Shown here piece by piece: positions 1 to 37,995 of a DNA stretch of 37,995 nt. Each line of letters starts with the position of its first letter. Within the stretch, counting starts at the first letter, position 1. Both the position numbers and the translations under genes were made by a program. The notes under the pieces were generated by a model, which did no database searches, was not told the origin of the DNA, and worked only from the letters and a program-made list of their open reading frames with translations. Origin of the DNA: Pirellula staleyi DSM 6068 (GTDB lineage Bacteria > Planctomycetota > Planctomycetia > Pirellulales > Pirellulaceae); the NCBI GenBank assembly GCA_945900945.1, contig CAMDKL010000042.1, positions 1 to 37,995 on the forward strand. Reading direction: 5' to 3'.

Positions 1-130
1 GGAAATACAAGTGCCGGATCCGAAAGTGGTGTTTGTGGATGCAAACAATCGGATCACATTTACTGGGAAAGAGATTCCAGGACCGCGCCGACGCGGCGCG
101 AGCGACTCGCCTGCCGACTCCTGTTGTTAA
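1..130 (+). CDS. C-terminal end of an unidentified protein (partial)
   Basis: The second reading frame is open from the window edge to a TAA at 128-130, giving about 42 residues (starting EIQVPDPKVVFVDANN). It ends about 9 nt before the ribosome binding site of the next gene, as expected for an upstream operon member. The first part looks like beta-strand-rich coding sequence; the tail is Arg/Ser-rich. I do not recognise a family. It could be chance open frame, since only 130 bases are visible. Confidence 0.4.
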   Translation, partial: EIQVPDPKVVFVDANNRITFTGKEIPGPRRRGASDSPADSCC

Positions 131-149
131 GCATATTTGGGAGGAAAAA

Positions 150-809
150 ATGCTAGAACGAGTTCTTGAACCTGAGGTCATGGATGACCGCGACGAAGCC
201 ATTGAATATGATGCGATGGATCACGAGTCAGTCAATCGCAATTTCGTCACGGATCTTTTAGTCGCTGGCCCCATCGGCATCGACTGCCTGGATCTGGGGA
301 CGGGGACTGCGCTCATTCCGATTGAACTTTGCCAGCGGGATGAAGAAGTTCGTGTCATGGCGGCTGACGCTTCGACAATCATGCTTGATCTGGCTCGTTA
401 CCAATTGGAGGTCAATAACCTAACCTCTAGAATCCAGTTGCATTTCAGCGATGTCAAGAAGCTGGTTTTCGAAGGCGGTTTTTTCGATACCGTGATGTCC
501 AACTCGTTGGTACATCATTTGCCGTCGCACGATTCGTTTTTGGTCGAAGCATTGCGAGTCCTGAGACCAGGTGGACTTTTGTTCGTCCGTGATCTATGTC
601 GCCCTGAAAGCCAAGAGCAACTTGATTGGCTGTTGTTAACTTACGCTTCAAACTATAGCGACGGTTCTAGGCAGATGCTCCGTCAGAGTCTTCATGCAGC
701 CCTCAGCCTTTCTGAAATGCGAGACCTTGTCTTGAAGGTTGGGTTGTCTGGCGACTGCGTTACCATGACGAGCGATCGGCATTGGACACTTCAAACACGA
801 AAGCAATAA
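150..809 (+). CDS. class I SAM-dependent methyltransferase
   Basis: A 219-residue protein with the Rossmann-fold methyltransferase core. Motif I is LDLGTGTA near residue 47, followed by an acidic post-I region (VMAADAS), the segment FDTVMSNSLVHHL corresponding to motif IV, and LRVLRPGGLLFVRDL for motif V/VI. These are typical of Methyltransf_11/25 enzymes that methylate small molecules or quinone-like substrates; the substrate cannot be read from sequence. The frame is open further upstream, but ATG 150 is chosen because GGAGG lies at 139-143 at ideal spacing; upstream candidates lack such a site and overlap the preceding frame. thyA starts 59 nt downstream on the same strand, so co-transcription is possible. 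Confidence 0.85.
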   Translation: MLERVLEPEVMDDRDEAIEYDAMDHESVNRNFVTDLLVAGPIGIDCLDLGTGTALIPIELCQRDEEVRVMAADASTIMLDLARYQLEVNNLTSRIQLHFSDVKKLVFEGGFFDTVMSNSLVHHLPSHDSFLVEALRVLRPGGLLFVRDLCRPESQEQLDWLLLTYASNYSDGSRQMLRQSLHAALSLSEMRDLVLKVGLSGDCVTMTSDRHWTLQTRKQ

Positions 810-868
810 CGTGCGCGACTTGTTACAATGCAACCTTTTGGACAACACAATGAAGTCAGGTGCAATCT

Positions 869-1666
869 ATGGAACAGCCCTATTTGGACCTGATGCAGCT
901 GGTACTCAACAGTGGAGATATCAAAAGTGACCGAACAGGGACAGGTACAAGAAGTCTGTTCGGGGCTCAAATGCGATTTCGGTTGTCGGAGGGTTTCCCA
1001 TTGCTCACGACAAAGAAGCTTCACTTGCGCAGTATTCTTTATGAGTTGCTTTGGTTTTTGAGGGGCGAGACTAATATTCGGTACCTCAAGGATAACCGAG
1101 TGTCGATTTGGGATGAATGGGCTGACGAAAACGGCGAGCTAGGTCCGGTCTATGGAAAACAATGGCGTTCCTGGCAATGCCCAGACGGCAGAGTCATTGA
1201 CCAAATCAAACAGGTGGAACAGCAGATCCGTAATTCTCCTGATTCGAGGCGTATGATTGTAAGCGCATGGAACGTTGCCGACGTTGCTCAAATGGCATTG
1301 CCACCCTGCCACCTACTCTTTCAATTTTATGTGGCCAATGGTCGTCTAAGCTGTCAACTTTACCAACGCAGCGCGGACCTCTTCTTGGGAGTTCCTTTTA
1401 ATATTGCTTCGTACGCATTGCTGACCGCCATGATGGCCAAGACAACCGGCTTAGAACTTGGCGAGTTCGTTCACACGCTGGGTGATGTGCACCTCTATGA
1501 CAATCACCTTGACCAAGCGAGAACGCAACTACAACGAGCCCCCCGGTCAGCTCCCAGACTGGTTATCAAAAACACGCGAACAAGTATACTCGACTACGAA
1601 TTTGAAGATTTCGAATTGCTGGACTACCAACCCCATCCTCACATCTCTGCACCGGTTGCGGTCTAA
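869..1666 (+). CDS. thyA: thymidylate synthase ThyA
   Basis: Folate-dependent thymidylate synthase, which converts dUMP and methylene-tetrahydrofolate to dTMP and dihydrofolate in the cytoplasm. The 265-residue length matches the E. coli enzyme (264). Visible landmarks are the phosphate-binding loop DRTGTGT near residue 22, [28 protein letters not shown], the catalytic cysteine at about residue 147 in [31 protein letters not shown], and the C-terminal APVAV that closes the active site. A GTG at 860 is also in frame, but ATG 869 is preferred because AGG at 858-860 then has normal spacing and the length fits the family. The decayed BREX region begins about 150 bases downstream. Confidence 0.97.
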
Positions 1667-1817
1667 GCTGGATTATTCATTAGCCGAACGGCCTTAACCC
1701 AACGGATCATCAACGACAACATGAGTGGCATTCCGCGGTCGCCCGATTCCACGATCAATCCCCTTTCTGGCCGAGCAAGCGACCAAAGGGCAACGCATGC
1801 TGAAAACCGTTAACTGA
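1667..1817. other. spacer between thyA and the BREX remnant
   Basis: No gene, clear hairpin or terminator is seen here. Short open frames exist in several phases but none gives a recognisable family. It may hold further eroded BREX sequence (upstream parts of brxC, brxA or brxB) too damaged to recognise by eye. Confidence 0.4.
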
Positions 1818-2877
1818 AGGGACGAGAACCTTACCCGGTTCGGGTTCCGCTTCGATCGAGGCAGTACCCACCTTGCCCGTTCGATCATGCTCGAAGATTT
1901 GCGGCAACTGCTACAGCAAGTGCCTAACCCAATGGCTATGCCACAAGAGATTGCTACCGCGATCGTGGACGGCAATTGTCTCGGCAAACGTTCCAAGAGT
2001 ACGCGTCAGCTAACGCTAAAGCATCTACGAGTCCCCCTCCGTTTTTGTGTTCATCCCAAAACGATCCGCCGGCGACTTACACCATCATTTGATTGATATC
2101 AAAGCCGCCACCGCCACGTTGGACAAACGTGGATCGCCGAACACTGCGGAAGGTTTAGAGGCCAAGACCGCAATCGAGACCACGAAGCAGACCGCAGAAG
2201 GAAAGATTCGTGAGTTGCTGGACGAATGGTTCTCGGGAGCCCGTGTATTTCAAGGTGGTGGGACCGAGGTAACTGGTAATGACTTACAGGGCATGATTGG
2301 CGAGGCAGCGGAAAAAGCGCTGCAACGACTGTTTCGGCACTTTGGCGTTTTCGATCACGATGGTTGGGGGAAAGTGTACGCCAATGCCAAGAAGGGTGCA
2401 CCGGATGCTCTTAAGGCAGTGGGCTTTGAGGGCGAGCTTGCTCAAAACCCGGTATGCAAAACGATTCTGGCATTTATTGGTCCGGGCAAAAAGGGAGCCG
2501 AGGTTCGGGACAAGTTTGAAGGGGCCCCTTAGGGTTGGTCTGGCGACTCGGTCGATGGTGGATTGCATGTTCTGCTGTTCGCTGGACTGATCCGAGCCGT
2601 CGACGATCGCGGCTCTACGCTCGATCCCAAGGAGATCGAACGCAAAGCTATCAGCAAAGCCACGTTCAAGGTCGAATCGACAACGGTTCCTACACCCCAG
2701 CGAATCCAGATCCGCAAAACCATGCAGCGGTTGGGGATTCCGGCAAAACAAGGTGAAGAGCTTGCGTCGCTGCCTAGACGAACTCTGAAAAGCGAAGCGG
2801 AAATTGATGAGTGGATCAACGATGTGCAAAAGCAACTCATCGCCACACTCGAAAAAGGCCCACTTGGAATTCAGTAA
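1818..2877 (+). pseudogene. brxC: brxC (BREX P-loop protein) remnant, C-terminal part
   Basis: Remnant of the large BREX ATPase BrxC, of which only about 340 codons remain from a protein usually near 1200 residues. The reading starts in the third frame (FRFDRGSTHLARSIMLEDL, then PQEIATAIVDGNCLGKR) and shifts near 2020-2029 to the first frame (VFVFIPKRSAGDL, DKRGSPNTAEGLEA, VFQGGGTEVTGNDLQ, RLFRHFGVFDHDGWGKVYANA, CKTILAFIGPGKKGAEVR). An in-frame TAG at 2530-2532 sits where the family has Tyr (AP-Y-GWSGDS); the same frame then continues with GWSGDSVDGG and ATFKVESTTVPTPQR. After LASLP the sequence jumps to a short C-terminal end (EAEIDEWINDVQKQL), implying an internal deletion. The N-terminal half with the Walker motifs is absent. 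Not expected to make a functional protein. Confidence 0.85.
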
Positions 2878-3038
2878 CATTAGCCGGAAGCGTAAGCGAG
2901 AATTTCCTATGAACCCAGCTGGAATTCAGTAACATTAGCCGGAAGCGTAAGCGAGAATTTCCTATGAACCCAGTTGGAATTCAGTAACATTAGCCCGACG
3001 CGTAAGCGAGGACCTTTCATCAAGGATTTCCTATGAAC
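2865..3038 (+). repeat. three 55-bp tandem repeats at the brxC end / RAYT start
   Basis: Units lie at 2865-2919, 2920-2974 and 2975-3038. The first two differ only in the last base; the third carries about 9 more bases. Each unit holds the last codons and stop of brxC (GGAATTCAGTAA), a REP-like core (TTAGCCGGAAGCGTAAGCGA or TTAGCCCGACGCGTAAGCGA) and the translation-start context of the transposase (ATTTCCTATGAAC). The array therefore arose by tandem duplication across the boundary between brxC and the transposase gene. Confidence 0.9.
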
Positions 3039-3749
3039 GACACACCAGCACTCTTTCTAACATGGAGCACATACGGAACGTGGTTGCCGGGCGATGCTCG
3101 CGGATGGACCGAGTATCACCGTGGTTGGCAGTTACCCGATCCGATATTGGAACTCGAGTCCAAAGCTAAAATGACCGAAGAGGCATGCCTCTTGGATAAA
3201 GAGCAGCGTAGCGCAGTCGAACAGCAAATTTCCGAAACTTGCGAGCATCGTGGCTGGCACTTACACGCAGTCAATTGTCGATCGAATCATATTCATGTTG
3301 TCGTATTGGCTGCTGATGTAAAACCCAAGAAGGTCCGTATTGACCTAAAAGCATGGGCCACTCGCTGTCTGAAAAACTTGGAAGCCAAACGGCAATCAGC
3401 CCAAAAACAAGCCCGAAGTGTAATCGAGGATGTACCCGAATCCTCGCTGACGCTTCGGGCTAATGTTATTCGTGAGAACTGGTGGACCGAGCGAGGAAGC
3501 ATTCGATTTATAAATGATGATGACTCACTTTTGGCTGCTATTGACTACACACTGGACGCGCAAGGTCGAAAAACAAACAAACTTCTTGACATCCGCACAA
3601 CAATTAGCCCGACGCGTGAGCGAGACGCAGAGCATAAACCCTCGATTACGCATGACCCCTCGCTTACGCATCGGGCTGGTGGACAAATAAAGCCCGATGC
3701 GTTAGCGAGGACCAATACCGACAGGAGACCGACGGATTATGAAAAGTAA
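3033..3749 (+). CDS. REP-associated tyrosine transposase (RAYT, Y1/HUH)
   Basis: A 238-residue protein of the RAYT / Transposase_17 (IS200-like Y1) group, single-strand DNA nucleases that recognise REP palindromes. The N-terminus LTWSTYGTWLPGDARGW is the hallmark of this subgroup, and the HUH metal site is NHIHVVV near residue 87. The catalytic Tyr is probably the one in AAIDYTLDAQG (about residue 172). The start ATG 3033 is fixed by the repeat junction. The last 45 residues or so are low-conservation and are encoded by REP-like repeats (3605-3710), so the C-terminal tail has been generated by repeat sequence. The frame is intact, unlike the BREX genes on both sides, so this looks like a later insertion. 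REP-like copies flank it on the 5' side and lie within its 3' end. Confidence 0.85.
   Translation: MNDTPALFLTWSTYGTWLPGDARGWTEYHRGWQLPDPILELESKAKMTEEACLLDKEQRSAVEQQISETCEHRGWHLHAVNCRSNHIHVVVLAADVKPKKVRIDLKAWATRCLKNLEAKRQSAQKQARSVIEDVPESSLTLRANVIRENWWTERGSIRFINDDDSLLAAIDYTLDAQGRKTNKLLDIRTTISPTRERDAEHKPSITHDPSLTHRAGGQIKPDALARTNTDRRPTDYEK
3605..3624 (+). repeat. REP-like core, direct copy
   Basis: TAGCCCGACGCGTGAGCGAG, differing in one base from the core at 2991-3010. It lies inside the 3' part of the transposase coding sequence and encodes SPTRERD. RAYT proteins are known to act on such elements near their own gene. Confidence 0.75.
3658..3710. repeat. inverted pair of REP-like cores (hairpin)
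   Basis: 3658-3677 (CCTCGCTTACGCATCGGGCT) and 3691-3710 (AGCCCGATGCGTTAGCGAGG) are reverse complements with one mismatch and a 13-nt loop, a 20-bp hairpin. A weaker third inverted copy lies just before it (about 3638-3652). The pair is inside the transposase coding sequence, 39 bases before its stop. In REP biology such convergent pairs (BIMEs) are the substrate form; here it could also form an mRNA hairpin that influences the overlapping downstream gene. Confidence 0.85.
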
Positions 3750-3942
3750 CGACTCCGAAACACGATCCCTTTTCGAGCTCGCCGATGCAGCTTTTCAGCA
3801 GGCAGCCAAAAAGGTAATCGAGCGTGCAAAAGCAACTTCGACCCCGATCATTTTGTGGATTAACAACCGGCCTCAAGAGTGCGATCCCAATCAAATTACA
3901 CTACCAACACCCGCGATTGAAAAACGGAGAACTGAAAACTGA
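3739..3942 (+). CDS. small hypothetical protein overlapping the RAYT
   Basis: A 67-residue protein whose ATG lies 11 bases before the end of the transposase frame, with AGGAG at 3723-3727 as a plausible ribosome binding site. The sequence has an amphipathic helix (ELADAAFQQAAKKVIERAKA) followed by a short strand pair (TPIILWINNRPQECDPNQI), reminiscent of small antitoxin-like or adaptor proteins. I do not recognise a named family. Its coupling to the transposase suggests it belongs to the inserted element, but it may be truncated at its C-terminus, where sequence switches to the methyltransferase remnant. Confidence 0.5.
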   Translation: MKSNDSETRSLFELADAAFQQAAKKVIERAKATSTPIILWINNRPQECDPNQITLPTPAIEKRRTEN

Positions 3943-4465
3943 AGACTTAATTGCCATCTCGATGGACGAAGCCGAAGACTTGGCACAAGAGCATGGCTTG
4001 AGGAATAAATGGGAGCTGGCAGCTCGAGTGGCGACCAGCATGTTACCGCAGATTTTCCGCGTTGAGTCGCCAGTGTTTGATATCTCACTACCACCAGAGC
4101 ATCAGCAGCAGCTGGAAAAGCTAATCAGCGGTTTACCAGTCGATGTATTTACGGCGTCTGATACATTGGGCTGGACCTATCAGTTCTGGCATATTCGACG
4201 GCTGGCCCAAGACCGCACAAGAATTGAAATGCCTCGACCTGTACATGGGTAGCGGGCATTTCGTGGTGGCGATGCTCGAACGGCTGGTGGCACTGCGCAT
4301 GGCCGAATAAAGCCTCGACGAGGCGTAGGCCGTAAAGGCAGGCATCCGCGACAACTTTTCGGCTTGGAAATCGACCCTCGTTGCACGCAGAATGCCGCTT
4401 TTAACGTTGCGTTGGCAGCATGGCGTCGAGTTGGCTATCTTGCTCTGCCATCGATGAACCTTGCC
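3936..4465 (+). pseudogene. pglX: PglX-like DNA adenine methyltransferase remnant (BREX)
   Basis: Fragments of a large Eco57I/PglX-type N6-adenine methyltransferase in three frames. The N-terminal part reads KWELAARVATSMLPQIF and then DTLGWTYQFW, matching the conserved 'GWxYQFW' region before the catalytic domain. After a large deletion, motif I is seen in another frame as LDLYMGSGHFVVAMLE (4233-4275; the usual Pro of LDPxxGSGHF is replaced). Two in-frame stops follow (the first TAA closing ALRMAE), then a shift to FGLEIDPRCTQNAAFNVALAAW (4355-4430), the region after motif II. The NPPF/NPPY catalytic motif and everything beyond are missing. Its position between brxC and brxL is the BREX position of PglX. 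PglX is the site-specific methylase that marks self DNA. Confidence 0.75.
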
Positions 4466-4825
4466 TGGCCAGGGGCACGCACGCTCCCGTTGTATCTTCG
4501 TCAGAACCTTGAATTTGACGTATTCCGGATCCTCGACCGAAACGTTTTGGCGGCCATTGCCACAAAACAGGAGACTATCTCGCCTGTTGAATTACGCGAG
4601 CATTTCGAGCATTTTCATGCCATTTTTGATGGGGACTTGGTCTATATTTGCGATCATATTGATGCATACCAACGAAAACGGTTGGTTGAGCAGAAAGTAC
4701 CGTTCGTGGTGCCTAGCAATCAACTTTACCTTCCAACCTTAGGGATCGATTTCCGGGATCACTTTCGGCAAGCGCCGAAGTCTTGGGACCAACTAAGCCC
4801 GCTAGCTCAGCTTGCGTACCTTTAG
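4466..4825 (+). pseudogene. MarR-like winged-helix protein fragment fused to the pglX remnant
   Basis: The second frame runs on from the methyltransferase remnant into an unrelated sequence: LPLYLRQNLEFDVFRILDRN, a helical segment TISPVELREHFEHF, then YQRKRLVEQKVPFVVPSNQL and YLPTLGIDFRDHFR. This resembles a group of bacterial proteins annotated as MarR-family regulators with a conserved 'KVPFIVPGNQxYLPxLGIDLREHF' signature. The assignment is from memory and moderate. The fusion looks like the product of a deletion that removed the rest of pglX and probably pglZ. The frame ends at 4825 where the brxL remnant begins in another phase. Confidence 0.55.
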
Positions 4826-6022
4826 CCGCCAATTCCCTGTCCCAACGTATGTGGTCGATTTTCTGCTTGTTCGCTACTGCGGTAGCACGGACCAGGAAGA
4901 AATTGAAGAGGGGATCAAGATCGTTCAAACGCAGATTGCCAATCGTACGGTCAAGGCTGGCGAGGAAGAACTTTTTAAATCGCGTTCACGAGAAAAGGGC
5001 GAGATTCGTATCATCGATTTGATCACTGCTAGGCTCGATGCCCGTACAGATTTCTATTTGGCGACGTTACCAAGTTTACAGCTTAACGACGTGCGAATTA
5101 ACCCTGAAATGGTTAACGAACACGAGCGAATGCTGACCGGCGGTTTTTATGCGGAGATCGGACTTACCTACGATGCTGCCATTGCGCAGGAAAAGAGCGG
5201 TAGGCCGTTTGCAATCGATAGTCTTCGCGAGATCCAGTTGTCTAAACGTGATGTTTTGGAAATGCTGGCGGCAGCTCGGGCTCAGTTTACTACTGCCGAC
5301 TGAAAGATGTTTTTACTACGCAGTATTGGTATCGCGGCGGACAGCCTTAGCGAGCATGCAAAAGACGCGTTCCTGTTGCGCATGGTGCCGTTCGTGGAGC
5401 GAAACTACAACTTGGTGGAGCTGGGGCCACGCGGTACAGGCAAAAGTCACTTGTTCCAGCAGGTCTCAGCCTATTCGCATTTGATCTCGGGCGGTAGAGC
5501 GACCGTCGCTCGCATATTTGTAAACATGTCTACCGATGAGGACTTGGAGTGGGCGGTTCGCATCGCAATGGAATGCCGTCGCTGCGTTAAAGAGCAGCAA
5601 AAGAGGGTCGGAGCGGAGAGTTTCGAAATACGCATTTCAGCTTTGTCATGGGCGATGACGGGGTCGGGAAATTCGTTTCGACACCGGAGTTGCAAAGCGA
5701 GGGTGCCATCGGGACAGATCCTCTTGAACCTGGACAAATATGGACCATTAGCCCTGGTGGGCAAGACGAATACCCAGGTTTGTACCGAGTCGAGGTCAAC
5801 GAAGGCCCAGGGGCAGGCGTGAAAGTGCTTAACAAGCCGGTACCGCAACCATTTAGGGAGTCGGTTGGGTTTGCAGAGCAGAACCTTTACACCCGATCCA
5901 ACCAACTTGTTGGTGACAAGGACCCACGCCAGCACGAGTTTAGCGTGCAGTTACGAGCTTTTGACGCTTCGAAACAGGGCTCCAAGCTTGGCGTAGCGTT
6001 GCTTAAGTCGATCCAGGATTAG
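4824..6022 (+). pseudogene. brxL: brxL (BREX Lon-like ATPase) remnant
   Basis: Remnant of BrxL, the Lon-like AAA+ protein of type 1 BREX. It starts at FPVPTYVVDFLLVRYCGST, lacking the first residues. At 5301-5303 a TGA stands where the family has Trp (AD-W-KMFLLRSIGI), in the same frame. The Walker A motif is intact in ELGPRGTGKSHLF (about 5418-5456). After RIFVNM (about 5528) the sequence jumps in frame to STDEDLEWAVRIAMECRR, so Walker B and most of the ATPase core are deleted. One base is lost near 5624 (FR-N-THFSF is expected), and the frame continues as FVMGDDGVGKFVSTPEL, PGQIWTISPGG, LYRVEVNEGPGAG and DPRQHEFSVQLRAFDASKQG. It stops at 6020-6022 after KSIQD, so the C-terminal protease-like domain is also missing. 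Confidence 0.88.
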
Positions 6023-6098
6023 TTGGTAAACTATCCATTTCGTCTCAGGTAAGCTATCATTCCAGCTTCACTTCTTAGCCAGATAAAGGATTGCAACT

Positions 6099-9000
6099 AT
6101 GCGTACTTTTCATTCGAGCGCTCTACCTTCTGCTGCGTATCTTTCTTTCCTTTTGCTGTTCTACGTCGAGGCACACGATGCCATTGGCGGCGAGGGGGAT
6201 TGGGCGCACATGAAAAAGATCATGCCCAACGGTTACGTTTGCGGCACCGCGAGCGCTCCACTTCAGATCGATGGCAATCTGGATGAGGAGTCATGGAAAG
6301 CGGCTCCATGGACGGAAGACTTTGTTGATATTGAAGGAGTTAAAAAGCCGTTGCCCAGGTTCCGAACGCGCGCAAAGATGCTTTGGGACAATGACAATTT
6401 CTATATTGCGGCGGAGCTTTTCGAACCCCATCTGCAAGGTAATATCACAGAGCATGATGCCGTCATCTTTCAAGATAACGATTTCGAAGTTTTCATTGAT
6501 CCAGATAGCGACAACCACGAATACTACGAACTCGAGCTGAACACCCTCAATACCACTTGGGATTTGTTCATGCCTCGTCCCTATAAAGACGGAGGCGGTG
6601 CCGAGAACCAATGGGAATTTTCAGGCCTCAAGACTGGCGTTCATCTCAATGGATCACTCAATGACCCTAGCGATCAAGATTCATCGTGGAGTGTCGAGAT
6701 TGCGATCCCTTGGTCTGCTTTTTCGACGCAATCGCATCGAGTTGCTCCTCCGCAAAACGGAAAGAAATGGCGAATTGATTTCTCGAGAGTCCAGTGGCAA
6801 TTCGAATCAGTCGATGGCAAATACAAGAAAGTTCCTAATACAAAAGAAGACAATTGGGTTTGGTCACCCCAGGGAATCATCGATATGCATCGGCCAGAAC
6901 GCTGGGGCTTCGTTCAGTTCTCGAACGAGTTGCCAGGGACTGTTAAATTCAATCCGGATTCAAGTCTTGCTAGCCGCGATTTGCTGATGGAAGTCTACCA
7001 TCGCCAACGGGCTTTTCATGCAGCGCATGGCAAGTGGGCTAAGAGTTTTTCAGAACTTGATTTTGTGGCTGGCTCTGGAATTGGTTCTGAAAAATTTACA
7101 ATGTGCGCCACTGCGGACGGCTATCAAGCATCGGTGATAGTTTCCACTGGCGCAGAATCGCAGGAGCTTTGGAATGTGCGACAGGACTCTAAGATCTGGA
7201 AGTCTATGGAAAATGGACTTGTCCAACAAGCGTTGCATCGAGCGGGTGAGAACCAGACGCAATTACGTCGAGCACTGGACTCCAGCCCCATCGAACAGCG
7301 AGAGGGAATGGAGTTTCTGATTGCAAACATGCCTGAACGGGATTTGCGGACTTTGACGTCGGAATTCTTGTTGGAAGAAGTTCGTTTAGCCTACCTCGCG
7401 TGGGACAAGTCACCGTGGAGGAATGACATACCCAAAGAGGTCTTCTTTAATAACGTGTTGCCGTATGCGAATATCAATGAGCGCCGCGATTCGTGGCGCA
7501 AGGATTTTAGTGAACGCTTTGCACCTCTCATTGCAGGGGCCAAGACGCCTGCACTAGCTGCCGCCCGTCTCAATCAAAAGCTGTTCCCGCTCTTAAATGT
7601 CAAGTACTCGACCAAACGTCCCAAAGCCGATCAGAGTCCGTACGAGTCGATTCATTCGGGGACCGCTTCGTGCACTGGTCTCTCGGTGTTGTTAATTGAT
7701 GCTTGCCGAGCGCTTGGTATTCCAGCAAGATTTGTGGGAACGCCACTTTGGTCAGACAAGAGCGGAAACCACTCGTGGGTGGAAGTATGGGATGACGGTT
7801 GGCATTTCACAGGTGCTGCCGAACCCAATGGCGACGATTTGGACAAAGCTTGGTTTCTAGATCGTGCTTCGACCGCCAAACGCGATGACGCGATGAATGC
7901 GATTTATGCAGTCAGTTTCCAACGGACGCCAGTTCACTTCCCGCTGGTCTGGGATAGATCGATCGATTACATCAGCGCTGTCAATGTTACTGACCGCTAT
8001 GTCGACCGTGGAGCCAAACCGCCCGAGGGTTCGACGCGAATACTGTTGCGTGTTCTGGATCGGGCGACTGGACTAAGGCTTGCTGCGGCCGTAAAGGTCT
8101 TCGACGCCGATAGCAAGCTGGTATTGGAGGGGACAACCAAGGACGAACGCTTCGATGCAAACGATTATCTCAATGTTGTTTTGCCAATAGGCAAAAAATA
8201 TAGTTTGGAAGTTCGGGATGGGGAAAATACAAACAAAAGTACTTTTGTTTCGGAACAACGCGATCGCCCGATTACGGTTAGTCTCGATACCGAAGTTTCC
8301 GTATCGGCCAACGAGCAAAATAGATCTGCTACAGCTGTCGCTTCGTTGGCCAAATTCCTCACGCTTCCAACGGACGAACGACCACTCATTGCCGAGCAGC
8401 CGTTTGCAATCGTTCCGCTCGCCAAGAAAGACGTTGTGGAGGCAACCCAACTTTTGTGGAGGGACCACGTCGAACGGATTCGCTCCTCCCGTTCAGAGGA
8501 AATGTCTGCTCGCGTTTTGACGCTGGGGGAATTGAAGATGCGATTTTCCTACGAAGTTTTTGGCGAAAAGCCTTCAACGGGTCGTAGCCTGTTTATTTCC
8601 ATGCATGGCGGTGGCGGAGCACCTACGAAAGTAAATGATCAGCAATGGGAAAATCAAAAGAAACTGTATCGACTTGAGGAAGGGGTATACGTCGTTCCTC
8701 GAGCACCAACGGATACTTGGGATTTATGGCATCAATCGCATATCGATCGATTCTTTGACAGGTTGATCGAGAACATGCTTGTGTTGGAAGACGTGAATCC
8801 AAACCGAATTTACATCATGGGCTATTCTGCCGGTGGTGATGGTGTGTATCAGCTTGCTCCACGCATGGCGGACCGTTGGGCGGCAGCATCGATGATGGCT
8901 GGCCACCCAAACGAGACGTCCCCATTAGGCCTTCGTAATCTTCCTTTCACTCTTCATATGGGCGAAAAGGACGCTGCTTATAATCGCAACAAAACAGCAA

Positions 9001-9497
9001 GCGAGTGGGAAAAGAAAATGGCCGATTTGCATCGCGACGATCCGGATGGATACAACCACGAGGTCAGGATCCATGCAGGCAAAGGTCACTGGATGGATCG
9101 CGAGGATGCGGTTGCGATCCCATGGATGGCCAAATGGAATCGCAATCCTATTCCAACTCGCATTGTGTGGAAGCAGGACGATGTAATAGGAAATCGATTC
9201 TACTGGCTAGCGATCGAACCAATGGACATCCAGGGACGGGCAGAGATTGTCGCAACACGATCCAATAACACGATCGACATACAGACCAAAGACGCCGACC
9301 GAGTTTCCGTTCGTTTGAGCGACGCTATGGTTGATCTCGACAAACCCATTTCAATCACCTGTGGCAGTTCCTCTCTCTTTCAAGGAATTGCACCTCGAAC
9401 TATTGAACACTTAGCAGTCACACTCTCAGAACGGGGTGATCCGAAAGCGATTTTTTGTGCTGAAGTCAAGGTGTCGATTCCGAAAGACAAACCCTAG
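6099..9497 (+). CDS. secreted CBM9 / transglutaminase-like / esterase-like fusion protein
   Basis: A 1132-residue protein with an N-terminal signal peptide (AAYLSFLLLFYVEAHDA). Residues about 45-275 resemble a CBM9-type carbohydrate-binding domain (PLQIDGNLDEESWKAAPW, FQDNDFEVFIDPDSDNHEYYE, WSVEIAIPW). About 510-600 is a transglutaminase-like core with Cys in TASCTGLSVLLIDACRALG (about 524), His in NHSWVEVWDDGW (about 557) and a following Asp region (KAWFLDRAS). About 825-1015 is an alpha/beta hydrolase of the PHB-depolymerase/esterase kind: HGGGGAP as oxyanion region, the nucleophile elbow GYSAGGDG (about 907), and a late His in GKGHWMDR. The product is probably periplasmic or outer-surface and acts on a glycan- or ester-linked polymer; the substrate is unknown. 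It appears monocistronic, following the BREX remnant by 76 bases. Confidence 0.8.
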   Translation: MRTFHSSALPSAAYLSFLLLFYVEAHDAIGGEGDWAHMKKIMPNGYVCGTASAPLQIDGNLDEESWKAAPWTEDFVDIEGVKKPLPRFRTRAKMLWDNDNFYIAAELFEPHLQGNITEHDAVIFQDNDFEVFIDPDSDNHEYYELELNTLNTTWDLFMPRPYKDGGGAENQWEFSGLKTGVHLNGSLNDPSDQDSSWSVEIAIPWSAFSTQSHRVAPPQNGKKWRIDFSRVQWQFESVDGKYKKVPNTKEDNWVWSPQGIIDMHRPERWGFVQFSNELPGTVKFNPDSSLASRDLLMEVYHRQRAFHAAHGKWAKSFSELDFVAGSGIGSEKFTMCATADGYQASVIVSTGAESQELWNVRQDSKIWKSMENGLVQQALHRAGENQTQLRRALDSSPIEQREGMEFLIANMPERDLRTLTSEFLLEEVRLAYLAWDKSPWRNDIPKEVFFNNVLPYANINERRDSWRKDFSERFAPLIAGAKTPALAAARLNQKLFPLLNVKYSTKRPKADQSPYESIHSGTASCTGLSVLLIDACRALGIPARFVGTPLWSDKSGNHSWVEVWDDGWHFTGAAEPNGDDLDKAWFLDRASTAKRDDAMNAIYAVSFQRTPVHFPLVWDRSIDYISAVNVTDRYVDRGAKPPEGSTRILLRVLDRATGLRLAAAVKVFDADSKLVLEGTTKDERFDANDYLNVVLPIGKKYSLEVRDGENTNKSTFVSEQRDRPITVSLDTEVSVSANEQNRSATAVASLAKFLTLPTDERPLIAEQPFAIVPLAKKDVVEATQLLWRDHVERIRSSRSEEMSARVLTLGELKMRFSYEVFGEKPSTGRSLFISMHGGGGAPTKVNDQQWENQKKLYRLEEGVYVVPRAPTDTWDLWHQSHIDRFFDRLIENMLVLEDVNPNRIYIMGYSAGGDGVYQLAPRMADRWAAASMMAGHPNETSPLGLRNLPFTLHMGEKDAAYNRNKTASEWEKKMADLHRDDPDGYNHEVRIHAGKGHWMDREDAVAIPWMAKWNRNPIPTRIVWKQDDVIGNRFYWLAIEPMDIQGRAEIVATRSNNTIDIQTKDADRVSVRLSDAMVDLDKPISITCGSSSLFQGIAPRTIEHLAVTLSERGDPKAIFCAEVKVSIPKDKP

Positions 9498-9541
9498 ATT
9501 CCACTAGTGCTTCAGCAAGACCTAAATTTGGGGATGGCCAC

Positions 9542-9596
9542 AGTGTAGAACGGCACTCCGTGCCGTTTTTCTCGGCACGGAGTGCCGAGCTACACT
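9542..9596. repeat. long palindromic intergenic element
   Basis: A perfect 15-bp stem, CGGCACTCCGTGCCG (9551-9565) and CGGCACGGAGTGCCG (9573-9587), with a 7-nt T-rich loop. It is extended by an outer stem AGTGTAG (9542-9548) / CTACACT (9590-9596) across a 2-nt internal bulge. Each arm of the stem is itself nearly palindromic. It lies between the convergent ends of the secreted protein gene and the GT2 gene and could terminate transcription from both sides, but the length and symmetry resemble a dispersed palindromic repeat. Confidence 0.85.
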
Positions 9597-9707
9597 TTGT
9601 TGCAACCCCACTTGTTTGTGTTGAAGTTGGGCTAGAGCGGATTGTTTGAGAGGTCGGTCCCTAGTGTTGAAAAACAGGGTGGCTTGCGCGATTCGGCTAA
9701 CAGAAGT

Positions 9708-9722
9708 GGCTCCGCCGGAGCC
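9708..9722. other. short GC-rich palindrome
   Basis: GGCTCCGCCGGAGCC is a self-complementary 15-mer 43 bases beyond the stop of the minus-strand GT2 gene. It has no T-run on either side, so its role as a terminator is uncertain. Confidence 0.5.
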
Positions 9723-9764
9723 AAAGTCCTGCGGCATGGCCGAATGGCCCCTCGCGGCAATCCC

Positions 9765-10763
9765 TTAATGCGTTGCACAACCAATTGTCGACGCGATACC
9801 ATTCCACTTATCTAAGCTGGGAACTCGGATGGCGCTTGGGATTCGCCGATTTGATCGCGCAGCGGCGGGCAACCTGAGACCAACTTCAGCAAACATACGC
9901 ATCGTGTACCAAGTAAGCCCATTCGTTTTCCAAAGTTCCCGCAAATGCTTCAATGCAGTTCGTGGATACCCTCCGCGTATAGCCTTGCGAGCCCACTTGC
10001 CTGGGCCAGCGCATGATCGCGAAGGGGGGGTCGAAAGCGTTCTTTCTGTGCCAGGAATGTCACGTTGTGAGTAGGCTTCACGCAACAGCTGGGTCATAAG
10101 GTCGCGTTGTCGATTGGACTTTTGCCAGGTACCGCTAGAAGCATGCTGGCGGTAGCAAAGAACCAATTCGGTTGTGTTTCCTAGGCGACCGACTCGACTT
10201 AGCCGGAGCCACAAATCATGGTCTTCGATCCACTGGTACTCGCGACGATAGCCGCCAACTTTTCGGAATGCATTTGCACGCATGATGCTAGCTGGTTGAA
10301 AAAGACCCGTTTCACGATTAAGCAATCTTTGTACGATTGTCTCGTGATCGGTTGCGAGCGTTTGAAGTCCGAGTGGTTCCGAATCGACATCCATTTCTAG
10401 AATGGAACCACTGATTGCCACGTGCTCCGAGTGGCTGTTCATAAAATCCACTTGGTGGGACAACCTGTTGGGCATGGCTATATCATCTGCGTCCATGCGA
10501 CAAATGAGATCCGCTCGAGCCGCTTGATGGCCACGATTCGCGGCTGAAACCACACCACCATTCTCTTGATGGATTACACGAACCCTCGCGTCACGGTTAG
10601 CAAACCAGTCGAGAACTAACGAACTTTGGTCGGTGCTACCGTCATTGACGCAGATCAATTCCCAGTCTTGAAATGTTTGGTCAACGATGCTGCCAATCGC
10701 AGTCACAAGATGCCTCCCGGCATTGAAAACAGGTAATACAATGGATACGGCAGGTTGATTCAT
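9765..10763 (-). CDS. family 2 glycosyltransferase
   Basis: A GT-A fold family 2 glycosyltransferase of about 332 residues. The N-terminus VSIVLPVFNAGRHLVTAIGSI is the nucleotide-sugar binding strand-helix, followed by DWELICVNDGSTDQSS, and the DxD motif appears as RMDADD near residue 92, then PNRLSHQVDFM. The region IEDHDLWLRLSRVG corresponds to the ED-dxWLR acceptor/catalytic base motif. It probably adds a sugar to a surface polysaccharide or lipid at the cytoplasmic membrane. A GTG at 10772 is also in frame, but AAGGA just upstream is better spaced for ATG 10763. It follows the GT10 gene by 14 bases on the same strand, so the two are an operon. The last 60 residues carry no recognised domain. 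Confidence 0.9.
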   Translation of the reverse strand: MNQPAVSIVLPVFNAGRHLVTAIGSIVDQTFQDWELICVNDGSTDQSSLVLDWFANRDARVRVIHQENGGVVSAANRGHQAARADLICRMDADDIAMPNRLSHQVDFMNSHSEHVAISGSILEMDVDSEPLGLQTLATDHETIVQRLLNRETGLFQPASIMRANAFRKVGGYRREYQWIEDHDLWLRLSRVGRLGNTTELVLCYRQHASSGTWQKSNRQRDLMTQLLREAYSQRDIPGTERTLSTPPSRSCAGPGKWARKAIRGGYPRTALKHLRELWKTNGLTWYTMRMFAEVGLRLPAAARSNRRIPSAIRVPSLDKWNGIASTIGCATH

Positions 10764-10777
10764 GATTCTCACGGTCC

Positions 10778-11767
10778 TTAGGCAGCTAACGACATAGCTC
10801 GCATGAGCCTACGAACACTCAGTCGCACAGATTCCCTTTTTGGAAGCAAGGTTGTCGACTTCGCATTTCTTGGAGGTAGCTCGAGAACTCTGGAATTCAT
10901 CGAGTCAAAAGCTTTGCAGAGCACGGCGAACAAATTGAGTTCATCCAGAACGAGAGTGCGAGCTTTGCCAATCGATTCTAGGCTCCTCTCATAGGAATTC
11001 GACTGCAGATTTGATTGGATTGTCGCTATCGAACGATCGGGATCGTACATGTCGATTCGAGCAAAGCTGCCCTTGGGAAATACGTCGTCGGCATACGTGC
11101 TACCAGAGTAAAACGGAAAGCTCCATCCCAGGAAACCATCGAGCAGTTTCTCGGACATATAGTACTCGGAATGATCATTTTCCAACGCGATATGGTACTT
11201 GTAGTTCCATATCGCATCTGCTTTGTCAGGCATATCGCGTATTCCGCGACCGAACACGTCGATCTGGTCGCCGAAAGCTGACTTGAGTTTCTCGACAAAT
11301 CGCAGTCGCTGTCGATGATCGTCTGTGACAACCTTGTTACTCGAAATAACACTTAAGAGTTTTGTCTTGGCGGGCGGAGCAAACGAAGCAAGAGCATCGT
11401 AGTCCAAAATTTGAGGATGCGATTGGCAAGGGTGCATCCCATAGTGCCAGGGTTGGGCTTCGTGTCCTCGTTCGACGTTGGGATGGTCAACAGCCGCGTG
11501 GCTTGTACGAACAGATCCAAACTGACTTGTAAAAACAGAGCGGTAACGCCGAATGCTGGGTGGTTCTGCTGTTACCAGCATGGTGCGGCGACGATCGATT
11601 CGAATCGTTTCAGGTATTAGCAAATTGTCGTATACCACCCACGCATCGACGGCTTCCCCGGTCGAAGTCAGCGAAAATTCGTGGTTGCACCAGTTCGCAA
11701 CCCGTCTTGGGATTTGGCGGAGGATTGGCTCAGTCGGGACGGAATTGGTAATTAGAATTTTTGCCAT
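10778..11767 (-). CDS. family 10 glycosyltransferase (fucosyltransferase-like)
   Basis: A 329-residue GT-B type enzyme. The diagnostic stretch is YKYHIALENDHSEYYMSEKL followed by LDGFLGWSFPFYSGS (around residues 190-225). This is the GDP-sugar binding motif of alpha-1,3/1,4-fucosyltransferases (F-x-L-x-F-E-N-S ... T-E-K-L ... G-x-V-P-V-x-x-G). The N-terminal half (ITNSVPTEPI, LVTAEPPSIRRY) is the acceptor-side domain also seen in bacterial GT10 proteins. Transfer of fucose or a related sugar to a surface glycan is likely; the exact donor is not shown by sequence. No strong ribosome binding site precedes ATG 11767. It is the first gene of the GT10-GT2 pair and diverges from the envelope pair starting at 11975. 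Confidence 0.85.
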   Translation of the reverse strand: MAKILITNSVPTEPILRQIPRRVANWCNHEFSLTSTGEAVDAWVVYDNLLIPETIRIDRRRTMLVTAEPPSIRRYRSVFTSQFGSVRTSHAAVDHPNVERGHEAQPWHYGMHPCQSHPQILDYDALASFAPPAKTKLLSVISSNKVVTDDHRQRLRFVEKLKSAFGDQIDVFGRGIRDMPDKADAIWNYKYHIALENDHSEYYMSEKLLDGFLGWSFPFYSGSTYADDVFPKGSFARIDMYDPDRSIATIQSNLQSNSYERSLESIGKARTLVLDELNLFAVLCKAFDSMNSRVLELPPRNAKSTTLLPKRESVRLSVRRLMRAMSLAA

Positions 11768-11974
11768 TTCGGCAGTTTATACGCATTAAACAAGTCGAAT
11801 CAAGGTCGCTTGCTCCTGCAATTGCTATCTATCCAAAGTGATTATCATCGTTACAAGCGTTAGAATCGCTCAACTCCGCAACGCCTTGTGACCGATAAAA
11901 AAGAACAATGGCGAGTCCGGAAGCGGCGACGTCGTTTCGGTACATCAAACAGGAATGAGCGCAGGGCAAAGCAT

Positions 11975-13585
11975 ATGCAAAGCAATCGAATTATCATTAT
12001 TCAACGGCGAGCAAAACGAAGACTTCTAGTTTTGGCTATCGCTGCAACCGCTTTTGTTGGGTACACCGCCCTCTCGCTCTTTGCAGAAGATGGGCGGCCA
12101 CTCCAACCAACTATTGAGAAAATGGACCATGTTCCCGGCGTGAAAGCCGTTGGAATTCGGATGATTAACGCGAATGAGAAGTTGCCAGCCGCTCGGATCG
12201 AGACAGCGCCAGCCATGGCGAACAAAAGCGCTTCGATTACGATGCCCCCTTCGGCGATGCCTAATCTGGAAACTTCAACGCCGTCTACGAAGGGAGAATT
12301 TACGCTGCCGCCCCCTTTTTTATCTTTACCGACTTCGGCTTTGACGACGACTGGTATCGTACCTAACGAAAAAAAATCGCCATCGGGGTTTTTAAATTTG
12401 TCGGCACCGCCACGCACATCGGACGTATCCGAAAAGAGTCGCAAAGGGCCGCTAGTAGTGCGGATAGCAGAAACCGATAAAGGAAAAGACCCTTTAACGA
12501 ATCGGAATTTAAGCGATGTGGATTCGCCGGAGTCAAGCCAAATCGTTTCTGGCCCAGACTTGATCGATATTCGCGTTGATCAACCGCGTTCCATGAGCCA
12601 ACCGGCAAAGATACCACCAAGAGTGATTGAAAAAATCGATAGCAAATCGGATACATCTAGTGCACCATCCACGATGGCGACTATACAGAGCAAGGTCCGA
12701 ATCGCGATTTCAGATAGCAGTGCTACAGGAGAATTCTCTCCTCAAACACTAGAAACTCCCATCGTAACGCAATTGAAGAGTCGTTTTCCACAGCTGGTAA
12801 AATCCAAGCCGACACAAATCACGCACACCGTTGTCTTAGCACAATCGACCAATTTGGATTTGCAATCAACAACGGATCAGTCGGATGAATTTGTACCGCC
12901 AGTTCAGATCGATTCATCCCTTGTACCGCATGCCATTTCCAGTAGATCGGAAGGCTACCATTCAACGACAGACAAGCCATTAGAATCTGCTATTGCACAA
13001 GCAGTTCCAGGCATCTTCGCATTGCACACGCTAGGCGCGAGTACAGAACCGCAATTACTTGCTAAACCCATCAGTCTATCTTTGCCAATGGATTCCATCG
13101 ATAAGTTGCGAAGGAGTTTTGACGCTAGCACGCCAATTCAATCGCCATTAGCGACGGTCGAGCTTGTGTGCCTGGCCGCAACAACGATAAATTTAGCGGG
13201 CAATCTCACGGCTATTGCAGTGCAGGACGAAAACGTTTGCAAAGCCTTGCACAATGAACGGACTATATCCTTGGTTGGGAACCAGTCCGGGACGACGCTG
13301 GTTCAATTTTGGACAGCCGAATCTGGAGGAATGCCACAGGTCGTTCGGGTCAATGTCTCTCAGCAGTGGGGTAGAGCGCAAGCCCGTCGTAGCGACGTCA
13401 ATGATATACGGCAAGTGATCGCCCAGGGATTTCCTCGATCCGAAGTCAAGATTTTCGGCAATGAGGACGGTACTTTCGAGGTGCGAGGAACGACCGACAG
13501 CGAAGAGTCCGCTAGACGTATTCTAGAGCTTGTCCGAAAAATTTATCTAGTTCCGGTGAAAGACAGACTGTCGGTATCAAACTAA
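11975..13585 (+). CDS. exported protein with secretin-N-like and BON-like C-terminal domains
   Basis: A 536-residue protein with an N-terminal basic-hydrophobic signal or anchor (RRAKRRLLVLAIAATAFVGYTALSLFA). About 350 residues of Ser/Thr/Pro-rich, poorly structured linker follow. Near residues 390-450 the sequence TINLAGNLTAIAVQDENVCKAL, then ISLVGNQSGTTLVQFWT, matches the pilus-assembly secretin N-terminal domain (CpaC/RcpA 'gkSxvl ... vtGkxxGtTnl'). The end (DIRQVIAQGFPRSEVKIFGN, FEVRGTTDSEESARRILELV) resembles a BON/secretin N1 fold. No secretin pore domain is present. ATG 11975 is chosen over a GTG at 11888 because AGGG at 11963-11966 is well placed and the signal then lies near the N-terminus. 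The next gene follows directly. Confidence 0.65.
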   Translation: MQSNRIIIIQRRAKRRLLVLAIAATAFVGYTALSLFAEDGRPLQPTIEKMDHVPGVKAVGIRMINANEKLPAARIETAPAMANKSASITMPPSAMPNLETSTPSTKGEFTLPPPFLSLPTSALTTTGIVPNEKKSPSGFLNLSAPPRTSDVSEKSRKGPLVVRIAETDKGKDPLTNRNLSDVDSPESSQIVSGPDLIDIRVDQPRSMSQPAKIPPRVIEKIDSKSDTSSAPSTMATIQSKVRIAISDSSATGEFSPQTLETPIVTQLKSRFPQLVKSKPTQITHTVVLAQSTNLDLQSTTDQSDEFVPPVQIDSSLVPHAISSRSEGYHSTTDKPLESAIAQAVPGIFALHTLGASTEPQLLAKPISLSLPMDSIDKLRRSFDASTPIQSPLATVELVCLAATTINLAGNLTAIAVQDENVCKALHNERTISLVGNQSGTTLVQFWTAESGGMPQVVRVNVSQQWGRAQARRSDVNDIRQVIAQGFPRSEVKIFGNEDGTFEVRGTTDSEESARRILELVRKIYLVPVKDRLSVSN

Positions 13586-13615
13586 TTGAACATCCTGTTG
13601 CACCTGAAGTATTCG

Positions 13616-14905
13616 ATGGTCCCACGCTTCAAACCGCATCGGCTTCATGTAGGCATGACGATCTTAACGTTAGCAAAAGTACTCCTGCTGTTGGTTTGCT
13701 CGGGCGGACACGTCTTTGCGCAGGTTCTGCAGGGAAGTGTTCCATCGGGTGTGAGTTCGGAAGTGTTTCTGCATGCGCTTCGTCCGGGTAGCTTACCGAC
13801 AGTGCCGTCGCTACCTCCTTTCCCATCTGAGTCAACGCAGCCCGCAAGGAACGATTCGGATCGAGAGGCAAACCAAGCGGCTAATTCGAATGAGGCGTCA
13901 AGCCAGCAGTCGGAAGTCGTGACGACGGTTGAATTTGCAGATCCCAAGAGTGCACTGCCGATTGGGAGTGGCGTTGCAAATCCGATACAACAATCGATTT
14001 CGACGGCGCCACCGACTCCTCCGATGCAATTGGAGACGAAAACCATCGGCTGGCTAGACCGATTAGGGCTTGATCCAACGCTCCCAAACTTCCTCGTCGG
14101 ATATGAAGCGGTTGGCTTCCGACGCAGCAATGACTCTGTCGGTCCGTATTCGCAAGGCGATGGGCTACAAAGGTTCGATCAAGACATTTCTGGGCGATAT
14201 ACTTTTTCCAGGCTCTTAGGAAACATCGAAAGTATTGAGTTCAAGTTCACTGGCCCGTTCCATTGGGATAAGCAGTCAAACGCGATTGGTTCGGTAGATT
14301 CCAATCTTCCCTCGAGCATTGCGACTTCATTTGATGGAGCGGACGGCCATCAGCAGTCACATCGAGTCCGCTTATCATCCTATGAATTGAATCGCTGTTG
14401 GTCCGGCGATGAGTTATCCAAGATTTTTTGCGGGCTTCGACTGTTTGATTATGACGAGCGTTATCGATTGGAGTCAACGAAGGGAGTATCTAGCAGTAAC
14501 TTTCTATTGGAAACCGATAACTTCCTCGCAGGCGGACAAATGGGTATGAACCTCTTCCGACCCATCAGCCAACGCCTAACAGTTGGGTTTGGTACTGCGA
14601 TCGGGCTCTACGGAAATTTCGCATCCGGATCCTTAAACGCCACAGATGGTGCGACAACTTTTGTAGATACAAGCGATAGTGGGTTTCGAGTGAATTCAAT
14701 GTTCGACATATGCGGGCTTATCAACTATCGAGTTTCGCAAAACATTGTTGCAACGGGCGGGTACGAATGGTGGTACTTTCCGGGGTTGGCAACGGTTGCG
14801 GACCAGCGTCTTTCAAACAATGCGCAACTATCGCAGTTTTCAATGCGATCGGGAGATGATCAACTTTTTCGTGGTTGGTCAGCCGGTCTTTCTGCACGAT
14901 TCTGA
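13616..14905 (+). CDS. predicted outer-membrane beta-barrel protein
   Basis: A protein of about 429 residues with a signal peptide (MTILTLAKVLLLLVCSGGHVFA), a Ser/Pro/Gln-rich linker, and a C-terminal half of alternating polar/aromatic strands (ISGRYTFSRLLGNIESIEFKF, GGQMGMNLFRPISQRLTVGFG, VATGGYEWWYFPGLA). It ends in GWSAGLSARF, with the terminal Phe typical of outer-membrane barrels. It resembles planctomycete barrel proteins of unknown function; I cannot name the family. The frame is open back to the stop of the previous gene, but a TTG there is unlikely; ATG 13616 (or ATG 13655) gives a normal signal peptide. Its tight linkage to the secretin-N-like protein suggests that both work in the same envelope structure. 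Confidence 0.65.
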   Translation: MVPRFKPHRLHVGMTILTLAKVLLLLVCSGGHVFAQVLQGSVPSGVSSEVFLHALRPGSLPTVPSLPPFPSESTQPARNDSDREANQAANSNEASSQQSEVVTTVEFADPKSALPIGSGVANPIQQSISTAPPTPPMQLETKTIGWLDRLGLDPTLPNFLVGYEAVGFRRSNDSVGPYSQGDGLQRFDQDISGRYTFSRLLGNIESIEFKFTGPFHWDKQSNAIGSVDSNLPSSIATSFDGADGHQQSHRVRLSSYELNRCWSGDELSKIFCGLRLFDYDERYRLESTKGVSSSNFLLETDNFLAGGQMGMNLFRPISQRLTVGFGTAIGLYGNFASGSLNATDGATTFVDTSDSGFRVNSMFDICGLINYRVSQNIVATGGYEWWYFPGLATVADQRLSNNAQLSQFSMRSGDDQLFRGWSAGLSARF

Positions 14906-15017
14906 TTCAGATGCGATGTAACGAATCAATGCCGTCTTGAATCGCTTCCCTTTTGCGGTGACAATCTGAATTTGAAGATCGTCTAAGTCGGGTCGCCCAA
15001 ATACGTCAGGATTCACC

Positions 15018-15365
15018 GTGAAGTTGATTATTGCAATCGTGCAACCAAGCCGATTGGAGGAAGTTCAAGAGGCCTTAACCGAGGTTGAGGTCTTTCGTTT
15101 GACCGTTTTGGACTGCCTCGGTTTTGGAAGGCAAAAGGGGCAAAAAACGGCCTTTCGTGGACATGACGTCACTGTGAATCTTCTTAGAAAGGTTCAGCTT
15201 CAAATTGCAGTCAATGACGAATTTGTTGAACCGACGATCAATGCGATTCTGAAAGGCGCGAAGACTGGTGAAAAAGGGCAAATCGGTGACGGTAAGATCT
15301 TTGTTCTACCCATGGACGACTGCATTCGCATTCGAACGGGCGAACGAGGGCCTGAGGCAATCTAG
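15018..15365 (+). CDS. P-II family nitrogen regulatory-type protein lacking Tyr51
   Basis: A 115-residue P-II protein aligning over its whole length with GlnB/GlnK: GFGRQKGQ (residues 35-42), the T-loop, the B-loop TGEKGQIGDGKIFV and the C-loop RIRTGERG. P-II trimers sense 2-oxoglutarate and ATP/ADP and regulate partners through the T-loop. Here position 51, the uridylylated Tyr of GlnB, is Val (FRGHDVTVNLLRK against YRGAEYMVDFLPK), and the B-loop has a few extra residues. Gln39 and Lys58, which bind effector, are kept. The start is GTG 15018 with AGG at 15008-15010. It begins a five-gene operon with no amtB or glnA nearby, so it may control something other than ammonium uptake, possibly the adjacent ABC transporter. 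Confidence 0.9.
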   Translation: MKLIIAIVQPSRLEEVQEALTEVEVFRLTVLDCLGFGRQKGQKTAFRGHDVTVNLLRKVQLQIAVNDEFVEPTINAILKGAKTGEKGQIGDGKIFVLPMDDCIRIRTGERGPEAI

Positions 15366-15374
15366 CCGTTCGTT

Positions 15375-16133
15375 ATGAGCACCCTAGTCAGTACGTCAGC
15401 TGGACCCCTGATCCAGGTAAAAAGCGCTTCGAAAATCTATCAGCTTGACGAAGTGGAAGTGCGTGCATTGGACGGGATCGATCTCAATATGGAACGAGGT
15501 GAGTACTCCGCCCTCATCGGTCCCAGCGGATCGGGAAAATCAACGCTCATGAATATCATCGGATGTTTGGATCGACCGACGATGGGCAGTTACTTGCTTA
15601 GCGGCCAGGAGGTGGTCAGCATGACGCGGGATCAGCGCGCTAGAATCCGCAATGATCACATTGGCTTCGTTTTTCAAAACTTCAATTTGCTGGCTCGAAC
15701 CTCTGCTATGGAGAACGTAGAACTGCCCTTGATGTATGGAGCCACGATAACTGCCAAACAAAGGCGAGACCGCGCGAAAGAAATGCTCGCTCTCGTCGGC
15801 TTATCCGATCGACTGGATCATCATCCGGGCCAGCTCTCTGGAGGTCAGCAGCAGCGGGTGGCAATTGCTCGCGCTTTGGCAACGGAACCATCGATATTGA
15901 TGGGGGATGAACCGACGGGAAACTTAGACTCTAAAACGAGCCGTGAAGTGATCGAACTGTTTCGCAAGCTTAATGAAGATCGTTGTCTTACTGTCATTTT
16001 GGTAACACACGATGTTTCGGTCGCTCGCAACGCACGCCGAAATATTGTCTTGCGTGACGGCAAAATCATCGCGGATACCCTGGATCACGAATCCGCATCA
16101 CTCGCATTAAAAGATTCCCAAGAGTTGGTATGA
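15375..16133 (+). CDS. ABC transporter ATPase, MacB/LolD type
   Basis: A 252-residue ATP-binding subunit with Walker A GPSGSGKST, a Q-loop in IGFVFQNFNLLARTSAMENVELPL, signature LSGGQQQRVAIARAL, Walker B ILMGDEPTGNLDS and H-loop VTHDVSVAR. The 'FNLL...ENVELPLMY' and 'GDEPTGNLDS' stretches place it in the MacB/LolD/FtsE group, which serves mechanotransmission or lipoprotein/peptide export permeases in the inner membrane. No permease gene is seen in the window, so its partner is elsewhere. It starts 9 bases after the P-II gene and its stop overlaps the ispD start by 4 bases (ATGA), so the genes are translationally coupled. Confidence 0.93.
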   Translation: MSTLVSTSAGPLIQVKSASKIYQLDEVEVRALDGIDLNMERGEYSALIGPSGSGKSTLMNIIGCLDRPTMGSYLLSGQEVVSMTRDQRARIRNDHIGFVFQNFNLLARTSAMENVELPLMYGATITAKQRRDRAKEMLALVGLSDRLDHHPGQLSGGQQQRVAIARALATEPSILMGDEPTGNLDSKTSREVIELFRKLNEDRCLTVILVTHDVSVARNARRNIVLRDGKIIADTLDHESASLALKDSQELV

Positions 16134-16837
16134 AAGATATTGCAATCATCCTTGCTGCGGCTGGCAAAAGCTCTCGATTTAGAGACCCCTACTTTAAGAA
16201 GGTCTTCACACTCGCGTCGGGCAAACCCGTATGGCAGCACAGCGCTCAGCTTTTCTATGAGCATCCGAGGGTTGCCCAAATCATCATGGCAATCTCGACC
16301 GAAGACAAGGAAATGGTCATTGAGAAGTACTCCGGCAATCTTTCGATGTTGGGTGTGGAAATTGTATTGGGAGGCGACGAACGGTTTCACAGTATCCGCA
16401 ATGCACTTGAGAAAGTACGGCCGGAAATTAAACTGATCGGCGTTCATGATGCCGCTCGACCCTGTTTGACTACGCAGTCGTTTGATGCATTGATCGCCGC
16501 AGCCGATCGCACCGGTGCTGCAATCTTGGCATCGCCTATCCGCGCGACCGTAAAGCGTTGCGGCAGCAACGACCAAATCAGCGAGACCGTCGCACGCGAG
16601 GGGTTGTGGCAAGCTCAAACACCGCAATTGTTTGAAGCGAGCATCTTGAAGACGGCCTACGCAAAAATGAAAGGAAAGCCAACAGACGATTCACAAGTAG
16701 TCGAGCAAAGTGGTGTTTCGGTGCTTTGCGTGGAAGGCCCGCAGACCAATATCAAAATTACGACGAAAGAAGACCTCAAGATCGCAGAATCCTTTCTCAA
16801 GGTCCCCCAGCGCACTCGCGACAATCCATTCTTTTGA
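16130..16837 (+). CDS. ispD: 2-C-methyl-D-erythritol 4-phosphate cytidylyltransferase
   Basis: A 235-residue enzyme of the non-mevalonate isoprenoid pathway that joins CTP and methylerythritol phosphate to CDP-methylerythritol. Recognised by the CTP-binding loop ILAAAGKSSRF at the N-terminus, GKPVWQHS, the segment LGGDERFHSIRNAL, the catalytic region GVHDAARPCL, QAQTPQLFEASIL, TDDSQVVEQSG and the C-terminal NIKITTKEDLKIAE. The family Lys after the loop is probably kept as FKK, with a few extra residues (RDPYFKKVF instead of PKQ). It overlaps the upstream ATPase gene by 4 bases and precedes rdgB by 30. Confidence 0.93.
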   Translation: MKDIAIILAAAGKSSRFRDPYFKKVFTLASGKPVWQHSAQLFYEHPRVAQIIMAISTEDKEMVIEKYSGNLSMLGVEIVLGGDERFHSIRNALEKVRPEIKLIGVHDAARPCLTTQSFDALIAAADRTGAAILASPIRATVKRCGSNDQISETVAREGLWQAQTPQLFEASILKTAYAKMKGKPTDDSQVVEQSGVSVLCVEGPQTNIKITTKEDLKIAESFLKVPQRTRDNPFF

Positions 16838-16867
16838 TTGCAATAAAAGCGGCAGTAGGACAACCAT

Positions 16868-17500
16868 ATGCAGTTCGATATTTCAGATCTCGCTCAAGGC
16901 AAGAAACTCTATTTGGGAACAAATAACCGCAAAAAAATTGTCGAGCTAGTTAACTTGCTGGAGCCTCGTGGTTTTGAAATCAGAATTCCAGGTGATTTTT
17001 CCGATAGTTTTGACGTCGACGAGACAGGTGCAACGTTTCTTGAAAACGCGAGACTCAAAGCGGTTTCACAGGCTAGGCATCGAGGACTGTGGGCGATCGG
17101 CGAAGATAGTGGACTGTGTGTTCCGGCTTTAGGTGGCCGCCCCGGAATCTATTCCGCTCGTTTTTCGGGTTCCAATGCCAATGACCAAACCAACAATGCA
17201 CTACTCCTCAAAGAAATGGAGTCGATACCACGGGAGAATCGTCGTGCCTACTATGTCTCAACGATAGTGTTGTCTGATCCTACCGGTGGAATACACATTG
17301 AGACGAACGGGGAATGCTGGGGACGCGTTTTGACGGAGTCGCGGGGAGGCGGTGGCTTTGGGTATGACCCCTTGTTTGAAATTGAAGAATACCATCAGAC
17401 TTTCGCCGAAATGGGACTGGGTGTTAAGCGTGCGATCAGCCATCGCGCTCGGGCCTTGCGAGCCTTTCTAAATCGCCTTGATGTGATGATGGCGTCCTAA
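16868..17500 (+). CDS. rdgB: RdgB/HAM1 non-canonical purine NTP pyrophosphatase
   Basis: A 210-residue house-cleaning enzyme that hydrolyses dITP, dXTP and ITP to monophosphates and prevents their incorporation. Motifs seen: TNNRKKIVEL (the substrate-binding S/TxNxxK), DETGATFLENARLKA, GEDSGLCVPALGGRPGIYSARFSG with the catalytic Asp, GGGGFGYDPLF, TFAEM and ISHRARAL near the C-terminus. The N-terminal extension of about 10 residues before the first motif is slightly long. It lies 30 bases after ispD and overlaps the start of the following permease by 1 base (TAATG). Confidence 0.95.
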   Translation: MQFDISDLAQGKKLYLGTNNRKKIVELVNLLEPRGFEIRIPGDFSDSFDVDETGATFLENARLKAVSQARHRGLWAIGEDSGLCVPALGGRPGIYSARFSGSNANDQTNNALLLKEMESIPRENRRAYYVSTIVLSDPTGGIHIETNGECWGRVLTESRGGGGFGYDPLFEIEEYHQTFAEMGLGVKRAISHRARALRAFLNRLDVMMAS

Positions 17501-18243
17501 TGCCTCCCAATTCCATCACCGACTGGCTGTTGTTAGCCATCGCTGCATTTGGTATCGGAATTACCAAGAGCGGTTTTTCGGGCGTGAGTATGGTTCACGT
17601 CATTCTGTTTGCGTTTGTCTTCGGTGCCCGAAACTCGACCGGCATCGTTTTGCCAATGCTGATTGCCGGCGACATCTTTGCAATGTCTGTTTATGGAAAG
17701 CATGCAAATTGGCGATATGTCCGCCGCATGATGCTGCCCACGTTGACAGGGGTCGTGATGGGATGGCTTATGATGTTTAGACTTCCTGAAGCCTATTACC
17801 GTCCTTTGATTGGTGCCATCATTTTTGGGCTAACCGTCTTGCAGATCATTCGACTTTGGAAAGAAAAATGGTTGGCCGATGTTCCGCATGCGGCATGGTT
17901 TGCTTGGAGTATGGGAATTCTAGTCGGACTGACAACGATGCTGGCAAATGCCGCAGGACCTGTGTTCGGCTTGTATTTGCTAGCCATTGGATTGCCGAAA
18001 TTGGAATTTGTTGGGACGGCTGCTTGGTTCTTCCTACTCTTGAATATTGTGAAGATACCGTTTAGCTGGAGCCTTGGTCTTATTCGGCTCGACACATTGG
18101 CGCTAAATGCGATGCTCATTCCGCTGATCGCGCTCGGACTCTGGGTGGGAACTCGCATCATTCGCGTAATCCCTCAGCGGTTGTTCGATAGCCTGATATT
18201 GATCTTAACCGGTGTTGCTTCGTTCCGATTGCTCTTTTGGTAA
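17500..18243 (+). CDS. TauE/SafE family membrane permease
   Basis: A 247-residue integral membrane protein with about 8 hydrophobic segments. It carries the TauE/SafE (DUF81) signature: an N-terminal FGIGITKSGFSGVSMV repeat and a second half with GILVGLTTMLANAAGPVFGLYLLA, in which 'ANAAGP' and the related 'KxGFxG' are the internal repeat motifs. Members export or import sulfite, sulfoacetate and other anions; the substrate here is unknown. The start codon overlaps the rdgB stop (TAATG), and it is the last gene of the operon. No terminator-like hairpin follows; a T-rich stretch (GCCTTTTTGC) is seen at 18247. Confidence 0.88.
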   Translation: MPPNSITDWLLLAIAAFGIGITKSGFSGVSMVHVILFAFVFGARNSTGIVLPMLIAGDIFAMSVYGKHANWRYVRRMMLPTLTGVVMGWLMMFRLPEAYYRPLIGAIIFGLTVLQIIRLWKEKWLADVPHAAWFAWSMGILVGLTTMLANAAGPVFGLYLLAIGLPKLEFVGTAAWFFLLLNIVKIPFSWSLGLIRLDTLALNAMLIPLIALGLWVGTRIIRVIPQRLFDSLILILTGVASFRLLFW

Positions 18244-18323
18244 AATGGCCTTTTTGCTGCTAGATCGGATTTTTCAACAGCGATAGTTAGTCCGACCCAA
18301 GGGCGTTAGCCAGTTCCATTTGG

Positions 18324-18566
18324 CTATCTCGTCAGCACGAATTGCAATACACCGACGAGGCCAAAGAGTGAAAAGCCGGCGAATGCAATTGCCAGCCAGG
18401 ACAAGAAACGCCCTGGATTTTGAATGCCTGAATTGTCCGCGAGTTGGAGGACAATTTCTTCCGCCTGTGGCAACGACAAACCCAATTCGTCACGGTAGAG
18501 GCAAACCGCTTCGGACCAATGGCCTTGCTGGATCAAATGTGTAGCGAGTGATTCTAAGTTGGACAT
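18324..18566 (-). CDS. small tail-anchored membrane protein
   Basis: An 80-residue protein with an N-terminal soluble helical part (LATHLIQQGHWSEAVCLYRDE, then LSLPQAEEIVLQLAD) and one transmembrane helix near the C-terminus (FLSWLAIAFAGFSLFGLVGVL). The first part resembles a short ribosomal-L7/L12-hinge or UBA-like three-helix motif seen in small planctomycete proteins, but I do not recognise a named family. It is read against its neighbours and faces away from the lptD promoter. Confidence 0.6.
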   Translation of the reverse strand: MSNLESLATHLIQQGHWSEAVCLYRDELGLSLPQAEEIVLQLADNSGIQNPGRFLSWLAIAFAGFSLFGLVGVLQFVLTR

Positions 18567-18723
18567 GATTTGTTAGTGCTTCATCGCCCAGTTAATTTGA
18601 GGCGTTTGAGAGGATTAGGGCCTCTGGCGATGATAGGGTTATTTTGGGGCAAAAAAGAGGATTTTTTTCCTGGCTTGTTTGACTCGACACACTCGATTTG
18701 CAGACTTTAGCGAAACCTTAGTC

Positions 18724-18752
18724 TTGAGCCAAATTTTTTAGACTCCTATACT
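18724..18752 (+). promoter_or_regulatory. sigma-70-like promoter of the lptD-like gene
   Basis: A -35 box TTGAGC (18724-18729) and a -10 box TATACT (18747-18752) are separated by 17 bases, in an A/T-rich stretch with no other gene. Transcription would start near 18759, about 40 bases before the proposed GTG start. This is the best-matching promoter I saw in the window. Confidence 0.55.
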
Positions 18753-18799
18753 CAGCAAGCATCCTAACCAACATTTAACCCTTGGAGAGCAATTCGGTA

Positions 18800-21700
18800 G
18801 TGGAACGGACTCCCCGGACCGATTCAAACCAGACGAGCCAATCACCGCCATTTGGGCAGAGGGGGCATCGAACGGCTATTCGAAACGTTGCACACGCAAT
18901 CGTGCGCTCGTGGGCGGCTGCGCTAGGGCTGGTTTCAGCCATAGTGGTTTTGTTCGTTTTCCAATCTTATCTAACATGCAACGCGGGAGAAATCGGCGTC
19001 CCGCTTTCCGATCCGAAGTTTGCGATCGATGTATTTTCCCATCATGCAACAAAACAGAAACAGGGCAGTTTTGATGTCTACACGTTGACGGGAGGCTGTC
19101 GTATTTACCAAGGTTCCTTTTCAGCGACTTGCGAAAAGGCGCATATTTGGGTTGACCGCACAATCGTGGACTCCAATACCGAAGAGCGCCCTATGAAAGT
19201 TATTCTTCAAACATTAGGCAACTGCGAAGTCCGTTGGTCAGACGAACAGCGAATTCAAGATGAACAATGGATGGGACGCCTTTTCAGCAATTTCGAAGTA
19301 GGGTTCCATGTTGATGGTTGGGGACAAGCTACGGGACAAGCGCCGGACTTAGATTGGTCAACTCGCGATACCGTAACCAGCGCCGTTGCATGGACATCTG
19401 CCGATGATGGGATGCACACGCGGTTAGCGGCGCAGATTGCTTATCAATCTCAGAACAGTCCCGCCGAAAATTTACCCCGACCGGGTATTCAGACTCCACC
19501 GAGAGGTGGTAACGAAATTCCGAATGGCACATTTGGGCAAAGCATGCAAATCGGCAACTCTCAGCTCGGCGGTACAGTTCTGGAAGCCGGTTCGCTGCCA
19601 TTGTTTGATTCGATTCAACAATCGTCGCCGCCAATAAGCTTGGGAACGCCGATGGGCGCGGGTGAAACGATTCAAGCGTTTCAACGGCCAGGCCCAGTGG
19701 ACAGGGGCCCCGCACCTGTGCTTGGACCCGTTGCGCTTTCATCCCCGACCTCATCGCCAGGGACACAGCGCATTGGGGCTCGGACCTTCGCGGTTACTGG
19801 CCGCGGCGGGATCGAACCCGAATTGAAAACTCAAAATCGGCCGGACCGTGGTGATTCCGTTATCACGATTTCACGTGGAATGCGGCTTATGTTTGGAGGA
19901 GCTTCGGTGCAGACCAGTTCGGGACCCATGGATCTGGGAACTGTTTTGATCGAAGCGGATCGTGCGGTCATCTGGACCGCCGACCTGTCACGCCTCATGT
20001 CTCAAAAGATCGACGACCTACCCGTGGAAGTCTACATCGAAGGGAATGTTGTTTTCCAACAAGGTCAGCGCAAGATATATGCCGATCGCATGTACTACAA
20101 CGTGCAAGCGGAGTATGGCATGATCCTCGGTGCCGAAATCCTAACGCCAGCTCCACAATACGAAGGGATCGTTCGCCTCAAAGCCGATGTCGTCCAGCAG
20201 CGGTCTCGCGAAAACTTCCTAGCCTACTCCGCAGCCTTGACCAGCAGCCGACTTGGCGTCCCTCGCTATTGGTTGCAATCGGACCGGATCGAATTGAGCG
20301 ATCACAGCAATGAGACCAGCGGTACGATGTTCGGACTCCCATTTGCGGGCAAAGCCGGAGCGCAGACGGGCATGCAAGCCAAAGCCCGACACAACTTCGT
20401 ATATCTCGAAGGCTGTCCGGTTTTTTACTGGCCAATTCTCAATACAAACATTGATACATCGAGTTTCTACGTGAGTGGCTTCTCGTATAAAAACGATTCG
20501 ATTTTTGGCAATCAAGTTCTTGTCGACTTGGATGCATATCAAATTTTCGGCCTTCAAGGACTCGACGGAACAAGTTGGAAATTCTCGACCGACTACTTGA
20601 GCAAACGAGGGTTCGCAGGAGGAACTAATTTTAATTACAATGTTCCGAATTTACTGCACGGACCCGCTAATGGTTTTGTTGATATTTGGGGACTTAGAGA
20701 TAAAGGTCTGGATACCCTGGGATCGGACCGTGTTAACCTGCTACCCGAGCGGGATCTACGCGGAAAAATGCTCTTTCAGCACAGGCAATACCTTTCGCCA
20801 GATGCCGAACTTTGGGCTGAAGTCGGCTTGATTAGCGATAGAAATTTCCTCGAGCAGTACTATGAACAGGATTGGGACACGCACAAGGACTATTCGACTG
20901 CGCTGCGATTACGACACTACTATGATCAACAAATGTTCGACCTATCAGGGCAAGTGCGACTCAATGACTTCTTTACCGAAACGCAATGGCTACCTCGGCT
21001 AGACCACTATTGGCTCGGCCATTCCCTAGGAAACATTTTAACTTATTACTCCCACTCGGACATTGGCTACGCACAACAGAAAATTCAGAGCACTCCCATA
21101 AACCCAGCCGACGCAGCAAAAAATGAAAGGCAATATTGGGAGATCGAAGCCTCCGGAGTGCACGCCGTCACTCGCCAAGAGTTGAACCTGCCGATCGATA
21201 TGGGGTACTATAAATTTGTTCCGTTTATTGCGGGTGAAGCTGGCCAATGGGGTCAAGATCTCAACGGCAACGACCTCACGCGACTCACCGGCCAGGCAGG
21301 ACTGAGATCGTCCGTCCCGATGTGGAAAACATTCCCAGACGTTCAGAGCAACACTTTGAATCTAAACGGATTGGCACACAAGGTCACCTTCGAAAGCGAA
21401 ACCCTTTACGCAGATTCCTCTCAGGATTTGAACCTATTTCCACTCTACAATCCAATCGATGACAACTCGCAAGAACATTTTCGCCGCCGGCTTTTCTTCA
21501 ACACCTTTGGTGGCGCATTACCAAACCAGTTCGAATCGACGGCCTATGCTGCACGTCAATCGATGCAACGATACGTTTCAGCTGGAAGTTCGGAAGTGGT
21601 AACAAATCAATTGCAGACGCGATACGGAATTCATCAGCGATTACAAACCAAGCGGGGCGTTGCAGGTCGAGAGCGGATTGCGGATGTACTGGAATTCGAC

Positions 21701-22213
21701 GTGGATGCAATCTATTTTTGGAAGCCGGAACGAGACAATTTCGGAGAAAGTGTCGGCGGACTCAACTACGATCTTCGCTATCATATCGGAGATCGAGTCA
21801 CTCTAGTCAGTGACGGATATTACGATCTGTTCGCGTCAGGACTGAAGGCAACATCGCTTGGTGGCATCCTATCCCGCCCTGGTCGTGGAGAACTCTATTT
21901 GGGAGTAACTAGTCTCGAGGGTCCAATAAGCTCTCTAGTTCTGACCACCACTTTTAATTACCGAATGAACGAAAAATGGGTTGCGACCGGCGGTGCTTCA
22001 GCGGATTTTGGCAAAACAGGAAATATCGGACAATCGATCGGTCTTACGCGAGTCGGAGAGTCCTTTTTGATTAACATAGGTGGTAACTACGACAGAAGCC
22101 GAAATAACACTTCGTTGAGTTTCAGCCTTGAGCCTCGATTTTTCCCTACACGCGGACTTGGTGTTGTGGCCGGACAAGTGATTCCGCCTGCAGGTCTATA
22201 TGGATTGGAGTGA
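18800..22213 (+). CDS. lptD: LptD/OstA-like outer-membrane LPS-assembly protein
   Basis: A protein of 1137 residues, longer than E. coli LptD (784). An N-terminal hydrophobic anchor (SWAAALGLVSAIVVLFVFQS) is followed by an OstA/LptA-like beta-jellyroll (DVYTLTGGCRIYQGSFSATC; VEVYIEGNVVFQQGQRKIYA). A Pro/Gly-rich insert lies at about 215-330. The LptD C-terminal barrel domain begins near residue 560 (FAGKAGAQTGMQAKARHNFV, EGCPVFYWPILNTN, SGFSYKNDSIFG) and many alternating beta-strands follow, including RRLFFNTFGG. LptD inserts LPS into the outer leaflet. GTG 18800 is preferred because GGAGAG (18784-18789) is 10 bases upstream; a TTG at 18782 has no such site. Its stop overlaps the following coxC-like gene. 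Confidence 0.75.
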   Translation: MERTPRTDSNQTSQSPPFGQRGHRTAIRNVAHAIVRSWAAALGLVSAIVVLFVFQSYLTCNAGEIGVPLSDPKFAIDVFSHHATKQKQGSFDVYTLTGGCRIYQGSFSATCEKAHIWVDRTIVDSNTEERPMKVILQTLGNCEVRWSDEQRIQDEQWMGRLFSNFEVGFHVDGWGQATGQAPDLDWSTRDTVTSAVAWTSADDGMHTRLAAQIAYQSQNSPAENLPRPGIQTPPRGGNEIPNGTFGQSMQIGNSQLGGTVLEAGSLPLFDSIQQSSPPISLGTPMGAGETIQAFQRPGPVDRGPAPVLGPVALSSPTSSPGTQRIGARTFAVTGRGGIEPELKTQNRPDRGDSVITISRGMRLMFGGASVQTSSGPMDLGTVLIEADRAVIWTADLSRLMSQKIDDLPVEVYIEGNVVFQQGQRKIYADRMYYNVQAEYGMILGAEILTPAPQYEGIVRLKADVVQQRSRENFLAYSAALTSSRLGVPRYWLQSDRIELSDHSNETSGTMFGLPFAGKAGAQTGMQAKARHNFVYLEGCPVFYWPILNTNIDTSSFYVSGFSYKNDSIFGNQVLVDLDAYQIFGLQGLDGTSWKFSTDYLSKRGFAGGTNFNYNVPNLLHGPANGFVDIWGLRDKGLDTLGSDRVNLLPERDLRGKMLFQHRQYLSPDAELWAEVGLISDRNFLEQYYEQDWDTHKDYSTALRLRHYYDQQMFDLSGQVRLNDFFTETQWLPRLDHYWLGHSLGNILTYYSHSDIGYAQQKIQSTPINPADAAKNERQYWEIEASGVHAVTRQELNLPIDMGYYKFVPFIAGEAGQWGQDLNGNDLTRLTGQAGLRSSVPMWKTFPDVQSNTLNLNGLAHKVTFESETLYADSSQDLNLFPLYNPIDDNSQEHFRRRLFFNTFGGALPNQFESTAYAARQSMQRYVSAGSSEVVTNQLQTRYGIHQRLQTKRGVAGRERIADVLEFDVDAIYFWKPERDNFGESVGGLNYDLRYHIGDRVTLVSDGYYDLFASGLKATSLGGILSRPGRGELYLGVTSLEGPISSLVLTTTFNYRMNEKWVATGGASADFGKTGNIGQSIGLTRVGESFLINIGGNYDRSRNNTSLSFSLEPRFFPTRGLGVVAGQVIPPAGLYGLE

Positions 22214-22854
22214 TGGTGCTAGAAAGCGATGTTGTGAACGACCGGCCAATCAAGGTGCAGAAATTGCCGCAGGATGTTCGTGCGATGCAGGGGGTCTGGA
22301 TCTTCCTCTTGACCCTTGGAATCTTCTTTTCTTCGAGCATTCTACTTTTCATACTTTACGTAGCGTTGCGGCTTTCCCCAGAAGCCGTCATTCGGCCGCA
22401 GTCGTTCTATTTGCCAAGGAGTTTCATCCCCTCTACGTTACTCTTGTTGGGTGTCTCGGGAGCGCTCGAGTGGGCGCTACGGGCTGCTAGAAAAGACCGG
22501 TCCAACGACGTTAAAATCGCGACCATCGCTGCACTTATCATGGGGATACTTTTTATGGCAGTCCAAGCCGAGGGTATGGTTAGGCTCGTGGTTGCAGCTT
22601 CTCAGGTTACATCGTCACGCAACAGCGCCTATGGATTGACTTTCGTGCTTGCGTTCGTTCATGCAATGCATGTTTTGGGAGGCATCATTGGCCTAATGGC
22701 TACGGTCATCAATGCGAACCGTGACAAATACGATCACGAACGCCATTTCGGATTGCGGTTTTGCACACTCTATTGGCACTTCTTGGACATCGTTTGGGTT
22801 CTGTTGATGGCCTGCTTTGCCATTGCAGGAATGTTGATCAATAATAGCACTTAG
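22213..22854 (+). CDS. cytochrome c oxidase subunit III-like protein
   Basis: A protein of about 213 residues with five hydrophobic segments (e.g. QGVWIFLLTLGIFFSSSILLF, IATIAALIMGILFMAVQAEG). It ends in the subunit III signature FVLAFVHAMHVLGGIIGLMA and LYWHFLDIVWVLLMACFAI. Subunit III stabilises the heme-copper oxidase and its proton uptake side in the inner membrane. None of the usual partners (subunits I, II, IV, heme A synthase) is in the window. It starts within the stop region of the lptD-like gene (GTG 22210 or ATG 22213, possibly GTG 22216, with GGAG at 22207-22210). Its TAG shares two bases with the stop of the convergent peptidase gene. Confidence 0.85.
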   Translation: MVLESDVVNDRPIKVQKLPQDVRAMQGVWIFLLTLGIFFSSSILLFILYVALRLSPEAVIRPQSFYLPRSFIPSTLLLLGVSGALEWALRAARKDRSNDVKIATIAALIMGILFMAVQAEGMVRLVVAASQVTSSRNSAYGLTFVLAFVHAMHVLGGIIGLMATVINANRDKYDHERHFGLRFCTLYWHFLDIVWVLLMACFAIAGMLINNST

Positions 22855-24008
22855 GTTTTCCAGTCCAACCCTTCGGGGAGCGAGTTGAGATTGATGCAAC
22901 CGTCTTGTGTCACGACGACCATGTCCTCGAGACGGATGCCACCAATTGCCTTGCAATACAAACCAGGTTCGACGGTTACGACGTCACCTACCAAAAGTTC
23001 GGGACCGCCCGCAGCAAGCAACGGTGGCTCATGGACTTCAAGTCCAAGTCCATGCCCGGTGCCATGCGTCATCGAGGTGAAATCGTCCGTAGCTCCCTCT
23101 GGGGCAAAACCCATTTGATATCCCGAAGACTCCATGGACCGACTTGTCGCTTCATGAACGAACTGTCCCGTCACACCCGCCCGGATCGCTGAGGTTGCGG
23201 CCGACTTGGCCTTTACAACCGCAGCATGCATCGACCCAATCTTGTCAGAGACTTTGCCATGAACCACGGTGCGAGTGCAGTCTCCGTTGTAGAGCGATTT
23301 CTTATCCCGAGGAAAGATATCTACGATAATCGGCTCCATAGACTTTAACGGTCCATGTCCATGATCATGACAATCTGCACCAATGGGGCCACCTGCAACA
23401 ATAGACATTGGGTTGGAAAATCCACGCTCCAAAAGCCAGACATCGATCATCGACTGCATTCGTTCGCTCGTCAGCGGTCGACCATCGATCATTAGAAAAT
23501 TGTCGGCGTCAACCTGTGAGCGAGCGATAGTCTGACACGCGATTCTCATTACCTCTTCGGTCTGCTGCTGTGCAAATTGAATGGCTGCAATTTCAGTCGC
23601 GTCTTTCTGCCTCCTCTCGATCAATCCCCATTCTGTATCGCACCGAACAAAGATCCCCGCTCGGTTCAGCATTTCCGCATAAATCATCGGCAAGGATCGA
23701 TCCACAACAACTTCTTGATAACCGGCTCGCCGAACGAATTCCGCCGCACTCTGAGCAGTTGCCGTTTCTCGATCACCGGAAAGACCGCCATCAGGAGTGA
23801 AATCGGCCGGGCAAGCGATGCGATCGGCATTCGCAGACGCTTCCGCACGCTCCATTTCGATGTCTCTCAGAATCAAAGTCGACTCGACCTGCGTTGCTTC
23901 ATTGACGAACTCTATCAAAGCGACGGGATCACCAACTAAAAAACGGATACGCCGATACAATCCGGCATTCAGTGCAGGAATACCCGCCATCATCCGAGCA
24001 GACTTCAT
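22851..24008 (-). CDS. M24-family metallopeptidase (Xaa-Pro aminopeptidase-like)
   Basis: A 385-residue protein of the creatinase/prolidase type. The N-terminal half is the non-catalytic domain. The C-terminal pita-bread domain shows candidate dinuclear metal ligands: Asp in PIIVDIFPRD, Asp in GDCTRTVVHGK, His in TSMTHGTGHGLGLEVHEPP, Glu in VVTVEPGLY and Glu in GGIRLEDMVVV. The spacing between the two Asp-bearing strands is normal. It would remove N-terminal residues next to proline from cytoplasmic peptides. The start ATG 24008 has an AGGGA site about 9 bases upstream. It converges with the subunit III gene and its stop codon overlaps that gene's stop. Confidence 0.9.
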   Translation of the reverse strand: MKSARMMAGIPALNAGLYRRIRFLVGDPVALIEFVNEATQVESTLILRDIEMERAEASANADRIACPADFTPDGGLSGDRETATAQSAAEFVRRAGYQEVVVDRSLPMIYAEMLNRAGIFVRCDTEWGLIERRQKDATEIAAIQFAQQQTEEVMRIACQTIARSQVDADNFLMIDGRPLTSERMQSMIDVWLLERGFSNPMSIVAGGPIGADCHDHGHGPLKSMEPIIVDIFPRDKKSLYNGDCTRTVVHGKVSDKIGSMHAAVVKAKSAATSAIRAGVTGQFVHEATSRSMESSGYQMGFAPEGATDDFTSMTHGTGHGLGLEVHEPPLLAAGGPELLVGDVVTVEPGLYCKAIGGIRLEDMVVVTQDGCINLNSLPEGLDWKT

Positions 24009-24035
24009 TTCAAAACATCCCTGTAAAGTTGAAAA

Positions 24036-24512
24036 TTAACAATCTTTGATTTTGTCAATAATGATAAGCAGGTGCTGTGCTCGCTGTACAGATCCGGCAG
24101 CCTTAACGAAAGCAACTCCCGCATCGAGCTCCTTCCAGTTAATGGTTGGACCGTTGTTAGTCAACGCAGTTGAAACTGATGGTTCGGGTTTTGCTCTAGA
24201 GGTCGACGTCGATTTTCGCGGCTTTCCTTCAGATCGCTTCTGATGACTCTTTACGTTCGCTACGTCCGCTGGGGTAACTCCATACTCATTTAGTGCTTCG
24301 ACCGCATCCTTGTTGCGAACACCTGGATACTTGTTCAAATAATCGCGGATCCTTTTTGCTTTGCTTAGTTCTTTTGACATGCTGCTCTCGCTGGTTTCTC
24401 TAATTGTTCTAGTTTCTACTTCGATTCGACGGATTTCGGCATCCCGAACCAACTGCTCAGGGACTTGCTCCATCAATTCATCTAAGGTCACGATGCGTTC
24501 TATATCAACCAT
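24036..24512 (-). CDS. small hypothetical protein with a helix-turn-helix-like repeat
   Basis: A protein of about 158 residues. The central part KRIRDYLNKYPGVRNKDAVE and LNEYGVTPADVANVKSHQKR matches a planctomycete family of small proteins with the pattern 'IRDYLxxxPxAxxKEVVxALxxxGVxVxxxLVxxVK', probably a winged-helix-like DNA-binding or adaptor domain. A Lys/Ser-rich linker follows, then a conserved helix (ELDAGVAFVKAAGSVQRAQHLLII). ATG 24512 has AGGA upstream and gives an extra N-terminal helical part; ATG 24380 (MSKELSKAK) is an alternative start that matches the core family length better. It is encoded just upstream of the M24 peptidase gene on the same strand. Confidence 0.6.
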   Translation of the reverse strand: MVDIERIVTLDELMEQVPEQLVRDAEIRRIEVETRTIRETSESSMSKELSKAKRIRDYLNKYPGVRNKDAVEALNEYGVTPADVANVKSHQKRSEGKPRKSTSTSRAKPEPSVSTALTNNGPTINWKELDAGVAFVKAAGSVQRAQHLLIIIDKIKDC

Positions 24513-24889
24513 ATATTTCAATCCTGTAAGGTATTCCTCTACGACTAGGAGGTTGTGCAGTTTGTTAACCCTCCCGCTGGAAGGTTCGAGCGAAGCAAGG
24601 GGAGGGCGAAGTGCCAATTGCGATTGTACAAATCAGTTCAACCCCCCGCCCCTTTAGCCGACCATCCCCAACGAAGGTTGACTTAATAAGAAAATCGCAG
24701 TAGGAAACTCTGAACGACTCCCTTGCCGGTGTGTGAACTTGATAAGAAATGAAGTTAATCTCTGATTCAATCAAATACAATGCACATTGAAGAGTTCAAT
24801 GAATAAAAAACTGAAATACCAGCGTTAAATAATGAAGGTACCAAAACGGTTTTTTCAGTCAATCGTAAAATATTCTAATAACTAGCCGA
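24513..24889. other. intergenic stretch with a palindromic element
   Basis: A 377-base A/T-rich interval between two minus-strand genes. A stem CCCTCCC (24569-24575) / GGGAGGG (24600-24606) encloses an inner CGCT/AGCG pair (24575-24578 / 24589-24592), resembling a REP-type repeat. The half near 24680-24890 is A/T-rich and may hold the promoter of the small gene. No gene is supported here. Confidence 0.5.
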
Positions 24890-26608
24890 TTAAGTCTTTC
24901 GAATGATGAATGGCAGAGCGGGGCGTTCGTTGCGACCACGATTTTTCGGTTCAATTCCACTCAACAGCAGCGCGGTCGAAAAGATGTCTCCGTGGTTTGG
25001 AATAAAGGACTCTGGATGTTTGGTTTGATCTGGCCGCAATTGGCCTGTCAATGGATCGAAATTTGGGTCAAGGCTTCCATCGGGCATTATCGGGATCGCC
25101 ATCAACGTCGCTTCTCCTACACGGCCATATTGGGAGTTTCCTAAAACGTTTCCACCCAGGAAAGCGCACGATGTCACCTGCCAATGAGCACTGATATCTT
25201 GACCGCCGATCTCCGAGTTCTTTTCTGCTTCTGATTTGCTCTTGGCCAAGATGCCGTCGATATTGCCGTGGATCGAACGTCCAAATTCGGATGTCAAAAC
25301 GATATTGGTATGATCGAATAGCGAAGTTTGTGTATCGCGATACTCTGTGTTTCGTAGAAGTTCCACAAATGCGTGCAAAGGGTCCCATAAATCCGTTTTC
25401 ATCATGTCGGATTGATCCTTATTACCGACCGGCTTGTCCTTTTTCCAAAGGTTATTCCGATTGTTGTGGGAATCGAAACGACGAACGTCACGCGACTCGA
25501 TAAAGAACGCACACGACAAACCGGCACGCATCATTTCGTAGCTCATCATCGCCTGAACGTTGGTATTAGGCGAAAACTTGCTTCGAGCTTTATTGCCATT
25601 CACACTTCGGTAGGTAATGAGTTCATCGGCAGGAGTTACCGCAAAACGCTCTCGTAACTCAGGATTCTTGAATAGCTGTTGCAGATCACTCCGATCTAGC
25701 TGCCGACCACGGCTTGCAAGTTGCAAATAAATATTGCGTGCAGACTGATAACTTCGGACTGCTGCAATGTTGTCATCCCGGAGGATCTCGGTATGTGCAT
25801 TCCGCAAAAACTCATCGACCTTTGCAGCGACCACATCTCCCGAAGTTTCTTCCATACGCCAAAGCAATTTCCGAAGCTTCTCAGGTGTTCCGGCATAAAT
25901 CGTGTGTGCCTGGACTGGACCTAAAGCATGGTAGTATCCGCGTTTGCCAGAGTATTGTACTTCGTTTAACTCGCCATCCGATAGCCACCAATGCCAGGAC
26001 AGATTGGGCAGAACATACGGCTGGCCATACACTTCCGAAAACGCTTGCATGACGGACCGCTCGTCCTCCTCCCGCTCTTCGGATTGCTTGAACGCGTAGT
26101 CGCCCATGTGCACTTTAAGTCGATCTCGCGAATGCCCTGATCCTGTATGCATTGAACTCAGAATCGCCATATCCGGAAACAAATCTTTGCCCGGCTCAGC
26201 TAAGTATCCATAGCGAATATTGCCTTGAGTCTTGATCGTATGATCGTCCTTGCCCCAATCAAGCACTCGGTAGCGTTCATCGGAGACACTATCAAGCCGC
26301 TTCAAAACATTGTTTTCTGTATTGACCGGATTGAACATGTCGTAGCCGCACCAGCCTCCTTCGAGGTACCAGTAGACAAGAAACCTAGGATTTTCGGACG
26401 CTCGCGTTGCATCGCTAGCCATTCGGGTGGTTTTGCCCTCATCGGGCATTCCATAGACGCAAAAATAAGATAGGAAATCAGCGCACGTTAACCCCGCGAT
26501 CGAGCCAATTGACCTGCGAAGAAAGCCTCGACGCGACGGCCACGGAGGGGTTGCGAGCTGGTCTGGCGACCCGCTGATGTTTTCATCTACATGACATGGA
26601 TTTTTCAT
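24890..26608 (-). CDS. DUF1501 family exported protein
   Basis: A 572-residue protein with an N-terminal twin-arginine signal (PSRRGFLRRSIGSIAGL, Arg26-Arg27), placing it outside the cytoplasm. DUF1501 proteins have a sulfatase-like/alkaline-phosphatase-like fold; here one sees RFLVYWYLEGGWCGYDMFNP, LSSMHTGSGHSRDRLKVHMGDYAFKQ, FFIESRDVRRFDSHNNR, TNIVLTSEFGRSIHGN and the C-terminal IPNHGDIFSTALLLSGIEP. Their biochemical role is not known. It lies 52 bases downstream of the cytochrome c-type gene on the same strand; DUF1501 and DUF1553/1592-type cytochrome genes are commonly paired in Planctomycetes. Confidence 0.85.
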   Translation of the reverse strand: MKNPCHVDENISGSPDQLATPPWPSRRGFLRRSIGSIAGLTCADFLSYFCVYGMPDEGKTTRMASDATRASENPRFLVYWYLEGGWCGYDMFNPVNTENNVLKRLDSVSDERYRVLDWGKDDHTIKTQGNIRYGYLAEPGKDLFPDMAILSSMHTGSGHSRDRLKVHMGDYAFKQSEEREEDERSVMQAFSEVYGQPYVLPNLSWHWWLSDGELNEVQYSGKRGYYHALGPVQAHTIYAGTPEKLRKLLWRMEETSGDVVAAKVDEFLRNAHTEILRDDNIAAVRSYQSARNIYLQLASRGRQLDRSDLQQLFKNPELRERFAVTPADELITYRSVNGNKARSKFSPNTNVQAMMSYEMMRAGLSCAFFIESRDVRRFDSHNNRNNLWKKDKPVGNKDQSDMMKTDLWDPLHAFVELLRNTEYRDTQTSLFDHTNIVLTSEFGRSIHGNIDGILAKSKSEAEKNSEIGGQDISAHWQVTSCAFLGGNVLGNSQYGRVGEATLMAIPIMPDGSLDPNFDPLTGQLRPDQTKHPESFIPNHGDIFSTALLLSGIEPKNRGRNERPALPFIIRKT

Positions 26609-26660
26609 GGATATCGTTTTCTTACGGCTGGTGGGACCAAGACCCTTTGGATTAGGCTCA

Positions 26661-29600
26661 TCAGGGTAGCAGATACTCGGGCGAGTTCACTATTTCGCGA
26701 ATCAGCGATCGTATCTTAAAATCGGAAGCATGGGCTGAATCCCACAACCGTTTGTAAAGGATTCGTTCATCCTCCCGAAATCGCATCGGCCTACCAAAGT
26801 AAAAGTGAACATGGGTGTTGATAATCGCACGAAGAAATCGCTCTTTCTTAACCGCTTGCATTGCAAAAGCTTCCATCCCGTTACCTGGGAATGGGTAGTC
26901 TTCGGATGCGTTCTGATCGCTTGCATCGATCGGCAGTCCATCGTCACTGGCCGTCCGATACTTGCCTTCATCGGACCAATTCAATCGTTGAAAGGCGAGT
27001 GGAGTCAGGATTTTGTGACAACTATAGCAAACAGATGTCGGATCCGTTGTACCAAGAGCTGTGACACCCTCGCGTTGCTCGACGATCTCGGGCGGAACTT
27101 CATAAACGAAACCGAGAAAAAGCATGGAAACCTGTGCGGCATAGTTGTAGTGTGGCAGTCCGGGCTTTCCTTGAATGAAGCCTGGCGTTGTTAAGACGCC
27201 GGTCCTTCCGTGCTCAATGGGTCGATTCATTTTTTGCATGTTGCTATCGACGGAATAGTCCGCTGTAAGAATCTCTTGGAAGGGCCGATCATTGAACGCG
27301 ATGTAGCTCCACAATCGCACCGGCTCGTCCTGCAGTTCGGTCCCTTGGCTCTCAAGGCTTAAGCGAATGCGATGCAAGTAGAAATCGCGAAACTCCTGAG
27401 AATCAAGGTATCGATCCGTTAGCTCCGATAAAGAGATGCCCGACGCAAGATCTGCAACTTCGGAGATATTCGGCGGTCGTCCAACCAAATCGAGCGCCAG
27501 CTTCACTAGTCTGAGTCGCTGCTTTACCTCCAATCGGTCGCATGTCATTAACGAAGGTGGTCGCGTAAAGACAAAATCGGGATGACGTAGCAAAGCCGAA
27601 CATAGTGAAGTCCATGCAACTTGCTCAACATTTCTGCGAGGAATGACAAACTCAAGTACCTGCGACGAGGCATTGTTGAGCTGAACTCGGGTCCCAAAAA
27701 CCTGCCGCCAGGAGAAGTCTAGCTGGCTGTGGGAAACCGTATAGCTAGCCGATGCATCGATTCGTAACATCGCATCCGCTTTGGCAATTTTTGGGTATGC
27801 GACCTGAATGATCGGCGATGAGTTGTGAGCCCGCACAATGACAGGAACTTGGCACTCTTGATCTTTCTTTCCGGGATAATAAATTCTCAAACGATAGAAT
27901 TCCTCAGCCTTCCAATCCTCGTCCTTTATGGAATTCGGACGATAGGTAAGCGAAAGCTCCCCTTTCCTCGCGTTGTCATCGTGCAGCTTGGCGCCCTTGG
28001 TGTTGTAGGCTTTAAATCGTCCGTCCGCAAAGCGTTTCCAGTCTTCATTGCCCTGAGCATCTTTGCTATCGATGACGAACATCTTTTCGGCTGATTTCGA
28101 ATTCACAAATTCGACAGCCCCCACCGTTACCGATTCAAACGTTCCAGTGTTATTGATCTCAACTGCCCCATCCTCTGAAAACTGAAAGGAAGCTTTCGGC
28201 TCGGAGAACGGTTCGGAATCGGTGCTGCAATCGTAAAAAAAACGCGATTCACCCAGTGGTGGTACCTCAGGCGGTACGGGACAGACCAACTGATTCCCTG
28301 CCTCTTTGCAATAGAGCTCAGCCAGTACTCGCTTTGCATTTCGCTCATTGTTCCGCCAAAAAAGGACGAGTTTGTATTCGCCTGCGACAGCCACCTGAAG
28401 CGAAATAGCAATAGAACTCATTCCTTTGCTTTGATTGCCGTCTTCGTAGCTGCTAAACCCATCGTCCTTTGTGATTTGCCATGCACCTGCGACGTCGATC
28501 TTAGGCGAATCCAGACCCATCGATTCGACAACGACGCCGTTCGTGTCAAGAATATCGAGACCCGCAAAGGAGACATTGCGTACCGTCCCCATATTGTGCA
28601 AGATCAAGCGTTGGGTCGGCGTGTCAGGTTCCAATCGAACATTGCTCAAAAGGACTTGCCGTCCACGCGACTTCGCTGACGCCTGATCTGCGTCTGCCAA
28701 ACCCGTAGTTTGGTCGACAAGAAATTGGTGCACCTGCAGCATGTCGCCGCTGACCGGAATGCGGATTACCTCTCGCTGTGAAAGCCCGGTTTTCACGTCC
28801 TTAACTACTAGCTCAAAGCCAAGCTCATCGTCTCTCACTTTGATTGCCTCCTCCACCTCGAACACTTCGCAAAGTAGTGCGAACGCCTCATCGATTTCTC
28901 TAACGGTTGCTGGCCGAAAGAGCACGCGTTCGTAAAGTTGATCGATCGCCGTACGGTAGTCTGCGCCGATCGCATGACCCGCTCTTGGCCTGCTAGGAAA
29001 AGTTGGCCATTCGCGGAACGGCCCCGTTCGCTGTTCGTACGCCTTGTTCGCTACATCGCGAGCCAGCAACTCCAGCCCGGTCAAAAACGTCGCGCTTGGC
29101 TGACTGGACTCATTGAATCGTGTTTTAAAATCGGCACCTCCCAGCATTGCTAGATTTTCGGAAAACAGATCGCGGTCTCCTCGCACCCAATCGTCCTCGA
29201 AGATGACTTTGATTTTACCCTTGAGCTGCCGATAAGTCAGGAATTGATTTTCCGATCCGGACGGTTCGGTTCCCTTGTAGTCGCTCAGCAACGACCGTGG
29301 GAACTGTTCGTCTGTCGACGCGCCATTTTGCTCAACAGTTTTCTGAACTGATTCGAGAAAGGATTTCAACTCCTGTACGTCTGGTTCCGTCCACGGAACC
29401 GCATCCTTTGGCATCCTTCTTTCCGCGTGTTTTGTAGTCACGCGTGTTAGCAGGGTATCAACACCTTTGGCTTTGAGATATTGATCATCCAGCAGCATTC
29501 GGAAATCGTCGAGCGAATTTCCCGTGAGAACTAGGTTGGATGTCCCCTCCAAGTTGTGGCAATCAATGCACCCTTTTTCTGGGTGTTTTAATAGTGGGTA

Positions 29601-29753
29601 GACGATTTTTTCGAATCGATCTTGCAGTTGCTGATCGGAGATTGCGATTGGCGATTGAGAATCAGCAGTTTGCGAACGCACCGAACCTGAAAGCGCTAAC
29701 ATAATTAGTGCTAACACTCTTGGTATGGTCGAAACAACCGGTCGTGGCCACAT
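26661..29753 (-). CDS. planctomycete cytochrome c / DUF1588-type exported protein
   Basis: A protein of about 1030 residues with a signal peptide (VLALIMLALSGSVRSQ). A cytochrome c heme motif CIDCH (Cys62-His66) lies in the PSCyt1 context KGCIDCHNLEG. A second CxxCH (VCYSCHKIL, near residue 908) lies in a DUF1588-like end (PLAFQRLNWSDEGKYR). The C-terminus (IINTHVHFYFGRPMR, IREIVNSPEYLLP) resembles DUF1585. A PKD-like insert (IQVAYPKIAKADAMLRIDAS) sits about 630-700. Such proteins are probably periplasmic, membrane-linked redox or hydrolase components whose substrates are unknown. ATG 29753 is preferred over a TTG at 29759. It is followed by the DUF1501 gene. Confidence 0.85.
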   Translation of the reverse strand: MWPRPVVSTIPRVLALIMLALSGSVRSQTADSQSPIAISDQQLQDRFEKIVYPLLKHPEKGCIDCHNLEGTSNLVLTGNSLDDFRMLLDDQYLKAKGVDTLLTRVTTKHAERRMPKDAVPWTEPDVQELKSFLESVQKTVEQNGASTDEQFPRSLLSDYKGTEPSGSENQFLTYRQLKGKIKVIFEDDWVRGDRDLFSENLAMLGGADFKTRFNESSQPSATFLTGLELLARDVANKAYEQRTGPFREWPTFPSRPRAGHAIGADYRTAIDQLYERVLFRPATVREIDEAFALLCEVFEVEEAIKVRDDELGFELVVKDVKTGLSQREVIRIPVSGDMLQVHQFLVDQTTGLADADQASAKSRGRQVLLSNVRLEPDTPTQRLILHNMGTVRNVSFAGLDILDTNGVVVESMGLDSPKIDVAGAWQITKDDGFSSYEDGNQSKGMSSIAISLQVAVAGEYKLVLFWRNNERNAKRVLAELYCKEAGNQLVCPVPPEVPPLGESRFFYDCSTDSEPFSEPKASFQFSEDGAVEINNTGTFESVTVGAVEFVNSKSAEKMFVIDSKDAQGNEDWKRFADGRFKAYNTKGAKLHDDNARKGELSLTYRPNSIKDEDWKAEEFYRLRIYYPGKKDQECQVPVIVRAHNSSPIIQVAYPKIAKADAMLRIDASASYTVSHSQLDFSWRQVFGTRVQLNNASSQVLEFVIPRRNVEQVAWTSLCSALLRHPDFVFTRPPSLMTCDRLEVKQRLRLVKLALDLVGRPPNISEVADLASGISLSELTDRYLDSQEFRDFYLHRIRLSLESQGTELQDEPVRLWSYIAFNDRPFQEILTADYSVDSNMQKMNRPIEHGRTGVLTTPGFIQGKPGLPHYNYAAQVSMLFLGFVYEVPPEIVEQREGVTALGTTDPTSVCYSCHKILTPLAFQRLNWSDEGKYRTASDDGLPIDASDQNASEDYPFPGNGMEAFAMQAVKKERFLRAIINTHVHFYFGRPMRFREDERILYKRLWDSAHASDFKIRSLIREIVNSPEYLLP

Positions 29754-30056
29754 CGACAATTCTTTCAGGAGGGAAGCTTTAGGAACAGGTAGGAAGCTTA
29801 GGAAGCTTAGGATGCTTCGGCAGGATTAGACATTGTAGAAGCACACCCTTTTATAAGCAATTTGGATTTTTTGACAATTCTCAGTAGACACCATCGAAAG
29901 TAGAGGATGCCATCGAAAGTAGATTTTTTTTAGAGCCTCATTCCTTCGCTCTAGCTCAACGCCCTGCAGACTTTGGCAGACAATCACGTCGGATCCGAGG
30001 ACTGGTTGCGTGTGCCGGATTTTCCGTTTGAAGATAATTCGGGCGGTACCAACTGC
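29754..30056. other. non-coding or eroded stretch upstream of the cytochrome c gene
   Basis: No supported gene. Short repeats are seen: GAAGCTTAG copies at about 29791-29811 and a 14-base direct repeat CCATCGAAAGTAGA at 29891-29904 and 29910-29923. A short open stretch ending SGGTNCL near 30045 may be the remnant of an eroded gene that the MITE-like element then entered. Confidence 0.4.
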
Positions 30057-30196
30057 CTTTTTATACCCCACAACTTTTTCGTACGACTCCCACGAGCTCG
30101 TCTCGTGGATGGGTAATATCTGGTTACCAAACTTCGCTCTCCTGCCAGGCAAGCTGGCAAGAGAGCGGTATCAGCTGATTTGAGGGGTATAAAAAG
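30057..30196. mobile_element. 140-bp MITE-like element with TIRs and 9-bp target duplication
   Basis: The ends are inverted repeats of 17 bases with one mismatch: CTTTTTATACCCCACAA (30057-30073) and TTGAGGGGTATAAAAAG (30180-30196). They are flanked by the 9-base direct repeat ACCAACTGC at 30048-30056 and 30197-30205. The interior has two hairpins: CCACGAG/CTCGTGG (30090-30096 / 30102-30108) and a 13-bp stem with one mismatch (30136-30148 / 30154-30166). There is no coding capacity for a transposase, so it would need one in trans. Confidence 0.8.
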
Positions 30197-30319
30197 ACCA
30201 ACTGCCTGTGAACCGTTTTCGGAAATTGCAAGTACAACTAGCGACAGAACTTAGACCACCGTTCGCCGATTGACGACCTCGGCTCGCTTAAATTTGTCAG
30301 TAAACCAAAGGAATAAGGT

Positions 30320-30748
30320 ATGTCCTCCAATACCGTGGCTACGCCTGTGTACGCGGCTGGAGTTTTGTATGTCGGCAGTAGCTACGAAAAAAAAGTGTTA
30401 ATGGCGATCGATTTAAAAAACGCCCGTGGCGACCTTTCGAATGCGAAACATATTCTTTGGTCGAGAACCCGCGGCACCCCCTAGGTGCCGTCTATGCTTC
30501 TGTATGACGAGGCACTCTATTTTTTGACGCACTATCAAAACGTTCTGACACGAGTCCATGGTCCAACTGGAAAAGACTCCCCAGGGCCGATACGCTTGGG
30601 CTCTCTAGGCAATATCTATGCGTCACCGGTCGGTGCAAACGGCTTCGTGTACGTCACGGATTTGTCGGGAACAACCGAGGTGATTACACACACAGAAATT
30701 CCTCGAACCGTCGCGGTCAGCGGAAATGAATTTTCGCAATTCAAATAG
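30320..30748 (+). pseudogene. PQQ beta-propeller repeat protein fragment with in-frame stop
   Basis: A frame of about 142 codons reading NTVATPVYAAGVLYVGSS, then LWSRTRGTP, a TAG at 30482-30484, then VPSMLLYDEALYFLTHYQN, PIRLGSLGNIYASPVGANGF and VYVTDLSGTTEVITHTEIPR. These are blades of a quinoprotein-like PQQ propeller found in many planctomycete exported proteins. The stop replaces the Tyr expected in GTPYVPSMLLY. The N-terminal part of the gene (normally several hundred residues with a signal peptide) and the last blade are missing; the end ...AVSGNEFSQFK looks like a deletion junction. ATG 30320 follows an AAGG site but is probably an internal Met. Confidence 0.8.
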
Positions 30749-30890
30749 TGGTGATCAAAGGGAAGTGTCGATTTAACCTTCGAATATGGGATTTAAGACT
30801 TTATTCGAACCAAAGAGTCCCGTATCTTATCTAGTACACGAGCCAAGGTTGGCTTGATCAACACACGTTTGTATCGAACACAGTAATTCC

Positions 30891-32114
30891 ATGAGCGATA
30901 GCAATTTCAAAGTGGAGTGGGCTCCTCGAGTTCACCGATTGCCTCCGTACCTTTTTGGTCGCATCAATAGTTTGCTTTACCAAAAAAGGCGTGCGGGTCA
31001 GGATGTCATCGATATGGGGATGGGGAATCCATCCGATCCACCCGATCCGTTGGTTATCGCAAAACTAACCGAAGCGGCCGGTGACGTTGGCAACCACGGA
31101 TATTCCAAAGCCAATGGGATTTTGAATCTGCGTCGTGAGCTCACCAGCAAGTACCTGCGGAAGTACGGTGTCCGGTTGGACCCAGAAACAGAAGCGATTG
31201 TCTGTTTGGGATCCAAAGAAGGCTTCTCGCACATGTGTTTGGCCCTAATGGGAGCTGGCGACACGGCTATTATTCCAGCACCGTATTTTCCGGCTCACAT
31301 GTATGCGGTCATTCTTGCATCGGGCAATGTTGTGGCTCTCGATGTTTCCAACACGGAAAAGTACCTTTCTAACATTGCGTATGCCTGCGAGCATTTTTAT
31401 CCGAGGCCAAAGCTCTTAATAATCAACTACCCACACAATCCGTCGACCGTAACGGTGGAGCCTGAGTTTTTCGTGGACGTCGTGAAGCTTGCTAAGAAGT
31501 ACGGTCTGATGGTCATAAGCGACTTTGCTTATGCGGACGTGGCTTACGATGGATACGTTCCACCGTCTTTCTTGTCGGCGCCAGGTGCAAAGGATGTGGG
31601 TGTCGAGTTCACTACGATGAGCAAGGGGTACAACATGGCCGGCTGGCGAGTCGGCTTTTGCGCTGGCAATGCGGACATGGTCAAAGGGTTGGCGACGATC
31701 AAGGGGTACTATGATTATGGCATGTTCCAAGCAATCCAAATCGCAGCCATCGTTGCCTTGCGAGATACCGAAGCGACAGTTGAGAAGCAGTCCATGATCT
31801 ACCAGGGGCGACGGGACGTTTTGGTTGATGGATTGCGAAGAATTGGATGGCAGGTCAATATCCCGAAGGCGGGCATGTTTCTATGGGCCAAGATTCCTGA
31901 GCCATGGGCCTCGCAAATGAACTCAGTTGACTTTGCCATGCACTTGCTTGAACATGGAAATGTCGCTGTTAGTCCAGGCGGTGGCTTCGGACCCGTCGGC
32001 GAAGGCTACCTACGAATGTCGCTCGTGGAAAACGAGGCGAGATTGCGACAAGCTGTTCGCCACATAGCAGCCTGTTTGGACATTAAGAAAGTACCTGAGT
32101 TGCAGAAGGTGTAA
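30891..32114 (+). CDS. alaC: alanine aminotransferase AlaC-like (class I/II PLP)
   Basis: A 407-residue PLP-dependent aminotransferase closely resembling E. coli AlaC along its full length: [87 protein letters not shown], the PLP lysine in [16 protein letters not shown] (about residue 244), WAKIPEPW and the C-terminal SPGGGFG. It transfers the amino group of glutamate to pyruvate to make alanine in the cytoplasm. A related DAP or aspartate aminotransferase role is less likely. It is preceded by the PQQ pseudogene and converges on dnaE. Confidence 0.93.
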
Positions 32115-32220
32115 CGGTAATTACAACCTGTAGAAGGAGATTATCTGCACCTTAGGAATGACGTAGACTCAAAATCCAACTCCATGCAACAGCAATACCA
32201 AAATCGCGGAGCGGCTGACG

Positions 32221-32290
32221 ATCTAACCCCCCTTCTCCTTCCGAGGAAGAGAAGGGGAGAAAAAGGATCGCGGTGATCTAACTCACCGCG
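32221..32290. repeat. composite hairpin element between alaC and dnaE
   Basis: First stem: CCCCTTCTCCTTCC (32229-32242) with GGAAGAGAAGGGG (32245-32257), one bulged base. Second stem, perfect 8 bp: CGCGGTGA (32269-32276) / TCACCGCG (32283-32290) with a 6-nt loop. An A-rich stretch lies between them. It could end alaC transcription, or be a dispersed repeat like those elsewhere in the window. Confidence 0.7.
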
Positions 32291-32360
32291 TTGCCATGTT
32301 ACTGCCAATCGAACGGAACAAAAATGTCTTTTCAAATCCACAAGTCAGTACCGAATTTTT

Positions 32361-32387
32361 AAGAGCCCAGCCTTAGGCTGGGCTCTT
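32361..32387. terminator. perfect hairpin at the end of dnaE (bidirectional terminator candidate)
   Basis: AAGAGCCCAGCC (32361-32372) pairs with GGCTGGGCTCTT (32376-32387) with a 3-nt loop, ending 2 bases beyond the dnaE stop. The sequence beyond it on the minus strand is A-rich rather than U-rich, so its strength as an intrinsic terminator is uncertain, but its place between convergent genes fits. Confidence 0.65.
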
Positions 32388-32389
32388 AA

Positions 32390-35300
32390 TTAATCTCTGC
32401 GACGCCGTTGGTCGTTGGCACCGCCGGACTTTAATTTTGGCTTGGTCATCAGTAGTCGATGGCTATCTGGCCCCAGCAAATCGTCGAGTCGTGACCGCAA
32501 CTCCGGTGCGATCGCGACTCTTTGCTTGTCCGATTTGACATGGACGGTCTCGCCCGATTCCAGACGGATGGCAACGAGCACATCGCGTGGCCCTGGATAT
32601 CCTTTGAGAATTTCGCGGATCTTTCGGATAGACTCCGGCTTATGTTTCGTCTCATCGAAGAGAATGTGAATGCCTGTTGTGAACTTAGTGTCTGCTTCTT
32701 CGATAGGCATAAGTTCATTAACAATGAAGCAAACCTCGTCTTCCTCGCTTTTTTTGTCTACCGTGCCACGCACCAATACCACGGCGTCGGGCTGGATCAA
32801 CTCTCCATACTTTTCGAAGCCATCGGGCCAGCAAATACTACGCACATATCCGTCCATGTCTTCCAAATCAAAGTTAGCATACTTGGAGGATTTACCGGGT
32901 TTTGGATTGCGTGTTTGTGCATGCTTGATCGACGAAATCATGCCGCCCATCAACACTTCATCGCGATTCTTTGCGGTCTTCACAGTCGCAGAAGTATGAG
33001 AACAAAACGCTTTTAGAATCTTGTCGTACTCGGAGAGCGGGTGTGCCGAGAGGTAAAAACCGAGCACCTCCTTTTCCATGACGAGTTTCTCTTTGTCAGG
33101 AAACTCAGGAAGGTCCGGCAAAGAAATTTTGACATCCTCCACGACCTCGTCAAAATCGTCGAACAGACTCAATTGACCACTGCGTCGATCTTTCAGTTTC
33201 GATGCTCCTCCCTGTAGTGCTTTCTCGACGACCGCCATCATCTGGGAACGCCTAGCCTTGAAGCAGTCCATCGCACCCGCTTTGATGAGGGTTTCCATGG
33301 CAGCACGTCCGCATTGGGTCACGTCGACGCGTTCACAAAAATTGAAGATATCCTTGAATGGACCAGTTTTGGTTCTTTCTTTGGCGATGGCTTCCGCAGC
33401 CGAACTGCCGCAGCCTTTGATCGCCGACAGGCCGAAGTAGATTTTGTTGTCACCCACACTAAATTCAGACCGGCATGAATTTACATTGGGGTACTCGACG
33501 GAAATATTCATCCGTTGGCAATCCTCCAAATGCTCGACCAAGGCGTCTTTGCGTTTGAAATTGCGACCTGGAATATCGCCGGTCAGCAAAGCCGCCATGA
33601 ACTCGACTTTGTAATGCGCTTTAAGGTACGCGGTCTGATAGGCGATGAGAGCGTAAGCGGTCGAGTGGCTCTTGTTGAAGCCGTAACCAGCAAACTTAAG
33701 GATCATGTTCCAGAAATCTTCGGCTTCCTTTTTGGTAAGCCCTTTTTCCTGACAGCCGCCAAAAAATTTCTCCGCGTTGGCGGCAATAAGCGATTCTTTT
33801 TTCTTGCTGATCGCTTTGATACAGGTATACGCTTTGGCCAACTCAATACCACCGAGTCCATTCAAAATGCGCATGACCTGTTCTTGGTACACCATGACCC
33901 CGTTGGTTTCTGCCAGGATTTCCTCGAGAACAGGGTGTATGTACTGGGCCTGCTTTTTCTTGTTCTTAACAGCGACATACTCATCGACCATCCCTCCCTC
34001 GAGAGGACCAGGACGATAGAGAGCGTTCGTAGCGATAATATCGCTAAAATGGTCCGGCTTCATACGTTGCAATAGGTCGCGAATGCCACCGCTCTCCAAC
34101 TGAAACACTCCCTTGGTCTCGCCACGTTTGAGCAAGTCGAAGGTGGCCACATCATCGAGTGGGAAGTCAAGCGGATCGATTCTCTGGCCGGTGGTATGCT
34201 CGATCATGTCCATCGATTTAGACAAAATAGTCAAATTACGAAGGCCGAGGAAGTCCATTTTGAGCAGACCGGCCGCTTCCACATCCCCCATCGACCATTG
34301 CGTGATGATGTCCTCTTTTCCCGAGACTCGCATGAGCGGTACGTACTCGGTGAGCGGTTTATCGGCGATCACGACGGCGGCTGCATGCGTTCCAATATTG
34401 CGCGCCATCCCTTCCAGCTTGCTCGCAAAGTCGATCAGCTCGCGAACATCTGGATCCTTGTCGTAGAGTTTCTTGAGATCGGCACTTTCTTCGAGTGCGC
34501 TCTTGATCGTTACCTTCGGATCGTCGGGAACCAATTCGCTGATTTCCATCACGCGACTCAGGGGCATGCCTAACGTCCGCCCGACGTCCTTGATTGCCCC
34601 TCTGGCTTTGAGCGTACCGAAGGTCCCAATTTGCGCGACGTTCGCTTCGCCATATTTTTCTTTAACGTATCGTATGATTTCGCCGCGGCGTTCTTGACAG
34701 AAATCGATATCGATATCAGGCGCCTCGAGACGGCTCTCGTCGAGGAATCGTTCGAAGAGTAAATCGTATTTGATGGGGCATACGTGAGACAGATACGTAG
34801 CGTAGCAAACAAGGGCACCAACCCCGCTTCCTCTTGCCGTTGCAGGAACTTTGATTTCTCGTGCATAGCGGACGAAGTCCCAAACGATGAGGAAATAGTT
34901 TGAAAATCCCAGCTTGGAAATGACCCCCAACTCGCGATCGAGTCGATCCAGTACGACCTGCGCTAACTCGCCGTCTTTGCACATTTCAAGGTTCGTAGCA
35001 TAGCGATCTCTCAGACCCTCCATGCATAGTTTCCGCAAGTAATCATCCGGTGAAAGATTTGGCTCTGGGATCGCATAGGAGGGAAAATTTCGTGTACCAA
35101 GGTCCAAATTGATATCCACCGAGTCGGCGATCTCTTGAGATCGCGAGACCGCGTCGGCATGGCCTGGGAAATGACTGTACATCTCTTCTTGTGAGCGCAG
35201 GTAGAACTCGTTGCCCTCCATTTGCATTCGGTTGCGATCCGTCCGAAACTTGCCTGTGCTAATGCAGAGGAGCACGTCTTGTACTTCCGAATCCTCGCGG

Positions 35301-35962
35301 TCGACGTAATGGGCGTCGCTGGTTGCAACCAGTGGAATACCGACCTTCTTGGCGACTTCGATCGCCCCTGCCATTTGCTGGCGTTGGATTTCAAGCTTGT
35401 TGTTCATGATCTCGATATAGAATCGATCTCCGAACACACGTTCAAACCACTGTGTGACCTCGACTGCTTCTTGGATTGCCGAGTCGGTGTCATATCCTTT
35501 CAGAATTGCGCGTGAAAATTCGCTCGATACGCAGCCACTCAGGCAAATAATCCCTTCGCTGTGCGCCTCTAGGATCTGCTTGTCGATACGCGGTTTGAAA
35601 TAGAACCCTTCTAAGCTAGCAGCCGACGCGAGTCGAATCAGGTTTTTGAAACCGGTCTTGTTCTTGGCAAGTAGCGTTAGGTGGAAGGAGGCTTCCTTTG
35701 AGGATGCAGCATCTTTTTCAAAACGGCTACCTGGAGCAACATATGCTTCGTAACCAAGAATTGGGTTGATGCCTAGCTCTTTGGCTTTCCGATAGAACTC
35801 GAGCGAGCCGTGCAAGTTGCCATGGTCGGTAATTGCCAACGAAGTCATGCCATGCGACTTGGCACGATTGAGCAGTTTGTCGATAGGGCTTGCGCCATCG
35901 AGCAAACTATAATGGCTGTGGCAATGCAGGTGAGTAAACGGACGCGGCGAGTCTGTTTTCAT
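32390..35962 (-). CDS. dnaE: DNA polymerase III alpha subunit DnaE
   Basis: A 1190-residue replicative polymerase catalytic subunit. The N-terminal PHP domain is complete (HLHCHSHYSLLDGA, LAITDHGNLHG, SDAHYV), so its metal site appears intact. The catalytic core follows: ARGSGVGALVCYA, the aspartates of APDIDIDFCQERRGE (about residue 415), QIGTFGTLKARGAIKDVGR, THAAAVVIADKPL, KMDFLGLRNLTIL and the fingers GYGFNKSHSTAYALIAYQTA. A beta-clamp binding motif QLSLF lies at about residue 930 in RSGQLSLFDDF, followed by an OB-fold region and a short basic tail (QRRRRD). Length and order match DnaE1-type enzymes. A gene for a metal-binding lipoprotein lies 21 bases upstream on the same strand. Confidence 0.97.
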   Translation of the reverse strand: MKTDSPRPFTHLHCHSHYSLLDGASPIDKLLNRAKSHGMTSLAITDHGNLHGSLEFYRKAKELGINPILGYEAYVAPGSRFEKDAASSKEASFHLTLLAKNKTGFKNLIRLASAASLEGFYFKPRIDKQILEAHSEGIICLSGCVSSEFSRAILKGYDTDSAIQEAVEVTQWFERVFGDRFYIEIMNNKLEIQRQQMAGAIEVAKKVGIPLVATSDAHYVDREDSEVQDVLLCISTGKFRTDRNRMQMEGNEFYLRSQEEMYSHFPGHADAVSRSQEIADSVDINLDLGTRNFPSYAIPEPNLSPDDYLRKLCMEGLRDRYATNLEMCKDGELAQVVLDRLDRELGVISKLGFSNYFLIVWDFVRYAREIKVPATARGSGVGALVCYATYLSHVCPIKYDLLFERFLDESRLEAPDIDIDFCQERRGEIIRYVKEKYGEANVAQIGTFGTLKARGAIKDVGRTLGMPLSRVMEISELVPDDPKVTIKSALEESADLKKLYDKDPDVRELIDFASKLEGMARNIGTHAAAVVIADKPLTEYVPLMRVSGKEDIITQWSMGDVEAAGLLKMDFLGLRNLTILSKSMDMIEHTTGQRIDPLDFPLDDVATFDLLKRGETKGVFQLESGGIRDLLQRMKPDHFSDIIATNALYRPGPLEGGMVDEYVAVKNKKKQAQYIHPVLEEILAETNGVMVYQEQVMRILNGLGGIELAKAYTCIKAISKKKESLIAANAEKFFGGCQEKGLTKKEAEDFWNMILKFAGYGFNKSHSTAYALIAYQTAYLKAHYKVEFMAALLTGDIPGRNFKRKDALVEHLEDCQRMNISVEYPNVNSCRSEFSVGDNKIYFGLSAIKGCGSSAAEAIAKERTKTGPFKDIFNFCERVDVTQCGRAAMETLIKAGAMDCFKARRSQMMAVVEKALQGGASKLKDRRSGQLSLFDDFDEVVEDVKISLPDLPEFPDKEKLVMEKEVLGFYLSAHPLSEYDKILKAFCSHTSATVKTAKNRDEVLMGGMISSIKHAQTRNPKPGKSSKYANFDLEDMDGYVRSICWPDGFEKYGELIQPDAVVLVRGTVDKKSEEDEVCFIVNELMPIEEADTKFTTGIHILFDETKHKPESIRKIREILKGYPGPRDVLVAIRLESGETVHVKSDKQRVAIAPELRSRLDDLLGPDSHRLLMTKPKLKSGGANDQRRRRD

Positions 35963-35983
35963 GCGGCTAGCTTTCGCGTCGAG

Positions 35984-36370
35984 CTATTGATCCGAATACT
36001 CAACCTTTTCAAAACCGGCACCAAGAATGGCTTTCGTGGTTGCTTCTTTGTCGAGTTCGCCACGGTACTTGACCAGGATCACCGGGTTGTCGATGACGCC
36101 CTTTTCCTTCTGAGGAGTCAATTCGATGGACTCGATATCGTTCTTTTTGGCAATGAGCGATTTGACCTCAGGATAACAGCCATGCGGGCACATCATTCCC
36201 GTAACAGTCACTGCCACCATTTTTGATTCCGTGGCTTCTGTTGATTCCGTTGCGACTACATTCGGCAAGTCTATGACAATCGGAGTTGCCGAAGTCGAAC
36301 AGACATTGTTTGACTGGGGATTACAGCCGACGAAGGCCAACAGTGAACTAAGGATCATTACAAAACGCAT
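35984..36370 (-). CDS. lipoprotein with heavy-metal-associated (HMA-like) domain
   Basis: A 128-residue protein with a lipoprotein signal peptide (MRFVMILSSLLAFVGC, lipobox Cys16), so it is probably anchored in a membrane. A Thr/Ser-rich linker leads to an HMA-like ferredoxin fold: VAVTVTGMMCPHGCYPEVKSLI (about residues 52-73), then SIELTPQKEKGVIDNPVILV and AILGAGFEKVEYSD. The metal-binding loop is CPHGC rather than the canonical CxxC, with an extra residue and a His. It would bind a soft metal such as copper or zinc. It lies just upstream of dnaE in the same direction, with no other metal gene near. Confidence 0.7.
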   Translation of the reverse strand: MRFVMILSSLLAFVGCNPQSNNVCSTSATPIVIDLPNVVATESTEATESKMVAVTVTGMMCPHGCYPEVKSLIAKKNDIESIELTPQKEKGVIDNPVILVKYRGELDKEATTKAILGAGFEKVEYSDQ

Positions 36371-36657
36371 GGGAATACGCTTATTTTAGTGAAAGGGGCA
36401 ACGATTTTCTCCTCGAAAATCTTTTTCTAATTGTAGCAAGCTTCAAGACTAAAGTTAGCCGAAATGTTGCTTCAAAGCTATACACTTCGATTCGTTGCTT
36501 GGTACTTCATCCAAACTGGGAACTGGGATTAAATTGAGCCGCAGGCTGGATAAAGCGTTAGCTCTATGGAAGCGTGAGGCGGAAAGCGTTAGGATGGGAG
36601 CAACGATGGACTGAATTTAACTGACACCATTTCGTTCAAATTGGTTAGGCAACGAAA
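36371..36657. other. intergenic stretch without a supported gene
   Basis: A 287-base interval between divergent genes that should hold promoters for both. Near 36553-36594 there are short motifs (AGCGTTAG twice, AGCGTGAG) that resemble decayed fragments of the REP-like core, but the match is too short to call a repeat. Confidence 0.4.
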
Positions 36658-37353
36658 ATGCGAAATCGAATGCAGAGCCTTGGTGGGAACACCAGAGTCT
36701 TACTTGCAAGTGCCGTTCTGCTCAGTGGAATGTGGGCTCAAGTTCTTTTTTTTCAGCAATTTGCGGGAGCTACGGTTCCCGATGGAACGAAACCAGAAAC
36801 CGATCCGAAGCCAGTACAGGCCGAAAAACTATCTGAACCGTCGACTTCCAAGCCTTTAACGACTAGACCGGACCCACGGAAAGCCATCACTCCGGCAAAG
36901 ACTGAGCCGAAAACGGAAAAAGAGAAAGCGGACGAAATCAAGGCAGCCAAAGCCCGCGTGGCGGCTCGCAAACGAGGCGAGATCACGTTTGACGATCTCA
37001 AGTTTGATATTGAAAAAGATGGTGATTTCAAGCCCGAGATGGTTACCAAGGAATTGAAAGAACTTGACAAAAAGACTTTAACACTCCGCGGCTTTATTTT
37101 GCCAACTTCGGTATTTCAACAGTCTGGCATCAAGCAATTTGTTTTGGTTCGAGATAATCAGGAATGCTGTTTTGGCCCTGGAGCTGCGATCTACGATTGC
37201 GTATGGATCGAAATGGCTCCGGGCAAAACCGCCAACTTTGCAACTCGCGTTGTGACGATCAAAGGGAAATTTGAAATCGACACCGAGTCTTATCAATATC
37301 CCGATGGTGGTTACTACGCGATCTACCGCATGACAGCCGAAGAGGCGAAATGA
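36658..37353 (+). CDS. exported DUF3299-like protein
   Basis: A 231-residue protein with an N-terminal hydrophobic signal or anchor (RVLLASAVLLSGMWAQVLFF), a Lys/Pro/Thr-rich linker with charged coiled-coil-like sequence (KTEKEKADEIKAAKARVAARK), and a C-terminal domain of about 115 residues: ITFDDLKFDI, LTLRGFILPTSVFQQSGIKQ, ECCFGPGAAIYDCVWIEMAP and ATRVVTIKGKFEI. This is the planctomycete-type DUF3299 pattern, a small OB-like exported domain of unknown function with a conserved Cys pair (ECCFGPG). Its stop overlaps the purC start by 4 bases, indicating an operon. ATG 36658 is used; ATG 36670 is also possible. Confidence 0.7.
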   Translation: MRNRMQSLGGNTRVLLASAVLLSGMWAQVLFFQQFAGATVPDGTKPETDPKPVQAEKLSEPSTSKPLTTRPDPRKAITPAKTEPKTEKEKADEIKAAKARVAARKRGEITFDDLKFDIEKDGDFKPEMVTKELKELDKKTLTLRGFILPTSVFQQSGIKQFVLVRDNQECCFGPGAAIYDCVWIEMAPGKTANFATRVVTIKGKFEIDTESYQYPDGGYYAIYRMTAEEAK

Positions 37354-37995
37354 CCCGTCCACCCTTGCTTGAAACTCATCTGCCGTTCCCTCGTCGCCAA
37401 GGGAAGGTCCGAGATGTTTATGATCTTGGGGATAGGTTGTTTATCGTAAGTACGGATCGAATCAGTGCCTTTGATTGGGTTTTGCCCAATGGAATTCCTG
37501 ACAAAGGTTCGGTGCTGACCCGACTAAGCTTATTCTGGTTCGCAGAACTTGGCGTTGAAAATCACTTCATTAGTGATTCGGTACCTGACGTTGTTCTACC
37601 ATACGATCCTCATAACGAATTGGTTGGACGCTGCATGGTGGTGCGCAAGGCAACGGTTATCCCGTTTGAATGCGTCGTCCGCGGTTATTTAGAGGGTAGT
37701 GGCTGGAAAGACTATCAGGCAACCGGGCAAGTCTGCGGAATCGAATTACCAAAGAATCTTCGACAATGCGAGGCTTTACCCACACCACTATTTACGCCCG
37801 CAACCAAAGCCGAGACAGGCCACGATGAAAATGTCTCATTCGAAACCATGTGCAGTTCGATCGGGAACCCGTTGGCGAATGAATTGAGGGACAAAACCCT
37901 TGGCGTGTATAATCGTGGAGTTGAGCTCGCCAAAACACGCGGAATTATCATCGCCGACACCAAACTGGAATGGGGTTGTTGGGACAGCAGAGTGA
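37350..37995 (+). CDS. purC: phosphoribosylaminoimidazole-succinocarboxamide synthase (partial, 3' end cut)
   Basis: The first about 215 residues of PurC, which joins CAIR and aspartate to SAICAR in purine synthesis. Visible: GKVRDVYDLGDRLFIVSTDRISAFD near the N-terminus (the ATP-binding G-K-V-R-D-x-Y), PNGIPDKGSVLTRLSLFWF, CVVRGYLEGSGWKDYQATGQ and LFTPATKAETGHDENVSFE. The last readable part, IIADTKLEWG, is the start of the metal-binding strand. The frame is still open at the window edge. Its ATG overlaps the preceding stop (ATGA), so the two genes are translationally coupled. Confidence 0.95.
   Translation, partial: MTRPPLLETHLPFPRRQGKVRDVYDLGDRLFIVSTDRISAFDWVLPNGIPDKGSVLTRLSLFWFAELGVENHFISDSVPDVVLPYDPHNELVGRCMVVRKATVIPFECVVRGYLEGSGWKDYQATGQVCGIELPKNLRQCEALPTPLFTPATKAETGHDENVSFETMCSSIGNPLANELRDKTLGVYNRGVELAKTRGIIIADTKLEWGCWDSRV

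Follow-up and report, generated by a model that had tools for sequence, protein, structure and literature searches.

Remains of a probable type 1 BREX operon with a RAYT-type block between brxC and pglX in a Pirellula staleyi DSM 6068 assembly

Between thyA and a gene at position 6099, the stretch of 37,995 nucleotides analysed here (the window) carries a series of fragments on the forward strand, and the question is which genes they derive from and how they came to lie there. The first-pass annotation had read them as a decayed type 1 BREX defence island. Comparison with BREX families and with loci of other genomes makes it very probable that positions ~1797-6022 are a decayed type 1 BREX operon in which the original gene order has been kept: family matches, order and strand fit this reading, and an intact locus of the same genus (L018, from genome G009) is collinear with it. 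L018 is also the best whole-locus reference, with the arrangement brxA-brxB-brxC-pglX-two other ORFs-pglZ-brxL. The relic is real, and it is also a fairly ordinary genome fossil.

The surviving pieces

The BREX parts run, on the forward strand, from the N-terminus of brxA through the middle and true C-terminus of brxC to pglX, a piece of an accessory gene and brxL. Together with the block that separates brxC from pglX, the features are:

1797-2030, forward strand: brxA N-terminal remnant, approximately residues 1-73 of 260 (PADLOC and alignment to L018)
2030-2775, forward strand: middle part of brxC, with an in-frame stop at 2530 (PADLOC BrxC, E 2e-60 and 5e-23)
2758-2877, forward strand: last 39 residues of brxC and its stop codon (46% identity to residues 730-768 of L096 brxC, E 9e-7)
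2859-3023, forward strand: three tandem 55-bp units made of the brxC end and a REP-like 19-mer
3033-3749, forward strand: open RAYT-like (Y1/IS200-like) transposase ORF, 238 aa (Pfam Y1_Tnp)
3739-3942, forward strand: small 67-aa ORF overlapping the RAYT end (alignment to a small ORF of the second BREX)
3920-4201, forward strand: pglX piece 1, approximately residues 97-193 of L018 pglX (PADLOC PglX, E 3e-36)
4182-4355, forward strand: pglX piece 2, residues 279-336 (79% identity to L164 pglX over 58 codons)
4355-4474, forward strand: pglX piece 3, residues 337-376, after a frameshift (75% identity to L164 pglX)
4439-4822, forward strand: accessory-gene piece (alignments to L117 and L148)
4812-5528, forward strand: brxL residues 24-262, Walker A present and in-frame stop at 5301 (alignment to L123 brxL)
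5535-5624, forward strand: brxL residues 437-466, in frame after a loss of ~170 residues (80% identity)
5612-6022, forward strand: brxL residues 463-596, after a frameshift (78% identity to L123 brxL over 134 residues)

PADLOC and the alignments recover BrxC, PglX and BrxL fragments, broken by stops, frameshifts and deletions, in the order and on the strand first reported, and the profile search that had been proposed as a check adds BrxA to these three families. NCBIfam and Pfam agree with PADLOC on the BrxC and BrxL pieces; the BrxA and PglX pieces have no NCBIfam match, and every match scores under the curated full-length NCBIfam cut-off, as expected for fragments. Chance can be excluded as the source of the matches, because the identities of brxC, brxL and pglX to intact proteins are 71-80%. 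The earlier inventory of four parts holds for these three genes; it overlooked the brxA fragment, the RAYT ORF with its REP palindromes and the accessory piece (~4439-4822).

The brxA gene had been counted as lost. An N-terminal fragment of it survives (PADLOC BrxA, E 1.1e-22 at 1818-2045), 39% identical to L018 brxA over 62 aligned positions, and since 1818-2045 matches BrxA the relic starts near 1797-1818. The original start of brxA may have been the ATG at 1797, and the in-frame stop at 1815 is counted as a lesion only in that case. From this remnant the alignment passes straight into the middle of brxC, a jump across the remainder of brxA, the whole of brxB and the N-terminal half of brxC, so the proposed loss of the brxC N-terminus is borne out. 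The middle part is 71% identical to L096 brxC over 259 codons (E 6e-96 if the stop is treated as X). Its left border is uncertain, as the BLAST alignment reaches 1999, crossing two stops; the stops at 2011 and 2017 are doubtful, sitting in the overlap of the brxA and brxC alignments. An internal deletion of ~219 residues separates this part from the C-terminus of brxC, which continues in frame and ends with its stop at 2875-2877. The presence of this C-terminus rules out a brxC 3' end wrecked by the RAYT block.

The start of pglX is lost beside that block. PADLOC gives a second PglX match at 3e-8, and piece 2 covers the methyltransferase motif I region, where one invariant residue is changed. 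The accessory piece that follows, whose true left border lies at ~4466-4476, is 38% identical (E 9e-27) to a gene of L117 and 34% identical (E 6e-18) to one of L148 (Stieleria sedimenti), and these are the two loci that it matches among the 84 BREX loci searched. In both, a nucleotidyltransferase-like gene and then pglZ come after the accessory gene, and L117 has a pglX piece upstream of it. This match to genes upstream of pglZ therefore indicates that the relic keeps a trace of the cargo between pglX and pglZ. In L117 the accessory gene is a putative MarR-like partner of an AbiEii-like nucleotidyltransferase, where the Pfam matches are weak (MarR_2 2.8e-5 and AbiEii 0.0076, both under the cut-off), and L148 has none. 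The possibility that 4476-4823 is a remnant of PglZ was ruled out, four PglZ queries giving no match there while the L117 and L148 accessory genes do. The Stieleria sedimenti BREX (L148 4828-7594) has several other ORFs upstream of pglZ, the accessory pair included.

The long piece of brxL is 80% identical to L123 brxL over 239 codons (E 2e-120). PADLOC BrxL matches have E values of 7e-56, 3e-44 and 1e-27, and Pfam detects BrxL_N (3e-36) and BrxL_ATPase (1e-36). The gene is truncated at its 3' end, with the last 85 residues missing and a stop at 6020. Among the best 80 of 131 relatives found, the closest brxL relatives are L088 (a Candidatus Anammoximicrobium MAG) and L123 (a Planctomycetota MAG), which are 79-80% identical to the relic and, in contrast to it, have their own brxL and pglZ open and full-length. 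In 396 genomes of the order, the best identity to the brxL piece is 65%.

Missing genes and the extent of decay

The reported loss of brxB and pglZ agrees with our searches, in which two BrxB queries (from L018 and L164) and four PglZ queries gave no match in the window at E <0.05. The PglZ family search of the genome matched contig C181 only, and the same-type PglX query matched only the three pieces in the window. Set against type 1 BREX as PMC9240713 describes it, the relic has four of the six core genes (brxA, brxC, pglX and brxL), in the order and strand of intact L018, but it is without brxB and pglZ and each remaining core gene is truncated. The losses comprise the BrxC N-terminus with its P-loop, BrxB and PglZ in full, the greater part of the PglX methyltransferase and a large share of the BrxL AAA+ core. 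Since most of the BREX machinery is missing, the relic would not be expected to provide phage defence.

In-frame stops inside aligned homology lie at 2530, 4308, 4326 (the last two in pglX piece 2) and 5301, and there are two frameshifts, near 4355 and at 5612-5624. Eight junctions can be counted: six internal deletions, the lost start of pglX and the truncated end of brxL. With aligned residues summed, 942 of the 4184 core residues of L018 survive (~22%). Deletions, four stops and two frameshifts leave the operon too broken to act as a type 1 BREX.

Decay was also assessed as changes at residues at least 97% conserved among relatives, with a leave-one-out control for every relative; the relatives, drawn from 80 loci with a minimum alignment coverage of 90% of the piece, numbered 77, 71, 23, 43, 48 and 48 for the six pieces. 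The long brxL piece (4812-5528) has 10 of 106 invariant residues changed, against at most 5 of 110 in controls (n=77). In pglX pieces 1 and 2 the changes amount to 2/21 and 3/15, values reached by 0/43 and 0/48 controls, respectively. No excess was found in brxL 5612-6013 (3/52 changed, with 6/71 controls as high), in brxC (0/23) or in pglX piece 3 (0/14). Decay is real but uneven, and overall brxL identity is still near 80%. That the relic is recent, as had been suggested, is supported in part: brxC, the C-terminal brxL piece and the third pglX piece are free of excess changes, whereas the long brxL piece and two of the three pglX pieces already have them; no close sister locus was found by which it could be dated.

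The same genome carries pieces of a second, different BREX at the ends of two contigs that may belong to one locus. The end of C254 holds brxA and brxB and breaks off after residue 88 of brxC, and C181 opens with a pglZ that lacks its start, after which come a zeta-toxin-like gene, a small ORF and a 679-aa brxL; these pieces correspond to L210 4934-6496 and L023 55-4803. A pglX for this second BREX was not found in the genome. Its BrxA, BrxB, BrxC and PglZ fall in other PADLOC subfamilies, and its BrxL is 34% identical to that of the relic.

The RAYT block between brxC and pglX

From 2878 to ~3919 the sequence is not BREX: REP repeats, the open RAYT ORF and a small ORF lie directly 3' of the brxC stop. 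Units 1 and 2 of the 55-bp tandem contain a copy of the RAYT leader with its ATG, and short start-stop mini-ORFs result. The RAYT ORF passes the Pfam Y1_Tnp cut-off marginally (6e-5, 23.6 bits against a cut-off of 23). It is the only copy in its own genome and has homologues at E up to 1e-20 in 67 of 199 genomes of the family, which align around an H-x-H motif and a Tyr that we take to be the Y1/HUH-type transposase motifs.

REP-like palindromes number eight in the window (six in the genome-wide pattern count), with a shuffle mean of 0.01, and the pattern occurs 14 times in the whole genome, with 0 in the reversed control. The ORF combines a marginal Y1/HUH domain with palindromic REPs that adjoin the gene and are dispersed in the genome. 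As in the RAYTs with REP palindromes presented in PMC2817692, a Y1-like ORF is flanked by palindromic repeats; unlike what is given there, this genome has 14 pattern matches and not hundreds, the RAYT lies in a defence relic and a REP hairpin sits inside its own ORF. This hairpin (3410-3461) is in frame and encodes ~20 extra residues, a peptide absent from 13 readable homologues (16 of 29 loci were dropped).

A RAYT as a regular part of BREX was considered and rejected: none lies between brxC and pglX in L018 or L164, and RAYT query pieces match 0 of 84 BREX loci. L018 has full-length genes and no RAYT at this point, whereas the relic has truncated genes and the RAYT block. The 67-aa ORF has no Pfam match and is 40% identical over 50 aa (E 3e-6) to L023:2551-2700, which lies after the zeta-toxin-like gene, between the pglZ and brxL of the second BREX.

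Origin of the relic

A complete type 1 BREX (brxA-brxB-brxC-pglX-accessory genes-pglZ-brxL) would once have occupied the space from thyA to the 6099 gene. The RAYT-type transposase gene and its REP palindromes would have come to adjoin the brxC stop, possibly before decay began, since the stop next to the RAYT block is undamaged. Once selection had ceased, successive deletions, stops and frameshifts would have left ordered fragments on the same strand. The searches turned up no close sister in which this locus is intact, and that the operon was once whole here is therefore an inference. It is doubtful that colonisation by REP and RAYT helped to dismantle the operon, a speculative causal role in which the palindromes and RAYT-type single-strand activity beside brxC would have promoted local tandem duplication and deletion. 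If true, the locus would capture a mobile element in the course of reshaping a defence island.

A literature search at title and abstract level (BREX pseudogenes, remnants, RAYT) returned no description of a decayed BREX operon. The relic adds a case in which deletions have destroyed one BREX in a genome where pieces of another are present; it also illustrates that profile searches of short frames recover parts, such as brxA and the accessory gene, that resemble hypothetical ORFs. This is useful for annotating the turnover of defence systems and leaves ideas of BREX mechanism unchanged.

Three other explanations were weighed. That an intact BREX exists and its reads were collapsed or chimerically joined during assembly is highly improbable: the assembly is in 313 contigs and the other BREX is split at contig ends, but collapse of the two is unlikely because they belong to different subfamilies, with BrxL 34% identical, the missing same-type pglX and pglZ occur nowhere else in the genome, and the stops and changed invariant residues fall inside aligned pieces. 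There is an equally slim chance that the remaining ORFs, such as brxL 4812-5303 and the RAYT, were kept for another function. The RAYT ORF is open, and brxC, the C-terminal brxL piece and pglX piece 3 are free of excess decay; yet the long brxL piece is decayed in excess, the BREX fragments lack complete domains and the RAYT is not a BREX gene.

It is unlikely, to a lesser degree, that a full operon never stood here and that transfer or recombination brought in a degraded island already in pieces. Here the surroundings are relevant. The thyA and methyltransferase gene pair upstream of the relic is kept in all 12 thyA stretches fetched from relatives, DNA similarity to relatives ends at the thyA end and returns only within the 6099 gene, and the intact BREX sought after thyA in a related genome did not appear: BREX queries gave no match in the 12 stretches, two of which have less than 1.6 kb after thyA (493 and 1558 bases). 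None of these stretches contains a homologue of the 6099 gene, although in draft genomes separate contigs are not proof of separation. In G006, a single contig, thyA and the 6099-gene match are 1.8 Mb apart, the match covering part of the protein and possibly being a paralogue. As the two genes are not linked in the relatives examined, the relic lies at a synteny break, which speaks for arrival in a broken state. Against it, operon order and strand are fully kept; the two histories are separable only with sister genomes, and decay in place of a once complete type 1 BREX is the reading that we favour. The 6099 gene itself is a 1132-aa ORF (6099-9497) with a homologue in all 27 genomes of the genus.
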